Below are positions 1-64,000 of a stretch of 64,000 bases of DNA, piece after piece (within the stretch, counting starts at the first letter, position 1; the number at the start of each line of letters is the position of its first letter). The stretch lies in the NCBI GenBank assembly GCA_026552955.1, contig JAPMTS010000021.1:1-64000 (forward strand). Reading direction: 5' to 3'. The position numbers were made by a program, and so were the translations under genes. The notes under the pieces were generated by a model. That model searched no databases. It was not told the DNA's origin and saw nothing but the letters and a program-made list of their open reading frames with translations. This stretch comes from Candidatus Methanoperedens sp. Lineage in GTDB: Archaea > Halobacteriota > Methanosarcinia > Methanosarcinales > Methanoperedenaceae.

Positions 1-84
1 ACATGTCGCAAGGAAATATGACGGAGACCAGAATGCTTCTCCCCACAACTTCTGTTTTAGAAGACCGATAATACCGTCATTGAA
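1..84 (-). pseudogene. IS200-type TnpA (Y1 transposase) remnant, cut by window start
   Basis: Read on the minus strand from about 84 to 1, one frame gives a peptide ending in LWGEAFWSPSYFLATC. This closely resembles the conserved LW...FWSPSYF.AT segment of Y1 HUH transposases (TnpA) of the IS200/IS605 family. Upstream of this stretch the frame is broken by stops, so no intact TnpA N-terminus exists here. Whether the C-terminus survives beyond the window edge cannot be seen. It is best read as a decayed insertion sequence; the call rests on a short motif only. Confidence 0.55.
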
Positions 85-298
85 ACTATATCTGCTTATC
101 CCATGCAGGGCGAAAGTATTATTGCAAAGGGTTCGCTGTATCCCCTCCCTTGCGGAAGGGGACTTAGCTCACCCTTTGAACCCAACGAAGTTAAAAATTA
201 ACTCATTAAAAAAGGAAAAATTCATTTTTTCACAAATAAAAGAAATTACTATGAATAGTTTCTTTGTATAAGAAGCAATTCAACAATTTTGGCACAAT

Positions 299-2299
299 TT
301 ATCCATATCTTGCGTTATAAAATTTTAGCAGATATTTCGGATATGGATTGGTTCTTGTAGCCATGTTTGTATATGGGTATGTTATTATTGCATCTGCATA
401 TGGTGTAACAGCATTGAATTCCGATTGCGCCACTGCTTCTGACCATGTCCATGACATATCACTGAAAGTACCTGTCAATATCCAGATCAGTTTACCGTTG
501 GCAGCTGTGTATTTTTCCCTTATAAACTTTGCTTTATTCGATGAATACGACACTTCTGCACTGGTTTTTGGATATGAATAATCGACTATCGCATCATAAT
601 TCTTCAAAATATAATCCCAGGCCGGGGTCTGGTATGCCATATCTGCCTGTATATTTGTATTTTTACCGGGTGGCAAGAGTCCAATTACCATAGATTTCTT
701 TCCCAGGGCATGGACATGTTCATTCCATGCTTTGTATAAGATGGTTGTGTAATACACCTCCCATTCCCGTTCGGATTTACCTGTTGCCGCTTTATATGTA
801 TCCCGCAGCATAGCATCAACTTTTATTCCTGTACTTGTAGTAAAGCTGATAGTACCAGATGTTTTCCATGCTGATTTTGGCTCTGCCCATGTCGATAAAG
901 CGATCGGTCCGAACATTTCTTCATGGAGCAAGAATGGAGCGTATTCATATTCATTTTTATACTGAGCAGCAAGATCGAATCTACTTACCATGAAATTTTG
1001 GTCTGTCCATTTTGCTTTTGTCTTCGACCAATCTGACCACAGGTTGAAACTTACGCCTGTTGATTTTGGATAGCTAAGTAATCCTGGTAATGAAGCTATT
1101 GTTTGCCATTTCATTAAAGGATCATCGACTGAAGCTACTGATTCCCTATTGAATATTCCAAGTTCAGGTTTGCCGGTAATTGGTGTGGGCTTGGGTGTTG
1201 TGGGCATGGGGGTGGGGGTATTTTCCAAATTTAACTCTACATCATCCATCCAGAAATACCCATAGCCATTCCAGATATTTGCATAGATATAAAGATACTT
1301 TGTATTTGCAGCCGTCTGGAATTCCACTGTTTTTTGTGTCCAGTCATTTGTGCCTTTGCTGAATACAGGGAGATTATTCTGGCGTATCCAGTTCTTGTTT
1401 ATGTCAAGTTCCACAACTCTGACTGCTGGAGTATTTGAGCCGCCGACATTTTGGGTTTTCCCCCATGCAGATGCCGAATATTTTGTAAGTGGCTGTACTG
1501 TTATTATATCCGATTGTGGGAATCCTGAATTAACATTCGTTGTTCCGGGGATGCCTATTTTTATTGATCTTGATCCGCTGTGAGATACGCTATCCCATAT
1601 CGGTGTGTTTCCTCCTTGATTCACAAATGTCCAGTTAAGAGGAGTTGTTGTTCCGCTTTCAAAGCCTGGGTTCAACACAAGAGTTGTCTTTACTGGAGCA
1701 GGGATGGGTGTATGACCAGGTGTTGGAACAGGTGTGGGGATGGGTGTTGCAGTTGATGAGCTTTTTGAGCTTACCGTTACATCATCCATCCAGAAAGTCC
1801 CGTAACCATTCCAGATATTGGCATAAATATAAATATATTTTGTTGTCGACTCTGTCTTAAATTCTACTGTCTTTTGTGTCCATCCATTTGTACCCTTACT
1901 GAAAACAGGGAGATTGATCTGGCGTAGAAATTTCTTGTTTGCATCAAGCTCGACAACTCTGACAGCAGGAGTATTCGATCCGCCTGTATTTTCTGTTTTC
2001 CCCCACACTGATGCTGTATATGTGGTAAGAGGTTCTGCCGGTATTGAATCAGATTGCGGATAACCCGATATGCGATTAGTGGTTCCTGAAACGGCTATCT
2101 TTATGGATCTTAAACCTGTATGTGATCCGGTGCTCCAAACCGGGGTATTTCCATTTTGAGTAACAAACGCCCAGTTAAGGGGAATAGTCGTTCCGCTTTC
2201 AAAGCTCGGATTTAATACAATATTTGTATCTGCAAGAGCTGATGATGTGAAAAAAGGGTGTGTTAATAGCAAAATAGAGAGTAAATATGAAAATTTCAT
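299..2299 (-). CDS. secreted protein with two carbohydrate-binding-like modules and a C-terminal domain of unknown function
   Basis: A signal peptide (MKFSYLLSILLL... ending near SSALA) begins at 2299, so this ATG was chosen over in-frame starts up to 2416, which would put about 39 residues before the signal. Two copies of a module of about 150 residues follow (opening NPxFESGTT.PLNW, closing YIYANIWNGYG.FWMDDV). They look like jelly-roll carbohydrate-binding modules and are separated by Pro/Thr-rich linkers (TPIPTPVPTP). The last roughly 260 residues are rich in Trp and Tyr and could be a glycosidase-like fold, but I recognise no catalytic motif. The same module occurs once in the next gene at 2627-4291. 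The role is probably extracellular polysaccharide or cell-surface binding; the substrate is unknown. Confidence 0.8.
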   Translation of the reverse strand: MKFSYLLSILLLTHPFFTSSALADTNIVLNPSFESGTTIPLNWAFVTQNGNTPVWSTGSHTGLRSIKIAVSGTTNRISGYPQSDSIPAEPLTTYTASVWGKTENTGGSNTPAVRVVELDANKKFLRQINLPVFSKGTNGWTQKTVEFKTESTTKYIYIYANIWNGYGTFWMDDVTVSSKSSSTATPIPTPVPTPGHTPIPAPVKTTLVLNPGFESGTTTPLNWTFVNQGGNTPIWDSVSHSGSRSIKIGIPGTTNVNSGFPQSDIITVQPLTKYSASAWGKTQNVGGSNTPAVRVVELDINKNWIRQNNLPVFSKGTNDWTQKTVEFQTAANTKYLYIYANIWNGYGYFWMDDVELNLENTPTPMPTTPKPTPITGKPELGIFNRESVASVDDPLMKWQTIASLPGLLSYPKSTGVSFNLWSDWSKTKAKWTDQNFMVSRFDLAAQYKNEYEYAPFLLHEEMFGPIALSTWAEPKSAWKTSGTISFTTSTGIKVDAMLRDTYKAATGKSEREWEVYYTTILYKAWNEHVHALGKKSMVIGLLPPGKNTNIQADMAYQTPAWDYILKNYDAIVDYSYPKTSAEVSYSSNKAKFIREKYTAANGKLIWILTGTFSDMSWTWSEAVAQSEFNAVTPYADAIITYPYTNMATRTNPYPKYLLKFYNARYG

Positions 2300-2489
2300 A
2301 AAAGCTTTAAATGGGGAAAATACTCTTCCTAAATCCTTCGCAGTGTATTTAATACGTATCATAGTTATCATATGGAACTTATCATGGCCATGTGCATAAG
2401 TTCTGTGGCCACACAAAATGATTTTTAATACTCATTGTTATTATAATGACAATAAAAAAACGATCAATATTCAGAAAAAAAAGTATGGT

Positions 2490-2620
2490 ATCTGCGATGT
2501 TAATCGAGAATAGATCAATCAGTACCCTGGGAAGTGCGGGACTTCAAGCCCGACTCAGGAATCTCAATAGAGGACCGATGAAGTGGGATGCTCCCGGCTT
2601 TTGACCGAGGGTAGTTCACT
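2490..2620 (+). pseudogene. TnpB C-terminal remnant with IS605-type right end
   Basis: On the plus strand the codons from 2521 to the TGA at 2602-2604 encode a tail like the C-terminus of archaeal TnpB proteins (STLGS.GLQAR...MKWDAPGF). A hairpin (CCCGG...CCGaGGG) and the GGGTAGTTCAC typical of IS605/IS1341 right ends follow. Upstream the frame looks shifted around the expected ACGD motif. This is a solo right end without a transposase body, sitting between the two carbohydrate-binding-module genes. It belongs to a different TnpB subfamily from the intact copy at 19881-21053, whose tail is unrelated. Confidence 0.5.
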
Positions 2621-2626
2621 GCAGAT

Positions 2627-4291
2627 TCAGCGGGATATTCCGGAATAATCTAAATCATTGTTGTATGCTTTATTATTTTTAAAAACAATATTCTTATATT
2701 TTACCTTGTATCCACGCATTGCCCAATAACTGATTTTATATCCTATATGATTATTATGTGCAGTATTCTCGTGGAAGTAAATATTTTGAGCTAGCCCCCC
2801 CATTTCAGAACCAGTGGAGAATCCCACAGAACTATGATGAACAGTGTTCTCATAGACCTCTATGTTAGAAACCCCATCAGCATAACCATCAATATAGATT
2901 CCAGCAGAAGACACTTCTTCTATTACATTGTCATGGATTGTGCTGTCTGAAGTGCCATCTTTCATATCTATACCTTCTCCTAAGGCGTTTTCCTTGATAT
3001 GATTGTTCTTGACTTCGACATTATGGCCATTACTTATGGAAATCATTTCGTTCCATTCGTATTTTATGTTTCTCATTATAGTATTTCCATCAATGATTAT
3101 ATTGTTTGATTTAGACCAGCCTACTTTGATCCCGCAGTGATATGGATTTTCAATATAATTGTCTTTTATTATGATGTTCGATCCACCATTTACATGGACC
3201 CCTGATCTCCCCTTTATCAGATTGAAACCTTTAACTTCAATATAATTTGCGCTTTTTATCCAGAATAATCCCGACCAATCTTCCATTTTAAGGCCATTCC
3301 CATCGAGTGTAACAGTATCCCCGGGATATGCCGAATAAGTAATATATTTGCCTGAACTTCCTGATCTTGTTACTATTACCTGCTCTTTGTAAGTACCTTT
3401 TTTGACATAAACCTTTTCGCCTGCAGCCAACGTATTCGCAGCTTTCTTAATTGTCAACCATGGCCTCGCCTCTGTACCAGGATTATTGTCATTGCCATTC
3501 TTAGCCACATAATAGGTATGGGGATCGGGAGTAGGTGCAGGTGTAGGGACAGGAGGTGTAGGGGTAAGGACAGGAGCAGGTGCAGGTGTAGAGACAGGAG
3601 GTATAGGGGTAGGGACAGGAGGTGTAGGGGTAGGGACAGGAGGTGTAGGGGTAGGGACAGGAGGTGTAGGGGTAGGGACAGGAGGTGTAGGGGTAGGGAC
3701 AGCAGGTGCAGGTGGTGGGATTGGAGTATCTTTTAATCTTAACTCTACATTATCCATCCAAAAAGTTCCATAGCCATCCCAGATATTGGCATAAATATAA
3801 AGATATTTTGTATTTAAACCGGTCTTATGTTGTAATATCTCTTGTGTCCATCCATTTGTACCATTATCGAAAACAGGGATGTTCGTTTGGCTCTGGAAAA
3901 TCTTGTTTTCATCAAGCTCGACTACCCTGACAGCCGGAGTATTAGATCCACCTATATTTTCTGTTTTACCCCATACTGATGCCGTATAATGAGTAAGGGG
4001 ATATACTGGAATTAAATCAGATTGAGGGTATCCGGATTTAAGATCGGTTGTTCCAGAGATGCTTATTTTTATTGATTTAGAGCCGCTGTAAGATACACTA
4101 TCCCATACCGGTGTGTTATTATTCTGGCTAATAAATGTCCAGTTCACAGGAAATGATATGCCATTTTCAAAACCGGGATTTGCAACAAGGTTTGTATTTG
4201 AATCTGCAATTGCTAAAACGGGAAAAATCAGCAGCAGACTGCAAATCGTAAGTGAAATTGTAATTATCGTGATCGATTTTATTGGAATCAT
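2627..4291 (-). CDS. secreted beta-helix (NosD/polysaccharide-lyase-like) protein with carbohydrate-binding-like module
   Basis: Signal peptide at residues 1-30, then one module of about 150 residues closely similar to the two in the gene at 299-2299. A Pro/Thr linker built of PTPTPPV heptads (roughly residues 193-265) comes next. The C-terminal half opens with YYVAKNGNDNNPGTEARPWLTI, the signature of DUF1565/right-handed parallel beta-helix proteins, and continues with repeated N-x-I/V-x-x-N-x-I coils (residues about 340-550). This fold serves in pectate-lyase-like enzymes and surface binding proteins; no catalytic residues are assigned. A ribosome-binding site (GGTGA) lies 8 nt before the ATG. 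Together with its neighbour it forms an exopolysaccharide-related secreted pair. Confidence 0.82.
   Translation of the reverse strand: MIPIKSITIITISLTICSLLLIFPVLAIADSNTNLVANPGFENGISFPVNWTFISQNNNTPVWDSVSYSGSKSIKISISGTTDLKSGYPQSDLIPVYPLTHYTASVWGKTENIGGSNTPAVRVVELDENKIFQSQTNIPVFDNGTNGWTQEILQHKTGLNTKYLYIYANIWDGYGTFWMDNVELRLKDTPIPPPAPAVPTPTPPVPTPTPPVPTPTPPVPTPTPPVPTPIPPVSTPAPAPVLTPTPPVPTPAPTPDPHTYYVAKNGNDNNPGTEARPWLTIKKAANTLAAGEKVYVKKGTYKEQVIVTRSGSSGKYITYSAYPGDTVTLDGNGLKMEDWSGLFWIKSANYIEVKGFNLIKGRSGVHVNGGSNIIIKDNYIENPYHCGIKVGWSKSNNIIIDGNTIMRNIKYEWNEMISISNGHNVEVKNNHIKENALGEGIDMKDGTSDSTIHDNVIEEVSSAGIYIDGYADGVSNIEVYENTVHHSSVGFSTGSEMGGLAQNIYFHENTAHNNHIGYKISYWAMRGYKVKYKNIVFKNNKAYNNDLDYSGISR
3600..3704. 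repeat. 21-bp tandem repeat coding the Pro/Thr linker
   Basis: Five consecutive 21-bp units (starting at 3600, 3621, 3642, 3663 and 3684) are identical or nearly so. Each codes seven residues (PTPTPPV) on the minus strand. Degenerate copies extend the array to about 3530. Such exact units are prone to slippage, so linker length probably varies between strains. Confidence 0.9.
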
Positions 4292-4600
4292 TTTATTTTC
4301 ACCAATTATACTTTAGTACTATATTTACTATATTTTAGATGTAATTATTGTGCCTATTAAAATAAATTGGATTAGTGACACAAAAATACTCTGATGATTT
4401 TATTAGTTTTTATGAGTTTTTAACGTTTAAAATAGTTTATTTTAATTTTTTATTCCATAATTTTCATTTTTTTATTAAATATGATAAAATTAGAACTCTA
4501 TTTAATGAATAGGAGTATTAAAAATATACATCCAATTTTCAGTGATTTCTTCCGTGAAAAAATAATTGTTAATCAAAAAATATTTGTTTTATTTTTTTTG
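4292..4600. other. AT-rich intergenic region, no gene seen
   Basis: About 310 bases of very AT-rich sequence between the beta-helix gene and the glycosyltransferase gene. TATA-like runs just upstream of 4291 on the minus strand (ACTATATTTACTATATT on the plus strand, about 4318-4334) fit a promoter for the beta-helix gene. No protein-like frame or stable RNA was recognised. Confidence 0.6.
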
Positions 4601-5524
4601 CTAATTATTCATTTGAATGGTTTTTACATTCCTTGTTCGTTCCTTTTTAGTTTCATTAAACAATCTCGCCATGGAATGTAATATGATACCCGTAAAAGCC
4701 ATGAATATTCCCACAAGAGTCAGGATTATCATCAAGAGAGTTGGGCCGTACTTCAGACTTCCCCCCAGATAGAAATCACGGAGAAAACTTAACCCCATCG
4801 CCAATCCGATAATTGAAAAAACCATTCCGGGAATAGTAAAATAATAAAGCGGCCTGTTTAGTTCCATATCCTCAAGGACTTGAATGAGGACTTTTATCCC
4901 ATGGCTCACTGGATTCTCACTCGAGCAATCCACATCATACCTGACACCGATCTCTACTTCTTTTATTCTCAATTTCGCATTGGCGGCATCCATCAGCATC
5001 TCACTTTCGATCGCCAGGCCGTTGGAATTGAACCTGAACACAGGAATCGCAGTTTTGGAAAAAGCGCGGAAGCCGCTTTGGGTATCTGTGATCTGAAGTC
5101 CACTATTAAGGTTTGTCACTTTATCAAGCACATTCTGGCCTATCCGGCGGTAAAAAGGCGTATCTTTATTATTGCCATTGATATACCTGCTCCCATTCAC
5201 CATGTCAGCCTCTCCTGAAAGGATCGGAGCCACAAGCTTGGGTATCTCTTCAGGGTCATGCTGGCCATCCGAATCCATAGTTACAATAACTTTTGCCCCA
5301 TTGAGCTTTGCAAGGTCAAATCCGGTTTTTAATGCAGCTCCTTTTCCCATGTTCCTGTGATGGCAGATCACATCAGCCCCCGCCAGCCTGGCTACTTCGC
5401 TGGTGCGGTCAGTGCTTCCATCATCGATGACTATTACACGATCAGCATGTTGTCTGGCATGGAGCACAATACTACCAATAGAAACCTCTTCATTAAATGC
5501 AGGAATAATAGCTGTTATCGGCAT
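4601..5524 (-). CDS. family 2 glycosyltransferase (dolichol-phosphate mannosyltransferase/GtrB-like) with two membrane segments
   Basis: Residues 1-220 form a GT-A domain: the start ITAIIPAFNEEVSIGSIV, VIDDGSTDRTSE, the DSDGQHDPEEIPKL motif (metal/nucleotide-sugar-binding DxD region) and the acceptor segment TDTQSGFRAF. The C-terminal 80 residues hold two hydrophobic helices (about 232-252 and 266-290), as in GtrB/DPM-type enzymes that load sugars onto a polyprenyl phosphate at the membrane. It probably supplies lipid-linked sugar for N-glycosylation or exopolysaccharide, which fits the glycan-related genes beside it. A good ribosome-binding site (AAGGTGT) precedes the ATG. The sugar donor cannot be told from sequence. 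Confidence 0.9.
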   Translation of the reverse strand: MPITAIIPAFNEEVSIGSIVLHARQHADRVIVIDDGSTDRTSEVARLAGADVICHHRNMGKGAALKTGFDLAKLNGAKVIVTMDSDGQHDPEEIPKLVAPILSGEADMVNGSRYINGNNKDTPFYRRIGQNVLDKVTNLNSGLQITDTQSGFRAFSKTAIPVFRFNSNGLAIESEMLMDAANAKLRIKEVEIGVRYDVDCSSENPVSHGIKVLIQVLEDMELNRPLYYFTIPGMVFSIIGLAMGLSFLRDFYLGGSLKYGPTLLMIILTLVGIFMAFTGIILHSMARLFNETKKERTRNVKTIQMNN

Positions 5525-5698
5525 AATGTTACACCTTTTATCGTATCCAGATTTTCATAATCGCACTGCATTCTAAAGAATAGAATTAGTACTGAATTCT
5601 CAGCATATATAGCTTTCCAAAAAAAATATTATTGTAAGTATGATAATAATAATTCATACTCCTGCGGCTCTCATTTATGCCACAAGAAACGAGAATAG

Positions 5699-6619
5699 TT
5701 ATGAAGAACTGATATCCTTGCTCTTGGGAGAAGGAAGATCTTTTACATTTTTTTGGGCAGGAGATAGAGGAATCCCCAGTCTTTTGGTCAATCCCCTATT
5801 TCCTATGAGTTCCAATCCACGTTCAGTAAAAATAAATGGATGCGGCATTTCATTTATTTTGGTTATTCTCATTTTCTGGATCTGGATATAATAAGTGGGA
5901 TAGGGATCCAGGTCATACCTCTGGCTTTTGTCGAAAAAAATAATACCATCACCCATGAAATCAAATTCATCAAATTCCTTTACTTCAAGTCCATGTCTTT
6001 TTTCGGTAATTGCAAGACAGGATATTTTTTTATCCCTGATCTCTTTCAGGATACTTCTCCACTGGGAAGACCTTCGGAACTCATGAATATCGAAAAAAGT
6101 ATTGAGTGAGTCAAAAACAATTCTTTTTGGCTTGAAAACATTGAAAATCTCGATGATTTCTTCGGTTGAAAGCATCGTGAATCCAAAAATCTCAAGATAA
6201 CCCTTATCAATATATTCTCCGATATCCCACCCAAATCTCATGGATTGTTTCATGATTTGTTCCACTTTTTCTTCAAATGAAAAGAAAATACAGCGTTCGT
6301 CCCTCTTCAAGCCCTCCATCAAATACTGCAATGAAAAAGTAGTTTTTCCCGTGCCTGGCGGCCCTGTCACAACGACTACGAAACCTTCCGGCATTCCGCC
6401 TTCGATCTGCTCATCAACACCTTGTATTCCCATTTCCACTCTTTTTATTATTCTACTGATATTGTGGGCATCAATTTTTTCCTTGAAACGCAGTTTATCC
6501 ATTCCCAGAAGGGCACGTTCAAGGACTGTGTTCTTTGCCCCCAGTTCTTTCTCGTAGCGTTCAAGTATTCGCAATGCCTCAGTACTTATGGTTGTGTGTA
6601 TGGGGTGTTTGTTGAGCAT
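5699..6619 (-). CDS. KaiC-like RecA-fold ATPase, single domain, with RHH-like N-terminus
   Basis: The first ~50 residues (TISTEALRILERYEKEL...) resemble a ribbon-helix-helix or helical oligomerisation segment. A KaiC-type ATPase domain follows: GIQGVDEQIEGGMPEG, Walker A GPPGTGKTT (about 89-97), the paired Glu of FSFEEKVEQ, and a Walker B-like RIVFDSL. The C-terminal tail is low-complexity (Pro/Ser/Lys). Members of this archaeal family act as ATP-dependent signalling or scaffolding proteins, mostly uncharacterised. It is transcribed divergently from the double-KaiC gene at 6804, across about 180 bp, so a shared regulatory region is likely. No ribosome-binding site is evident before the ATG, so the transcript may be leaderless. 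Confidence 0.85.
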   Translation of the reverse strand: MLNKHPIHTTISTEALRILERYEKELGAKNTVLERALLGMDKLRFKEKIDAHNISRIIKRVEMGIQGVDEQIEGGMPEGFVVVVTGPPGTGKTTFSLQYLMEGLKRDERCIFFSFEEKVEQIMKQSMRFGWDIGEYIDKGYLEIFGFTMLSTEEIIEIFNVFKPKRIVFDSLNTFFDIHEFRRSSQWRSILKEIRDKKISCLAITEKRHGLEVKEFDEFDFMGDGIIFFDKSQRYDLDPYPTYYIQIQKMRITKINEMPHPFIFTERGLELIGNRGLTKRLGIPLSPAQKNVKDLPSPKSKDISSS

Positions 6620-6803
6620 GATTATAGTCTGTATTTTTTGTGAATATGTTCAATGATAATACATTAGTCAAATAAGCTTGATAATATATTGATACTTCAA
6701 GCACATAATATTAAACACAGGTGTGAAAAAAATGTCACATATTTTATTACCCAATCCTTAAATAGAATTTGGCTCAATATTTGATAAGAAGTAGGTGGGC
6801 AAA

Positions 6804-8285
6804 ATGATATTCGTTCCCTCGCATATACCAAACCTCGATGAAATACTTGAAGGAGGATTTCACAAGCCTTCAATTGTGCTCGTAGCTGGCGCCGCAGGTA
6901 GCGGAAAAACAACATTCGCCGCTCAATCCCTTTTCAACGCGGCAAAAGCTGGTGAAAAATGTCTTTTCATATCCACTCTCTCGGAACCTCCGGCAATGAT
7001 TAATAATTATATGTCGCGGTTTTCGTTCTTTGACCAGACGCTTTATGAAACAAACAAAATGAATATAGTCAGTATCAGTGAATCCTTGCTCAAGAAAGGG
7101 CATGATGAAGTCCTTGATTTTATTAACAAAAAAATTTCCTTTATTAAGCCCACAAGGATCGTCATAGACCCGCTTACAGTGCTGGGCGACCTTCTTAAGT
7201 CATTTGAAAACAGACCCATCTCTGATGATGAAAGAAGGGGTTTCTATTTTGATCTATTCACTTCAATGAAAAGCTGGAACACCCTTGTAATTATTACCGG
7301 TGAATTCATTCTCGAAGACCTTCGGAAAAGCGTAGTAGGATACCTCGCAGACGGGATATTATTCATGTCAGAGGAAACTAAAGGAATGCGGGTTGAAAGG
7401 AATCTCCGGATAATTAAAATGAGGGGACAGAAATACATATCCGGGAAGCATTCGATGGACATAAGGGATATGGGCGTAATTGTCTTTCCCAGATTATTAC
7501 CGGCAATCGGGGATAAACCCGTATCCGCAATCAAAGTCAGTACAGGCATCCCGGATCTTGATAAAATGCTAAAAGGAGGCATACCTGATGATGACATAAT
7601 TCTCATTTCAGGCACAACAGGGACAGGAAAAACCACATTTGGTCTTCATTTTATTTGCGATGGTCTCACTCGCGGCGAGAATGGGATGATCATATCAATG
7701 GAAGAGCGGCCTTCAAAACTGGTGCGGAATTCCAAGACATTTGGTCTTGAGCTGCAGCCATACATTGATAAGAAAATGCTTGATATCATTTATTTATCCC
7801 CAATTCTTTACCGGCCTGATGAAGAAGCTTTGATATTGAGAAAGAAAATAAAAGAAAACAATGTCAAACGTATCTTGTTTGACGGTATAGAAAATCTTGA
7901 GACTTCGATACCTGAAAATTTGGAACGCAAGAACTACATTACCATTTTGCTTGACATGTTTTCATTAATGGGTGTGACCACAGCAGTAACAAGTGAGATT
8001 TCAGAGCTGTTTGGCGCCGTAAAGCTGACGCATGAAGCTTTGTCATGTGCTGTTGATAATATCATACTTCTTCGTCATGTTGAGATCGACGGAAAAATAC
8101 ATGGGGTTCTGAGTATACTGAAATCCCGCGGTATTGAACATGACACTGAGATACGGGAATTTGAACTCACAAGGAAAGGGATCAAACTCAAGAGTGCTAT
8201 GAAAGGTTATGAAAGTGTTCTTAGTGGAAGTGCACGGAAAACACCGGCGGATATTTTCAGGGAAACATTTGGTGAAAGACATTGA
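6804..8285 (+). CDS. double-domain KaiC-like ATPase
   Basis: Two RecA/KaiC modules in tandem. Domain 1 (about 1-235) has Walker A GAAGSGKT at residues 29-36 and only one of the paired Glu (STLSEPP). Domain 2 (about 240-493) has Walker A GTTGTGKT near 270-277 and a full catalytic pair (SMEERPSK). This matches the CI/CII layout of cyanobacterial KaiC, although autophosphorylation residues cannot be assigned by eye. The ATG at 6804 was chosen because AGGTGGGC ends 3 nt upstream; a GTG three codons earlier lies inside that ribosome-binding site. The next two small membrane-protein genes overlap it and each other, so it heads a probable signalling operon with the histidine kinase. Confidence 0.9.
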   Translation: MIFVPSHIPNLDEILEGGFHKPSIVLVAGAAGSGKTTFAAQSLFNAAKAGEKCLFISTLSEPPAMINNYMSRFSFFDQTLYETNKMNIVSISESLLKKGHDEVLDFINKKISFIKPTRIVIDPLTVLGDLLKSFENRPISDDERRGFYFDLFTSMKSWNTLVIITGEFILEDLRKSVVGYLADGILFMSEETKGMRVERNLRIIKMRGQKYISGKHSMDIRDMGVIVFPRLLPAIGDKPVSAIKVSTGIPDLDKMLKGGIPDDDIILISGTTGTGKTTFGLHFICDGLTRGENGMIISMEERPSKLVRNSKTFGLELQPYIDKKMLDIIYLSPILYRPDEEALILRKKIKENNVKRILFDGIENLETSIPENLERKNYITILLDMFSLMGVTTAVTSEISELFGAVKLTHEALSCAVDNIILLRHVEIDGKIHGVLSILKSRGIEHDTEIREFELTRKGIKLKSAMKGYESVLSGSARKTPADIFRETFGERH

Positions 8286-8569
8286 TTATCAATAACACTG
8301 TTTATTTAATATTGATTCTAATTTTGGGATTAACTTACGTGCTTCTTATGGTTTTGCCTTTTAGCATAGCTTTTTTTTACCAGAAAGTCTTCAAGAAAGA
8401 AGCCTATCCGTATTTTTTTTTAATATCCGGGGTTTTTTTTATTATATATTTTTATATTTATTATCAGGATATATTCAATATCATCGGAACCGGGTTTTTT
8501 GCTGCAGGAGGGATTGTGCTTGCTGCCACAAGTATCAGGCTTTATCTACTAATGATGGAAGGTGAATAA
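8282..8569 (+). CDS. small membrane protein, three predicted helices
   Basis: Unrecognised protein of 95 residues. Hydrophobic stretches at about 7-30, 42-60 and 64-88 suggest three membrane helices, with short basic loops (QKVFKKEAY). It starts at TTG overlapping the stop of the KaiC gene, with GGTGA six bases upstream, which argues for translational coupling. It ends inside the start of another small membrane protein. A membrane partner or anchor for the KaiC ATPase or the adjacent sensor kinase is plausible from context only. Confidence 0.65.
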   Translation: MIINNTVYLILILILGLTYVLLMVLPFSIAFFYQKVFKKEAYPYFFLISGVFFIIYFYIYYQDIFNIIGTGFFAAGGIVLAATSIRLYLLMMEGE

Positions 8570-8900
8570 AATAATACTCGACCTTGATTTTATATTGCAA
8601 TCGATTGGCACTATCGGTATTGTTATTTTCTTTGTTATTCTTGCAAAACTCAGTGAACTTATGGGAAAGGGGCTGAGGTTAGAATCATATCATCTCTGGT
8701 ATTATATCGCAATTATAATAACTTTATTAAGCATTCCAATTCATTTATATTTGCACCTGAATTATGAAACAACCCATTCATTGGACGCAGCCATTGACTT
8801 ACAGGCACTTTATGTTTCATTTCTTCTCTTTAGTAATATTATTGTTATTATCGTATCTATTAAATATTGGTGGTGGTTAAAAAATGAATTGCTCGGGTAG
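8562..8900 (+). CDS. small membrane protein, three predicted helices
   Basis: Unrecognised protein of 112 residues starting at GTG inside the end of the previous gene. Hydrophobic helices lie at about 10-27 (IGTIGIVIFFVILAKL), 45-63 (YYIAIIITLLSIPIHLYLHL) and 84-104 (ALYVSFLLFSNIIVIIVSI), ending in a Trp-rich KYWWWLKNE amphipathic segment. The overlapping arrangement KaiC / membrane protein / membrane protein / histidine kinase suggests that all are made together. No function can be assigned from sequence. Confidence 0.65.
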   Translation: MNKIILDLDFILQSIGTIGIVIFFVILAKLSELMGKGLRLESYHLWYYIAIIITLLSIPIHLYLHLNYETTHSLDAAIDLQALYVSFLLFSNIIVIIVSIKYWWWLKNELLG

Positions 8901-8982
8901 GACAGTAACTCATGCTCTGAAGAGTGTGGTTTCAGCTACCTTACACTCCATGGAGGAGTTTGAAATAACTTAAAAGGTAGAT

Positions 8983-11820
8983 ATGAAAAATATTTCTATT
9001 ATATACAAGATCTCTATTTTGTTATTTATAATAGCCCTGATACCACCTACAATAATGTTTTTTTTTATAGTGTCTGATCTTCCCGTTCTCAAGGACCGTA
9101 TAGAAAAAGCAGGTCAATCCCTCGCAAAAGAAAGTGATAAAAGTTTTCAGAAAGTTGAAGAAATTGCCATTAATAACAGTAAACAGACCCTTGATACCCA
9201 GTCTGAGAAGATAATAAGGATCAGGCTTCTTGAGATCTCAAAGCAGATTTCTGAATTCTTAAGGAATGTCGAAAAAGACACATTAATTCTTTCAAGAATT
9301 CCAGCAAATGAACAAACATACCTCAATTATATAAACACTAACAAAAAAGTGATATGGTTCGACATGGATACGTATGATATTCTTCCTGTTTATTCGGAAG
9401 TATCATTCATAGGCACCGATGGGATTGAAAGGATAAAGATCAGGAAAGGGTCAATAAAAAAAAATTATGTTGACCTCACTGAAGATAATAATCTGGAATT
9501 CAAGGCAAAGTCAAAACCAGATGGCTCGGTTATAAACTATTTCAAAGAAGGGATGAAGCTTAAAGAAGGGGAGATATATGTAAGCCACATTGAGGGAAGG
9601 ATACTAAATATTACGGAAGCGCACTCCGGCAATAAAAACCCAAAAGGAAGATATGCTCATGGTGTCCAGAGATTTGTTACGCCAGTTTATATGGATGGGG
9701 AAAAAACCGGCATTCTCATGTTGGGCCTTGATTCTATCCATGTCCTTGAGTATATGCAGCATATCAGGCCGCTGGATTATGAGAGACTCCCCCTGACTGA
9801 CCTGCTTTCCGGGGATTATCTGGCAATGGTTGACAATGAAGGCTGGTTATTGCATCCAAAACAGTATTTCAGTAAAGGATATGATAATAACGGAGAGCTT
9901 GTTCCCGCTATAAATGAAGACAATTTCGCGCAGTATAACTCAAGCGGCTTATTTCCTATGCATATCCCGGATTCAAAAATCCTCTGGGGAAAAAGCGGGG
10001 ACGAGTATATGAAAAAAATCGAAAATTCGCTTTATGTCACGGGAGTAGGTGATTTTTTCAGCGAGCAGACACTTGAAGAAAAAACAAAAGTCGCCATATG
10101 GGTTCCAATAACCTATGGACGTGAATACGGTGACAAGGTAATGAACATGAAACAGGGATACGGGTTACTTTTCGCTTCAAGTGAATTACCGATATTCTAT
10201 CAATTATCGGCAGATCTTGGTGAAAGTATCAAGAATGAGAGCGATAAGCTCTCATATGATCTGAGAGAAACAACCAGGATGATCACAGCCAATATTGATG
10301 AGAGCTCTCAGTGGATATTGAACAGGATTCCATATATTCTGGTCCTGATCGTCACCATGACGTTACTATTCATGGTCGCCGGAACATACCTGGTAATAAA
10401 GCCTTTAAAGCTGGTTGCAGCTGGTGCAAAAGCTATTGGGAAAGGTAATCTTGACTACAGGATAAATCTCACATCAAAGGATGAAATGGGGGAATTAGCA
10501 GGCACTTTTAATAACATGGCTTATGAACTGCAAAATAAGTCCTTTGAAATGAAAAAAATAAACCAGGAACTGACAGGTCTTTATACCATCACAAGAACCG
10601 TAAGCCAGTCCCTTGACCTTGAAGAGATATTCAATGTGGCATTATCAAAAGCGCTTGAAGTGACAGATACAGAAGCAGGTACATTGTATTCATTCGATGG
10701 AGACATCTTGCGCCTTCGGGCTTATACCGGACTTTCCTTAGCATTCAAGGAAAAGGCATTATTCCGGAAATTGGGCGAAGGTATACCCGGAATTGCAGCA
10801 CAGTTAAAAAAACCAATAACTATGGACATTTCCAGGTTCCCGAGTCCTAATTTACTTCCATTCATAGAAAAAGAAGGACTTGTTTCTTTTATTGGAACTC
10901 CACTGATGTCAAAAGGGAGTGTAATTGGTGCAATTGGCCTTGGGACAAGCAAGAAGCGAATATTCACTGAGGGAGACCTTGATTTATTATTTTCGATCGG
11001 GAATGTTATAGGTATTGCGGTAGAAAATGCCCGGTTGTATAAGGAATCTATTGAAAACCTGCAAAAATTACAGAAAGCCTACGAAGGATTGCAGACACTG
11101 GATACCATGAAAGATGAATTGATATCAAATGTTTCACATGAATTGAAAACGCCCCTTATTTCTATAAAAGGTTATGGTGAATTACTATATGATGAAAAGC
11201 TGGGGAAACTTTCTGATGAACAGAAGAAGAGCCTTGAAGCGATTATAAGGAATGCTGATCGATTAACCCGTTTGATAAATTCTATTTTGTTCGTTAGTAA
11301 ATTCCAGGCCGGAAAAGTCGAATTTAAATTTGAATCCCTGGATGTAAAAAAATTATTTAAGATTAGTGTGGATGATCTCACATGGATCCTTGATAAAAAA
11401 CGCATTCAACTGGAAATGGATATTCCGGAAATACTTAAGATCATGGGGGATAAGGATAGGTTTATAGAACTAATTACCAATCTCATTGATAATGCTGTAA
11501 AATTTTCCCCGAAGGAAGGGAAAATCTCGATAAAAGCACAGGGCGAGGAAGAGTATGTCCATATCACAGTATCAGATAATGGAATAGGAATTTCACCGGA
11601 CCTCCTCCCAAAATTGTTTTCACGATTTTACCAGGTTGATACTTCAAGTGACAGGAAATATGGAGGAACCGGTCTTGGACTTTATATTTCCAAAAATATA
11701 GTGGATGTCTTTAAGGGCAAAATATGGATTGAAAGTGAATTGGGAAAAGGAACCATCGTCCATTTACTCTTACCTGCTGCAAAAGAGAATGGGGAAAAAC
11801 ACCCGGTTGAAAGAGCATGA
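8983..11820 (+). CDS. membrane sensor histidine kinase (dCache-like sensor, HAMP, GAF, HisKA, HATPase)
   Basis: 945 residues. Helix 1 (about 9-32) and helix 2 (about 450-475) flank an extracellular region of about 410 residues resembling a double Cache sensor. HAMP follows (about 476-525, KPLKLV...KDEMGELAGTFNNM), then GAF (about 550-690). Next comes a HisKA dimerisation helix with the phospho-acceptor His719 in NVSHELKTPL, and an HATPase_c domain with N box (LIDNAVKFSP), G1 (VSDNGIGI), F (FSRFYQ) and G2 (GGTGLGLYI). All kinase motifs are intact. The ribosome-binding site AAAGGTAG precedes the ATG. The receiver-only gene 112 bp downstream is its likely partner. The ligand is unknown; Cache domains usually bind small metabolites. 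Confidence 0.93.
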   Translation: MKNISIIYKISILLFIIALIPPTIMFFFIVSDLPVLKDRIEKAGQSLAKESDKSFQKVEEIAINNSKQTLDTQSEKIIRIRLLEISKQISEFLRNVEKDTLILSRIPANEQTYLNYINTNKKVIWFDMDTYDILPVYSEVSFIGTDGIERIKIRKGSIKKNYVDLTEDNNLEFKAKSKPDGSVINYFKEGMKLKEGEIYVSHIEGRILNITEAHSGNKNPKGRYAHGVQRFVTPVYMDGEKTGILMLGLDSIHVLEYMQHIRPLDYERLPLTDLLSGDYLAMVDNEGWLLHPKQYFSKGYDNNGELVPAINEDNFAQYNSSGLFPMHIPDSKILWGKSGDEYMKKIENSLYVTGVGDFFSEQTLEEKTKVAIWVPITYGREYGDKVMNMKQGYGLLFASSELPIFYQLSADLGESIKNESDKLSYDLRETTRMITANIDESSQWILNRIPYILVLIVTMTLLFMVAGTYLVIKPLKLVAAGAKAIGKGNLDYRINLTSKDEMGELAGTFNNMAYELQNKSFEMKKINQELTGLYTITRTVSQSLDLEEIFNVALSKALEVTDTEAGTLYSFDGDILRLRAYTGLSLAFKEKALFRKLGEGIPGIAAQLKKPITMDISRFPSPNLLPFIEKEGLVSFIGTPLMSKGSVIGAIGLGTSKKRIFTEGDLDLLFSIGNVIGIAVENARLYKESIENLQKLQKAYEGLQTLDTMKDELISNVSHELKTPLISIKGYGELLYDEKLGKLSDEQKKSLEAIIRNADRLTRLINSILFVSKFQAGKVEFKFESLDVKKLFKISVDDLTWILDKKRIQLEMDIPEILKIMGDKDRFIELITNLIDNAVKFSPKEGKISIKAQGEEEYVHITVSDNGIGISPDLLPKLFSRFYQVDTSSDRKYGGTGLGLYISKNIVDVFKGKIWIESELGKGTIVHLLLPAAKENGEKHPVERA

Positions 11821-11932
11821 TGAAAATGGTTTTCAAGAGCAATTATTTACACCTGGAGAACGTAATTTGTAATTAATGGGGACTCAATAAGAATATGCAT
11901 ATTATTCGTATAGTGTGGATTTGGTGATCTGA

Positions 11933-12295
11933 ATGAAAAAAATAATGGTAGTGGATGATGAACCCGACACCGTGGATCTAATAAAACTCGTTCTTATGAC
12001 AGAAGGTTTTGAGGTTATTTCTGCATATAGCGGAAAAGAGTGTCTTGAAAAACTCAAACTGGAAAAACCTTCTTTGATCTTGTTGGATATCATGATGCCT
12101 GGAATGGATGGGTGGGAAGTCTTCCATAAAATAAAAGAAGAATACGAGGATATTCCTGTTGCGATCCTTACTGTCAGGGACCGGGACATTGACAAGATGC
12201 TGGGGCTCCATGTATTGAAAGCAGATGATTATATCACAAAACCATTCGGAAGACAGGAGCTTATCGACAGGGTCAGGAGATTAATAAAAGAATGA
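11933..12295 (+). CDS. stand-alone response regulator receiver domain
   Basis: 120 residues, a complete CheY-like receiver and nothing else: acidic pocket D8/D9, phospho-acceptor D52 (LLDIMMPG), switch T80 (AILTVRD) and K103 (ITKPF). With no output domain it must act through protein contacts. It follows the sensor kinase on the same strand, with GGTGAT before the ATG. The nearest candidate effectors in the same block are the KaiC-like ATPases and small membrane proteins at 5.7-8.9 kb, which is an inference from proximity. Confidence 0.93.
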   Translation: MKKIMVVDDEPDTVDLIKLVLMTEGFEVISAYSGKECLEKLKLEKPSLILLDIMMPGMDGWEVFHKIKEEYEDIPVAILTVRDRDIDKMLGLHVLKADDYITKPFGRQELIDRVRRLIKE

Positions 12296-12333
12296 ACTGG
12301 ATTATTTTTGGTTAAGGGTTTCCTGAAAAATCT

Positions 12334-12915
12334 TTAAAAACCTGTAATTATCACGCAATACATATTTGATCCGGCCACAGGAATCTCATCAGTCGTTCCT
12401 GTTACTATCCGCTCTTCAGGATAACCAAGATTCTCACAAACTGAGATCCTCTTTGAAAAACCTGCATTTTTAATGAAACTACCAATTTCTTTTACACCAA
12501 AGGAGGGGTCAGGAAGGAGAACAATATTTTTTCCGTTTTTTAGCTCTATTAGAAGTCGTCCTTTTACGATCATGATATCTCTTGAGTGAGCTGTAATTAT
12601 AGAAAGTTCATCCATTTCAAGGCACAACCTTGCGCATGCGATCTGCACAGATGAGATCCCGGGAATAATTTCATCTGTTTTTTTCGCATATTTCCCAAGA
12701 CCTGAAAGCATCGGATCTCCAGTTGAGAGGATAACTGCATTTTCAGGTAAATCCCTCAGCGTATAATCCTTAAGCAGTACTGATTTGCATTTTATATGGT
12801 CCCTGGCCAGCTCTATAGCCCGCCGTGATCCGAATATGATAACCGCATTTTCTATTGCCTTTATAGCTTCTTTGGTAAGAAGACCAGGCCCTGCCCCAAC
12901 GCCTACTATTTTCGT
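12334..12915 (-). CDS. cbiE: cobalt-precorrin-7 C5-methyltransferase CbiE, apparent ACG start
   Basis: The full-length frame reads (T)KIVGVGAGPGLLT... with the SAM-binding STGDPMLSGLG motif and about 193 residues, the usual CbiE length. There is no ATG, GTG or TTG between the in-frame stop at 12921-12919 and the internal Met at 12711, which lies well inside the conserved STGDPM motif. The family's initiator position is occupied by ACG at 12915-12913, with GGGAGG nine bases upstream. So either ACG is used as the start or an ATG has mutated (or been misread). The start lies inside the end of cbiD. The enzyme methylates C5 (and in some lineages C15 with a CbiT partner) in anaerobic cobalamin synthesis. 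Confidence 0.85.
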   Translation of the reverse strand, partial: TKIVGVGAGPGLLTKEAIKAIENAVIIFGSRRAIELARDHIKCKSVLLKDYTLRDLPENAVILSTGDPMLSGLGKYAKKTDEIIPGISSVQIACARLCLEMDELSIITAHSRDIMIVKGRLLIELKNGKNIVLLPDPSFGVKEIGSFIKNAGFSKRISVCENLGYPEERIVTGTTDEIPVAGSNMYCVIITGF

Positions 12916-13982
12916 GAACTATGCCTCCCTTTCTGCTGAACTGACCCGCTACTGAGTAGTCCTTGACGGGTGTTAATTCTCGCAGTTCCTACGTTACTCT
13001 TTTCCCCGCTGTCACGAAGTATCGTCCCGTTCCTGTTCAAAAGCACGACTCTTTTTCCCGAAGCTTTTACTGCTTTATCCAATGCAATGTCAATAATGGG
13101 ATTTCCAGGGTTAGCGTCGATCATTTCCTGAATTGTAAGGTAAGGGCTGTTTTTCAGGAAATCCGCTTTTGCCCATTTCAATATAAGCCCTGGAAGACCG
13201 CATATAATTACCTCTCCTTTTGCCGCGGCAAGACCTCTTGATATATCACTCCCGATGAGGATAACCGTATATTCCGGGAAAAACATGCTGGAAAAACGCA
13301 TTCCGATCCTTCCTGTTGTAAGAACCAGCTTATCGGCTTTTTCAATCAGTTCTTCCTTCATCTCTCCCAGGTGCTCATTCCAGGGCTCTACAAAACCAGT
13401 TGTACCCAGGATTGAGAGCCCTCCTTTTACTCCGATCTTTTCATTAAGTGTTTTTCTTGCAATTTCCTTGCCCTGCGGAATTGAAATTGTTACAACAGCT
13501 CCCCTTAATCCTGTTTCATCAAGCGCTTCTCTTATTGCCTTGTCTATCTGTTCCATAGGGGAAGGATTGATCGCTGGTATGCCATTTTTTGAACCCACAC
13601 CAATGCCTGCCATGATCAATACAGTATCATTTTCTTTTGCCTGTGCTCGGATCTCTATTCCACGCGTCACATCTTGCGCATGATCCCCTGAATCCTTAAT
13701 AGCGCAAGCTTTCCCTTTTTTTGCATAGACCGGAAGAAAAACACGGATCCCAATTGGGGTAAGAACAGATGTTTCTAAAATATCCCTGACCAGTGATATG
13801 ACCGCAGCCTTTGCAGCGGCAGCGGCAGTGGTACCTGTAGTAAATCCTCGCCGCAAAAGCGAGCCGTCTGAAAGAAGAACGTAACGCCCGCTCAGGATCC
13901 TGGATTTAAGTTCATCAAGTGGTATCCTTGCTCGATCTATCCATTCAACAGGAATTTCAAAATGATCAACAGGATCTATCAT
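12906..13982 (-). CDS. cbiD: cobalt-precorrin-5B C1-methyltransferase CbiD
   Basis: CbiD family: RRGFTTGTTAAAAAKAAV near the N-terminus, GIGVGSKNGIPAINPSPMEQI, and STLGTTGFVEP-like segments (SILGTTGFVEPW). It carries out C1 methylation and ring-contraction steps of anaerobic corrin synthesis. The ATG at 13982 is preferred; a GTG two codons upstream (13988) is also possible. It lies 12 bp downstream of lysA and overlaps the start of cbiE, so lysA-cbiD-cbiE are probably co-transcribed. About 358 residues, normal length. Confidence 0.95.
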   Translation of the reverse strand: MIDPVDHFEIPVEWIDRARIPLDELKSRILSGRYVLLSDGSLLRRGFTTGTTAAAAAKAAVISLVRDILETSVLTPIGIRVFLPVYAKKGKACAIKDSGDHAQDVTRGIEIRAQAKENDTVLIMAGIGVGSKNGIPAINPSPMEQIDKAIREALDETGLRGAVVTISIPQGKEIARKTLNEKIGVKGGLSILGTTGFVEPWNEHLGEMKEELIEKADKLVLTTGRIGMRFSSMFFPEYTVILIGSDISRGLAAAKGEVIICGLPGLILKWAKADFLKNSPYLTIQEMIDANPGNPIIDIALDKAVKASGKRVVLLNRNGTILRDSGEKSNVGTARINTRQGLLSSGSVQQKGRHSSRK

Positions 13983-13994
13983 CTTCACAGGACT

Positions 13995-15275
13995 TCACAT
14001 CAGCCGTGCCGGAAGTTTCTGTCCATTGAGCAAAACCTCGAAGTCCTCACGGCTTCGAATAATGTCTGCCTCTCCATCCTTTACAAGCACTTCAGCGCAC
14101 CTGGGTCTCCCATTATACTGGCTGCTCATGCTGAAACCATATGCTCCGGCATCTAACAGGGCCAAAATGTCATTCTTTTCGATTTGCGGCAGAGTCCTGT
14201 CCTTTGCAAAAATATCTCCTGTTTCGCATATTGGCCCGACGATGGTATATGTATCTTCACCTTGTGATTTCACGTTGTTCGCAACGACAACATGATGATA
14301 CGAGTCATACATGGCGGGGCGGACAAGAAGATTAAAACCCGCATCTACACCCACAAAATTTTTTGCTGCTTTCTTGACCGTATTGACGCGAGTGAGGAGG
14401 ATGGTCGTATCCCCGACGATAAAACGCCCGGGTTCAAGGATAAGTTTGGGGGAAATCCCCAGAGCTCTTGTTCTTTCTTCAAATACGGGAAGGATCGCTT
14501 TTGCATGTTCTCGCGGAGTTGGAACTTTTATCCCTTTCTCATACGGGATCCCAAGACCTGAACCCATGTCAACGAATTTGAGATTTATCCCGATACCTGT
14601 GATTTTTTCTACAAGATCCATCATTTTTTGGGTGGCTTCAGTGAAAGGCGCCGTATCCAGTATCTGGGAACCGATATGACAATGAATACCGCCGGGTGTG
14701 ATTCCCCCAAGCTTATCCGCCTCTTTATAGGCATCTACAACTTCCCCGGAAGGAATTCCGAATTTTGAAGTTTTAAGTCCAGTTGATATTTTAGGGTGCG
14801 TCTTTGGAGAGACATCAGGATTGACACGGAATGCGATCTCTACAATCTTGCCAAGGGAATCAGCGATTTTTGATAATGTATGAAGTTCATCCAGGGAATC
14901 AACAGAGACCTTTATCCCTATTTCTACAGCCTTTTGCAACTCAAAATCGGTCTTTGAATTGCCGTTAAAGAGGATCTTCTGAGGAGGGATCCCGGCCAGG
15001 AGCGCCATATAAAGCTCACCGAAACTGAAAACATCGGCTCCGGCCCCTTGCCGTGCCAGCATCCTGAGGATGGCAAAGCTTCCATTGGCTTTGGCCGCAT
15101 AATAGATATGCGCATCAGGGAAAGCAGTCCTATATGCCGAGAAATTACTGATGACCCGGGATTCATTGGTAACGTACAGGGGAGTTCCAAACTGTTCTGC
15201 AAGGACGGTTGTGTCAGCGCCTCCAATTACGAGATGATTGTTCCTGATTTCAAGATGATCTTTTATTGTGAACAT
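13995..15275 (-). CDS. lysA: diaminopimelate decarboxylase
   Basis: PLP-dependent fold-III decarboxylase that makes lysine from meso-diaminopimelate. The PLP lysine lies in IYYAAKAN; the GGIHCHIGSQI and EPGRFIVGDT phosphate/substrate motifs and the CETGDIFAKDR and GAYGFSMSSQYN segments are present. 426 residues from the ATG at 15275, the usual length. The longer frame to 15347 adds residues not typical of the family. The ATG has no ribosome-binding site, and a TATA-like stretch (CTATAATATAATA on the minus strand, about 15295-15307) lies about 25 nt upstream, fitting a leaderless mRNA. It heads the lysA-cbiD-cbiE group. Confidence 0.95.
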   Translation of the reverse strand: MFTIKDHLEIRNNHLVIGGADTTVLAEQFGTPLYVTNESRVISNFSAYRTAFPDAHIYYAAKANGSFAILRMLARQGAGADVFSFGELYMALLAGIPPQKILFNGNSKTDFELQKAVEIGIKVSVDSLDELHTLSKIADSLGKIVEIAFRVNPDVSPKTHPKISTGLKTSKFGIPSGEVVDAYKEADKLGGITPGGIHCHIGSQILDTAPFTEATQKMMDLVEKITGIGINLKFVDMGSGLGIPYEKGIKVPTPREHAKAILPVFEERTRALGISPKLILEPGRFIVGDTTILLTRVNTVKKAAKNFVGVDAGFNLLVRPAMYDSYHHVVVANNVKSQGEDTYTIVGPICETGDIFAKDRTLPQIEKNDILALLDAGAYGFSMSSQYNGRPRCAEVLVKDGEADIIRSREDFEVLLNGQKLPARLM

Positions 15276-15368
15276 AGCAGCACAATTAACGGATATTATA
15301 TTATAGCTTATCTTCTTGCCAGGTGAACACAATCTTCCTTTTTCCATGGCCTGTAGCCAAATATTTAT

Positions 15369-15530
15369 ATATAATTTTTCAGTTAAATCAATTGAGCGAA
15401 AACTATTTATTTAGAGCCTGCCTTATTATTCGTGTTCGTTTAATAGCGAACAAGATAAGCGGGTTCATTTTTTCAACGATACCACCCACTCCCCTTCCCG
15501 CTTATCTTATAATTATACAAATTACGATTC
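15369..15530. repeat. 162-bp direct repeat, copy 1
   Basis: The 162 bases are repeated at 15549-15710 with four mismatches and an exact 180-bp offset. Each copy carries a 5-bp hairpin (GTTCG/CGAAC) and a long stem (AAGATAAGCGGG at 15452-15463 with CCCGCTTATCTT at 15497-15508) enclosing a pyrimidine-rich loop. It lies between lysA and hypA. It is far longer than CRISPR repeats and has no spacers. Confidence 0.95.
15432..15520 (+). ncRNA. candidate small RNA, copy 1
   Basis: On the plus strand GCGAAAA followed by CTATTTATTTA (15396-15413) resembles an archaeal BRE/TATA box, which would place transcription start near 15432-15436. The RNA would contain a small hairpin and a 12-bp stem whose 33-nt loop holds ACCACCCACTCCCCTT, complementary to GGAGG/GGTGG-type ribosome-binding sites. 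A trans-acting RNA is therefore plausible. Alternatively the minus strand of each copy encodes a 28-residue basic peptide (GTG at 15489, stop at 15403). Strand and nature are unresolved. Confidence 0.4.
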
Positions 15531-15548
15531 ATATCGATAAATTTTTTA

Positions 15549-15710
15549 ATATAATTTTTCAGTTAAATCAATTGAGCGAAAACTATTTATTTAGAGTCTG
15601 CCTTACTATGCGTGTTCGTTTAATAGCGAACAAGATAAGCGGGTTCATTTTTTCAACGATACCACCCACTCCCCTTCCCGCTTATCTTATAATTATACAA
15701 ATTATGATTC
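15549..15710. repeat. 162-bp direct repeat, copy 2
   Basis: Second copy of the unit at 15369-15530. Differences are confined to three positions near the box-distal third and one near the end. Both the BRE/TATA-like element and the 12-bp stem (15632-15643 with 15677-15688) are unchanged, suggesting a recent or conserved duplication. Confidence 0.95.
15612..15700 (+). ncRNA. candidate small RNA, copy 2
   Basis: Same promoter-like element (15583-15593), hairpins and pyrimidine-rich loop as copy 1, shifted by 180 bp. The minus-strand peptide alternative (15669 to 15583) differs from copy 1 by one silent change and by Ile/Val and Ala/Thr replacements. The same caveats as for copy 1 apply. Confidence 0.4.
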
Positions 15711-15764
15711 TCATGTGTGTTTTTTTGACAATTATTCAATATATGTGTGTGTATTTATTTATGT

Positions 15765-16130
15765 TCAAGATATATTTATCTTATTGACACAGCATTCCCG
15801 TCCCGCCACAATATCCACTTCCGATTCATCGCATCGGGGGCATTTTATTACAGGCAGGAAAAAATGCAGCTTTTCATAGAATTCTATCGGGCCATTGTAA
15901 GCACATTTCTTGCATTGTATCAAGGATTTCATGACCTTGATATTATAAGTAGCCCCTTCGGCAATAGTTCCTGCTGTAATTGTTTCAAAAATGAACTTCA
16001 ATGAGTCGGGATTTAGCGCTGTAAGCTCACCTATCTCAAGGAAAACTTCTTTTACTTTTATTGCATTATTTCTTCTTGCAGCATCGAGAACTGAATCTAT
16101 TATTGCTCCCGCTATGGATATTTCGTGCAT
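15765..16130 (-). CDS. hypA: hydrogenase nickel incorporation protein HypA
   Basis: Starts MHEISIAGAIIDSVL; His2 and Glu3 are the nickel ligands, which is why the ATG at 16130 was taken rather than a GTG three codons upstream. The zinc site is two CxxC pairs (QCKKC and KCPRC, about residues 73-76 and 97-100). About 121 residues, normal length. HypA delivers nickel with HypB to [NiFe]-hydrogenase large subunits. It lies immediately downstream of the Cys-rich gene at 16139-17149, on the same strand, with hypB divergent beyond it. Confidence 0.95.
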   Translation of the reverse strand: MHEISIAGAIIDSVLDAARRNNAIKVKEVFLEIGELTALNPDSLKFIFETITAGTIAEGATYNIKVMKSLIQCKKCAYNGPIEFYEKLHFFLPVIKCPRCDESEVDIVAGRECCVNKINIS

Positions 16131-16138
16131 TTGGTTCA

Positions 16139-17149
16139 CTATTCCCTTACAACTTCTATTTCAGACCGAAGCTGGATGCATCTGGCTTTGGCATACATCA
16201 ATGATGAAAATGCACAGACAGTTCCGATACCCTCGCCCACAAGCACACCGTCTTTCTTAACCATGGCAGTAATGTGGGTATCCATTTTTACATCTGTCTT
16301 CAAATTCCTCTTTTCAAGAGAAACAAGGAGATTGTTTGCTTCCTCTCCTGTATTCTTGCCTTTCCTGCACAGTTTCATGGGACATATCCTGCAATATTCC
16401 TTGAATAATGCTCCCCATTTGGGTCCGGCTATACCTGCATGTACTTCCGCCACAACACCTGCATAGGCTATGCAGCATCTTAACGCTCTTCCCAGCACCT
16501 GTCCTTTTTCAATTATCTCACAGCATATCCTGTCGTTCTTAAAAAAGAAGTGATTCTCCATCCCGCGCTCATATTTATCTTTTCCTGTGTTTCGCTTATC
16601 CTTTAGCTCTTCTTTTATTTTTGCTGCAAGAACAGGTGCTCGTGGTATGGTCGCAGCTGTGCCGCATGTAGGACAATATGATATTGGGCCGACTGCCATT
16701 TCAATGTCATCTTTATCAATAAATACTACCTCCACACCCCATGAATTCCTCCTGATTGCCACCCTTCCGCCGTTTTTCCAGACCTCATTATATGCAGAAA
16801 CCACCGGGGTGACCACTCTTCCATAACCATAGATTTCTGCTACTTTTTCCATATCAATAATACATTGCAGGGACTTTATGAGCTGTGATTCGATTTCCTC
16901 CGGGAAAAACCCTCCTTCGACCATTGCAAAAAGAATCGCCGGGGGCCAGGTTATTCCCTCCCCTTCCCCGACAACATTCCCGTTATTGTCCAGTATCTTT
17001 GAGAATACCCCATCGGGACGCTCCCAGGTTACTGCTTTCCCTCCCCGTTTTGAAATTTCTTTTAATACCTTATGAGTTGTACCGCAGTTTCCATCTTCGA
17101 TGCGTATCTTCCCTGCAAGGTTTTTCTTTACTTGTTCTATGAAATCCAT
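16139..17149 (-). CDS. uncharacterised Cys-rich protein in the hyp locus
   Basis: I do not recognise this 336-residue soluble protein. It has a zinc-ribbon-like YCPTCG (about 157-162), a double Cys in RICCEI and in LRCCIAYAG, and a tight YCRICPMKLCRKG cluster (about 270-282), which could ligate an Fe-S cluster or metal. The N-terminus carries DGNCGTTHKVL, and WPPAILFAMVEGGFFPEEIE looks conserved. There are no membrane segments. It ends within 10 bp of hypA and starts divergently from hypB. A role in metallocentre assembly is suggested by this position and the Cys content, but not shown. Confidence 0.8.
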   Translation of the reverse strand: MDFIEQVKKNLAGKIRIEDGNCGTTHKVLKEISKRGGKAVTWERPDGVFSKILDNNGNVVGEGEGITWPPAILFAMVEGGFFPEEIESQLIKSLQCIIDMEKVAEIYGYGRVVTPVVSAYNEVWKNGGRVAIRRNSWGVEVVFIDKDDIEMAVGPISYCPTCGTAATIPRAPVLAAKIKEELKDKRNTGKDKYERGMENHFFFKNDRICCEIIEKGQVLGRALRCCIAYAGVVAEVHAGIAGPKWGALFKEYCRICPMKLCRKGKNTGEEANNLLVSLEKRNLKTDVKMDTHITAMVKKDGVLVGEGIGTVCAFSSLMYAKARCIQLRSEIEVVRE

Positions 17150-17310
17150 AATTTTTCATTGGCAATATTCATGGCGTTCCTGTACAATTCTTTATTATTG
17201 ACCATTATATTAAATCTTTATCTTCCAGGATTCTGCCAGGATTTTGAAAGAAAAGAAATTATTCAGCCAGGACAACAAATATTTAAGAATGATGAATCAT
17301 CTCATCAATT

Positions 17311-17976
17311 ATGCATATCACTGAGGAAGTATCGATCGGATTTGATGTTCTTGCGGCAAACACAAAGCTTGCGAGAAACAATCGCCTTACCCTTGAGAAA
17401 TTCGGAATTACGGCTTTCAATATCATGGGCGCAATAGGCTCAGGAAAAACATTGCTGATCGAAAAGACTATTGGACAGCTGGGTTCCAATTACAGGATAG
17501 GCGCCATAGCAGGGGATGTTGTAGCGCGACTTGATGCTTCACGTTTTGAAAAATTAGGAATACCCACGGTAGGATTGAACACCGGAAAAGAGTGCCACCT
17601 GGATGCGCATCTGGTTGAACATGGGCTTTTAGAACTCCCTCTTGACAGCCTTGATATCCTTTTTATAGAAAATGTGGGGAATCTTATCTGTCCGGCAGAT
17701 TATGAACTTGGTGAACATAAACGAATTATTATTGTAAGCGTCAGTGAAGGGGATGATATTGTTGAGAAGCATCCCCTGATCTTTACCACGGCCGACCTTA
17801 TTATCGTAAATAAGATCGATATTGCAGAAGCTGTACATGCAGACCCTGATAAAATGGTAAGGGATGCGCGCATTATCAATCCGCGTATTGATGTCCTGAA
17901 GATGAGCCTTAAAACAGGAGAAGGGTTCAATGAATGGATAGAATTCATAAAGGAAATGAGCTTAAGGCAAACCTGA
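17311..17976 (+). CDS. hypB: hydrogenase nickel incorporation GTPase HypB
   Basis: SIMIBI-class GTPase: Walker A GAIGSGKT (about 40-47), GDVVARLDA, the metal-binding GKECHLDAH (Cys and His ligands at the dimer interface), ENVGNLICP switch segment and NKIDIAEA base-specificity motif. No His-rich N-terminal store is present. 221 residues, normal. It is divergent from the Cys-rich gene, with about 160 bp between. TATTTAAGAA about 30 nt before the ATG and no ribosome-binding site suggest a short-leader or leaderless mRNA. Confidence 0.95.
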   Translation: MHITEEVSIGFDVLAANTKLARNNRLTLEKFGITAFNIMGAIGSGKTLLIEKTIGQLGSNYRIGAIAGDVVARLDASRFEKLGIPTVGLNTGKECHLDAHLVEHGLLELPLDSLDILFIENVGNLICPADYELGEHKRIIIVSVSEGDDIVEKHPLIFTTADLIIVNKIDIAEAVHADPDKMVRDARIINPRIDVLKMSLKTGEGFNEWIEFIKEMSLRQT

Positions 17977-18033
17977 CAACCGGATTTTGCGGAAGCGACA
18001 CGAAGTAATCTCCATGAAATTAATAAATTTCAG

Positions 18034-18080
18034 ACAGGATTTACAGGATCGACAGGATTGGATTATCCTGTAAATCCTGT
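18034..18080. repeat. dispersed inverted repeat (ACAGGATTTACAGGAT type)
   Basis: A perfect 16-bp inverted repeat (left arm 18034-18049, right arm 18065-18080) with a 15-bp loop between the convergent hypB and dph2 genes. The left arm plus loop is nearly identical to 47811-47837, so this is a dispersed element. It could act as a bidirectional terminator here. Confidence 0.8.
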
Positions 18081-18111
18081 TATCCCGTCGAATGGTGCCT
18101 TTGCTTGTATC

Positions 18112-19101
18112 TTAGGTTTGAATATCATCCCCCAGGATCTCATCCATTTCCAGAGAATCCCATTTTCTCTCACCCATGACGATTTCAAATTCCGCCGGGG
18201 TAAGTACCGGTACATGGAATCTTTGGGCATCGTCGATAGTGATCCTGGGGCATGCTGTATTGACATATGCATCCACCTTGAATGCCAGTAATTGTTCAGG
18301 GGTCACAAGGTCCATCATAACTATCTGCGCTTTCTTTCCATGCCTGCGGGCAATTCCGGAAAGTTTTTGTGCGAGAATACTCCGGCTCTGCCCGCTTTTT
18401 GAAGAAACAATGATTCCAAAGACCTTTGCCTCCAATGATTTTGCAATATACCCGCTTCTCTTTCGTATGAACTTTTCCGGGGATACTTCTATGGCCTGAT
18501 TTATATAGGGGTCTGCCGCAACTACTCTTTTGCCGGTGGCGATGGCCACACCGAGGGGATGGAAAATCCCGCTGCCTATATACAGATATTCCTCGCATTC
18601 AAGACGCGCCGCCGTAAAATTACATCCCAGGACCTGACCGGGATAGCTGACTCTTACATCTCCTTTTCCTGTTATCCCTTTCTTTCCATTTTCATCCAGG
18701 AATTTGGTGATTTCTTCAAGTTTATGTATATGCTGGACCGTTGTTATCAGGCCGATATTTTTGGCCTTGAAAAGAGGAAGGGCAATTTTTACACATTGCA
18801 GGACATCAACATTGGAGCGCGCCTCTATAAAAACCACATTTTCAAATTTTCCCATCTTTGAATGCCCGAAATGGAACATGACATCGACTTTACCCGCAAG
18901 GATCGTATCAATATCGCATGCCCCAAAACAGGGATTTCCCGATATGATAATGTCTGAACCTGTATCATCCTCAAGTTCCCCGGCGATCTTAAAAGCCTGT
19001 CTCTTGAAACCTTCGGGAAATTGGAGTCCCACGGTTTTGCAGTGCTTCTCCTTTATTATATCTTTTATTCGCCCTAAATCAAAATCGAACTGGTTTTTCA
19101 T
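18112..19101 (-). CDS. dph2: diphthamide biosynthesis enzyme Dph2
   Basis: Archaeal Dph2, a non-classical radical SAM enzyme that transfers the 3-amino-3-carboxypropyl group of SAM to a His of elongation factor 2. The three separated Cys that hold the [4Fe-4S] cluster are visible in [14 protein letters not shown] and NTACPRI. The N-terminus [11 protein letters not shown] is typical. 329 residues, normal length. Its ATG overlaps the stop of the S4-domain methyltransferase gene by 4 bp, so the two are coupled; both act on the translation machinery. Confidence 0.93.
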
Positions 19102-19745
19102 ATTTTCCTGGCAATTACATACGCTTCTTTTTTCTGCGCTTCTATTATTTGTATGATCTCGAATCCCATTAAAGATAATTCCTCCAAAACTGGCCCAATA
19201 TCATTTTTATCAGGTAATTTGAAAACCTGAAGAAGCATTGCGCCTTTTTTCAATGAAGGACATACTTTCCCAAGAGCTTTTAATGAATCCAAAGGGTTTG
19301 CGGTAATGTCCAGGAGTAAAACATCATATTTTTCAAAGTCATGAGCCATTGTGAAAACATCATTGAATTCAAATGAAATATTCGGGTGCTCATGTGCGAT
19401 TTTTCCAAGCTCTGAACGGAATTCACGGCTGAATTCGATACCATGCACATGTGAAGCGATCCCTGATGCATAAAGCAGGAAACCCCCTGCGCTTGAGCCA
19501 ACATCCAGGACATTATCACCTTTCTTGATGATATTTGTCTTCTCCTGTATATCTTTAAGTTTCCAGTAGCCGGCCGGCTTATCCAGGCCTTCTGTAATTT
19601 CAATTTTATCCGAATATCCCACATTGAATGAAGATTTGGTTATAATCCTGTCATTTACCCTGACATTTCCTTCTATTATTGCGCGTTTTGCTCTGCCCCT
19701 GGAACCGACATTTCCAATTTCCACAAGATAGGCGTCAAGTCTCAT
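19098..19745 (-). CDS. S4-domain plus FtsJ-like rRNA methyltransferase (TlyA-like)
   Basis: Residues 1-58 form an S4 RNA-binding domain ([10 protein letters not shown]...[18 protein letters not shown]). The rest is a Rossmann methyltransferase with SAM motif [12 protein letters not shown] and a [11 protein letters not shown] segment. This is the TlyA/haemolysin-like layout of 2'-O-ribose rRNA methyltransferases, although at 215 residues it is shorter than bacterial TlyA. AAGGTG precedes the ATG. It is coupled by overlap to dph2. The target nucleotide is unknown. Confidence 0.88.
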
Positions 19746-19769
19746 AGAACACCTTTTTCACAGATATCA

Positions 19770-21060
19770 TTTGCTCCTCCATGTGGTGCAGGGGTAGCGG
19801 AGACCCTGCATTTCAATGCAGGGAGGAGCGTACGCCGCCTCCCAATACCATAAACTAATTACGTTTATGAGTGATAATATATGAATGTGGACAGAACGAT
19901 AAAGCTTAAAATGGATTTGTCTGAGTATGATAAAGAAACTCTCAAACTTACAATGTCTATGAGCAATCACGTGTTTAACGAAATTGCCAGATACGGTTTT
20001 GAGAACCATACTTGCAGCATGGTATCTATCCACCATGCGACTTACTACGATATTCGTGGGAGGTATCCTGAACTGCCCTGTTCTATCCTCCAGGGCATCA
20101 GGGATGTTGCCTGTGAAGCTCTTAAAGGAGTTGAACATAAGAAGCTTCCGAAGAGTAAACAATTTTCCGCTATCAGATACAACAAGAGAGTTTGCAACAT
20201 CAATCTTCTTGACCAAACTGTTACTCTTGCTTCTATAAAAGGCAGAGTAAAAGCTACTTTTCCAATTCCTGAATACTACAAGCAGTATCTTGTATGGGAA
20301 ATTAGAACATCCACTCTTGGATACAATAAACAACAGGATACGTTTTACCTGCATGTGACTATCAGAAAACCATCGCCCGAACCTACCAGGGATAATGAGA
20401 TTCTTGGGATTGATAGGGGGATAGTTAATATTGCAGTTACTTCCAGTAATGATTTCTTCAGGAGCAAATCTATCAAAAATGTGAGAGCAAAGTATGCATA
20501 CCTTAGAGCGAAACTCCAGAGCAAAGGCACTCGTTCTGCTAAGAAGCTTCTTCGCAAGATTAGCAGAAAAGAAGAACGGTTTGTAACCTGGGTGAATCAC
20601 AATATCTCTAAGGAAATTGCAGCTATGCCTTATGGTGTGCTCGCTATTGAAGACCTTACCAGCATAAGAGTTCAGAGCAGAATGAAGGGAGTTAAGTTTA
20701 CCAAAAAACTCAACAACTGGAGTTTTTACCAGATTGAACAGTTTTTGAGATATAAAGCTGAAGCTTTTGGTAAATCTGTCATAACCATCGACCCTTGTTA
20801 TACCAGTCAGAAATGTTCTAAATGTGGACATATTTATAAAGGAAACAGGAAAGGCAATTCTTTCCATTGTGTTAAATGCGGATTTCAAATACACGCTGAC
20901 CTCAATGCTGCGCGTAACATCGCTATCCTCGGTAAATCTGGGGATAGTAGGCGAACTGTAACCTCGCCATACATAGCGTGTGATTATGCTGAAGCCTGCA
21001 AGGGAATTGATGCTGAACATAGTTATAATGCCCCGCACTTAAGTGCGGGGTAGGTTACTC
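19770..21060 (+). mobile_element. IS605-family element with tnpB only (IS1341 type)
   Basis: Contains one intact tnpB gene and no tnpA. A hairpin in the left flank (CCCTGCA at 19804-19810 with TGCAGGG at 19817-19823) and a perfect 20-bp palindrome at the right end (21031-21050, overlapping the tnpB stop region) resemble the subterminal structures of IS605 elements. The right part is expected to form the 3' end of the guide (omega) RNA. Exact ends are estimated. It lies about 45 bp upstream of tRNA-Ser. Confidence 0.6.
19881..21053 (+). CDS. tnpB: TnpB RNA-guided nuclease (IS605 OrfB family)
   Basis: 390 residues. The split RuvC triad is intact: D178 (ILGIDRG), E257 (VLAIEDL) and D340 (IHADLNAARNI). 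A zinc finger lies between the last two (C312, C315, C330, C333). TnpB proteins cut DNA guided by an RNA made from the element's right end and help retain the transposon. Nothing suggests inactivation. With no TnpA here it would need one acting in trans to move. The long open frame on the opposite strand is a shadow. Confidence 0.95.
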   Translation: MNVDRTIKLKMDLSEYDKETLKLTMSMSNHVFNEIARYGFENHTCSMVSIHHATYYDIRGRYPELPCSILQGIRDVACEALKGVEHKKLPKSKQFSAIRYNKRVCNINLLDQTVTLASIKGRVKATFPIPEYYKQYLVWEIRTSTLGYNKQQDTFYLHVTIRKPSPEPTRDNEILGIDRGIVNIAVTSSNDFFRSKSIKNVRAKYAYLRAKLQSKGTRSAKKLLRKISRKEERFVTWVNHNISKEIAAMPYGVLAIEDLTSIRVQSRMKGVKFTKKLNNWSFYQIEQFLRYKAEAFGKSVITIDPCYTSQKCSKCGHIYKGNRKGNSFHCVKCGFQIHADLNAARNIAILGKSGDSRRTVTSPYIACDYAEACKGIDAEHSYNAPHLSAG

Positions 21061-21103
21061 AAAAGGTTAATAGCAAATTAACTATATTAAAAGCATACCT
21101 CAT

Positions 21104-21189
21104 GCCGAGGTGGCAGAGCGGACTAACGCGGCAGGCTCGAGACCTGTTTTACCTTCCGGTAAGCTAGGGTTCAAATCCCTACCTCGGCG
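21104..21189 (+). tRNA. tRNA-Ser (anticodon CGA)
   Basis: Seven-pair acceptor stem (GCCGAGG with CCTCGGC), D arm, anticodon stem CAGG/CCTG around the loop CTCGAGA with anticodon CGA, long variable arm (TTACCTTCCGGTAA type) and T arm AGGG-TTCAAAT-CCCT. This is a type II tRNA reading UCG serine codons. Discriminator G; the CCA is not encoded. No intron. The TnpB element ends just upstream. Confidence 0.96.
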
Positions 21190-21230
21190 TTCCACAATTA
21201 GTACAACTCCGTTTTATTACAATCAAGTTA

Positions 21231-21299
21231 GCCGAAATATTTTAATACCTAATAGTTCTAATTAGGTGTACCTAATACAAAATATTCTAAATACCTAAT
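21231..21299 (+). promoter_or_regulatory. promoter with repeated ACCTAAT operator for the ABC importer
   Basis: CCGAAA plus TATTTTAATA (about 21231-21246) looks like a BRE/TATA box. Three direct copies of ACCTAAT start at 21247, 21270 and 21293, exactly 23 bp apart. An inverted copy (ATTAGGT, 21261-21267) forms a 7-7-7 palindrome with the first. The phasing near two helical turns over the start region suggests cooperative binding of a repressor, perhaps a nutrient- or metal-responsive one. The regulator is not identified. Confidence 0.6.
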
Positions 21300-21328
21300 T
21301 CGATTGAAAAAATAGAGAGGTTAAAAAA

Positions 21329-22306
21329 ATGAAACATAAAAAAACATACGTCATAACGGCGATAATATTATTGGCTGCACTCTTTCTATCAGGTTGTGTT
21401 CAAAATCCAGATAAAGCTGACGACCAACAAACGATTAATGAAAATGTGACCAGGCAAAAAATAGTCATTGCTATTCAGCCTACTGAGCGTCTGGATGAAA
21501 TATCTCCACGTGCCAGGGAGCTTGAAACTTTCCTGGAATCAAGAGTAAATGCAGATATTGAGATTTATATTCCAATGAGCTACTCTATAGTGGTTGAATC
21601 TCTAAGGTTCGGACAGGCACAGGTGGGCTTTATGAGCGCATGGCCCTCTGCCATCTCGGCAAAGCTCGCGGGAACTGATGTGGTTTTAGCTGAGGTCAGG
21701 GAAGTGATAATCGAAGGAAACAAAACAAATGAAACGTATTATTATTCATATTACATCGTGATGAATAATTCAAATGTCACAAAACTTGAGGATCTCAGGG
21801 GAAAGAAAGTAGTTTATTCAAGCCTTACCTCAACTTCAGGCTACTTATTCCCGGTTGCCAAACTCGTTGAAAAAGGTCTGATAGCAAAACCAGGGCAAGG
21901 GCAGGAAGCAGATCCAAGGGAATACTTCAGTACAGCCACGACAACAGGTGGGTATGGCCCGGCATGGGAAGCATTAAAACGCGGTCAGGCAGATGCTGGT
22001 GTTATTGCAGGTGATGTTTCAGAAACACTATTCAGGGAAATCCAGGAAAATACGCGAATTATCGAAACAATGGGCCCTATTCCATCGCATGGAATAGTTT
22101 TTAGCAAAGAATTACAAGAGCCCTTGAGATCAGAACTTATAAATGCATTAATGGAACTCAATAAACCAGAATATCGCAATCTCATGAGAAAACTTGTCTC
22201 AGCAAATTTTGTGGGATTCAAAAAGACGAACAACGAAGAGCATCTGGAAGGTCTAACAAGTGCCCTGAATAGAACAGGCTATAAATTAGCGGAAAAACTG
22301 GGTTAA
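21329..22306 (+). CDS. phosphonate-type ABC transporter substrate-binding lipoprotein (PhnD-like)
   Basis: Signal peptide with lipobox LFLSGC (Cys23), then a PhnD-type bilobed binding protein: IVIAIQPTERLDE, LRFGQAQVGFMSAWPSA, LRGKKVVYSSLTSTSGYLFP and a variable Asp/Gly-rich C-lobe. The family binds phosphonates, phosphite or related oxyanions; the ligand here is not decidable. First gene of a three-gene importer (binding protein, ATPase, permease) with 2-bp and overlapping junctions, behind the ACCTAAT operator. GAGAGGTT precedes the ATG. Confidence 0.88.
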   Translation: MKHKKTYVITAIILLAALFLSGCVQNPDKADDQQTINENVTRQKIVIAIQPTERLDEISPRARELETFLESRVNADIEIYIPMSYSIVVESLRFGQAQVGFMSAWPSAISAKLAGTDVVLAEVREVIIEGNKTNETYYYSYYIVMNNSNVTKLEDLRGKKVVYSSLTSTSGYLFPVAKLVEKGLIAKPGQGQEADPREYFSTATTTGGYGPAWEALKRGQADAGVIAGDVSETLFREIQENTRIIETMGPIPSHGIVFSKELQEPLRSELINALMELNKPEYRNLMRKLVSANFVGFKKTNNEEHLEGLTSALNRTGYKLAEKLG

Positions 22307-22308
22307 AT

Positions 22309-23025
22309 ATGTCTGAATATGCAGTCAAGATAAGTGGTCTATGGTATTCCCCTAATGGGGGAGACTCCATTTTAAAGGGCATAGACCTAACCATAAAAAG
22401 GGGCTCATGCACAGCACTGATAGGACCAAGCGGATCAGGCAAGACTACTTTATTCAAGATGATAGGTCGATTAATAAAACCAAACAAGGGATACATAAGC
22501 CTGCACGGATTGCATAGCGACCTCAAAAAGGAAAAATTGGGGTATATTCCCCAGCAGCTTGGCCTTGTAAGAAGTAAAACCGCGCTTGAGAATGTGCTTA
22601 TCGGCGCCCATTCCAGAATTGGCTTTATAGACACAATTCTAGGTGTGTTTCCAACAAAAGAAGTAGATAACGCCATGAAATGCCTTGAAATGGTAAATCT
22701 GTTACATAAAGCAAATGAGAAAGTTTATCATTTAAGTGGTGGGGAAAGACAGAGAGTTGCGATCTCAAGGGCATTGATGCAAGGTCCTGATATCATTCTT
22801 GCAGATGAATTCGTATCAAACCTTGATATTGCGACTGCCAGGGAGATCATGGAAATGATGATAAAAGTAAAAGGAAAAGACATCACTCTGATAATTTCAA
22901 CACATGATATTAGTTTAGCTCGTGATTTCAGTGAAACCACTGTGATCCTGAAAAATGGAATTAAAATTGACGAAATAAGCTCAAGTGAGCTTGACAATAA
23001 TAAAATAAAGGAAGTATTCACATAA
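22309..23025 (+). CDS. phosphonate-type ABC transporter ATPase (PhnC-like)
   Basis: Complete ABC ATPase of 238 residues: Walker A GPSGSGKT (39-46), Q loop (PQQLGLV), signature LSGGERQRV, Walker B IILADEF and the H loop STHD. It powers import by the permease encoded next. It starts 3 bp after the binding-protein stop and ends on the first base of the permease start codon. Confidence 0.93.
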   Translation: MSEYAVKISGLWYSPNGGDSILKGIDLTIKRGSCTALIGPSGSGKTTLFKMIGRLIKPNKGYISLHGLHSDLKKEKLGYIPQQLGLVRSKTALENVLIGAHSRIGFIDTILGVFPTKEVDNAMKCLEMVNLLHKANEKVYHLSGGERQRVAISRALMQGPDIILADEFVSNLDIATAREIMEMMIKVKGKDITLIISTHDISLARDFSETTVILKNGIKIDEISSSELDNNKIKEVFT

Positions 23026-23789
23026 TGAGTTATTCAAGGATTTTTCTAATCCAATGGCTTATTTTCTTAAGCATAATCATATATCTGTTCAAATCGATGG
23101 GATTTTTTGAACTCGGTCGATTATATGTGGGCAGCAAAAACTTGCTCGTGTTTGCAGGTGATTTATTTCCTCCTGACCTTGGCGTAATATGGATTCTTAT
23201 AGGTGCTATCTTTGAAACTATCCAGATGGCATTCATTGGAACAATAATTGGTTTCATGGGTGCTCTGCCCCTTGGGCTTCTGGGAACCAGGAATATCGCA
23301 GGAAGGGCAATAAGTGCAATCACTCGATTTTTCATGGGTGTTATCAGGACGATACCAGCTCTCCTCTGGGCAATAATTTTCGTGATAGCCTTTGGCCTTG
23401 GGCCGCTGGCAGGAACCCTGGGACTTGCTATTTATTCTGTTGGATACCTGAGCAAGCTTTATTATGAAGTCTTTGAGGCTATGGATAACGAAATAATTGA
23501 GGCTGTAAGGGTGACAGGGATCTCACGCCTGAAGGAAATAAGGTTTGTTGTTCTTCCAGAGTCTATGAATAATATTCTGTCCCAATTATTCTTTATGTTT
23601 GAATATAATGTGCGATCCTCAGCGATCCTGGGTTTTGTTGGAGCAGGAGGGATTGGTTTCTTCATGATCAATTATATCCAGCTTTTTCAATATCAGAGAC
23701 TAACGACAGCATTATTACTCACGCTGGTTGTTGTACTGGCGATCGATTTCATCAATTCCAGGGTAAGGGCAAAGTTTTTAGTTCAATGA
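23025..23789 (+). CDS. phosphonate-type ABC transporter permease (PhnE-like)
   Basis: 254 residues with about six hydrophobic helices and the EAA loop that docks the ATPase (YEVFEAMDNEIIEAVRVTGI). It resembles PhnE permeases of oxyanion importers. Last gene of the operon. The roughly 115 bp to the convergent alaS hold no recognisable gene. Confidence 0.92.
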   Translation: MSYSRIFLIQWLIFLSIIIYLFKSMGFFELGRLYVGSKNLLVFAGDLFPPDLGVIWILIGAIFETIQMAFIGTIIGFMGALPLGLLGTRNIAGRAISAITRFFMGVIRTIPALLWAIIFVIAFGLGPLAGTLGLAIYSVGYLSKLYYEVFEAMDNEIIEAVRVTGISRLKEIRFVVLPESMNNILSQLFFMFEYNVRSSAILGFVGAGGIGFFMINYIQLFQYQRLTTALLLTLVVVLAIDFINSRVRAKFLVQ

Positions 23790-23904
23790 TTCCCTTAAAA
23801 TTAAAAGAGTGTTCGAAGGAGCGCCACATCAGTTTGATTATGTCAATCCCCTCTTCGGTAGCAAGGCCACATAATTATTTCCAGGAAAGGTTACGTTAAT
23901 GGCT

Positions 23905-26652
23905 TTATTCCTGCCCCACTTTCTCCCTCACCATCTCCACACCCTTCTCCAGCGCCTCCTCTATCTTCGAAATATCCGTCCCTCCGCCCTGCGCTATCGA
24001 AGGCTTTCCCCCTCCGCCTCCGCCCACGAGCTTTGACATTTCACGAACGATAGCGCCTGAGTTCACACCCGCCTTCTGCGCGCACGCCCCCGCCGCCACC
24101 ACGATCTTAACACCGCCCTTATCGCTGGCAAGGATCGCTACCACATCGTCGTCCCTGCAAAACTCCGTGGCTGCCTTGATAAGCTCCTCCACGTCAGCAT
24201 TGGGGATTTTCTTTACAAGCACTCTCAGGCCATTAATATCCACGGCATCACTCATCATACCCTTCACTCTGGCCTGGGCAAGTTCAGCTTTTAAGCGCTC
24301 GTTCTCTTTCTTGAAATCCTTCCATTCATCAAAGAACCGGTTAACGGTATCAGGAAGCTGATCGGGTGAAACGCGAAGCGCCTCTGATGCTCTGTTTAGC
24401 AATTCATCCCTTTCTTGCATGCGCTTTACAGCAGCTTCACCTGCAGAGAACTCGATACGCTCAACGCCGTCCTGGATCCTCTCGGTCTTTATGAGTTTGA
24501 TAGGACCTATCAATCCCGTATTTGAAACATGCGTTCCCCCGCATGCTTCCACATCGTTCCCCACGCGAAGGATACGTATCTCCCTGCCGGGAGGAACACC
24601 TCCCTGGTAAAGCACAAATCCGTAACGCTGTTCTGCCTCGATCCTGTCCATCCAGTCAATGAAAACGGGCTGGTTGCTCATTACGGCTTTGTTCGCAAGA
24701 AGTTCGATCTCTTTGAATTCTTCATCTGTAATGCGCTTATAATGCGTGAGGTCAAGTCTTGCCCTGTCCGTTGACTTTTGCGCCCCGGTCTGCCAGATAT
24801 GCTTTCCCAGGACGGTTTTAGCAGCTTCGTTCACAATATGCGTGGCAGTATGATGTCTCATATGCGCCATACGCCGCTCCCGATCGATCATCCCTTTTAC
24901 CGTATCGCCTTTCTTGAATCCGAAATCAGAATCGGTCTCATGGACAATTACCCCATTCATATTCTGTGCATCAACAACATTGGCGACATAATCATTGACC
25001 GACAGCGTCCCGTGGTCAGCAGGCTGGCCGCCGCCTTCAGGATAGAACAATGTCCTGTCGAGAATTACATTGTTTTCAATAACATCGACAACTTTTGCCT
25101 CAAACTCCATTTGTTCAGGATATTCATAATAGAGCTTTTTTGTTGGGGGTAATTCAAGCGCAAGCGCCTCATCATCTTCAGTTTGCGCCTTGCTGTGTGA
25201 TTGTGCAACAAGGGAATAGAATGTATCAGGAAGATCCACTTCAACACCGGCTTCTTTTGCTACTTCACGGGTTATCTCAGGCGGGATACCATGCGTATCG
25301 TACAACTGTATCAATTCCCCAAGGGGGATAGCCTGTTTTTTATCCTTGAAATGCGAAGCTGTTTTTTTTACAAGTTTCGTTCCACGCTCAATGGTATCGG
25401 CGTACTTTTCTTCTTCAAGCGCCACTATTTCCCTGATGGTATCAAGCTTCTCCCGGAACTCCGGGTATTCCGGGAAATTCCGTATCTGCATTTCGATGAT
25501 TTCAATCAGGGGCTCCCTTATGTCCAGTTCTTTCATGAGGCGAAGCGTCCGGCGAAGCACGAGTCTTGTGAGATATCCGGCCTTGACATTTGAGGGGATT
25601 ATACCATCGCCAAGCATGAAAGCAAGACATCGTGAGTGATCGGTGATCGAATAAACGGTCTCGACCGGCACCATTATTCTCTGGAGTTTTTCAACGGTTG
25701 TGCCGATGCTATCTGCCACTTTCTTTCTTAGCTGGAGAAGGTTAGCCTGCCCGCTGATATCCATTACCCCGGCTAATTTTGCATTTTGCGAAAATATCCG
25801 GGCGTATTCCGGATTATCGATCGAATGCTCAATACCTGCAAGATCCATCAGTTCATTAACGATCTTTGGAAAAACCGCATCATATATCGTGGGTGAACCT
25901 TTGGATGCCCATACGAACCTTTCAAGACCGTAACCTGTATCAACAATATAATTATCCATCTTTTCGTATGTTTCACCTTTAATTTCAATTGAACCGCCTT
26001 TTATCTGCTTCAGGTCCATGAATACAAGTGTGGCAAGTTCAAGCCCGCCCACGAGGACTTCAACGCTGGGACCGGCATTTCCTCCTCCTGCCCAGGGAGC
26101 TTCCTTGTAGGTCACAGCATTCAGATCCAGACCAAGGCTTGCAAGTAAAGAATCACAAAGCTCAACAGTCCTGTCCTTCCAGTATATTTCCTGTCCTCGC
26201 CTGTTAAAACAATGATGTGCCATCATCTCAAAGGTCGTAAGATGACGCCCGCTCCTGCCCACAGCGTCAAGGTCATCAAGACGTATACAGGGCTGCGATA
26301 TCGTGAGAGGATTTGCAGGGGGCGGAACCAGGCCGGATGTCACAAATGGCTGGAAATCCGCAATTGAGGCAATCGTCAGGTAAATATCATCACGCCAGCG
26401 TGCTATAACAGGATAACGGTTCACACGGGTGTGTCCATGCTTCTCAAAAAAGGAAAGATATGCCTCCCTCATGGAGGATATATCATATTCTTTCTTGAAA
26501 ACCGGAGCTCCTATAAATGAATATGAGACGCATGGTGGATCTCCGCAGAATTCAGTTTCGGAATCCCTCGTCCAGAAGTTCTTTTGGCACTTCGGACAAC
26601 GTTTTCGCACAAATCCGTTCTCTTTAAAATAATTAAGCTGGTACTCGTCCAT
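23905..26652 (-). CDS. alaS: alanyl-tRNA synthetase (archaeal type)
   Basis: 915 residues. The order is an archaeal N-terminal zinc-ribbon-like extension (RKRCPKCQKNFWTRD), the class II catalytic core with motif 2 (NRYPVIARWRDDIYLTIASI) and motif 3 region (DTGYGLERFVWAS), then the editing domain with HHTATHIVNEA and CGGTHV zinc/editing residues. A C-Ala domain ends in GGGGGGKPSIAQGGGTD. It charges tRNA-Ala and clears mischarged Ser and Gly. Normal length, start supported by the conserved N-terminus. Confidence 0.97.
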   Translation of the reverse strand: MDEYQLNYFKENGFVRKRCPKCQKNFWTRDSETEFCGDPPCVSYSFIGAPVFKKEYDISSMREAYLSFFEKHGHTRVNRYPVIARWRDDIYLTIASIADFQPFVTSGLVPPPANPLTISQPCIRLDDLDAVGRSGRHLTTFEMMAHHCFNRRGQEIYWKDRTVELCDSLLASLGLDLNAVTYKEAPWAGGGNAGPSVEVLVGGLELATLVFMDLKQIKGGSIEIKGETYEKMDNYIVDTGYGLERFVWASKGSPTIYDAVFPKIVNELMDLAGIEHSIDNPEYARIFSQNAKLAGVMDISGQANLLQLRKKVADSIGTTVEKLQRIMVPVETVYSITDHSRCLAFMLGDGIIPSNVKAGYLTRLVLRRTLRLMKELDIREPLIEIIEMQIRNFPEYPEFREKLDTIREIVALEEEKYADTIERGTKLVKKTASHFKDKKQAIPLGELIQLYDTHGIPPEITREVAKEAGVEVDLPDTFYSLVAQSHSKAQTEDDEALALELPPTKKLYYEYPEQMEFEAKVVDVIENNVILDRTLFYPEGGGQPADHGTLSVNDYVANVVDAQNMNGVIVHETDSDFGFKKGDTVKGMIDRERRMAHMRHHTATHIVNEAAKTVLGKHIWQTGAQKSTDRARLDLTHYKRITDEEFKEIELLANKAVMSNQPVFIDWMDRIEAEQRYGFVLYQGGVPPGREIRILRVGNDVEACGGTHVSNTGLIGPIKLIKTERIQDGVERIEFSAGEAAVKRMQERDELLNRASEALRVSPDQLPDTVNRFFDEWKDFKKENERLKAELAQARVKGMMSDAVDINGLRVLVKKIPNADVEELIKAATEFCRDDDVVAILASDKGGVKIVVAAGACAQKAGVNSGAIVREMSKLVGGGGGGKPSIAQGGGTDISKIEEALEKGVEMVREKVGQE

Positions 26653-26723
26653 AATATCTGGGGGTAGTTATTGTAAAGGGAATAGATAACTATTCTGGAA
26701 AATTGTCCTGAAATTACGGAAAA

Positions 26724-28226
26724 TCAACTTGTTTCTTTCTTCATCCCTACCACGGTAAGGAAACGTTTCACTACAGCTTCTTCAGCCAGTTTGAGAAGAG
26801 TCTGTTTATCTTTTGTACCGCTAAACACACCAAGGGGGATCTGTGCACCTGCAAGCATGGCGTGACCTCCGGCTTTATCTGCCCCGAAAGCATCCGCCAG
26901 GATTTTTCCGATATTTATTCGGTCATCCCTGCTCCTTCCGGAAATATATATCGTATCTTCCCCAAGCCCAAATATGAGCGTTGTAGTTATTCCTTCAAGC
27001 GTCAGCAGGTAATCCGCGGCCTGTGCCAGCGTATCCCTGTCGCGTATCGTCCCCACATTTGATATCAGGTAACTTCCTTTTACCTGCCTGTTCTTGATCG
27101 CTTCACCGAGAATATCAATGGATTCTGTAGATTTTGATGGCGACTCGATCCGGTTCAGTATATCATTGTTCGCAAGAGGAAAGAGAAAAGCTGCAGCAGT
27201 CATGTCGGCAGGGTCGGTATTTCTCCTGAAATCATTCGTGTCCACTTTAATCCCATATAACAGGGCTGTTGCAAGCTCGGTTTTTATGGGTATTTCAAGT
27301 TCCTGGAGATATTTTGTCATTATAGTAGCAGTGGCACCAATGTTCGGTCTGATATCAATGTATTCTGCCTCTACGTCTTCTATATTGGCCTGGTGGTGGT
27401 CTATCACGATACTGACCTTTGTGCCCTGGGGAAGCAGATTATTTACACCGGGTGCAGAAGATTCAATGAGTGCAATTTTCTTATAATCGGAAGATTTGAA
27501 ATCTTTTGAATGATCCATTTCTACATCAAGGAGGTTCACAAAAGCCTTATTTTCATGATGCCCAATGACCCCTTTATAAATGATATCTGCTTTAACGCCT
27601 ACGCTATCAGCAATTTCTTTGAGGCCCATTGCACTTGAGATCGCATCAGGGTCAGGATTATCATGGACTATGATCGCGAGTTTTCCTTCACCTACGGTAC
27701 TTATCAATTTCTTTAATTCCTGGGCCAGTTTCACAGATTTCATTTTTTCGATGTACTGTACTATAGCTGAAGCGATGGCTTTGATAGGAAGATTCGAAGG
27801 AAGAACCACAAGATCAGCGCCTGCGGTTTCCATTTCTTCCTTCTCCTGGTAATTGTTGACCCTTGCAACGACTTGCACATCGGGAGCTTCTTTTCGTATG
27901 AAATTCAATGCTTTCTTATTGGCTTCGATGTCAGAACTCATTATAAAAACAGATTGAATATTTTTAATATCCAGACTTGATATAACATCTGTATCGCCAA
28001 TATTTCCCTGTACAGCATTGAGGTTTTGTTCCAGTAATGTCTTGACCTTTGCAGAATCTTTATCCACCAGGATGATATTCTTAGTCCGGGTCTCAAGTTC
28101 CTTTGCAAGAGCAAGACCAATACCTCCGCTACCCAGAACCGCATATATTGCTTTTATGGGTTTCAAATCACTTGAGTTCTCCTCGATATGAAAGCCTCCT
28201 ACCTTACGCTCTATATTAAGTAACAA
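26724..28226 (-). CDS. TrkA-N/DHH-DHHA1 phosphoesterase
   Basis: Residues 25-150 form a Rossmann TrkA-N domain (YAVLGSGGIGLALAKEL...VDKD). Residues 180-500 form a DHH/DHHA1 phosphoesterase: HDNPDPDAISSA, VIDHHQA (the DHH motif), and GGHAMLAGA at the C-terminus. Related enzymes hydrolyse pApA, cyclic di-AMP or short oligonucleotides. The TrkA-N part suggests NAD(H) or nucleotide control, as in potassium channels. The start is uncertain: TTG at 28226 lacks a ribosome-binding site, and TTG at 28166 follows GAGGAG by 12 nt and would begin right at the TrkA-N domain. Confidence 0.88.
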   Translation of the reverse strand: MLLNIERKVGGFHIEENSSDLKPIKAIYAVLGSGGIGLALAKELETRTKNIILVDKDSAKVKTLLEQNLNAVQGNIGDTDVISSLDIKNIQSVFIMSSDIEANKKALNFIRKEAPDVQVVARVNNYQEKEEMETAGADLVVLPSNLPIKAIASAIVQYIEKMKSVKLAQELKKLISTVGEGKLAIIVHDNPDPDAISSAMGLKEIADSVGVKADIIYKGVIGHHENKAFVNLLDVEMDHSKDFKSSDYKKIALIESSAPGVNNLLPQGTKVSIVIDHHQANIEDVEAEYIDIRPNIGATATIMTKYLQELEIPIKTELATALLYGIKVDTNDFRRNTDPADMTAAAFLFPLANNDILNRIESPSKSTESIDILGEAIKNRQVKGSYLISNVGTIRDRDTLAQAADYLLTLEGITTTLIFGLGEDTIYISGRSRDDRINIGKILADAFGADKAGGHAMLAGAQIPLGVFSGTKDKQTLLKLAEEAVVKRFLTVVGMKKETS

Positions 28227-28261
28227 GTATTAAAATGCATTGGCATTTTGCAATCATCATC

Positions 28262-28408
28262 TTAATCTGAAAATGACCTGCCATGTGAGCAGCGAACGCA
28301 GGCACCCCTCTGGGTGATACAACGGGAACATGCTAAATTCCCACACAGCATGCATGTATGGAGCTTTCCCGGAGTACCGCAGATACTGCATATTCCCTTT
28401 ACTTCCAT
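28262..28408 (-). CDS. small zinc-ribbon protein, 48 residues
   Basis: The frame from ATG at 28408 to TAA at 28262 encodes 48 residues with eight Cys in four pairs: CSIC, CMLC, CSRC and CVRC (residues 7/10, 19/22, 27/30, 37/40). This is a double zinc-binding layout like other archaeal zinc-finger microproteins. GGAGGGTGA lies six bases upstream of the ATG, an excellent ribosome-binding site. The function is unknown; similar small archaeal zinc fingers often act in regulation or translation. It sits 27 bp downstream of a 42-residue frame on the same strand, possibly one mRNA. Confidence 0.85.
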   Translation of the reverse strand: MEVKGICSICGTPGKLHTCMLCGNLACSRCITQRGACVRCSHGRSFSD

Positions 28409-28435
28409 ATTCACCCTCCGGTCAATCACTAAAAA

Positions 28436-28564
28436 TTAAGATGCTTGATATGGGACATAATATTCCTCGATCATCCATGATTCAAGCGCTTCAGGCTGTT
28501 TCTTTCCCACATTTTTTATCAACGATGGCCGTTTTTGTTGGATTTCTGATATTTTAGTGTTCAT
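28436..28564 (-). CDS. possible small protein, 42 residues
   Basis: ATG at 28564, with an in-frame TAA immediately upstream, opens a 42-residue frame (MNTKISEIQQKRPSLIKNVG ... ending YYVPYQAS) with a protein-like composition. An amphipathic helix with KKQPEALESWMIEEY follows. No clear ribosome-binding site; a TATA-like CTTTAAATTC about 65 bases upstream on the minus strand could serve it. It precedes the zinc-ribbon microprotein. Not recognised; support is moderate and rests on composition and position. Confidence 0.45.
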   Translation of the reverse strand: MNTKISEIQQKRPSLIKNVGKKQPEALESWMIEEYYVPYQAS

Positions 28565-28671
28565 TTATATCAATGGCATCCATCCCGGATGACAGTCTCC
28601 AATAGATTTGATTCCTTATAAGAATTTAAAGTTATCGATTCCTTCGCTATGATAGAACCATCAAAGTGGTC

Positions 28672-29418
28672 TTACGATTTTATCGCTTCTGTAATTTCTT
28701 CGATCTTTCCTTTAATATCATTGACCTGTTCAACGATGGTACCGGTTACAATCATATCTGCTCCGGCTTTTACACGTTCTTTTGCAGTGATACCGTCCCT
28801 TATTCCTCCGCCGACGATTATTTTCGTTTTTTGTCCTACTGCTTTTTTCACCGCAGCGACCATTTCAACAGGTACCGGTTTATCAGAACCTGAACCGGCT
28901 TCAAGATAAATATAATGCATGCCCAGGTATTTTGCCGCCAGAGAATAAGCCACAGCCAGCTTTGGCCTGTTCCTCGGAATAAGGCGGGCATCCCCCACCC
29001 ATCCGGCGGCTCCTCCCGGCTCTATTATGATATATGCCATTGAAATCGGTTCAATACCCTGTTTATAAACGATCGGAGCTCCAATTGCCTGGTTCGTTGT
29101 AATATAATTGACGTCCCTTGAATTGAGGAGACTCATGAAAAATACTGCATCAGCCCCTGGTGCAAGCCCCCCTGCATTTCCCGGGAAAAGAATGACGGGA
29201 AGATCACAGGCAGATTTAATAGCCTGAACTGTTTGCTCAACAGTCGTCCCGGTTGCGCCGGTGGAACCGCCGACCATAATTGCATCGGTTCCACCGTTAT
29301 ACGCTTCTCTGGCAATATTGCCAGCTATTTCAGGGGATTGCGAGTCAGGATCTATCAGGGTAAGGTGAACAGCACCTTCTTTATCAACTATCTTGTTGAG
29401 CCTTTCCTCAACGGACAT
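28672..29418 (-). CDS. geranylgeranylglyceryl phosphate synthase
   Basis: TIM-barrel prenyltransferase that makes the first ether bond of archaeal lipids from sn-glycerol-1-phosphate and geranylgeranyl diphosphate. Visible are HLTLIDPD near the N-terminus, GGSTGATG, LFPGNAGGL, YIYLEAGSGS and VGGGIRDG phosphate-binding segments. 248 residues from ATG at 29418; a TTG one codon earlier is less likely. It starts 5 bp after the L40e stop, so the two are co-transcribed. Confidence 0.95.
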   Translation of the reverse strand: MSVEERLNKIVDKEGAVHLTLIDPDSQSPEIAGNIAREAYNGGTDAIMVGGSTGATGTTVEQTVQAIKSACDLPVILFPGNAGGLAPGADAVFFMSLLNSRDVNYITTNQAIGAPIVYKQGIEPISMAYIIIEPGGAAGWVGDARLIPRNRPKLAVAYSLAAKYLGMHYIYLEAGSGSDKPVPVEMVAAVKKAVGQKTKIIVGGGIRDGITAKERVKAGADMIVTGTIVEQVNDIKGKIEEITEAIKS

Positions 29419-29422
29419 CAAA

Positions 29423-29572
29423 TTATGTTCCCTTAAGTTCCTTTGATTTCATTCTAAGATTCTTATATCCGCATTTTCTGCATCGTGTTGCACGCACTGA
29501 ATTCCTTGCGTTACATTTCATGCAGATTTTCATGTGTAATAATACTTTTTCCGCTTCTGGAAATCTTGCCAT
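29423..29572 (-). CDS. rpl40e: large ribosomal subunit protein L40e
   Basis: 49 residues ([20 protein letters not shown]...) with the four zinc Cys at 17, 20, 31 and 34 (CMKC...CRKC) and a basic C-terminal tail ending in KSKELKGT. This is the archaeal free L40e, not fused to ubiquitin as in eukaryotes. GAGGTGA lies four bases before the ATG. Directly upstream of the lipid synthase gene. Confidence 0.95.
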
Positions 29573-29661
29573 AGTTCACCTCTGGTGGACTGCCTACTTG
29601 AATGTTATGACATTTAACCTTTTTGTATCAAAAATTTTATACTTATCTCTATGTTGGTTGA

Positions 29662-30048
29662 CTAACGTTTCTTACCTTCCTCAACCTGCCGCACTATCTG
29701 CGGGTAATTCCCGAATACTGAAGCAAGGTCAATAGTGCAAACGACATCAACAATGCCCAGAGCTGCTATGGGATGACCGTCCCTATCGTGGACAGGAGTA
29801 ACAACAACTGGTATTCCTTTATATATCCCTGTGGTTGGTATTGTATGGATCACACAATTTTTTTGCAGGGCTTCTTCAAGCACAGGTCCTGTATAATCTG
29901 TATCAACTACGGTTCCCTTTTCAAGCCTGATGCCTTTTTTATTTTTGCTTCGCATTGTAACGGGCAGTGAAAACAATTCATGAACCATTTTTGCAAATGG
30001 AAGTATCTCTTCACTTGAAGAATTCTCAGATATACGTAATTCAGACAT
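29662..30048 (-). CDS. DUF2111 family protein
   Basis: 128 residues resembling the DUF2111 family known mainly from methanogens: PVTMRSKNKKGIRLEKGTVVDTDYTGP, then IYKGIPVVVTPVHDRDGHPIAALGIVD. The core looks like a small alpha/beta sensor (PAS/Cache-like) fold. No membrane segment. AAGGAG lies nine bases upstream of the ATG. The function is unknown; presence supports a methanogen-related host. Confidence 0.8.
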   Translation of the reverse strand: MSELRISENSSSEEILPFAKMVHELFSLPVTMRSKNKKGIRLEKGTVVDTDYTGPVLEEALQKNCVIHTIPTTGIYKGIPVVVTPVHDRDGHPIAALGIVDVVCTIDLASVFGNYPQIVRQVEEGKKR

Positions 30049-30101
30049 TTTGCTATTCTCCTTTGGTAATAAAATGTAATTTTGCAGCTACGTATTATTA
30101 A

Positions 30102-30710
30102 TCATTCACTGCACTTAATATCTTTTTCCCTTATCTTTCCGCATGGTTCTACTTCTTCGAATATCTGTCCTTCAAAGGAATATACCTGCGTCCCCCCAAG
30201 CCATGCATCAGGCATAAGGCCGGCTTTCATGCATGTCTGGCACAGGAATTCGGCGCTGTCAAATCCATGTTCCACGGCGACCTGGGGAAGGAGAAGTCCC
30301 GAATTCATGCCTGTTGAAACAATAAGACCATCCCTTCCGATCAGTATTTTATCAGGTATGTCTCCCGGTTTGGCATTGATGCGTTTCGGGACAGTAAGTA
30401 CGGTCACCTCAATAACAAGTTCATCAAGTTCTTGCAGCTCGACCGGATAGAACCGTGGATCTTCCCGTGCGGCATTGATGGCTGATAAAATGATGGCCTC
30501 TCCCAGAGGCAGGACCGGATAGGGTCTTCCAATACAGCCCCGAAGCTCCTTTGAGCCTTTTTTCTTATTTAAAGTTACAAAAACACCGCGTTTTTCCTTA
30601 AAAATACCCGGAAGATTTTCCGGTTCGATCTTTCTTCCATTAGTTAGGCACTCCTTTATAGCTGTTCTTGCCAGGCGCACAGCAGTCTCTCCCTCTGATA
30701 TTGTAAGCAT
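30102..30710 (-). CDS. AMMECR1 domain protein
   Basis: 202 residues, the AMMECR1 (TIGR00296) family: [28 protein letters not shown] with the invariant LRGCIG, then AAREDPRF and a C-terminal [17 protein letters not shown]. Conserved in archaea and eukaryotes, often near Mho1/Memo or radical SAM genes, with no settled biochemical role. Adjacent to DUF2111 on the same strand. Normal length. Confidence 0.92.
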
Positions 30711-30763
30711 GAGTAATGATTATCCTGTGGGAATATATGTTTTCTTAAAACTACTATATATTT

Positions 30764-30916
30764 TCAAGCTTCATATTCATGGCCGGATACAATATCAACA
30801 TTCTGCAGGGTTATCAATTTGTCCTTTGCCATTTTTTTAATCTCAGGTATATCATTTTTCCTACTATTATGTAATACGTTTGATATAATTTGTTGCAATT
30901 GTAGTTGCTTTTCCAT
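30764..30916 (-). CDS. possible small protein, 50 residues
   Basis: ATG at 30916 opens a 50-residue frame (MEKQLQLQQIISNVLHNS...) ending LQNVDIVSGHEYEA. The composition is protein-like: an N-terminal amphipathic helix, then a Lys-rich helix. No good ribosome-binding site. A second frame overlaps its start: 32 residues from ATG about 30965, with four Cys (MCESVFPVICHPCVCTDG). At most one of them is likely to be real. It occupies the otherwise empty stretch between AMMECR1 and the ABC permease gene. Confidence 0.3.
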   Translation of the reverse strand: MEKQLQLQQIISNVLHNSRKNDIPEIKKMAKDKLITLQNVDIVSGHEYEA

Positions 30917-31006
30917 CGGTACAGACACAAGGATGGCAAATAACCGGGAACACGGATTCGCACATTTAACGGATTATCCTGCCGCATTTCTGATCAAGGT
31001 CGGTGA

Positions 31007-32074
31007 CTAATCCGATCCGGAAATTTGAAATCTAACCATACCCGCATAAAGCCCGATTGCAACTGCCGCATACCCCCCGCAGTAAACAAGCACTTCTGCC
31101 CCAATAGAATTGGCGCCAAGCCTCGTTACCAGGTTAAAAGGAGAATTCGTGAAAATATAACCCACGAGGAACATCAATATAAGCACAAGTGAATACAAAT
31201 ACTGTGAGATCATCCTCTTCTTATATCTGATTGCTATTATTGCTCCGAGAATTACAACGATCGCTGCGATAATTGCGCACAGCAGAAGGATGAACCCGAT
31301 GTTATAAACAATGACCCCATTTAACCTCAACAGAAGAAGCCATAAAAATGCCTGGGCTGGGACAATAATTATGGCCGTGATCATCTTTCCGTTCACTATC
31401 TGTGAAAATGACACCGGGGAAACCAGTAGCAAGTCCATGGTCTTACGTTCATATTCCTCGGTCAGCATATCGATTATCAAACCGCCGGAAATGAAAACCG
31501 GTGTGAAAACGAGAAGTGGAATAAGTATCCCGTATATGAATTCAAAATAGGTGGATGTTTTTTCAGGAATATTATCAACATAGAGTCTTATGGGTTCAAA
31601 ACCAATTCTTTGTCCTCGCATATCCCGGACATAGCCTTCATATTCCTCCAGGGGTTTTTTTAGCTGCAGCGTTACGAAAGTGCCCCTTATGTCCGATTTT
31701 GGAAGGTAGATGACCAGGTTGATAATTTCCTTTCCTCCCGGGTCCTCATCAGGGATGACCACTATGGCATCGATTTTATTGTTGTCAAAATCAGAACGAG
31801 CAGAGACAATGTCTGCATAATAATGCGGATTCACCTGGCTATCTTTGATGAATCGTGCCAGTTCTCCCTGTCCCACAATTCCCACATCTGCCCTGGGACT
31901 GTCGTATTTGCTAAGAGAGGAGGGATCAAAAAAGGAAGCAAGACCTATTACGATCAGAGACGAGAAGGAAGCAATTAACAATTGCACGATAATTGCAAGC
32001 AGGAGCGTTTTTTCATTCAGGAGGGATCCTATCTCTTTTTTTACTATGACTCCTGTATTAGCCAAAAACAACAC
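31007..32074 (-). CDS. ABC-2 type transporter permease
   Basis: 355 residues. One N-terminal helix (about 25-47), a long extracytoplasmic region (about 50-175), then five helices from about 178 onward, the ABC-2/NatB layout with TEEYERKTMDLLLVSPVSFSQIVNGK as the cytoplasmic coupling segment. The start is GTG at 32074 inside the end of the larger permease gene; nearby TTG codons are alternatives. It forms an exporter with the permease upstream and the divergent ATPase at 33870. Confidence 0.85.
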   Translation of the reverse strand: MLFLANTGVIVKKEIGSLLNEKTLLLAIIVQLLIASFSSLIVIGLASFFDPSSLSKYDSPRADVGIVGQGELARFIKDSQVNPHYYADIVSARSDFDNNKIDAIVVIPDEDPGGKEIINLVIYLPKSDIRGTFVTLQLKKPLEEYEGYVRDMRGQRIGFEPIRLYVDNIPEKTSTYFEFIYGILIPLLVFTPVFISGGLIIDMLTEEYERKTMDLLLVSPVSFSQIVNGKMITAIIIVPAQAFLWLLLLRLNGVIVYNIGFILLLCAIIAAIVVILGAIIAIRYKKRMISQYLYSLVLILMFLVGYIFTNSPFNLVTRLGANSIGAEVLVYCGGYAAVAIGLYAGMVRFQISGSD

Positions 32075-33818
32075 CCCTTACCAGGTAAAGATTATAGGCA
32101 GCATGGACCATCGATGCTATGACAACGCAGGCCAGGTACTCCCGATGGCCCAGGTACCGGATTGCCAGGGAGGACGATATTGTGGAAGTTACATGCAGGA
32201 GCAAGGGAAAAACCAGAAGTCCTATCCCCATCACTGATCCGAACGCCGAACCGGCGATACTGGCAACAACTACAAGAAGCAGAAGCTTTTCACCCGCAAA
32301 AAAACCAAGACCGGATAATACTGCAAATTTCAGGGCATTGGCAGTCGTAACGTCAGCCATTTTCCTTGAAAATACCGTATATATTCCCCCTGATTTTATA
32401 AGTTCTTCAATGAAAGCTGCCACAATAATAAAAAAGAATATTCCGATGCGGATAGGAAAATTGAACATAAGGACGATAAGCATTAACTGGATTGAAAATA
32501 CAAGAGGCAAAAGTGCGATACTCAGGGAGAAAAGCGGGAAAGGCACTCGTTTAATGAATTCCTGGATCGAATCCAGGAGTTTTTCTTTGATGGACTTTTG
32601 TGTGAACAGGTCTTCTTCCCTGTAAATGAAAATCCCGAATACGAATATAAGGATAGATAACAGGTACAATGGAGTTGTTGAGAACAAATAATCGCTTACA
32701 GACACGACTTCATTCTCAAGCAGCCTGACAACAAGGGTTATCGGGGAAATGATGCTTATCGCATGGATATTTGCAAACATCGCAGGAAAGAAGATGTAAC
32801 CGGATAGGAAAACCGAAAGGAAGATCAGCACAAAACTGAGTTCCTTGAAACTTCGTGCAATAATCGCCCCCAAGAAACTTGTTGAGAGAAACATCAGGGA
32901 AACAGGCAGCATTATCAGGATTATCCAGGGGCTTCCTCCCAGGTTCAATGTCATTATTGCCACAAGCGCCATTGAACCCAGAAGATACGGCAGAAGCTTA
33001 CCAAGGACTATCTGGTAGGCATTGACCGGTGATACGAGCAAGAGTTCACCTTTTCTCTTAATTCTTTCATCCATTATGCTTGATGAAAAGAACTGCGCGA
33101 TAAAATAAATAGGAAAGATAAATATGAAACTGAGAACGACCGATTTAAAAGGAACGGGCGGATCAAAATGAGATGGGGTTGCAAGTGATTGGCCGCTGAT
33201 GAGTGAGACCTTCTTTATTTCGGTGATCTCTTTAATGGAAGGAGTATTTCCAGATGGTTTTTCCGGGATTTTTTCAATTCCCTGTTTTTGCGCCTCCGGT
33301 GATGCGGTGGATTTAACGTGTGATTTTTCGATCTGTGGCAGTGTATTGATCGATGGAGTATGAAAAGCCTGTTCCCGGGCAATATTCTTAATCGTGATCC
33401 ACACCGGAAAAGTATTATTCAGGTCATTATATGATAATAACCTGGCTTCATCATAACCTTTTATTGCTTTGTCTATGGCATCCAGGGCGGATAAGGACTT
33501 ATCAGTGTCATGGTAGGAGATCTGTGCCCCGTTTATGAGGATATCAAATCCTTCATTTTCAAAAAGAGATTTTGCATTACTATCACCTGCCACGTGAACT
33601 TCGAATTTATCATCGCTTTCTAAAACCCTGGCAAGGGATGGATCTGTTACTGCGATCCTGTAAATATTATCATTAATATGAAGACCTGACTGTGCGGCAA
33701 AAAAAGAACTCATACCGATCAAGATCAATATAATGAAAGAAAGGAAACGGGTTTTAAGGCTGAAACTTGATTTTGTCCTCCTTAATTCCCATCTGGCTAC
33801 TGTCAATATTCGACTCAT
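32058..33818 (-). CDS. ABC-2 permease fused to a PrsW-like intramembrane protease domain
   Basis: 586 residues from ATG at 33818, where ABC-2 type homology begins (SRILTVARWELRRTK); the longer frame would run into the divergent ATPase gene. Residues 1-430 form an ABC-2 permease with one N-terminal helix, a long outer loop and five helices (ERIKRKGELLLVSPV coupling segment). The C-terminal ~150 residues add more helices with the PrsW (M82) motifs: EELIK (EExxK), GLGFFAGEKLL (FxxxE), LLLHVTSTIS and MVHAAYN. So a putative intramembrane metalloprotease is joined to the exporter. Its substrate could be the exported cargo or a signalling protein; this is inference. Confidence 0.82.
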   Translation of the reverse strand: MSRILTVARWELRRTKSSFSLKTRFLSFIILILIGMSSFFAAQSGLHINDNIYRIAVTDPSLARVLESDDKFEVHVAGDSNAKSLFENEGFDILINGAQISYHDTDKSLSALDAIDKAIKGYDEARLLSYNDLNNTFPVWITIKNIAREQAFHTPSINTLPQIEKSHVKSTASPEAQKQGIEKIPEKPSGNTPSIKEITEIKKVSLISGQSLATPSHFDPPVPFKSVVLSFIFIFPIYFIAQFFSSSIMDERIKRKGELLLVSPVNAYQIVLGKLLPYLLGSMALVAIMTLNLGGSPWIILIMLPVSLMFLSTSFLGAIIARSFKELSFVLIFLSVFLSGYIFFPAMFANIHAISIISPITLVVRLLENEVVSVSDYLFSTTPLYLLSILIFVFGIFIYREEDLFTQKSIKEKLLDSIQEFIKRVPFPLFSLSIALLPLVFSIQLMLIVLMFNFPIRIGIFFFIIVAAFIEELIKSGGIYTVFSRKMADVTTANALKFAVLSGLGFFAGEKLLLLVVVASIAGSAFGSVMGIGLLVFPLLLHVTSTISSSLAIRYLGHREYLACVVIASMVHAAYNLYLVRGVVFG

Positions 33819-33869
33819 ATCCACTTCATCATAATGTTTATTATACTCATGAGATAAATAAGTATTTCT

Positions 33870-34751
33870 ATGAATGAAATTGAAGTAACAGGACTCAGGA
33901 AAGAATATGGCAGTTTCACCGCTGTTGAGTCCCTGGATTTTAATGTCCAAAAAGGCGAGATTTTCGGTATCGTGGGGCCAAATGGTGCAGGAAAGACCAC
34001 TACTCTTAAAATGTTGAGTGGATTAATTATTCCCACCAGCGGTAAAATAAGAATACAGGGATCGGATATTGGGGAAAATTCCCGGGCAATAAAACAGAAG
34101 CTTGGTTTCCTGCCCGAGGAAAGTCCATTATATGAAGGGATGACTGCAAATGATTACCTCATGTTTTTCGCAGAAATATACGGATTAACAAAGGAAACCG
34201 CATCCGTCAGGATAAGAGAACTCCTTTTTGCCCTTAAACTTGATGCGAAAGACAAAAAAATTGGCGAAATGTCAAAGGGAATGCAGCGAAAGGTGGCAAT
34301 TGCAAGGGCATTGATAAATAATCCCGAATACCTCGTCCTGGATGAGATGACATCAGGTCTTGATCCCACAACATCCAAATATCTTTCAGATTTTGTATTA
34401 GACCTCAAAAAACAGGGAAAAACCATACTATTTAGCGCACATAACCTGTACCAGGTCGAAAGCATATGCGACCGCGTTCTCATAATGAACCGGGGAAAAG
34501 AGATTTCTATCGGCAGTATGCCCGAAATAAAGAAAATGTGCGGGGGTATTGAATATTCGATCGAGTTTCTTGCAAAGGATGACTTTGATTTTGCCGCTGT
34601 GAAAAATAACGGGAATTTCCTGGCAAAAACAAATAATATTGATGAATTTAACCGGATTACAGGCTGGGTGGCAAAGCACAACGGTCAAATCATAAATTTG
34701 AAGACCGCAGAGACTTCACTTGAAGATATTTTCCTCAAACTGATGAATTGA
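33870..34751 (+). CDS. ABC exporter ATPase (NatA-like)
   Basis: 293 residues: Walker A GPNGAGKTT (about 36-44), signature MSKGMQRKV, Walker B YLVLDEMTSGLD and H loop SAHN. A C-terminal extension of about 75 residues is common in exporters paired with ABC-2 permeases. It is divergent from the PrsW-fused permease, with 51 bp between the starts, so one control region drives both halves of the transporter. It converges on the lipoprotein gene. Confidence 0.93.
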   Translation: MNEIEVTGLRKEYGSFTAVESLDFNVQKGEIFGIVGPNGAGKTTTLKMLSGLIIPTSGKIRIQGSDIGENSRAIKQKLGFLPEESPLYEGMTANDYLMFFAEIYGLTKETASVRIRELLFALKLDAKDKKIGEMSKGMQRKVAIARALINNPEYLVLDEMTSGLDPTTSKYLSDFVLDLKKQGKTILFSAHNLYQVESICDRVLIMNRGKEISIGSMPEIKKMCGGIEYSIEFLAKDDFDFAAVKNNGNFLAKTNNIDEFNRITGWVAKHNGQIINLKTAETSLEDIFLKLMN

Positions 34752-34758
34752 AAAAAAT

Positions 34759-35442
34759 TCACTTTCGAGGGAATTTTTCCAGCATTTCGCGTTTTTTCCT
34801 AAGGGTAGAGATACTGTAGTGGTAATATCCCCATACAATCAAGGCGCAGACCAGCAGGGCTCCGAATAAATACATTAACATTACCGGTGTATCATTTTGG
34901 TGATATCTTACCCTGATCTTCTTATTTTGCGCTTTATTCCAGACCAGGACTTCTCTTCCTGATGAATCCTTTGTAATATTGTCGGGTTTTGGCTGGACAT
35001 ATCCCAGGAAAATCGTCCCTGATGTGAAATTTTCCGGCAATACAACGCGTATTGTGCTATTATCTGCAGGAATATATGCAAAATCCTGTCCACCAGGCAG
35101 GGTAAAAGCCACAAATCCTGAAAAATTCGAGCTGAAATTAAAATGCGCATAATTTCGTCCCTTTATTGAAATTATTGAAACATTCATGCTGACATTATTG
35201 CCTGAATAGTCTGCTGCAACAGGATACCTGAAAGTCTGGATGCTGTCTTCTATTCTGTAATCAACAGATGCCCTATCAACAACATTGTTTATTACCTGAA
35301 CTGAAGAGAGATTCAGGTAAAAAATAGTAGTATTTGTAAGACCCGGTAGTTCATAAAGGGAAGGATCGCCTGTTTTAACGGCAGGGGATATACAGCCTTG
35401 AAAAAAAACCAAAAGCAAGATCAAGACCAGAACGAATTTCAT
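34759..35442 (-). CDS. membrane-anchored lipoprotein-like surface protein (DUF5803-like)
   Basis: 227 residues. Signal peptide with a lipobox-like VFFQGC (Cys17), an extracellular beta-rich domain of about 160 residues with several N-x-S/T sequons, then one C-terminal helix (about 190-210) and a basic cytoplasmic tail (LRKKREMLEKFPRK). This layout resembles the DUF5803 family of euryarchaeal lipoproteins, assigned tentatively. Converges on the ABC ATPase gene with 7 bp between them. Confidence 0.72.
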   Translation of the reverse strand: MKFVLVLILLLVFFQGCISPAVKTGDPSLYELPGLTNTTIFYLNLSSVQVINNVVDRASVDYRIEDSIQTFRYPVAADYSGNNVSMNVSIISIKGRNYAHFNFSSNFSGFVAFTLPGGQDFAYIPADNSTIRVVLPENFTSGTIFLGYVQPKPDNITKDSSGREVLVWNKAQNKKIRVRYHQNDTPVMLMYLFGALLVCALIVWGYYHYSISTLRKKREMLEKFPRK

Positions 35443-35541
35443 TAGTGCAGAACTATATCGATATAGTGCTTAAAGATTATCCTTCGAATATCATTACACC
35501 AGATGTCTGTGGACATAACCATTTGATGCACTCACATTTTT

Positions 35542-35568
35542 TTCACAATTGGATTATTAAGGTGCACA
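35542..35568 (+). promoter_or_regulatory. conserved upstream element shared with the inverted paralogue
   Basis: TTCACAATTGGATTA followed by TTAAGGTGCACA lies about 60-85 bases before the pilin-like gene. The same sequence, on the opposite strand and with two changes, stands upstream of the paralogue (38897-38922). Conservation outside the coding region suggests a promoter or regulator site duplicated with the genes. Confidence 0.55.
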
Positions 35569-35628
35569 TCCAATAGATAGATATATTGATAAAGAAGCAG
35601 GGCAGCATACCTGATAAAAGAAGCGAAA

Positions 35629-36390
35629 ATGAAACTAGAAAAAATCCTCCTCATGGATGACAAAGGGATATCTGAAATAATAGGGATAATTTTAATACTG
35701 GGAATTATTGTCATATTTTTGGGAATCCTGCAATCAAAGTCTGTTCCTGAATGGAACAAAGAAATAGAAGCAGGCCATTTCAATACCATTTTCGATGACG
35801 TTCTCGATTTAAGACAGGCATTACAGGAAACTGCCATTTATGTTTCACCCAGGACGACAGTAGTTCATGCAGCTCTTGATTATCCCACCAGGATGTTCCT
35901 TCAAAATTCTCTAAAACCAGGGGCTACAATCTCAACAATGAACAACAATCAAATCAGAATAAGCTATAACGGTACTACCACCGAAGTGGTAAATTCCTGC
36001 ACAATCCGGATCAAGGAAAATTACAACTATTTCTCAGCACCGGAACTTATTATCGAACATGGTATGATAATAGGCAAGGTTGGACATACCAACTATACTA
36101 TAGATGATCCTCTTATGAATAACAAAACTATAGACCTTTATTTAGTCGAATGCGAAAATAGTTCTATCGGTACAACATCATCGATGAATATTCATTTATT
36201 TCCTGTCATGGTAAGCAATCAATCTGCCACTAATGCATCCATAACATTTACAACGGACTATCCAGAATTATGGGATACCTATCTTGAATCAATCAATGTA
36301 GATGGTGATCCGCCCTTTGAAAATGAAATTACCATGAATTATAATAACGCAACGAGAATAAGAACATTCATTACACGTATTATTGTGTAG
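35629..36390 (+). CDS. archaeal type IV pilin-like surface protein
   Basis: The N-terminus has a class III signal: MDDKGISEIIG followed by a hydrophobic helix (IILILGIIVIFLGILQ), expected to be cut after Gly by a FlaK/EppA-type peptidase and built into a pilus. The initiator may be the ATG at 35629 or at 35653 just before MDDKG. The remaining 220 residues are a beta-rich domain with many sequons (NGT, NSS, NAS). About three quarters of residues look identical to residues 1-250 of the protein encoded at 36465-38810 on the other strand. The type IV pilus machinery lies 4-8 kb away. Confidence 0.82.
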   Translation: MKLEKILLMDDKGISEIIGIILILGIIVIFLGILQSKSVPEWNKEIEAGHFNTIFDDVLDLRQALQETAIYVSPRTTVVHAALDYPTRMFLQNSLKPGATISTMNNNQIRISYNGTTTEVVNSCTIRIKENYNYFSAPELIIEHGMIIGKVGHTNYTIDDPLMNNKTIDLYLVECENSSIGTTSSMNIHLFPVMVSNQSATNASITFTTDYPELWDTYLESINVDGDPPFENEITMNYNNATRIRTFITRIIV

Positions 36391-36464
36391 TTCCTTCCCT
36401 ATAAACCGGTTCAGAAACACCTGCAAGAAGAGTCACATCTATCCTGGAATGAGTCCCGGTTGTT

Positions 36465-38810
36465 TTAGGAGGGGGTTAGAGATCTTACCGTCAAGTCATA
36501 GAGAATTGGCGAAGTATCTCCTGATGGAATTTGAAATGTTGTCTCTATTTCCACATATCTTCCTTTTAACATTGTATCCAATTGAACTCCATTTTCTGCA
36601 TTTTTCCATGATGACCAGTTTGCTGTATCATTCGATGCTCTTACACTTACTTTTATAGATGTGCCTGCTGGTTCACTGCTATTCCATGAGATGGTGCCCC
36701 ATGATGTGTTTGCAGTCCCACTATCGAATATGATAGTCCATGTTCCTATTGTTGTTGTTATTGTCTGTGCTATGAAACCAGTCATATCACTGTATGTATA
36801 ATGCCCTCCACTTCCGTTGATATCCTTTTTGAGATCGATTGTGTTTGTTGCCGGATCTATCCGGTATATATTATTACTGCCGATATCAGTTACCCAGACT
36901 TTGCCTGCTTCATCCACAGCAACGCCTGAAGGATTTTTGAAACCAGATATTGTTTTTAAGAGATTTCCGTTACTATCGTATCTGGATACGCTGTTATATG
37001 CCCCGCTACTGTTTTTGTCAATGCCTGCTACCCAGATGTTATTATCGCGGGTTGATACAACACCTCTATATGTCCTTGCCGGAATATTCCACATTATTAC
37101 TGGTTTCGTATCATTAATATCAACTTTAACAAGCCGGCTGTTACCTGAAGTCAGATATCCGGCAGTAAACAGATGACCTGAGTAATCAAGACAGAGTCCA
37201 TAGGTGTTATTGATACTTATCTTTTTAATATCAGTAAGGTTTGAAGTATTAATTCTCAGAACATGGTCACGAAGTTTCGCAGACCAGAGTATGCCTTTTT
37301 TATCTATCACTGCTCCATAAGCCCAATGTCCCCAGGGCGAAACATCAATGATATTTTTTATTTGACCGGTTGCCCCATCGATATAAAAGTATTTACTCGT
37401 TGCATAAGTCCCGGCCCAGAGATTATTATTTGCATCGATAGCTAATCCTCGTGGTGCAGTACCAAGGTAGTTGGTATCATAAGATCCTGTGTATGTTCCT
37501 GGTATAAATGTGCCTTCCTTGCCAGATATCAAGACGACTTCATAAAGAACACACTCGTCCTTACCCCAATCAAGAAGCTCATTACCTGTAATATTTCCAT
37601 CATTATTTGTATCTCTGGAAGATTGTATGGTACCATCATCGTTTCTATCCAGGCAATGACCTGAATCATAATTTCCTATTTTAACTACTGTTCCGGCCTG
37701 TCTCGTGCCTACCCAGACATCACCCCTAAGATCCACCGTTGTTCGTGAAGGATTCCCCCCATGACTTGGATTTGAATTAACCCGATACCTTCCGGTCTCC
37801 TTTCCGGTCCGTGTGTCAATTTTAGAAATTGTGCCCAAATTTGTATTTGGTACCCAAATAAAGGAATAATTTACTTCTGCAAGATCGGAAGTGTTGATTT
37901 GCAGTTGATCATCGATTACATCATGATTTATATTGGTCAATATCCCTTCATCGAAATCAGCATTTAGTGTATATGTTCTGGAGATAACTGTTGTTGGAGA
38001 AGGGGTAGGGGTGGGCTCAGGAGTGGGTGTAAGAGTAGGTTCAGGAGTGGGTGTTCCAGTAGGGGTGGGTATTAATTCAATATCAAAACTCGTAATGAAT
38101 GTATTTATGCTCGTTGAGTTGGTGTAATTCAGAGTAATTTCGTTTCCAGATACATTCGAGTTTACCTTGATTGATTTAAGATACTTATCCCATAATTCTG
38201 GATAGTCCGTTGTAAATGTTATGGATGCATTATTAGCAGATTGATTGCTTAATCGGACCGGAAACAAATGAATATTCATCGATGATGTTGTACCGATAGA
38301 ACTATTTTCGCAGTCTAACAAATAAAGATCAATTGTCTGGTTATTCATGAGAGGATCATCGAGAGTATAGCTTACGTGTCCAACCTTGCCTATTACCATA
38401 CCATGTTCGATAATTAGTTCTGGTGCTGAGAAATAGTTATAATATTCCTTGAGCTGAATTGTACAGGAATTTACCACTTCGGTGGTAGTACCGTTATAGC
38501 TTATTCTGATTTTCTTGTCGTTAAATGTTGAGATTGTAGCCCCTGGTTTTGGAGGATTTTGAAGGAACATCCTGGTGGGATAATCAAGAGCTGCATGAAC
38601 TACTATCGTTTTGGGTAAATAATAAAATGCCGTTCTTTCTATTCCTTGCCTGATATTTAGCGTGTCGGTATGAAGTTTATTGAAATGCTCTGTCTCTATT
38701 TGTTCATTCCATTCAGGAACAGACCTGGATTGTATGATCCCCGCAAATATGACTGAAATTACCAATACCAGTAAAATCCCAATCAGTGCCGAGATTCCTT
38801 TGTCATCCAT
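36465..38810 (-). CDS. pilin-like protein extended by a linker and beta-propeller with calcium-loop motifs
   Basis: Starts MDDKGISALIG plus a hydrophobic helix, the same pilin signal and ~250-residue domain as the protein at 35629-36390. The ATG at 38810 was chosen because the longer frame begins at TTG without paralogue similarity. A Thr/Pro linker (TPTPEPTLTPTPEP type) follows. Then a repeat domain of about 350 residues with NHL/Vgb-like propeller blades (DLRGDVWVGTR, DANNNLWAGTY, DEAGKVWVTDIGSNNIYRIDP). Inside it are two EF-hand-like loops (DRNDDGTIQSSRD and DTNNDGNITGNE). The C-terminal ~100 residues resemble a beta-sandwich. Probably a tip or decorated pilin, or a surface adhesin. Confidence 0.82.
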   Translation of the reverse strand: MDDKGISALIGILLVLVISVIFAGIIQSRSVPEWNEQIETEHFNKLHTDTLNIRQGIERTAFYYLPKTIVVHAALDYPTRMFLQNPPKPGATISTFNDKKIRISYNGTTTEVVNSCTIQLKEYYNYFSAPELIIEHGMVIGKVGHVSYTLDDPLMNNQTIDLYLLDCENSSIGTTSSMNIHLFPVRLSNQSANNASITFTTDYPELWDKYLKSIKVNSNVSGNEITLNYTNSTSINTFITSFDIELIPTPTGTPTPEPTLTPTPEPTPTPSPTTVISRTYTLNADFDEGILTNINHDVIDDQLQINTSDLAEVNYSFIWVPNTNLGTISKIDTRTGKETGRYRVNSNPSHGGNPSRTTVDLRGDVWVGTRQAGTVVKIGNYDSGHCLDRNDDGTIQSSRDTNNDGNITGNELLDWGKDECVLYEVVLISGKEGTFIPGTYTGSYDTNYLGTAPRGLAIDANNNLWAGTYATSKYFYIDGATGQIKNIIDVSPWGHWAYGAVIDKKGILWSAKLRDHVLRINTSNLTDIKKISINNTYGLCLDYSGHLFTAGYLTSGNSRLVKVDINDTKPVIMWNIPARTYRGVVSTRDNNIWVAGIDKNSSGAYNSVSRYDSNGNLLKTISGFKNPSGVAVDEAGKVWVTDIGSNNIYRIDPATNTIDLKKDINGSGGHYTYSDMTGFIAQTITTTIGTWTIIFDSGTANTSWGTISWNSSEPAGTSIKVSVRASNDTANWSSWKNAENGVQLDTMLKGRYVEIETTFQIPSGDTSPILYDLTVRSLTPS

Positions 38811-38896
38811 CAGGACAATTTTTCTTTTTTCATGTAGACAACTTCTATTCTCAATAAACAGCCCGCCTTCATTGATCAATATTCCATCTTCCTGGT

Positions 38897-38922
38897 GTGT
38901 ACCTTATTAATCCAATTGTGAA
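38897..38922 (-). promoter_or_regulatory. conserved upstream element, second copy
   Basis: Minus-strand copy of the element at 35542-35568 (TTCACAATTGGATTA then ATAAGGTACAC), about 90-110 bases before the extended pilin-like gene. See the first copy for the comparison. Confidence 0.5.
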
Positions 38923-38948
38923 GAACATGTGAGTATAAGTATAAATAT

Positions 38949-39000
38949 TTTTGTAACGATATTCTTATATACCTATCTTTTGTAATGATATTCTTATATA
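38949..39000. repeat. 23-bp direct repeat upstream of a surface protein gene
   Basis: TTTTGTAACGATATTCTTAT at 38949 recurs at 38978 with one change, giving a 29-bp period. It lies 90-140 bases before the gene at 39089, in an AT-rich stretch that also contains likely TATA boxes. It may be a regulator site or duplicated promoter. Confidence 0.6.
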
Positions 39001-39088
39001 TATCAGATGTCTGAAAAGGAATATATAGAATTTACAAAAGAAAAAAGCAGGTTGTGAAAATATAATAATAACAAAGTTTTCTTCAGGG

Positions 39089-40078
39089 ATGGTTTTTATC
39101 TTTGTAATTGGTATTTTCTGCATTGCTGCAACTGCTGCAGAAATACCACCTGTGGATAAACAAATCATTCTAGGGCCAATCGATGGCTATCACAGATATT
39201 ACATCCACGTGTTCAATGTAGACGACATTGCGAGGGTGAAAATAAATACACAACTTATAGCGACAATGAGTTTTAAAAACGATAGTGGGTGGATTGAAAT
39301 AACGAAATACTTAGTAGAAGGCGACAATACCATTGAATTGACCAATGAGAATGGACCTGAAAATGGATGGGCATATGGATTTGACCTCAAACGGGATGAT
39401 TCTATCATCTGGAGTGATTCGTGTGGAATGGCAGGTTCTCTTGGTTGTGAATATGATGACATAACAACAGGATTGGTATATCGCAATATAATAACTCTAA
39501 AACTGGTGACGATCTCACCAACCCACATTGAAAAAAAAATCACCCTGGGCCCTTATGATAGCTATCACAAATACTACATCCGTATGCAAAAAGATTTAGA
39601 TGATACTTCAAAGGTGTCTGCCAATGGACAAGTTGTCGCAACGATGAGTTTCAGGCAGGACAGTGGATGGATTGAAATAACGGGACACTTATTAGAAGGT
39701 GACAATACCATTGAATTGACCTATGAGAATGGGAATGAAAATGGATGGGCATATGGATTTGACCTCAAACAAAATGATTCAATCATCTGGAGTGATTCAT
39801 GTGGAACCCCGGATTCTCTTGGATGTAAAGATGATGACATAACAAAAGGATTGGTTTATCGCACTATAGTAACTTTAAAACTCATCCCATTTTCATCAAC
39901 TTCTGCATCTGCGCTGGCACCGGCTGCAAACCCTGTACCCACGCAAAAGCCAAATTCAACACCTGCACAAAAAGCCGAAGCAACGAATTCAGATATAAAA
40001 CCCTCAGGAGTTTTTCTTGTAATAATAGGTGCCTTTATGATATTATGGTTATTTAAAAAGTTAAAAACTCCTAAATAA
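39089..40078 (+). CDS. surface protein with two repeated domains and C-terminal membrane anchor
   Basis: 329 residues: a signal peptide to about residue 17, then two copies of a domain of about 125 residues (each with LGP.D.YH.YYI, ATMSF..DSGWIEIT, EGDNTIELT.ENG.ENGWAYGFDLK and IIWSDSCG...LGC). A Pro/Ala/Thr linker and a C-terminal helix (GVFLVIIGAFMILWLF) with a basic tail anchor it. The fold is probably a beta-sandwich (carbohydrate-binding-like). The two domains are over 70% identical, so the duplication is fairly recent. It converges on the pilus platform gene, overlapping it by 8 bp. The function is unknown. Confidence 0.78.
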   Translation: MVFIFVIGIFCIAATAAEIPPVDKQIILGPIDGYHRYYIHVFNVDDIARVKINTQLIATMSFKNDSGWIEITKYLVEGDNTIELTNENGPENGWAYGFDLKRDDSIIWSDSCGMAGSLGCEYDDITTGLVYRNIITLKLVTISPTHIEKKITLGPYDSYHKYYIRMQKDLDDTSKVSANGQVVATMSFRQDSGWIEITGHLLEGDNTIELTYENGNENGWAYGFDLKQNDSIIWSDSCGTPDSLGCKDDDITKGLVYRTIVTLKLIPFSSTSASALAPAANPVPTQKPNSTPAQKAEATNSDIKPSGVFLVIIGAFMILWLFKKLKTPK

Positions 40079-41963
40079 GAAATACGAAGAAAATATATGC
40101 CAATATTATCATTATAATTGAATGCTTGAGGCCATCATATACGCTTGTTCCCATCATCTGACCAGCGATTATTCCTGAAAAGAAACCCTGTATCAGGGAT
40201 GCATGCAAGAAAAGAAGGTTAAACTCAGCTTTATTTGCACCAATTGATAACATGCCGCCTGCACTTGCATCAGGTATCTTTGTCAAAAACATTGTAGCAA
40301 ACACATACAAAACGATCAAGAATACAAAAAAAGACATATATACTACAATCAGGTAGGAAAAAAGAACCGTGAATTTTTGGCGCTTCAGTCTGTCAGATAG
40401 CGAAGCTTCATCTGATGCAACCCTGAGCGTCTCCTTGATATTTCCCGTGGATTCGCTGGCTTTCATGATAAGAGTGACTATTCTGGAAATAGACGTGGTC
40501 CTTACCCTTCGTTCAAATTTTGTAAAAGCATTCAAAATATTGCTGCTCCACACAATATCTTTATGCATTAGCTTGACTTCAGTACTTAATACCCCCAGAT
40601 TTATCTTTGTAATGGATTTGATGGCATCGGTAATCGGCATTCCCACTTCATTTATTGAGGCCATTCGCTTGAGAAAATCAGGGATCGAATCTTCGATGGC
40701 CTGTATCCTTCGGTTCTGTATTTCATAGAAGAACAGGAAAGGTACCAGTAAGATCAATACACTGAAAAAGATTGAATCATCGATCCTATCAATAGCGATC
40801 TTCTGGTTATATATCGATATGACAAAATACATAAGTGCGGCAGGTATCGTCAAATAGAACACTTTTTCGGGGTCTGCAAAGAAGAGTTTAAAGGGATTTT
40901 TCCGTCCTTCTACTACACTGGTCCATCTAACCGAGCGCAAAAGTTTACGTATGAGTCGTTCATCATTTTTGGAAAATCTGGTTCTAATATCGTCATACTG
41001 CTGTATCTTTTTGGTAACCCTGATTATTTGTTTTAATCTTGTGTCGCTGCCAACAGAAAGGGCACTTAGCAAAACACTGAATGCTAAGGCACATAAGGGT
41101 ATTATAGCATATATAAGAATTTTTAGAAATACCAGGTTTCCAGGCCCCATGAGCCCCATTACTATAACTATAGTTATCAAGAAAAGGGGACCTGCAACAA
41201 AAACCGTTATATAGGTTTCAGCAAGCATCCCCAGCATCTCAAGATACAGGTTTTGATCTGCTTCGGCAGTGTTCCGGTAGTGGATCACCATAGTATCAAA
41301 TAGAGTTTCCAGGTTACCACTTGTCTCCAAAACATTTATGAGATTGTCAAGAAAATCCCTGAACTTATCTGACTGGGTATTGAGGGATGCACTCTTTAGC
41401 GATGAAACGATATCCTTTCCATGCATTTCAGTATCGATCAATATATATTCGATCTCTTCTGCAAATTCGCCATAGATATTGCGATACTGGCTCAAGGACT
41501 TGAAAATCATAATAAGACTCAATCCACCTTTGCTCATTGCATGCATATATGAAACCGCATGAGGCAGAGTAAGGTCAATTCTCTGCTTCCGTATCTGAGA
41601 AACTAATCCCGGATATGCCAGGATCAAGGAATAAGTAGCAAGCGTGAGAAAAAATGATATAAATATTATAATTACTAGAATAAAACCGGGCTCACCGTAA
41701 CCTGTTCCACTAACTCCCATTTTCGGAGCTATTCCTAAATATTTTACATATATTAGACGCCACAGGGGAGTGAGCAATAAACCGAAAACTGCAGCGAATA
41801 TCCCTGTTATTATTGAATAGAGATATGCTGTGCTTGCATAGATATCCCATGGAATAGGTAGGTGTGCTTGCTTGATAGCAGTTCTCATACCTTTATAATT
41901 ATCTTTATTCTTCCTTACAAGATTTCCAAATATCGCAAAAGCTAATTTATTTATACGATTCAT
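40071..41963 (-). CDS. type IV pilus/secretion membrane platform protein (TadC/FlaJ/PilC-like)
   Basis: 630 residues with two T2SSF domains. The first spans about 130-290 (PHAVSYMHAMSKGGLSLIMIF... ETSGNLETLFD), the second about 430-600 (IPDFLKRMASINEVGMPITDAI... ASESTGNIKETL). Each is followed by pairs of hydrophobic helices, plus N-terminal helices near 55-75 and 95-115. It is the inner-membrane platform on which pilins are assembled. The ATPase gene lies 13 bp upstream on the same strand. No archaellum genes are present, so this is an adhesion-type pilus or secretion system rather than an archaellum. Confidence 0.9.
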   Translation of the reverse strand: MNRINKLAFAIFGNLVRKNKDNYKGMRTAIKQAHLPIPWDIYASTAYLYSIITGIFAAVFGLLLTPLWRLIYVKYLGIAPKMGVSGTGYGEPGFILVIIIFISFFLTLATYSLILAYPGLVSQIRKQRIDLTLPHAVSYMHAMSKGGLSLIMIFKSLSQYRNIYGEFAEEIEYILIDTEMHGKDIVSSLKSASLNTQSDKFRDFLDNLINVLETSGNLETLFDTMVIHYRNTAEADQNLYLEMLGMLAETYITVFVAGPLFLITIVIVMGLMGPGNLVFLKILIYAIIPLCALAFSVLLSALSVGSDTRLKQIIRVTKKIQQYDDIRTRFSKNDERLIRKLLRSVRWTSVVEGRKNPFKLFFADPEKVFYLTIPAALMYFVISIYNQKIAIDRIDDSIFFSVLILLVPFLFFYEIQNRRIQAIEDSIPDFLKRMASINEVGMPITDAIKSITKINLGVLSTEVKLMHKDIVWSSNILNAFTKFERRVRTTSISRIVTLIMKASESTGNIKETLRVASDEASLSDRLKRQKFTVLFSYLIVVYMSFFVFLIVLYVFATMFLTKIPDASAGGMLSIGANKAEFNLLFLHASLIQGFFSGIIAGQMMGTSVYDGLKHSIIMIILAYIFFVFLI

Positions 41964-41976
41964 ATTTTCAGTCTTT

Positions 41977-43680
41977 TTATTTTTTGACCCCGGTGTCTGT
42001 TCCCTTTGTGACCATCTCCATAGTCATTTTGGCATCTGTATAGTAATTATGTATCAATGAAACGACTTCGAACTCGTCCATTTCATTTTTTACCATGAAT
42101 TCCAGGATTTTTTGTCTATTATCGAGTTCTGTAATCAATTTCTTCTCATCCCAGTTACGGGTAGCCATAATATTCTCCGTAATAAATGATTTCCCGTTCT
42201 TTTTGAATGTGTCATCTTTTGGATCCCAGTAATAAAGTTCATTATATTGAAGCTCACCGCTATTCTGGTCGATTCCCATAAATTCAACCAACTGATCCAA
42301 ACGCCGTATCTTTTTATTTCCAAAAACCATTATTTTTTGGATACACAGGATATCCAGTGCCTGGATCATCACACGCGGGACATTTATGGGATCTCCTTCA
42401 AGCCTGCTCACTACAGTATTTACCGAATCAGCATGCATAGTCGAATATGTGGTGTGTCCCGTATTCATAGCCTGGAACAAGGTCATACCTTCTTTGCCCC
42501 TGATCTCTCCCACAATAATATATTCAGGACGCTGGCGAAGTGCCTGGCGCAGGAGTTCATACATATCTATGTCATTTACACTTGTTCCTTTTGTAAGTGA
42601 TTCCCTTGTCACACTTCCTATCCAGTTCGTATGATGCAGCATGAGTTCATGAGTATCTTCAATGCTGACTATTTTGGCAAGTGGGGGAATGAAGAGGGAA
42701 ACTGAATTCAATGAAGATGTTTTTCCTGCTGCCGTTGCTCCGGAAAAAATGATGCTTTTTCCCGTTTCCACGGCAAGCCATATAAATGCAAGAACATCTG
42801 ACGAATATGTGCCATTTCTGATAAGATCAGCAGGAGTAAATGCCTGATCACGAAATTTCCGTATTGTGAACGTACTCCCCCTGAATGTGACCTCTTTTCC
42901 AAGTGAAGCATTCAATCTCGAGCCGTCCGGAAGTGTGCTATTTATTAAAGGCTCACCCAGGGTTATCTGCTTTCCGCATCGTTGAGTGAGCTTCACCACA
43001 AAGGAATCCAGTCTTTGTTCTTCAAAAGATAAGTTTGTCTTTATGTTATTAAATTTTCTATGGTATATGAATATTGGTATATCCGAACCATCGCAGGATA
43101 TGTCTTCAATATTTGGATCTCTCATCAAGGCATCAAGCCTTTCATAACCTATGTAATCCCTCTTTATGAAATATAATATCTTATAAATGGCTTTTGCGTC
43201 GATTTCAATCGAATAGCTATCTATCAGGTCGATCGTTTTATCCTCAATGATTTCCTCTTTTGTCTTGTTTCCAGTCTCATTAATGGAAATTGTATCCAGG
43301 ATATTTTCGTAAATGGTCTCAAGCACGATCCGTTCATACACAGATAGTTCCGGCTCAACAACGAAATAGAGGTGCTCATTTTTCTCCTGATTGAATAATA
43401 TGGATATAAACGCACAGGGCTTATTTACCCAGTATCGTTCTTTTTCAATATAACCATCCACCCCATTAAAAGAAACAATATCTCCGAAATGCTCAAGCCA
43501 ATAGGGGTCAAGTTTAAGTTTTTTCCTGAAAAGGATATGTATATAGCTTCTAAAATCTTTGTATTCTTCAATGATCACATCTTTCAAGCTTTTTGATTTA
43601 TTTTCAGATTTTTCACCGTGAAATATGGGGACTTTTTTTGCATGTGAATTCGGGACAGTATTAGAATTTAGTGAATCCAT
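41977..43680 (-). CDS. type IV pilus/secretion ATPase (TadA/GspE/VirB11-like)
   Basis: 567 residues. An N-terminal domain of about 200 residues, then the secretion ATPase: LMRDPNIEDISCDG, Walker A GATAAGKTS (about 307-315), Asp box SIEDTHEL, Walker B YIIVGEIRGKEG and His box MNTGHTTYSTMHAD. All motifs are intact. It drives pilus assembly with the platform protein encoded downstream. It is divergent from the KaiC-like pair at 43764-45280, with 83 bp between the start codons, so the two operons may be co-regulated. Confidence 0.93.
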   Translation of the reverse strand: MDSLNSNTVPNSHAKKVPIFHGEKSENKSKSLKDVIIEEYKDFRSYIHILFRKKLKLDPYWLEHFGDIVSFNGVDGYIEKERYWVNKPCAFISILFNQEKNEHLYFVVEPELSVYERIVLETIYENILDTISINETGNKTKEEIIEDKTIDLIDSYSIEIDAKAIYKILYFIKRDYIGYERLDALMRDPNIEDISCDGSDIPIFIYHRKFNNIKTNLSFEEQRLDSFVVKLTQRCGKQITLGEPLINSTLPDGSRLNASLGKEVTFRGSTFTIRKFRDQAFTPADLIRNGTYSSDVLAFIWLAVETGKSIIFSGATAAGKTSSLNSVSLFIPPLAKIVSIEDTHELMLHHTNWIGSVTRESLTKGTSVNDIDMYELLRQALRQRPEYIIVGEIRGKEGMTLFQAMNTGHTTYSTMHADSVNTVVSRLEGDPINVPRVMIQALDILCIQKIMVFGNKKIRRLDQLVEFMGIDQNSGELQYNELYYWDPKDDTFKKNGKSFITENIMATRNWDEKKLITELDNRQKILEFMVKNEMDEFEVVSLIHNYYTDAKMTMEMVTKGTDTGVKK

Positions 43681-43763
43681 TCCATCAACTCAATTATTAT
43701 ACATTATTATCATTATAATCACGTTAAATTCATATACTTTTCCCTCTATTATTAAATATATTT

Positions 43764-44582
43764 ATGAAACTCTTGAGAAATCCCACAGGTATAGATTCCC
43801 TTGACTCAGTGCTCCGGGGTGGTTTTCCTCCCGGTTCTCTCGTATTATTGCAGGGTGAGATAGGTGCAGGAGAGTTCGAATTTGCGATCTCATCTATCGC
43901 ACGACTGCTTAGCAGGCCAAAGGCCGATGATATATTTCCCGGAAAGGTGTGTTATATTTCGTTAACACGCGGAAAAGATGATGTCATGAAAGAGGTTGCA
44001 TTTTCGTTCCCGGAATTCCACAATATGATCAGTGATCGTCTTGAATTCAAGGATTTTTCCGAGGCCTTTTTTGCAAGATCTATTATTCCTATCAAATGGC
44101 GTTCATCTTCCCAGACCGAACTTTCATTTGATTCCCTGAAGTGGGATGAGGAGGAAGAAAACCTTGTTGTTGCACTCATCGATTATCTTGATAAGAATGC
44201 TAAAGGAAGCATTGTAATACTAGATTCTTTGACAGTACTTGCCCAGCATTGCCTGGAAAGGATGGAATGGAAAGACCTGATCTTGTTCTTGCGCGGTCTT
44301 CAAAAAGCTTCAAAAAAATGGGATGGTCTTGTATATACAATGTTAAGTGAAGGGATATTCGAGAGGAACAAACAGATCGAGATCCAGGATTGTATGGACG
44401 GGGTGATGGTTTTTGAATGGGATAAACAGGGGATATCACAAAGGCAGCGCATCATGTATATGAAAAAATTCAGAGGACTTCTCCCGGCATTGGATCAGGA
44501 TAATATTGTCAATTTTGAGACACAGATCAGTTCGCAAAAAGGTTTCGAAGTTTCAAATGTTAAAAGAGTGAGAGGAAGATAA
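43764..44582 (+). CDS. KaiC-like protein with degenerate Walker A (probable pseudo-ATPase)
   Basis: 272 residues with a KaiC-type start (NPTGIDSLDSVLRGGFPPGSLVLL). The P-loop reads QGEIGAGEFEFA: the Lys and Thr of GKT are replaced by Glu and Phe, so ATP hydrolysis is unlikely. The rest of the RecA fold is recognisable (VCYISLTRGKDD, SIVILDSLTVLAQ). Its stop overlaps the ATG of an intact KaiC-like gene, suggesting a regulatory pseudo-enzyme paired with an active one. It is divergent from the pilus ATPase gene, a position recalling FlaH beside FlaI in archaella. Confidence 0.8.
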   Translation: MKLLRNPTGIDSLDSVLRGGFPPGSLVLLQGEIGAGEFEFAISSIARLLSRPKADDIFPGKVCYISLTRGKDDVMKEVAFSFPEFHNMISDRLEFKDFSEAFFARSIIPIKWRSSSQTELSFDSLKWDEEEENLVVALIDYLDKNAKGSIVILDSLTVLAQHCLERMEWKDLILFLRGLQKASKKWDGLVYTMLSEGIFERNKQIEIQDCMDGVMVFEWDKQGISQRQRIMYMKKFRGLLPALDQDNIVNFETQISSQKGFEVSNVKRVRGR

Positions 44583-45280
44583 TGGATTCACTTAATACAG
44601 GAATAACAGGACTTGATGAAATGCTCAAGGGGGGGATCCCGAAAGAACATATTATTGCAGTTCTTGGTTCACCGGGTACCGGCAAATCCACTTTTGCTCT
44701 GCAATTCATATATGCAGGACTCCAGAAGGGTGAGAATTGCATATACCTTAGCCTTGAAGAAAGTGAGGATACGATTGTTAAAACCGCTTCGATCTTCGGC
44801 TGGGACCTTAAGCCATACATTACCAATAAAAAATTAGTCTTGATACGGTTAAGCGCCATGAACATTAAAATAACGGCCAGCCGGGTTGAAAATGACCTTC
44901 CAAGACTTTTTGAGTCATTCGGCGTGAAAAGGCTTGTTATTGACCCGATCACGTTGTATGAAATGCTGTATGAAAGTGAATCTGAACGCCGGGAACGCCT
45001 CTTTAATTTTGCAGAGAAAATAAGAGAACATGGGATAACGGTGGTCATGACTTCAGAAACTAACAACAGCAATGCATATAATTCAAAATTCGGGCTTATC
45101 GAGTACATAGCTGACGGTGTTATCATTTTAAGACAGGTAAGACCGACCGACCTCAGGGCAGTGACAACGGTGATCGAAATCTCAAAAATGAGGCGCAGTG
45201 ACCATTCAAGAGACATCAAACCTTATGTAATTTCAAAAAATGGGATAATAGTACACTCAGAGGCTGAAGTTTTCTCTTAA
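44582..45280 (+). CDS. KaiC-like ATPase, intact
   Basis: 232 residues: LNTGITGLDEMLKGGIPKEHI, Walker A GSPGTGKST (about 29-37), catalytic YLSLEESED, Walker B-like RLVIDPITLYE and TVVMTSETNNS. This is a single KaiC domain of the archaeal type. It starts on the last base of the preceding gene's stop codon (TAATG), so the pair is translationally coupled and probably forms a mixed complex. Candidates for its target are the neighbouring pilus proteins. Confidence 0.9.
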   Translation: MDSLNTGITGLDEMLKGGIPKEHIIAVLGSPGTGKSTFALQFIYAGLQKGENCIYLSLEESEDTIVKTASIFGWDLKPYITNKKLVLIRLSAMNIKITASRVENDLPRLFESFGVKRLVIDPITLYEMLYESESERRERLFNFAEKIREHGITVVMTSETNNSNAYNSKFGLIEYIADGVIILRQVRPTDLRAVTTVIEISKMRRSDHSRDIKPYVISKNGIIVHSEAEVFS

Positions 45281-45371
45281 GTTTTAAGAGAAGAAATATA
45301 TAATAGTCTTCCTGAATATGATGACAGTATCTTTGCCATTTTTGTAATCAATTAAAGCAAGATGGTATCAA

Positions 45372-46307
45372 ATGAATTCAAAACACAGGAACATTAAATC
45401 AAGGAAACCAGGAAAAAGGCCCTCCTCTAATTTGAGAATTTCCATAATAATCGGCATGGTGCTTATTCTTGTGCTGATCTATATTCTTATCCCGCAGGGA
45501 AGCGATAAATGGAGGGTGAATGATGAGGGTATTTTTTCTTATCCAAAAGACCGTGGGGAGGTTGATGTCAAAGTCCTGAAAACCGAATCGAGGTCAGATT
45601 ATATTCTTAAGACCATTTCTTTTACGAGTAAGGATTATATGGTAGAAGGACTTCTTCGCATTCCGGTTTCAGGAAATAAAGTACCTGCTGTGGTAATCCT
45701 GCCCGGAGCTAGTGTTCCAAAGGAAGGAACACAAACGCTCGCGGATATTTTTTCCGGATTGGGATATGCGAGTATAGGTATTGAACAGCGAAACCGCGGG
45801 GGAGTGGATATGGAATATGATTATGATCTCTGGCAAAAAAGAAAAGAACCGGTGGAGCATAAAATGGTTTTTGATGCCCTGCGGGCAGTTGATGTTCTAA
45901 GGCAGGAGCCATCGATAGATCCCGGGAAAATAGCAATTATGGGCGAGAGCAATGGAGGTCGTTTTGCTATCATCGCAACAGCTATCGATCCTGGCATTTC
46001 CGGAGTTATCGGTATCAGTACGAGCGGTTACGATACTGAGTCTAATATTCGTGAAATCAGTGATGTTAATATCATTAAATTCTATCGTTCGATTGATCCG
46101 GAGACGTATCTTAAGTTCCTTCCTCCAAGAAAAATCGTGATGCTGCATTCAGTAAATGACACGATCATTCCCATTGATCTTGCCAGAAATACATTCAATA
46201 AAGCTATTGAGCCAAAGAAGTTTTACACCGTAACCACAGGTACGCATGGATACAGCGAAGGCATGAAGGAGCCTCTTGAGCGAGAATTGAACCTTATGCT
46301 TGGATGA
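45372..46307 (+). CDS. membrane-anchored alpha/beta hydrolase
   Basis: 311 residues. A basic N-terminus then one helix (about 24-43, ISIIIGMVLILVLIYILIP), probably an anchor with the enzyme outside. The alpha/beta hydrolase fold shows the nucleophile elbow MGESNGG, a late Asp in HSVNDTIIPIDLA and the His in TGTHGYSEG. This matches dienelactone hydrolase or acyl-peptidase/esterase-like enzymes; the substrate is unknown. Converges on speB. Confidence 0.85.
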   Translation: MNSKHRNIKSRKPGKRPSSNLRISIIIGMVLILVLIYILIPQGSDKWRVNDEGIFSYPKDRGEVDVKVLKTESRSDYILKTISFTSKDYMVEGLLRIPVSGNKVPAVVILPGASVPKEGTQTLADIFSGLGYASIGIEQRNRGGVDMEYDYDLWQKRKEPVEHKMVFDALRAVDVLRQEPSIDPGKIAIMGESNGGRFAIIATAIDPGISGVIGISTSGYDTESNIREISDVNIIKFYRSIDPETYLKFLPPRKIVMLHSVNDTIIPIDLARNTFNKAIEPKKFYTVTTGTHGYSEGMKEPLERELNLMLG

Positions 46308-46332
46308 GGATTTTCTTGCTTTCTGCGGATTT

Positions 46333-47199
46333 CTACAGAGTCTGTCGTGCTTTTGCACTCCCAGCTATGAAATCACGTACAAGCTTTGCCCCAAGTACTG
46401 CTGTTCCCCCGGAATCATAAGCCGGGGCGATCTCGACCAGGTCAAAACCCACTATCTGGGGGGCAAGGCATGATATTACTGCCCTGACATCACGCGGTGT
46501 TATTCCATAGGGTTCGGGTGTGCCAAGAGCAGGCGCGTAAGCAGGATCGATCGCATCCATATCTATTGATAAATAGACAGGCCCTTTGATATAATCACGA
46601 AATTCAGAAATAACTTTTTCGATACCTATTGAATGAACGTCTTCTGACGTAAACATTTTTACTTTGTTTTCACGGACATAATCGTATTCTTCACGTGTTC
46701 CGCTCCTTATTCCGATGGAAACATACTTATTGGTCAAGTCCTCAATAACATGCCTTGATATGCATGCATGGCTGTTCTTTTCATCCCTGAACTCTTCCCT
46801 CATGTCCATGTGTGCATCAAGTACCACAAATCCCAGTCCGGGATTTTTCTTTAAACAGGCTTTTACGAACGGGTATGAGAGGGAATGTTCTCCTCCAAGA
46901 ATTACAGGTATCTTGCCATCGTTGACAAATTTATCTGCATATTTTGAAATTCCAGGAAGCGTATCATCGATGGTATCGGCAACTTCAAGATTTCCTGCAT
47001 CATGGATATCCACATCTGCCAGGTCATAATCAAAAAAACTGCTATATGTCTCAAAATTATATGATGCGGCTCTCATCTCATCAGGTGCCAACCTGCTGCC
47101 GAGCCTGTAACTTGAAGTGCCATCAAACGGCACCCCGCAAATAACATAGTGGGCTTTTTCATAATCGGAATTTGCATCCGCGAAAATGATCTTGTGCAT
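46333..47199 (-). CDS. speB: agmatinase (SpeB family ureohydrolase)
   Basis: 288 residues, with Mn ligands in GGEHSLSYP, VLDAHMDMREEF and SIDMDAIDPAYAPALGTPEP. It probably hydrolyses agmatine to putrescine; in archaea related enzymes also act on aminopropylagmatine. It follows the eIF5A stop with no gap, so it is co-translated with eIF5A. That fits a shared role in polyamine supply and deoxyhypusine formation. Confidence 0.93.
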   Translation of the reverse strand: MHKIIFADANSDYEKAHYVICGVPFDGTSSYRLGSRLAPDEMRAASYNFETYSSFFDYDLADVDIHDAGNLEVADTIDDTLPGISKYADKFVNDGKIPVILGGEHSLSYPFVKACLKKNPGLGFVVLDAHMDMREEFRDEKNSHACISRHVIEDLTNKYVSIGIRSGTREEYDYVRENKVKMFTSEDVHSIGIEKVISEFRDYIKGPVYLSIDMDAIDPAYAPALGTPEPYGITPRDVRAVISCLAPQIVGFDLVEIAPAYDSGGTAVLGAKLVRDFIAGSAKARQTL

Positions 47200-47586
47200 T
47201 TAAATACGCATGTCGATCTTCATTTTTCCCATAGAGATCAGGTATGAAATTTCTTTTCCGGCTTCGATCTTATCTTTATAATCCTCCGGTATTTTTAGTT
47301 CAAGTGTAGAATAGTCGGCCATATCCATTATCTGGCATACGTCGCCCTTTACCGCCAGGACCTGTCCGTTCTTTCTTTCTACGATGGGGACATAAGTCTT
47401 ATCCGTAACTGGCTGCACGATCGAGCGTTTTGTGCCGTCAAAAATGCCGATAGCATCGATCCTTGCTTTTGCTGAGCCATGTTTTCCCGTTTTTGCATGA
47501 GAAATACTTTTAATAACACAGGGTTCATCATCAATTAAGACGTATTTTCCTTCTTTTAATGTCCGGACTTCAACTTGTTCCTTCAT
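47200..47586 (-). CDS. eif5a: translation initiation factor 5A
   Basis: 128 residues. The hypusine loop KTGKHGSAKARID carries the modifiable Lys (about 35). The N-terminal SH3-like domain and C-terminal OB domain (VLAVKGDVCQIMDM) are both complete. eIF5A helps ribosomes through difficult motifs such as polyproline; the Pro-rich linkers encoded in this window are examples of such sequences. AAGGAG lies eight bases upstream of the ATG. Followed directly by agmatinase. Confidence 0.97.
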   Translation of the reverse strand: MKEQVEVRTLKEGKYVLIDDEPCVIKSISHAKTGKHGSAKARIDAIGIFDGTKRSIVQPVTDKTYVPIVERKNGQVLAVKGDVCQIMDMADYSTLELKIPEDYKDKIEAGKEISYLISMGKMKIDMRI

Positions 47587-48033
47587 TGTTTAATCTCCTT
47601 GCCTCATGATAGCTTATTTATATAAAATGATTAAAAAAGTACATACTTATTTTTAATCACATTTATTTTAAATTATTCTTTTGCTTTACCGTTAGTCTTT
47701 TTTAGCCTTCTGATGACTTTTGGAAGCATAACGCTTAATTTAAAATACTTCCTTATAAGCTTTATCAATGTCCCTTCTGTTTCGGAAGACCATGTTCTTT
47801 GACAGGATTAACAGGATCGACAGGATACGATTAATTTGATTAATCCCGTAAATCCTGTCGGTCCTATCTGAAAAATCGATGTATGTTCTTCAATCCATTT
47901 TAGGGTAGAAGCAAGTGTTGAAGCAATTTATTTATAGTTATTAATATAATTCAAGGTAATCATGACGCTATGGTTTAGCCATGGGAGAGGGTTCAAATAA
48001 CTATATCATTCGTAAGAATTATAAAGCCGGATA
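47587..48033. other. intergenic region with inverted repeat and possible gene remnant
   Basis: About 450 bp between the divergent eIF5A and RNase P genes. It holds an imperfect inverted repeat (47811-47859). On the minus strand there is a frame ending at about 47681 whose last 30 residues are strongly basic (LIKLIRKYFKLSVMLPKVIR...). This frame has no good start and runs into the repeat, so it looks like a gene tail cut by the repeat. TATA-like sequence near 47930 should serve the RNase P genes. No other gene was seen. Confidence 0.5.
47811..47859. repeat. dispersed inverted repeat, second copy
   Basis: GACAGGATTAACAGGATCGA at 47811 and its imperfect reverse complement ending at 47859 form a hairpin with two mismatches. 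The left arm and loop match 18032-18058 almost exactly. Confidence 0.75.
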
Positions 48034-48687
48034 ATGTCGCAGTTTGATCCTAAATTCTATGACTTTTTTACGCATCCTGATAGTCCCGGCCAGATGGCAG
48101 CAGAAGCAAAGAGGTATGGCTATTCCGGAATAGTCGTGACCAACTCGAAAATAAATAAAGGAATTGTTCTTCCGGATGATTTTTCTATTTATAAGGGGAT
48201 TGAGATACAGGCAAAGCCATCCAGGATCCGGGAAGAAATAAAAAAATTAAAGAACTCAAATCTTATCTCTATAGTCAGAGGAGGGGAAGAAGAACTAAAT
48301 CGTGCAGCTGTGGAATCTGCCGGTCTTGACATACTTTTGCAGCCCCTCGAATTCAATAATGTTCTTGCAAAAGCCGCAAGCGATAATTCTATAGCTATCG
48401 GATTCAACCTTGGCTCCCTTATAAAACTTAAGGGAGATGCGCGAATAAGGGAATTGAAGTATATGAGAACCAATATCAAACATACCAGGAAATACAAACT
48501 CGAAATGATCCTCACCGGTGATCTTGGTTCGGTATATGACCTTCGTTCCCCGAGAGAAATGGCGGCGCTTTCAAGCCTTTTCGGGATGACACAATCCGAA
48601 GCTATTGATGCAATGAGCGCTGCACCTATGGGTATCCTTCGTAGGAAAAGCCTCAATTATATCCAGGAAGGTGTCGAATTAATATGA
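48034..48687 (+). CDS. rnp3: RNase P protein component 3 (Rpp30)
   Basis: 217 residues of the Rpp30/Rpp1 TIM-barrel family: YDFFTHPD in place of the usual DLHVHP start, YGYSGIVVTNS, a DILLQPLE-like segment (GLDILLQPLEFNNVLAKAA) and LRSPREMAALSSLFGM. It works with Pop5, Rpp21 and Rpp29 on the catalytic RNA that trims tRNA 5' ends. First gene of the exosome superoperon and overlaps rnp2 by 4 bp. Confidence 0.92.
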   Translation: MSQFDPKFYDFFTHPDSPGQMAAEAKRYGYSGIVVTNSKINKGIVLPDDFSIYKGIEIQAKPSRIREEIKKLKNSNLISIVRGGEEELNRAAVESAGLDILLQPLEFNNVLAKAASDNSIAIGFNLGSLIKLKGDARIRELKYMRTNIKHTRKYKLEMILTGDLGSVYDLRSPREMAALSSLFGMTQSEAIDAMSAAPMGILRRKSLNYIQEGVELI

Positions 48688-49046
48688 AGACCCTGCCAAC
48701 CTTACGGGAAAAAAAGAGATATATAGCGTTTGAAATTAATTCGGAGAATATGATTTTAAGGCAGGATCTGGTCAGGGAGATTTCAAATTCAATAATATCT
48801 TTATTCGGTGATATTGGAGCGAGCCAGATAAGACCCGCGCTAATGTCTTTTGAAGGTAGATCCGGAATACTTCGCTGCGCCCGGGAAAAAACAATTGAAA
48901 CAAGGTCAGGTCTGGCCTGTATCAATAATATCCGGGGAATACGTGTTTCTATCCGGGTACTTGGCATATCCGGCACTATCAAAGGTGCAACGGAAAAGTT
49001 TATACAACAATCACTCATTAAAGAGTCAGAACCAGAAAGGAGATGA
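48684..49046 (+). CDS. rnp2: RNase P protein component 2 (Pop5)
   Basis: 120 residues of the Pop5 family: [41 protein letters not shown] and VRVLG-type strand near the end ([15 protein letters not shown]). It forms a heterotetramer with Rpp30 that activates the RNase P RNA. Overlaps rnp3 and is followed five bases later by the proteasome gene. Confidence 0.93.
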
Positions 49047-49050
49047 TAAT

Positions 49051-49824
49051 ATGCAAATGGCACCACAAATGGGATATGACAGGGCAATAACTGTTTTCAG
49101 TCCTGATGGAAGATTGTTTCAGGTCGAATATGCGCGTGAAGCGGTCAAACGCGGAACAACGGCAGTTGGGGTTAAAGCCATGGATGGAGTGGCTTTATTG
49201 GTTGATAAGCGTGTTACCAGTAAATTACTTGAAGCGGAATCAATTGAAAAGATATTCCAGATAGATGATCATATCGGCGCAGCCTCATCAGGTCTTGTTG
49301 CCGATGCCAGGGCGCTCATAGATCGAGCCCGTGTTGAAGCCCAGATAAATAAAGTAACTTATGATGAACCTATAGGGGTCGAGGTACTTTCCAAGAAGAT
49401 CTGCGACTTTAAGCAATCATATACGCAATATGGTGGCGTAAGACCTTTTGGAACCGCTCTTCTTATCGCTGGTGTTGATGATCACAGGGCAAGGCTTTTT
49501 GAGACCGATCCGAGCGGCGCTCTCCTTGAATATAAGGCCACAAGCATCGGTTCGGGAAGGACCGAGACCATGGAGGTCTTCGAGAAAAAATATACTGATG
49601 ATATCAAACTGGAGGATGCAATTATTCTGGGGTTGGATGCGCTTCACAGCACAACAGAAGGAGTTTTTAACGCTTCAACGATCGAAGTGGGGATAATTGA
49701 ACTTTCAACCAGGAAATTCAGGAAACTCACCCCTTCAGAAGTGGAGAAATATGTTGAACGGGTTATAAAGATGCATGCCTCTGAAACCAAGGGAAAGGAT
49801 AAGAAAAAGAAATCAGAAGAGTGA
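49051..49824 (+). CDS. psmA: 20S proteasome alpha subunit
   Basis: 257 residues: [26 protein letters not shown] (gate region with the YDR motif), [13 protein letters not shown] and [13 protein letters not shown]. Alpha subunits form the outer rings that gate entry and bind PAN. ATG at 49051 has AAAGGAGATG just upstream; the open frame continues upstream through rnp2 but that part is not coding. The C-terminus is Lys-rich ([11 protein letters not shown]). Confidence 0.96.
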
Positions 49825-49831
49825 GTAAAAT

Positions 49832-50527
49832 ATGGTTACTCTAGATGAGTCCATAATAGCGCGACTTAAGACACATGGGAAAACTTTTGAGGTTTTTGTA
49901 GAACCTGAGGGGGCGCTGGCCTTAAAAAAGGGGGATTCTGTAAAGATCGAGAATATCCTGGCAGTGGAGGATGTGTTCCTGGATGCTAAGAATGGAGACA
50001 GGCCTGCTGAACAGGATGTAATTAACGCATTCGGGACAACCGATGCATTGAAGATCGCAGAAAAAATCGTCAGGGAAGGAGAGCTTCATCTTACAACTGA
50101 ACAGAAAAAGAAGATACAGGACGAAAAAAAGCATAGAGTAATAAGTATCATTGCGACCAATGCCATCAATCCCCAGACAAAGGGGCCGCATCCGCCTGCG
50201 CGGATAGAAGCAGCCATGAATGAAGCTGGGGTGCATATCGATCCTATGAAAAATGTGGATGAACTTGTAGGGATCGCAATGAAAGCGATAAGGCCCCTCA
50301 TACCGATACGTTTTGAGGAAGTAAATATCGCAATCAAGCTTCCGGCGCAATTCGCTACAAAAGCCTATGGCAGCGTTGCCGGATTTGGAACCCTGACAAA
50401 GCAGGAATGGCAGAATGACGGTTCCTGGGTAGGGGTTATAACAATTCCGGCGGGAAGGCAGGATGAACTGTACGGCCTCCTGAACCGACTGACAAAAGGG
50501 AGTGCAGAGACAAAGTTCTTAAAGTGA
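49832..50527 (+). CDS. ribosome maturation protein SBDS
   Basis: 231 residues of the SBDS/Sdo1 family: domain I VTLDESIIARLKTHGKTFEVFVEPE, the linker INPQTKGPHPPARIEAAM, and domains II-III with AIRPLIPIRFE. In eukaryotes SBDS with EFL1 releases eIF6 from 60S subunits; archaeal SBDS is taken to act similarly. The gene has a fixed place between psmA and rrp4 in archaeal exosome superoperons. Confidence 0.96.
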   Translation: MVTLDESIIARLKTHGKTFEVFVEPEGALALKKGDSVKIENILAVEDVFLDAKNGDRPAEQDVINAFGTTDALKIAEKIVREGELHLTTEQKKKIQDEKKHRVISIIATNAINPQTKGPHPPARIEAAMNEAGVHIDPMKNVDELVGIAMKAIRPLIPIRFEEVNIAIKLPAQFATKAYGSVAGFGTLTKQEWQNDGSWVGVITIPAGRQDELYGLLNRLTKGSAETKFLK

Positions 50528-50532
50528 TGTAA

Positions 50533-51372
50533 ATGGAAAAAAAATTAGTAATTCCGGGTGATTTCTTATCAGATGATGTAAAGCTTGCTGATGAGGGTAC
50601 ATATGTCGAAGATGGGAAAGTATTTTCATCTGTCTTTGGAATAGCATCATTGAAAAACCAGATCAAAGTCGTGCCGCTCTCAGGCAAATATATACCCAGG
50701 CAGGGCGACCTTGTTATAGGTATTATAACCGAAGTCTCTTTTTCGAACTGGATAGTAGATATTCGTTCTCCATATGAGGGTTTATTGCATATCTCCGAGT
50801 TCCCAAGAAGAATAGACAACTCGGAAATGTCAAAATACCTTAAAGTTGGCGATTCAATAATGACGCTCGTTAAGGATGTTGATCCAAGCATGAAGGTTGA
50901 ACTTACATTGAACGATCAGAGACTGAGGCAGATAAAAGACGGGCGGGTAATCGAAGTCACACCTTCAAAGGTGCCAAGACTAATAGGCAGAAGCGGTTCC
51001 ATGATCGCCATGCTTAAGAATGAGACAAATTGCAATATATTTATCGGGCAGAATGGAAGGGTATGGCTTACAGGCAAAGATAAGAATCTCGATCTTGCAG
51101 CCAGGACGATCCAGAAAATCGAGAAAGAATCCCATATTCCGGGTTTGACTGACAGGATAGTTAAGTTCCTGAAAGAAGAAAAAGGGATACCTATACAAGA
51201 ACCGGCAAAAAAGAAAGCGCAAATCGAAGCGGTTGAGAAGGGAGAACCCACCCAGGAAACGGCCAGGGATGAACCAGTAATCGAAGAAACGCCAAGAGAA
51301 GAAGCAGAAGAGCCAGATAAGGTTGAAGAAAATGAATCCGGTGGAATCCTGGATGAACTGCTGGATAAATAA
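50533..51372 (+). CDS. rrp4: exosome RNA-binding subunit Rrp4
   Basis: 279 residues: an N-terminal domain (VIPGDFLSDDVKLADEGTY), S1 domain (about 60-140, RQGDLVIGIITEVSFSNWIVDIRSPYEGLLHISEF) and KH domain (about 145-210, LIGRSGSMIAML with GRSG loop). An extra acidic tail (about 220-279, many Glu and Pro) is longer than in most homologues and may mediate contacts. Rrp4 caps the exosome and feeds RNA to the Rrp41-Rrp42 ring. Confidence 0.95.
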   Translation: MEKKLVIPGDFLSDDVKLADEGTYVEDGKVFSSVFGIASLKNQIKVVPLSGKYIPRQGDLVIGIITEVSFSNWIVDIRSPYEGLLHISEFPRRIDNSEMSKYLKVGDSIMTLVKDVDPSMKVELTLNDQRLRQIKDGRVIEVTPSKVPRLIGRSGSMIAMLKNETNCNIFIGQNGRVWLTGKDKNLDLAARTIQKIEKESHIPGLTDRIVKFLKEEKGIPIQEPAKKKAQIEAVEKGEPTQETARDEPVIEETPREEAEEPDKVEENESGGILDELLDK

Positions 51373-51418
51373 TTTGTTTTGTATGAAATTATGAGGGAAG
51401 AAAGAGAAGAGGAATCTT

Positions 51419-52150
51419 ATGGTAAAACCAGAAAAGTTAATTGAAAACGGTATTCGCCTTGATGGCAGAAAACCAGATGAAATCAGACCCATCAAAATAA
51501 AGGTGGGTGTTTTGAATAGAGCTGACGGTTCATGTTATTTTGAATTCGGAGGAAACAAGGTAATTGCAGCAGTATATGGTCCGCGCGAGGTACATCCCCG
51601 CCATATGCAGAAATCAAACAGCGCAGTTGTACGGTATAGATATAATATGGCATCGTTTTCAGTTGAAGATCGAAAACGTCCGGGGCCTGACAGGAGAAGC
51701 ATTGAAGTGTCAAAGGTTAGCAGGGAAGCGCTAGAACCAGTGATATTCCAGGAATATTTCCCCCGTTCAGCCATAGATATCTTTGTAGAAGTACTCCAGG
51801 CAGACGCAGGCACAAGGACGGCAGGAATTAACGCAGCATCTATTGCCCTGGCTGATGCAGGCATACCGATGAAAAGCCTGGTATCGGCATGTGCTGTTGG
51901 AAAAGTCGATGATACGCTTGTTCTTGACCTGAATAAAGATGAAGATAACTATGGGCAGGCAGATATGCCAATAGCCATGACGCCTGATGGAAATATCACG
52001 CTTTTGCAGATGGATGGTCATCTTACCAGGGAAGAATTCAAGGAAGGGCTTGAGATGGCAAAGAATGGATGTCTTATGATCGCGCAAATGCAAAGAGCGG
52101 CACTTTTGGAGAAATATTCCTCCCTTATGGAAGGTGAAGTCAATGAGTAA
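51419..52150 (+). CDS. rrp41: exosome catalytic subunit Rrp41
   Basis: 243 residues, the active RNase PH-type subunit: [45 protein letters not shown] and the catalytic region [17 protein letters not shown] with conserved Asp residues. It phosphorolyses or extends RNA 3' ends with Rrp42. GAGGAA is just upstream of the ATG. Overlaps rrp42 by 8 bp. Confidence 0.97.
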
Positions 52151-52922
52151 TGAAATAATGTCCGAACTTCGGAAAGATTATATCTATAATCTCATGATAA
52201 AAGGGGAGAGAGAGGATGGGCGAAAATTTGACGAGTACAGGGAGATCACAATTGATACAAATGTTATTGAAAAGGCAGAAGGCTCCGCGCGCGTCAAACT
52301 CGGGGACACGCATCTTGTCGTAGGCGTTAAGATCCAGACCGGTACACCTTTCCCCGATACTCCTGACCAGGGAGTGATCATCACAAATCTGGAACTTATT
52401 CCTCTTGCTTCGCCTGTGTTTGAATCAGGTCCACCGAGGGAAGATGCCATTGAACTTGCCAGGGTAGTGGACAGGGGCATCCGTGAATCCGAATCTATTG
52501 ACCTTTCCAAACTGTGTATAACACCGGGTGAAAAAGTCTGGATGGTATTCATTGATGTGCATGTGCTTGACGATGGCGGAAACATTATGGATGCGGCATC
52601 TCTGGGGGCCATAGCTGCTCTTATGACCGCAAAATTGCCTGCACAAAGGTTTGATGTGGGCGAAGATACGCCCGTTCCTATGAGGGATGTTCCTGTAGCT
52701 GTAACGGCGGTCGAGATAGGCGGGACCATAATGCTTGACCCCTCGCTAAATGAACAAAGCATAGCAGGAACAAAATTGACCGTAATTTCCAATCAGGATG
52801 GGGGATTATCTGGCATGCAAAAAAGTGGTGTTCTTCCACTTACGACCGAACAGATAAATTATATAGTGGATATTTCAATTGAGAAGGCAAAAGAATTAAG
52901 AGAAAAATTCCTGGAGATATAA
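52143..52922 (+). CDS. rrp42: exosome structural subunit Rrp42
   Basis: 259 residues, non-catalytic RNase PH paralogue: [59 protein letters not shown] at 52143 was chosen, with GGTGA five bases before it; a GTG three codons earlier falls in that site. It completes the hexameric ring with Rrp41. Confidence 0.96.
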
Positions 52923-52924
52923 TC

Positions 52925-53236
52925 ATGGCTAAAATCAGTTCAAAAGGACATAAGACAAGATCGGCCGGAAGATTTGGTGTAAGATACGGAACCAAGAGCC
53001 GAAAACTTATTGCAGATATTGAAGAAAAAATGCATGCTGAATATACCTGTTCCAAATGCGGTGCAAAGAAAATTTCAAGAATCGGGACAGGTATATGGCA
53101 ATGCAAGAAATGTGAACACACTTTTGCAGGAGGCTCATATGTTCCTCAAAGTCCGGCGCATATGACCGTTTTAAGAGCTGTCCAGGGTGTAAAATCTGAA
53201 ATTTCCAAGCAGTTGGCACAAGGAATGAAAGCATAA
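52925..53236 (+). CDS. rpl37ae: large ribosomal subunit protein L37Ae
   Basis: 103 residues: AGRFGVRYGTKSRK, zinc ribbon CSKCGAKKISRIGTGIWQCKKC (four Cys at about 41, 44, 59, 62) and GGSYVPQSPAHMTV. The C-terminus is slightly longer than in many archaea. Starts 2 bp after rrp42 in the same operon. Confidence 0.97.
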   Translation: MAKISSKGHKTRSAGRFGVRYGTKSRKLIADIEEKMHAEYTCSKCGAKKISRIGTGIWQCKKCEHTFAGGSYVPQSPAHMTVLRAVQGVKSEISKQLAQGMKA

Positions 53237-53248
53237 TAAGGATTCAGT

Positions 53249-53386
53249 ATGGTTTATAAATGTACCCGTTGCAAGCGGGCAGTGGAGATAGATTATGAAT
53301 ATAGCGGCGTCCGTTGCCCTTATTGCGGCCACCGGATCCTGGTAAAGGAAAGACCTGTACTTGTTAAACAGGTCAAAGCTGAATGA
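53249..53386 (+). CDS. rpoP: RNA polymerase subunit P (Rpo12)
   Basis: 45 residues, [20 protein letters not shown] followed by [11 protein letters not shown], with four zinc Cys at 5, 8, 23 and 26, the archaeal counterpart of eukaryotic RPB12. Its TGA overlaps the ATG of the Brix gene (ATGA). It lies between L37Ae and Brix as in other archaeal exosome superoperons. Confidence 0.96.
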
Positions 53387-53811
53387 TCGTTACCACTGCA
53401 CGAAAACCATCATCAAAAACACGAATATTCTGTAAACATTTAGGCAGGTTCACGGGTTGGATGTATGTGACCCGTGGAAAATCCAGTCTTTTAGAGTTTG
53501 CAGATAAACCTTTTTTATTAGTAGGTGAATACAAAGGAAACCCTGGCAGTTTTAGATTTTTTTTAAGAGGCAAATGCATTCTCTTAATCCGCGCCAATGT
53601 ATCACTCGACAGGGATATCGGCATCGGGACTGAACCTGTGATCCAGGGAAATAATTCTGTGGCACTTTCCTTAAGTAAAATAACAGGATTAAGAACTGGA
53701 GAAAACTCAAAAAGGATTATCCTGATCAATGATAATATCGAATTTATCGACGATGGTGAATCATATATCAAATTAAAAGTACTGGAAATACGGGGCGAGG
53801 GCAGTGTTTGA
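53383..53811 (+). CDS. Brix domain ribosome biogenesis protein (Imp4-like)
   Basis: 142 residues: [20 protein letters not shown] followed by YVTRGKSSL, the compact archaeal Brix domain related to Imp4/Rpf2. It is presumed to act in rRNA processing. Translationally coupled to rpoP at its start and to the Vms1-like gene at its end (8-bp overlap). Confidence 0.9.
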
Positions 53812-54751
53812 TTTATTTAAGAAAGAAGAGATCAAGTCCCTGAAGGCAAGAATATCCCGCCTTGAAGAAGAAAAGAGAATACTCTCTGTGCAGCTTGGGA
53901 AAAAAGGTGAAAAAGCCAAGAAAACGATTGCTATAAAACAGGATGTTGACAGGGAATTAAATGAGGCCAGAAATAAGATATCTTCGCTTACCAATGAGAT
54001 ACAAACACTGAAAAATGAAACATCACAGGAATCTAAATTCAGGCTATCTGAAATTGTATCAAAAAACAGGCTTGAAGAGATTATTTATTCTCTTGATGGA
54101 TTCCAGGCGAAAATGTCAACATTGATAACAGTTTACCTGGAAAAGGATACGTTATTGGAAGATGTGGCACGGGATACAATTAACCTTTTTGACAGTTGTG
54201 CCCTGCATCTTATCGAAAAAATCGAATCATCTACCGGAAAAATAATTCTCTACGATACTAACCGGATCGTTAATCTGGTAATAATACCGGTTTTCCCAAT
54301 CCTTCGATCAGAATGTGTCATGAACAGGCAATTCGATCTTTCGCCATTAAGAAAAAATCTGGAATATGACAAAATACTTGTTGTGAATGCCCATGCAGGT
54401 GAAACAATTATTGGAATTGTTGAAGCGGATATTTTTGTGGAGCATGAAATCGTAAGAAGTAATGTAATGGGAAAGCATAAACAGGGAGGATGGAGCCAGA
54501 AGCGATTCCAGAGCCTTGTGGAAGAGGATGTAAAACACCACGCTGATAAAGTAAGGGCTGTACTGGGACCTATGATCTTGAAACATAATGATATACAATA
54601 TGTTCTTGCGGGCGGTGAGGGGAAATTAATAAAAATGATCCTGGAGGGATATGATTATAATCTCGTTATGAAAAGTATGGATACTATTTCAAAAGGCAAT
54701 GCTGATCAGGTGTTAAGGGATGTATTGGCCGTCAGATGTTACTGGATCTAA
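53804..54751 (+). CDS. Vms1/ANKZF1-family peptidyl-tRNA hydrolase (release-factor-like)
   Basis: 315 residues. An N-terminal coiled coil (about 5-80, KARISRLEEEKRILSVQ...) then an eRF1-like VLRF domain with the catalytic GGxxQ segment in KHKQGGWSQKRF (about 226-237). A C-terminal Rossmann-like part contains VLAGGEGKL. In eukaryotes Vms1 releases nascent chains from stalled 60S particles; archaeal members are predicted to free ribosomes in the same way. GTG start at 53804 within the end of the Brix gene, with GAGGG just upstream. Confidence 0.85.
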   Translation: MFDLFKKEEIKSLKARISRLEEEKRILSVQLGKKGEKAKKTIAIKQDVDRELNEARNKISSLTNEIQTLKNETSQESKFRLSEIVSKNRLEEIIYSLDGFQAKMSTLITVYLEKDTLLEDVARDTINLFDSCALHLIEKIESSTGKIILYDTNRIVNLVIIPVFPILRSECVMNRQFDLSPLRKNLEYDKILVVNAHAGETIIGIVEADIFVEHEIVRSNVMGKHKQGGWSQKRFQSLVEEDVKHHADKVRAVLGPMILKHNDIQYVLAGGEGKLIKMILEGYDYNLVMKSMDTISKGNADQVLRDVLAVRCYWI

Positions 54752-54808
54752 TGAGTCATATTTAAATACCCTGAATGCAAATAGTTATATTATCTTTCGG
54801 GTGAGAAA

Positions 54809-55051
54809 ATGAACCAAAAAACGATTTTAAAAATAAATGAAGAGATATTAAAAAATACTTTGAAATGTAAAAAAGGTTTTTCCTGTCTGTCAGGCATGAG
54901 CCTTTGTCAGGTTGAACTCAATGTTGGAGATAAGATCCATTTTGTAAAATGCAAGAGCAATGAACCATGTAATTACAGGGTATCATTTGGCTATTCTTTC
55001 GTTTGTATTTGTCCTGTAAGAAAAGAACTCTTTAATCGATATAATATTTGA
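54809..55051 (+). CDS. small Cys-rich protein of unknown function
   Basis: 80 residues with seven Cys (LKCKKGFSC, SLCQVEL, VKCKSNEPC, FVCICPV), spacing suggestive of zinc binding. A GGGTGAG ribosome-binding site lies five bases upstream and a TATA-like TTTAAATA about 40 bases upstream, so it probably has its own promoter rather than belonging to the superoperon. Not recognised; a cold-shock-like or regulatory zinc protein is possible but unsupported. Confidence 0.75.
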   Translation: MNQKTILKINEEILKNTLKCKKGFSCLSGMSLCQVELNVGDKIHFVKCKSNEPCNYRVSFGYSFVCICPVRKELFNRYNI

Positions 55052-55080
55052 ACAAAAAATAGAAAAGAAGTAAAGGACCT

Positions 55081-58000
55081 TTACTTCTTGAACAAGAGAC
55101 TGAATTTTTCGCTCAATAATCCAAATTTCTGTTTCAACAATTCAAGGCTCAATAAACCTTTTGAAGTCAGGACATAGATGATCACAGCCCCGATGCCAGT
55201 AGCTATTGCGGCTATCAAAAGGTAATTGATTGGTTTTTGCTGGACGATCAATAAATTGCTCTGCCCCAGGACATCCACGGTGATGTTTGCGGCTATTGCT
55301 TCATTTCGTGTGAAATTGATCTCCACTTTCTCGCCTGCGGCCAATGTGACTGACCTATTTTCGACAGCGGTGCCGTTAATGATCAATTCGACTGGAAGCG
55401 TATCTGATTTGGTGCCTATGTTGGAAATATTGGACTTTACAACAAAATCTTCACCTGTAAAGACCGGATTGGGAGTGATATTAATATCAAGAGCTTTGAA
55501 TTCAGAATATGGGGCTCTTATATCTATATCCCTTGAAACCATAATATACGATTGTTTGGAAGCTGTTATTGAATGCGTACCGCTCGTTTCCAGCCTGTAG
55601 CTAACTTCACCATTGCTATCTGTTGAGCCAATACTGGTATTATCAAACTTAACAGAGGCGCCACTCATTGCTGTTCCATTGTAAAGGACTTTAATTTGTA
55701 TAGTCTCATACTGGTTTGCATTTGATGGGGCTTCAATACTCAATCTGTAATCGACGTATTTCTCGATCTCAATGTTTTTTGTGGCTTTCTCATAGCCGGT
55801 CTTTGTCGCAGTGATGGTATATGTCCCGTTTTTCAGGGTTTTCGGAATGGAATAATTTAAAGAACCATTCACATCTGTCGTACCGATATCCGTATCCAGT
55901 GTCAATGATGCATTTTCAGCGGCTTTTCCGCCTGCTGTTACTTTGATAATGATGTTATCCCCGGCCATTGCTTTTTGGGGAACATTGATTGAAAGCTGGT
56001 TCTCAATCATATCCTCTGTCACATCCACTGCAAAATAGAACCGAAGAGTATCGCTATCCGCTGTCTTGAGCCTGATATTTCCCATCAGTACATCGTTCTT
56101 ATTTCTATCAAGGCCGATATCGCCACTATTTTTCATTTGGATTTGTTGATTGTTTACTGATGTAACTTCCATCTTACCAATCTGGTCACCGTTCTTGACT
56201 TGTCTTGCTGTTTCTGATATCTGGAAAATCCCTTTTATGAATGCTGCCTGCAATTCAGTTCCTGCGAAAACATTATCAAATCTAACCAGGATCAATGGAA
56301 GACCATCTACGTTCCCTACCCTCTTTTTATAAACGTATGTTTCTCCACCTTGAAGCATGTTCGAATCGACTTCAGCGCCGTCTTTCAGCAGGACAAGGAA
56401 CATAGTCCTTCCTCTCAGATCAATATCTGTCGCCTTAAGGACATACCCATCCTTCAAAGCCAATGTGCCGCCCACAGATATTGTTCGCTTCGTATCATCA
56501 TCTATAAGTATTTTATGAAGCTGACCCTGCGCCATTGCACTTGTATCGTCGAAGCTGTCAACCATACCTGAATTGACATGACCTTTATATCCTGCAAAAT
56601 ATTTATCGGCCATAAAACCTATGACCTGGTATCTTCCCCATTCATCATGAGTGAATAAAACCTGCTCTGGCTCTGTTGTGTAGACAAGCTTGTTTTCCGG
56701 GATCGACTTGCCGTCACGCTCGGTCATCGAAAGCTTTTCATTTCCAAGGCCATCATCCAGGTTATAATAGAAACCGATGATGGTTTTTCCAATATTCATT
56801 CCAAAATTATATGGTGTCCATTCTGTGATGTTATTATCAACTGCATCAAAAACAGTGCTTCTTACTTCAAAACTGCCTTTCCTATCAACTGAAAGTGCAA
56901 AACGAAGGTCATTATTATCCGCCACTATTATTTTGAGGTCCCCCATAAGATCTACAATGCTTCCCTTATTCAGTCCCACATCATTGTCATTGTTTTTCAT
57001 CACGATTTTATCTTTATTTACTTCTGTGACTTCCATCACTCCGAATTTGTTCCCGGATTTTACCTGGGTAACATCCTCTGATATCTGGAAAATCCCTTTT
57101 AAGAAAGCTGCCTGCAATTCAGTTCCTGCGAAGACACCGTCGAACCTGACAAGGATAAGTGGGAGGTCTTCTACACCCCCAACTCTCTTTTTGTAAACGT
57201 ATGTTTCTCCTCCTCTAAGCATGTTCGAATCGACTTCAGTGCCATCTTTCAACAGGACAAGGAACATAGTCCTTCCATTCAGATCAATATCTGTTGCTTT
57301 AAGGACATATCCATCCTTCAAAGCCAGTGTGCCGCCCACAGATATTGTTTTCTTGGTATCATCATCGTAAAGTACTTTGTGGAGCTGTCCCTGTGCGATC
57401 GCGCTAACATCATCGAAGGTGTCAACAGCTTCCGGAATTGTATGGTTCTTATATCCAGCGAAGTATTTGTCGGCCATGAAGCCGATAACCTGGTATTTTC
57501 CCCAGTCTTTATGATTGAAATAGACTAACTGGGGTTCTGTAGTATAGATGATATTGTTCTTGCTTATAGTCCCATGACTACGGGGAATTGATTCCATCCT
57601 TATTTTTTCACTGCCTATACCATCTTTAGGATCATAATAGAAACCTGAAAAGCTCTGGTAATTCCAGGTGTAAGTCGTTGAGAAGTCATCAGGATATCGG
57701 TCACCGTCCCAGATGCGGTTGCCTTTGTTGTAGGTTGCAGCGATGTTTTTTATTGTAAATTCAGTAGTATCGCTTCCGTTTAGATTAGTTATTTTAGCGG
57801 TAATTTTAAAGGTTCCTGTTGAGCTTTTGGTGAAAGTATAATTCTTAGTGTCATTAGGATTTACAGGGTACGAGTCCAGAGCAGTAGTTTTATTATCTTC
57901 ATACCAGGACAAATTCCCGTTCTGGTTTCCTATTTTTACACTGAGATTTGCTGGTTCACCAGCAGTAATAGTAACAGAAGAGGGGCTATTCCTGGTTATT

Positions 58001-58956
58001 GTTGGCCCCGGGGGTTTTGTTGTGAAATTTAGGGTCGTTGAGTTAGATTCTAAGGTTTGATTTATTTTATTCCTGGCATAAACTTTATAATAATATTTTG
58101 TTGCAGAATCCAATCCTGTAATTGATATGGTTCTTGGTAAACTTGAGGAATTATTCCCTTTAGGTACTTCATCCATGGCTATTGTTTTACCGTATTCTAC
58201 CCATGCATAGGCATCACTCTGATTTAGAGTGAAAGTTATATTCACTTTAGATGTAGTTGCAGTATCATTCGTAACACCAGTAATATTCGGAGCAGTTGGA
58301 TCAAGCGTCGTAAAATGATCAATTGAGGAATTTATAGAAAGGCTTTGATTAGATTCATTGTATGCATAAACACTATAATAATATGTAGTGTTTTTTGCTA
58401 AATCGGAAAGTGTGATTTTTCGAGAAAGTGAACTGTTTTTCCACTCACTCCATTGGTTTCCACTTGATAATGTGGAATTAGTACTATATTTGACTCTTGA
58501 AGCAGAATTGCTTTGATTTACGCTAAATGTAATTTCTGCACTATTATCTGTAATATTACCATCGGTTGGACCACTTGTAAATGCCGGAGCTGTAGGGGTC
58601 GTTTCATTCAAAGGGGCAGTCCTGGCGGTATCGTTCTTCCATGTCGCGTTAATAGAACCGTTTGTATCTTTAGTATGCGTACTGATCGTATATGACGTAT
58701 CTGCTGTCAAATTTGTCAGATTGTAATTTTCTTGTCCTTTGCTAACATTTTCTTTCCAAATTCCATCGATATAAACAATAACACTTGAAAAATTGCTATC
58801 TGCAGGATCATTCCATGTCCATTTTATATAGGTTTGAGCATAGGTTACATTGTTCAAACCTGTTATGCTTGCTGGTGCTGCCATCCCGCTCATCGTAGTA
58901 CCCAAAATAACAAATACTAGAAAAGCAATTACTGAAACATATTTTCTATTTACCAT
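55081..58956 (-). CDS. S-layer protein with duplicated S-layer domain and fibronectin III modules
   Basis: 1291 residues. Signal peptide (to about 27). Three fibronectin type III-like modules (about 28-312), each with a YYYxVYAxN- or TSYTIS-type strand. An Ig-like module (about 315-400). Two copies of the Methanosarcina-type S-layer domain (DUF1608; about 410-690 and 700-985), each with VIGFMADKYFAGYK, QGQLHK.L.DDDTK.TISVGGTLALKDGYVLKATDIDL and VRFD.VFAGTELQAAF. Two PEGA/Ig-like modules and a CARDB-like module follow, then one C-terminal helix (LLIAAIATGIGAVIIYVL) and a short basic tail. Many N-glycosylation sequons. GAGGGGA precedes the ATG. Probably a main cell-wall lattice protein or an S-layer accessory. 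Confidence 0.9.
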   Translation of the reverse strand: MVNRKYVSVIAFLVFVILGTTMSGMAAPASITGLNNVTYAQTYIKWTWNDPADSNFSSVIVYIDGIWKENVSKGQENYNLTNLTADTSYTISTHTKDTNGSINATWKNDTARTAPLNETTPTAPAFTSGPTDGNITDNSAEITFSVNQSNSASRVKYSTNSTLSSGNQWSEWKNSSLSRKITLSDLAKNTTYYYSVYAYNESNQSLSINSSIDHFTTLDPTAPNITGVTNDTATTSKVNITFTLNQSDAYAWVEYGKTIAMDEVPKGNNSSSLPRTISITGLDSATKYYYKVYARNKINQTLESNSTTLNFTTKPPGPTITRNSPSSVTITAGEPANLSVKIGNQNGNLSWYEDNKTTALDSYPVNPNDTKNYTFTKSSTGTFKITAKITNLNGSDTTEFTIKNIAATYNKGNRIWDGDRYPDDFSTTYTWNYQSFSGFYYDPKDGIGSEKIRMESIPRSHGTISKNNIIYTTEPQLVYFNHKDWGKYQVIGFMADKYFAGYKNHTIPEAVDTFDDVSAIAQGQLHKVLYDDDTKKTISVGGTLALKDGYVLKATDIDLNGRTMFLVLLKDGTEVDSNMLRGGETYVYKKRVGGVEDLPLILVRFDGVFAGTELQAAFLKGIFQISEDVTQVKSGNKFGVMEVTEVNKDKIVMKNNDNDVGLNKGSIVDLMGDLKIIVADNNDLRFALSVDRKGSFEVRSTVFDAVDNNITEWTPYNFGMNIGKTIIGFYYNLDDGLGNEKLSMTERDGKSIPENKLVYTTEPEQVLFTHDEWGRYQVIGFMADKYFAGYKGHVNSGMVDSFDDTSAMAQGQLHKILIDDDTKRTISVGGTLALKDGYVLKATDIDLRGRTMFLVLLKDGAEVDSNMLQGGETYVYKKRVGNVDGLPLILVRFDNVFAGTELQAAFIKGIFQISETARQVKNGDQIGKMEVTSVNNQQIQMKNSGDIGLDRNKNDVLMGNIRLKTADSDTLRFYFAVDVTEDMIENQLSINVPQKAMAGDNIIIKVTAGGKAAENASLTLDTDIGTTDVNGSLNYSIPKTLKNGTYTITATKTGYEKATKNIEIEKYVDYRLSIEAPSNANQYETIQIKVLYNGTAMSGASVKFDNTSIGSTDSNGEVSYRLETSGTHSITASKQSYIMVSRDIDIRAPYSEFKALDINITPNPVFTGEDFVVKSNISNIGTKSDTLPVELIINGTAVENRSVTLAAGEKVEINFTRNEAIAANITVDVLGQSNLLIVQQKPINYLLIAAIATGIGAVIIYVLTSKGLLSLELLKQKFGLLSEKFSLLFKK

Positions 58957-59132
58957 ATTTTTTGTCCCCTCTGATCATTTTCAATTTTTTCTCCTGTGGT
59001 CGCTATAATGCAAAATGCGTATAACTAGACATCAGTGTCATAAGAACTCAACATATATAAATAATTTCTGCGATTAAAGTCAACTTGAGCCAGTTTAAAT
59101 TAAAGATTGCGGAATTTTTGCTACGGTTGGCG

Positions 59133-59714
59133 TTAAAAAATTTCCAATAACGTTTTCACCTCATCAAATTTCGCACCTTTTCTTATGATCTTCTTGTTTA
59201 CAAGGTCAACCACCGTAGAAGGTTCGCCCCGGCATTCCCCGCCATCTATGATATAATCCGCACTGATCTTGATCTCATCCACACGTCGCGGCGGGGCTTC
59301 CCCTGAAAAGTTGGCGCTCGTTGACGTTATCGGTACTCCGGCAAGTTTTATGAGTTCAATTGTGGTTCTGTGCGCCGGGAAACGTATACCAACAAGTTCC
59401 GACCCCGAAGTGAGCATATCGTTGACTATTTCCTTCTTTTTCAGGAGGATTGTTACCGGTCCGGGGAGGAACTCTTCAATAAACCGTTTTTCCTTTTTTC
59501 CGATATACACAAGCTCTTCCATCATCTCAAGATCAGATATGGCAACAGAAACAGGTTTATCTTTATCGCGCTTCTTTATGGCGAATACTTTTTCAAGGGC
59601 AACACTCGAGAATATATTTGCCCCGATGCCATACACCGTTTCAGTGGGATAGATTACTATACCATTTTTCTTGATGATTTCCGAAGCTTTCTTAATATCC
59701 GTACCTATCTGCAT
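59133..59714 (-). CDS. threonylcarbamoyl-AMP synthase (Sua5/YrdC family)
   Basis: 193 residues, YrdC domain: GIVIYPTETVYGIGANIF, IKKRDKDKPVSV (nucleotide-binding KRxxxKP), LPGPVTILL, GIRFPAH and PITSTSANFSGE. It makes the threonylcarbamoyl adenylate used by KEOPS for t6A37 in tRNAs reading ANN. It lacks the extra C-terminal Sua5 domain, so it is the short YrdC form. GTGAGG precedes the ATG. About 200 bp upstream, up to the ferredoxin gene, hold no recognisable gene. Confidence 0.93.
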   Translation of the reverse strand: MQIGTDIKKASEIIKKNGIVIYPTETVYGIGANIFSSVALEKVFAIKKRDKDKPVSVAISDLEMMEELVYIGKKEKRFIEEFLPGPVTILLKKKEIVNDMLTSGSELVGIRFPAHRTTIELIKLAGVPITSTSANFSGEAPPRRVDEIKISADYIIDGGECRGEPSTVVDLVNKKIIRKGAKFDEVKTLLEIF

Positions 59715-59916
59715 GGGTGAGCCTCACATTTGAAAATATCACTACTGATAAGGGAATGAGTGTTCAAACAATTCAAGAAATCTGCGTACGTATGAACAAG
59801 AGGTGAAATTATATTACCTCCCGCCAGAGTGCATCCGGTCTGGGGTCGCAACCCCGGCGCCGTAATGTTGAAAGGAAGTTTTAATAGTACGCTTATCAGC
59901 TGTTGGAGCTTTGAAT

Positions 59917-60153
59917 TCACGCCGGAACAATCGACAGGGATGTTACCGGGCAGTTGCGTGTGCATATCCCACAGGCGATACATGCATCGGGATCGATCAC
60001 TGCTGCCCCGTTCGTCACGGAAATTGCAAGTTTTGCAGTATTCATGTTAAAATCATCAGCTTTACCCAGTTTGATATTTGTCGGGCAGACCGACACACAT
60101 ATTCCACATCCATTGCAGATATCCGATTGCATTAATTTCTTGTCCTTTGCCAT
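59917..60153 (-). CDS. 2[4Fe-4S] ferredoxin
   Basis: 78 residues with two full cluster motifs, CNGCGICVSVCP and CIACGICTRNCP, the second followed by VTSLSI. ATG at 60153 (MAKDKKLMQSDICNGCG) was chosen, with AGAGGT upstream; a longer frame to 60186 lacks ferredoxin similarity in its added part. It is an electron carrier with low-potential clusters. It lies 38 bp downstream of the CetZ-like gene on the same strand, so co-transcription is possible. Confidence 0.9.
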   Translation of the reverse strand: MAKDKKLMQSDICNGCGICVSVCPTNIKLGKADDFNMNTAKLAISVTNGAAVIDPDACIACGICTRNCPVTSLSIVPA

Positions 60154-60191
60154 AATATATGATACCTCTTTGAGTGATATGAACATTTCGA

Positions 60192-61289
60192 TTAGTACTG
60201 GGGTTCCAATCCTTCGAGCCGATTTATGATCTCTTGATTTAATCCTGTTGTCTGATCTTTTTTATCCTTTTCTTTGTGCACCGCATCAATACCAATTTCA
60301 AATAACTTGTCAAGTTCAGCAGAGGTACTTATCGAAAGTAATGTCAGCACCCGTGGCATTTCCCCGTTGCGCAAGAGAATACCTTTGAATATCTGTCCTA
60401 TTTCAGTGGATAATTTTTCCACCTCACTTGTAATATCGGTGATGTTCAGGTATTTTGGATCCCCTTCAATTATTATCATCGCCCGATTTGATTCCTTATA
60501 AGGCTCAAGCTTAAAAAGAAGACCTGCATATGAAATACTGTGCTGGATAACTGATTTAATGGGCATATTCTTATCTCCCTTCCCAAATCCCATTGTAGCA
60601 AGCTTTGTTCCACCGGACATCACAGTTTTAAAATCCCCAAGATCTGTCACCATCATCATTTCGCTATCAAGCGCCTTCAATAGAAAGAGAAACCTCCTGG
60701 CAACAGTGGAATTTATTTCATCATATGCATTTTTAATATCCTTTCCCAGATGTTTCAGATATTGATTATCCACAAGTATTGTACCGTCGCTATTTCCATC
60801 CATTATTTCTTTCACGCAAAAAATGGAATTTTGCAGATAGATCGACCCCTCTTCCCTGAATGGAAGTACTATGATCCCATAGACATTATATTTATATCGT
60901 TCTTTCATCGCGTTTATTAAAAGGGGGGCAAAAGAAGAACCTGTCCCGCCTGATGAGGAAGCCATAACGAAGGCAACATCAAAATCACCGCGCTCCTCAA
61001 TAATACGAAGCAGGAGTTCTTTATTCTCCTCAAAAGTTTTTTTTCCGACATTCCTGTTCGCTCCCACACCATGCAGATGCGGCACCTGGATCCTGTCTTT
61101 TGCTTTTGTATGCTTCAATTCTTTAAGGTCGTTAACAGCAGTATTGATAGCGAGTGTTTCAACGTGGCTTTTAAATCTCTGGCTTCCATAATATTTTGAC
61201 AGGGCGCCCCCGCCAAATGCTTCCTTGTTAATTGAATCAAGGATCCTGTTCCCGCATTGTCCAACTCCGATGATAAGTACATTCAGCAT
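60192..61289 (-). CDS. CetZ/FtsZ-like tubulin-superfamily GTPase
   Basis: 365 residues. The start LNVLIIGVGQCGNRI is the tubulin/CetZ type (GQxGN). The phosphate loop is SSSGGTGSSFAP (about 111-122). The T7 loop region reads MMVTDLGDFKTVMSGGTKLATMGFG, like FtsZ, keeping both Asp but lacking the usual Asn. The C-terminal domain is complete, with a short tail ending LEPQY. CetZ proteins shape archaeal cells rather than divide them; the exact subfamily needs a tree. AGAGGAA lies before the ATG, and a membrane-anchored protein gene ends 7 bp upstream, so the two are co-transcribed. Confidence 0.85.
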   Translation of the reverse strand: MLNVLIIGVGQCGNRILDSINKEAFGGGALSKYYGSQRFKSHVETLAINTAVNDLKELKHTKAKDRIQVPHLHGVGANRNVGKKTFEENKELLLRIIEERGDFDVAFVMASSSGGTGSSFAPLLINAMKERYKYNVYGIIVLPFREEGSIYLQNSIFCVKEIMDGNSDGTILVDNQYLKHLGKDIKNAYDEINSTVARRFLFLLKALDSEMMMVTDLGDFKTVMSGGTKLATMGFGKGDKNMPIKSVIQHSISYAGLLFKLEPYKESNRAMIIIEGDPKYLNITDITSEVEKLSTEIGQIFKGILLRNGEMPRVLTLLSISTSAELDKLFEIGIDAVHKEKDKKDQTTGLNQEIINRLEGLEPQY

Positions 61290-61296
61290 ATTTCCT

Positions 61297-62472
61297 CTAG
61301 AATGAATATTCCCTATGTCTTTTGATAATAAATAACACTATTACGGCAATTATTATTATTGCCGGAACAAGGATATACAGATAATCTTTTTTATTTTCTT
61401 TCACAATAATGGAATCGGAATTGGCAGAGAAACCTGTTGAATCATCAGAATAACTGGTTTTTAAAATTATTGAGTAATTTCCAGGTTCAACTGCTTTCAG
61501 GGTCGCTAAATATTCTTCAGATTCAGCCGGATCTATTTTTTTATATACCTGTCTTAGATCCCCTTCTTTTACTTCCATTCCTTCTGGAATTGCCCCTTCT
61601 ACAAGTATTGATTCCGCTGAAACATTGCCGTTATTTGTGATTTTTACTGTAACTTTTACTGACTCGCCCGTCAAAATATCATTATTATCAAGTGTAATAA
61701 CCGTAGTAAGATTTGATTTTTCGTCCTTTTCGTCAAGAACGGTTACCGAAAGGGAATTCGACAGAGCATTTTTGGAGGCACTATTAGAGCTATACTTAAT
61801 TGTCGTAGGTTCAATATTATATGATCCTGATTCCACTGCCTTCAGGGCAAATAATAGCTCCAGACGGTCACCTGCTTTCAGTTCATCCTGCAAAACAGGA
61901 GGAAAACTTGAGCCTGGTGCTCTTGCAAACCCTTGCGGCAGCTTTTCATCCAGGGAAAGGTTGTAGGCCGTCCCATTACCTGTGTTTTCCAGATTGATCT
62001 TAAATTCTACAATATCGCCTTTATTTAATGTTGTTTTATCGGCCGATTTTGTCAAAACTATATGTGGTATTTTCTCATCGACTACAGATATTTCGACATC
62101 ATATTTCTCCAGCTTTGTCCAATCTTCAGGATATTCTATTGTTATCCTTGCCATTTCCTGGTTAATGGAGATTAATTTGAGCTTTATTATATAAAATGGG
62201 TCGGATTCTAAAGTGTCACCTTCACGTAATGTAATGGGTTTTTTCTTGTTTCCAAAAATTAGATTGACTTTAACCTGACGGGGTGAGTCTATACTAATTT
62301 CGGATACTTCCAATTTATAATATCCGTCTTCAAAATTTAAGCCCGAATTATTTTGTAGGGTAAAATTGTCCGTTTTTTCCGCATTCACAGGCATCGAAAA
62401 AATTGATAAAATCAATATTAGAAAAGATAATTTTTTCAATAAGTCATAATCATTCTTGGATTTCGGGATCAT
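61297..62472 (-). CDS. membrane-anchored surface protein with CARDB/DUF11-like domains
   Basis: 391 residues from ATG at 62472 (a TTG two codons earlier is less likely). Signal sequence near 14-30 (FLILILSIFSMPVNA), an N-terminal beta domain (about 35-130), two Ig-like CARDB/DUF11 repeats (about 133-245 and 250-355, with KGDIVEFKINLENTGNGTA and TGESVKVTVKITNNGNVSA), a C-terminal helix (YILVPAIIIIAVIVLFI) and a basic tail KRHREYSF. It is directly upstream of the CetZ-like gene and could link the cell surface to that cytoskeletal protein, though only the gene order supports this. Confidence 0.8.
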   Translation of the reverse strand: MIPKSKNDYDLLKKLSFLILILSIFSMPVNAEKTDNFTLQNNSGLNFEDGYYKLEVSEISIDSPRQVKVNLIFGNKKKPITLREGDTLESDPFYIIKLKLISINQEMARITIEYPEDWTKLEKYDVEISVVDEKIPHIVLTKSADKTTLNKGDIVEFKINLENTGNGTAYNLSLDEKLPQGFARAPGSSFPPVLQDELKAGDRLELLFALKAVESGSYNIEPTTIKYSSNSASKNALSNSLSVTVLDEKDEKSNLTTVITLDNNDILTGESVKVTVKITNNGNVSAESILVEGAIPEGMEVKEGDLRQVYKKIDPAESEEYLATLKAVEPGNYSIILKTSYSDDSTGFSANSDSIIVKENKKDYLYILVPAIIIIAVIVLFIIKRHREYSF

Positions 62473-62543
62473 TAACAAAACAGTCTATAATATCGATAAT
62501 ATTTAAGCCTTATGAGCATGATTTTTATAATGGAAAAAATATT

Positions 62544-64000
62544 TTACATTTCGATCCGGGATATCACTCCATGAAGTTTGTGAGGCGGAAGTTTATAGAA
62601 TTGCACAAAGGCAGGCGTAACCCTCTTGATCATGGAATATATTCTCCAGATAACGTTATCCGAGACAATATCTTCAAGGCCGTAGAAAATGGTCTTTTCT
62701 TCAATTCCATTTTCCTTCAATAGGGTTTCAACATCAACAACTTCCATATATCCCATGTATATCTCAAATACCCTCAACCCTTTTGCAAGTTCGCTCTTGA
62801 ATGAACCTGAAATGCCGTATGGATTCTCTGTTTTTATAAGTGAAACAATTATGTTGTCCTCATAAATGATGTTATTATTGAACATGGTATTGGCCATGTA
62901 CGGTGGGATCTTTATTATCTCCCTTGCAAAGAAAAGGGCTGTACCTTTTATTTTAGGCATATTTTTATATACTTCCTCGTATTCTTTAAGAAAATCATCA
63001 AGCATCATCGGTGAAATAGCCCTGTACAGCCTTTTTTGCCCTGATGTATATATCATAATTATACTGAATGGAATTAAAGCCAGGATAATTGACCAGTAAC
63101 CGCCGTAAGGTATCTTATGGAGACTTGAGAGGAGGAATGCTATATCGATAATTGTGATGAAAATGGCGATCGTGAATTTTGACATCTTGTTTTTCAGGTA
63201 AAAGATCCATGACATCATTATGCCTGTCAGAACCATGTCTCCGGTGACAGCAAGGCCATATGCTGCAGCAAGACTGCTGGATTCCTTGAATATGATCATA
63301 ACCATAAGAACTGAAAAAAGCAGGAACCAATTCACTGAATCAATGTAAATCTGCGACTGGAGCTTCCTTGATGTATAATCCACTTTGAGCATGGGTAAAA
63401 CGCGGGTCGTAATTCCCTGGTACACGATAGAGAACATCCCGCTGATCATTGCCTGGGATGCGATAACTGTCGCAATAATACTGAGTACCAGGAATGGTAT
63501 ATAAAGGACCTGAGCCTGGTTGAATATCATCTCAAAAAGTACGCTTTTTGCTTCAGGATGTCCGATCACATAAGCACCCTGGCCCATGTAATTCAACAAC
63601 AGGGAAAAAAATACGAATTTCCAGGCCCTCACTATAGGAAGTCTTCCCAGCTGGCCCATGTCAGCAAATAGGGCTTCCCCTCCTGTGGCGCAAAGTATCA
63701 CCTGGGAAAGCACAAAGAATCCCGAAATACCGTTTTCCAATAAGAAAGCAATGGCATGGTATGGATTTATGGCATTCAGGACAGCTGGAACCTGGATAAT
63801 TGAAACCATACCCGAAACTGCAAGTGAAATAAACCATATGAACATCAATGGTCCGAATGCCCCTGCGACTTTTTCCGTTCCCTTTTTCTGGACTCCAAAC
63901 AGGAATATCGCAATAATCGCCGCGATTAAGACCAGCATTTTTTGCCCGGTCCCTTCAAGTCCCGGGATCAATTTCATTCCTTCAACTGCGCTGAGTATGC
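62544..64000 (-). CDS. KUP-family potassium transporter, N-terminus beyond window
   Basis: The frame is open to the window end; residues before the visible GMKLIPGL read ILSAVE, matching the KUP motif ILSAVEG. About ten hydrophobic helices and KUP signatures (GGEALFADMGQLGR, NYMGQGAYV, YGLAVTGDMVLT, KLPPHKLHGV) are present, with a C-terminal cytoplasmic domain. The full protein should be about 130 residues longer. KUP proteins import potassium, usually with protons. It is on the same strand as the surface-protein/CetZ/ferredoxin group, separated by about 70 bp. Confidence 0.92.
   Translation of the reverse strand, partial: ILSAVEGMKLIPGLEGTGQKMLVLIAAIIAIFLFGVQKKGTEKVAGAFGPLMFIWFISLAVSGMVSIIQVPAVLNAINPYHAIAFLLENGISGFFVLSQVILCATGGEALFADMGQLGRLPIVRAWKFVFFSLLLNYMGQGAYVIGHPEAKSVLFEMIFNQAQVLYIPFLVLSIIATVIASQAMISGMFSIVYQGITTRVLPMLKVDYTSRKLQSQIYIDSVNWFLLFSVLMVMIIFKESSSLAAAYGLAVTGDMVLTGIMMSWIFYLKNKMSKFTIAIFITIIDIAFLLSSLHKIPYGGYWSIILALIPFSIIMIYTSGQKRLYRAISPMMLDDFLKEYEEVYKNMPKIKGTALFFAREIIKIPPYMANTMFNNNIIYEDNIIVSLIKTENPYGISGSFKSELAKGLRVFEIYMGYMEVVDVETLLKENGIEEKTIFYGLEDIVSDNVIWRIYSMIKRVTPAFVQFYKLPPHKLHGVISRIEM

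Follow-up and report, generated by a model that had tools for sequence, protein, structure and literature searches.

An ABC-2 exporter permease carrying a PrsW-like domain in Candidatus Methanoperedens and other Halobacteriota

Introduction

Can a single archaeal membrane protein combine a subunit of an ABC exporter with an intramembrane protease and, if so, what might the two parts do together? The question is raised by a gene of Candidatus Methanoperedens sp., located in a 64,000-nucleotide stretch of contig JAPMTS010000021.1 that was analysed as a whole and is referred to below as the window. A sequence-only reading of the window had described this gene as a complete ABC-2 permease followed by a C-terminal extension with the motifs of the PrsW (MEROPS M82) proteases, and had placed it in a dedicated system with a divergent ATPase and a second permease.

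A link between proteolysis in the membrane and export by ABC transporters has been suspected in Firmicutes, where loss of EcsAB inhibits intramembrane proteolysis by RasP and a membrane ‘cleaning’ role was proposed, the cargo of Ecs-type transporters being left open (PMC2996298), and where PptAB exports peptides matured by the membrane protease Eep (PMC7564271). One protein that physically unites exporter and protease would make such a link directly testable. It also bears on the PrsW-type proteases of archaea; a review names one PrsW homologue in Haloferax volcanii, of unknown function (PMC9263693).

Results

A single frame encodes the permease and its extension

The gene was indeed found to be one intact open frame of 586 codons from its ATG (Table 1), in agreement with the sequence-only reading, and residues 26-396 of its product matched the ABC2_membrane_3 profile (PF12698) at E=2.7e-16. 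Together with the cognate ATPase encoded next to it, this match identifies the protein as an ABC-2 exporter permease. The fusion gene is kept in 68 public loci, and among the matches listed from Halobacteriota the fusion is one unbroken frame in nearly all homologues; thus, it is not an artefact of frameshift or assembly. In a few draft genomes the frame is broken or split (L052:5517-7269, G415:C345:35-1893, G430:C212:1422-3269), for which assembly errors are the simplest cause.

The full-length AlphaFold2 model (pLDDT 76.5, residues 140-220 unreliable) comprises one transmembrane helix, an alpha/beta extracytoplasmic domain of ~180 residues, five helices and a cytosolic linker, which together make up the permease part, and then five more helices. 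Within the linker, E401-F405, Q407, K408, K413 and D416 are invariant. It is to be noted that in all fusion homologues this segment, REEDLFTQK....K..D (residues 400-416), varies no more than the active-site motifs do.

Table 1. Features of the fusion gene and of the genes next to it in the window.
Feature	Residues	Position	Strand	Basis and remarks
Second ABC-2 permease, protease-free		31007..32074	-	PF12698 1.6e-21; start overlaps fusion gene end
Fusion gene: ABC-2 permease and PrsW-like domain	586 aa	32058..33818	-	ATG start; stop codon included
Permease part	1-424	32547..33818	-	PF12698; AlphaFold2 model; positive-inside count
Extracytoplasmic domain between TM1 and TM2	44-223	33150..33689	-	Model; residues 140-220 low confidence
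Conserved cytosolic linker REEDLFTQK..K..D	400-424	32547..32621	-	Joins permease to protease-like domain
PrsW-like intramembrane protease domain (putative), five TM helices	425-586	32061..32546	-	hhalign; PF13367 in homologues; model
Motif 1, EELIK	E471, E472, K475	32394..32408	-	83/83 rows
Motif 2, GFFAGEK	F506, E510, K511	32286..32306	-	F506, E510, K511 in 83/83 rows
Motif 3	H542	32193..32195	-	83/83 rows
Motif 4, HAAYN	H572, Y575, N576	32091..32105	-	H572 and Y575 in 83/83 rows
ABC ATPase, DrrA/NatA-like		33870..34751	+	Divergent, 51 bp from fusion gene; PF00005 1.7e-32
DUF5803 protein, lipobox and C-terminal TM helix		34759-35442	-	Adjoins ATPase, convergent

Sequence evidence for homology of the C-terminal domain to PrsW

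The C-terminal domain comprises 160 residues in five helices, and the four strings that had been read from the sequence are present exactly as quoted and in PrsW/M82 order, namely EELIK (residues 471-475), GLGFFAGEK (503-511), LLLHVTST (539-546) and MVHAAYN (570-576). In an alignment of 83 homologue rows, which reaches Methanomicrobia at about 26-31% identity to the window protein, E471, E472, K475, F506, E510, K511, P538, H542, H572 and Y575 are identical throughout, and position 576 is N, or D in some Methanomicrobia. The EExxK motif of PrsW / M82 is thus formed by E471, E472 and K475, and its HxxxN/D motif by H572 and N576, while H542 is the additional His of the fifth core helix, which marks PrsW and is absent from CPBP proteases (PMC4602095). 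In motif 2 the F and E are invariant, whereas the N of the stand-alone FxxxEN is replaced by an invariant K; because of this change from EN to EK, ‘PrsW-like’ is a safer name than ‘PrsW’.

The PrsW profile match that the sequence-only reading had proposed as a check was obtained for homologues but not for the window protein itself. Neither the full-length window protein nor its domain alone matched PF13367 at E<1, the window's own genome gave no PF13367 match, and the tail (residues ~425-586) matched no Pfam or NCBIfam model. When homologue domains were scanned alone, 8 of 27 matched PF13367 at E<1; the best was that of a divergent bridging homologue, L046 (7e-9, nearly the whole profile), which together with the domain of L052 (2.6e-5) scored above the curated cut-off. 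When 295 genomes were searched in all six frames, this cut-off was likewise exceeded by several reading frames of 600-820 aa located at fusion-gene sites. The profile is marginal for this family, since full-length L046 lacks the match that its isolated domain gives.

In a profile-profile comparison by hhalign, the profile of the 27 homologue domains aligned with that of stand-alone archaeal PrsW at E=3e-6 over 144 columns, with EExxK, GxGF..xE, the third His region and HxxYN brought into register. As controls, the CPBP profile aligned over 16 columns only (E=0.013), and an unrelated polytopic protein, the second permease, scored 0.019. A pattern of the four motifs, written to permit N or K in motif 2, was found in 83/83 homologues and in all 11 stand-alone archaeal PrsW sequences, but in none of 13 CPBP proteases and in none of 200,000 shuffles of the C-terminal part. 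A CPBP match, the other result that the sequence-only reading had considered for this region, did not materialize, and a CPBP or Rce1-like identity was rejected: there was no PF02517 match at E<1 in the fusion protein, the first motif is EExxK rather than EExxxR, the third His is present, and the hhalign overlap is the short one just given. The PF02517 matches of the window's own genome sit elsewhere, among the matches listed. Overall, the tail is very probably a PrsW-homologous domain on an ABC-2 exporter subunit, and the domain is probably an active protease.

Predicted topology of the motif residues

The isolated PrsW-like domain was modelled with a pLDDT of 85.6. Family-mean positive charges, counted without the large ectodomain and the C-terminal tail, were 4.5, 3.6, 1.0, 4.3 and 1.9 in the loops assigned inside and 0.4, 0.9, 0.0 and 0.3 in those assigned outside, which places the N-terminus of the permease inside and the C-terminus outside. 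Counted in residues inward from the outer membrane face, this topology sets H542 and H572 at a depth of 7-9, E510 at about 8-11 and E471/E472 at about 15; the motif residues are thus predicted to sit between the mid-membrane and the outer leaflet. Helix register and topology are no more than compatible with a clustering of these Glu and His residues. Fold searches of the PDB returned no significant match for the domain, the best being APH-1 (E 1.1), a relative of PrsW and CPBP (PMC3482391, PMC4602095), and none for the whole model, the neighbours of which include ABC exporters at E 0.1 or worse.

The fusion belongs to a conserved three-gene cassette

The divergent ATPase and the second permease were as the sequence-only reading had described them, and its proposal of a dedicated three-gene system with a PrsW-like fusion is supported by profiles, motifs, phylogeny and gene neighbourhoods. 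The best NCBIfam model for the ATPase is TIGR01188, below its cut-off. Where a locus extends far enough, the fusion is almost always flanked by both genes, and this association holds in Methanosarcinales, Halobacteria and Methanomicrobia alike; the ATPase gene is divergent in Methanosarcinales and Methanomicrobia and co-directional in Halobacteria. Across lineages, the cassettes share no fourth gene and no adjacent regulator or membrane-anchored partner. Among frames of at least 70 aa, nothing resembling a precursor gene is found repeatedly next to the cassette. The sequence-only reading had also suggested that such a transporter could process its cargo or release a signal on export; the search for a cargo gene came up empty, both candidate-looking neighbours being not specific to the system.

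Distribution and history

The survey of the fusion that the sequence-only reading had suggested was made across the phylum Halobacteriota, where the domain profile matched 200/393 genomes and 82 of 136 genera, almost always as one copy. The fusion was found in 34 of 80 genomes of Methanosarcinales and in 31 of 40 genomes of the one family sampled within Methanomicrobia, and it is conserved in cultured Methanolobus and haloarchaea. In Methanosarcinales, the permease never matched without the protease-like domain, except for split-frame fragments in two draft genomes. Plasmid or bacterial relatives were confined to a single haloarchaeal plasmid match. In a 45-row tree, the long branches of which meet at the deepest joins, Methanoperedens, Methanosarcinaceae, the ANME-2c-like sequences, Halobacteria and Methanomicrobia each formed one clade. 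Divergence of the permease part is paralleled by that of the protease-like part (r=0.96), and the two are equally conserved, with mean identities of 0.35 and 0.38, respectively. The lineage clades and the co-divergence indicate a single ancient fusion, passed on mainly by vertical descent, with losses in several genera.

Discussion

Comparison with known systems

No published description of an ABC-2 permease/PrsW-like fusion was found in the literature. A survey of archaeal fusions lists ABC-2 proteins among the largest composite clusters, with proteases unmentioned (PMC11237513), and a haloarchaeal RefSeq record names the fusion protein ‘ABC transporter permease subunit’ only; the present results correct this annotation, which omits the protease-like domain. 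The general concept of a permease joined to an intramembrane protease has a precedent, because NCBI already catalogues a bacterial ABC permease/CPBP protease family, NF041647. In both, an ABC-2 permease is joined to an intramembrane protease from one broad superfamily, but the protease half is CPBP in the bacterial family and PrsW-like in the archaeal fusion. The fusion protein gave no match to NF041647 (cut-off 435 bits, 636 positions), so that orthology to it was rejected, and the cut-off was reached by none of 148 Halobacteriota genomes; the second, protease-free permease matched the permease half (1.5e-12, 47 of the 435 bits, positions 6-256). The archaeal and bacterial fusions are probably independent in origin.

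With PrsW itself (PF13367), the domain has in common the order and spacing of EExxK, FxxxE, H and HxxYN and a membrane-embedded helical domain, and differs in its fusion to an ABC-2 permease, in EK for EN and in the divergence of the window copy from the Pfam model. PrsW-fused toxins and the PrsW-PrsW-like fusion PH0065 (PMC3482391) likewise contain PrsW within a multidomain membrane protein, but none of them includes a transporter. DrrAB/NatAB-type exporters have the same class of ATPase and the same permease fold, while the archaeal system pairs two distinct permeases, one of them fused to a protease-like domain. In EcsAB/RasP and PptAB/Eep, an ABC transporter is functionally tied to cleavage by a membrane protease or to export of its peptides; the proteins are, however, separate, and the protease is of the unrelated S2P class.

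What the fusion may do, and other explanations

Most likely, the fusion protein is a subunit of an exporter, and its PrsW-like domain an active protease that works close to the extracytoplasmic face of the membrane. Starting from the fusion, its PrsW homology, the invariant motifs, the conserved cassette and its vertical inheritance, we infer catalysis, the side of action, the coupling and the class of substrate. The mechanism that we favour, with a probability of about 0.5, is drawn by analogy with EcsAB-RasP and PptAB-Eep of Firmicutes, a coupling that the fusion could hard-wire. The three genes would form a type-2 ABC exporter with a single ATPase and two distinct permeases, the protease being the C-terminal domain of one permease. 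With its site in the mid-to-outer bilayer, this domain would cleave, on the extracytoplasmic side, a protein or peptide anchored in the membrane, and the hydrophobic piece set free would then be extruded or cleared by the ABC-2 pair to which the protease is attached (‘cut-and-clear’). The single copy, the vertical inheritance and the lack of a dedicated cargo gene together suggest a housekeeping role in the envelope rather than the export of one special peptide. Points that count against this explanation are the missing PF13367 match of the window protein, the loss of the L046 match at full length, the K for N in motif 2, the lack of a significant fold match in the PDB and, for the coupling, an analogy drawn from systems with a protease of another family (S2P).

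Alternatively, the transport state or cargo binding might switch the cleavage of a membrane-bound regulator, much as Bacillus subtilis PrsW acts as the site-1 protease for the anti-sigma factor RsiW (PMC4602095; PMC9263693). The large extracytoplasmic domain of the permease could serve as a sensor for such regulated proteolysis, but the cassettes share no adjacent regulator or anchored partner that would be its target. To our knowledge, moreover, archaea do not use sigma/anti-sigma pairs, and we regard this reading as unlikely.

Somewhat less probable still is a domain that merely keeps the PrsW fold for structure, or for lipid or peptide binding, as APH-1 does in gamma-secretase. The K in motif 2 would suit it, as would the fact that the nearest PDB fold, though not a significant match, is the non-catalytic APH-1; an inert domain is, however, hard to reconcile with Glu and His motif residues that are all invariant down to about 26% identity, there being no degenerate copy among the 83 rows.

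Some bacteriocin clusters comprise an ATPase, two permeases and an intramembrane protease. This set of parts would fit a maturation exporter, the domain of which trims a dedicated exported peptide or lipoprotein, as in bacteriocin exporters beside CPBP proteases, and the second permease does match SagH weakly (5.5e-5, far below cut-off). Such an assignment is improbable, and more so than the two preceding ones, considering that, among frames of at least 70 aa, the cassette has no recurrent neighbour resembling a precursor gene and that the single-copy, vertical distribution differs from that of bacteriocin clusters. Chance resemblance, i.e., ordinary extra transmembrane helices with coincidental motifs, could explain why the window protein alone fails to match PF13367, but is contradicted by the profile match, the homologues above the curated cut-off, the shuffles and the invariance, and is hardly credible.

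Returning to cleavage coupled to export, its fullest form, in which a subunit of the transporter itself cleaves substrates within the membrane and the same complex exports the products, in an ancient and widespread archaeal machine, is put forward tentatively and may well prove wrong. If true, an ancient archaeal exporter with an integral PrsW-like protease would be a protease-transporter machine not described before.

Other genes near the cassette

Several neighbours were considered as further parts of the system and set aside. The DUF5803 gene adjoins the cassette in several Methanoperedens genomes and is unlinked in haloarchaea; as a partner, the lipoprotein was rejected, being convergent and, among the haloarchaeal matches listed, at least tens of kb apart or on other contigs. 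An MscS gene lies between the ATPase and fusion genes in Methanolobus and relatives (L017:5117-5929 and other Methanosarcinaceae loci), a restriction to some Methanosarcinaceae that speaks against the channel as a component. An antiphage system was also discarded, PADLOC having given generic ATPase matches only.

A secreted, C-terminally anchored BatD/DUF11-like protein of ~550-610 aa is encoded at L018:8936-10768, L024:8936-10756 and other Methanosarcinaceae loci, directly downstream of the cassette in this family, and at L189:7145-8800 in the window's genome. It often precedes a ~140-aa membrane protein, a small partner that accompanies it elsewhere too, and the pair is widespread in Methanosarcinales. 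The 610-aa protein was rejected as a substrate, since it is present in genera that lack the fusion and, in the window's own genome, at a site away from these ABC genes.

Further along the window, the genes at 35629-36390 (+) and 36465-38879 (-) have a nearly identical N-terminal part (MDDKGISEIIGIILILGIIV..., an archaeal type IV pilin-like start), and the larger one, at 36465-38879, runs on into a repeat-rich, propeller-like C-terminal part; the two look like a duplicated pilin-like surface protein.
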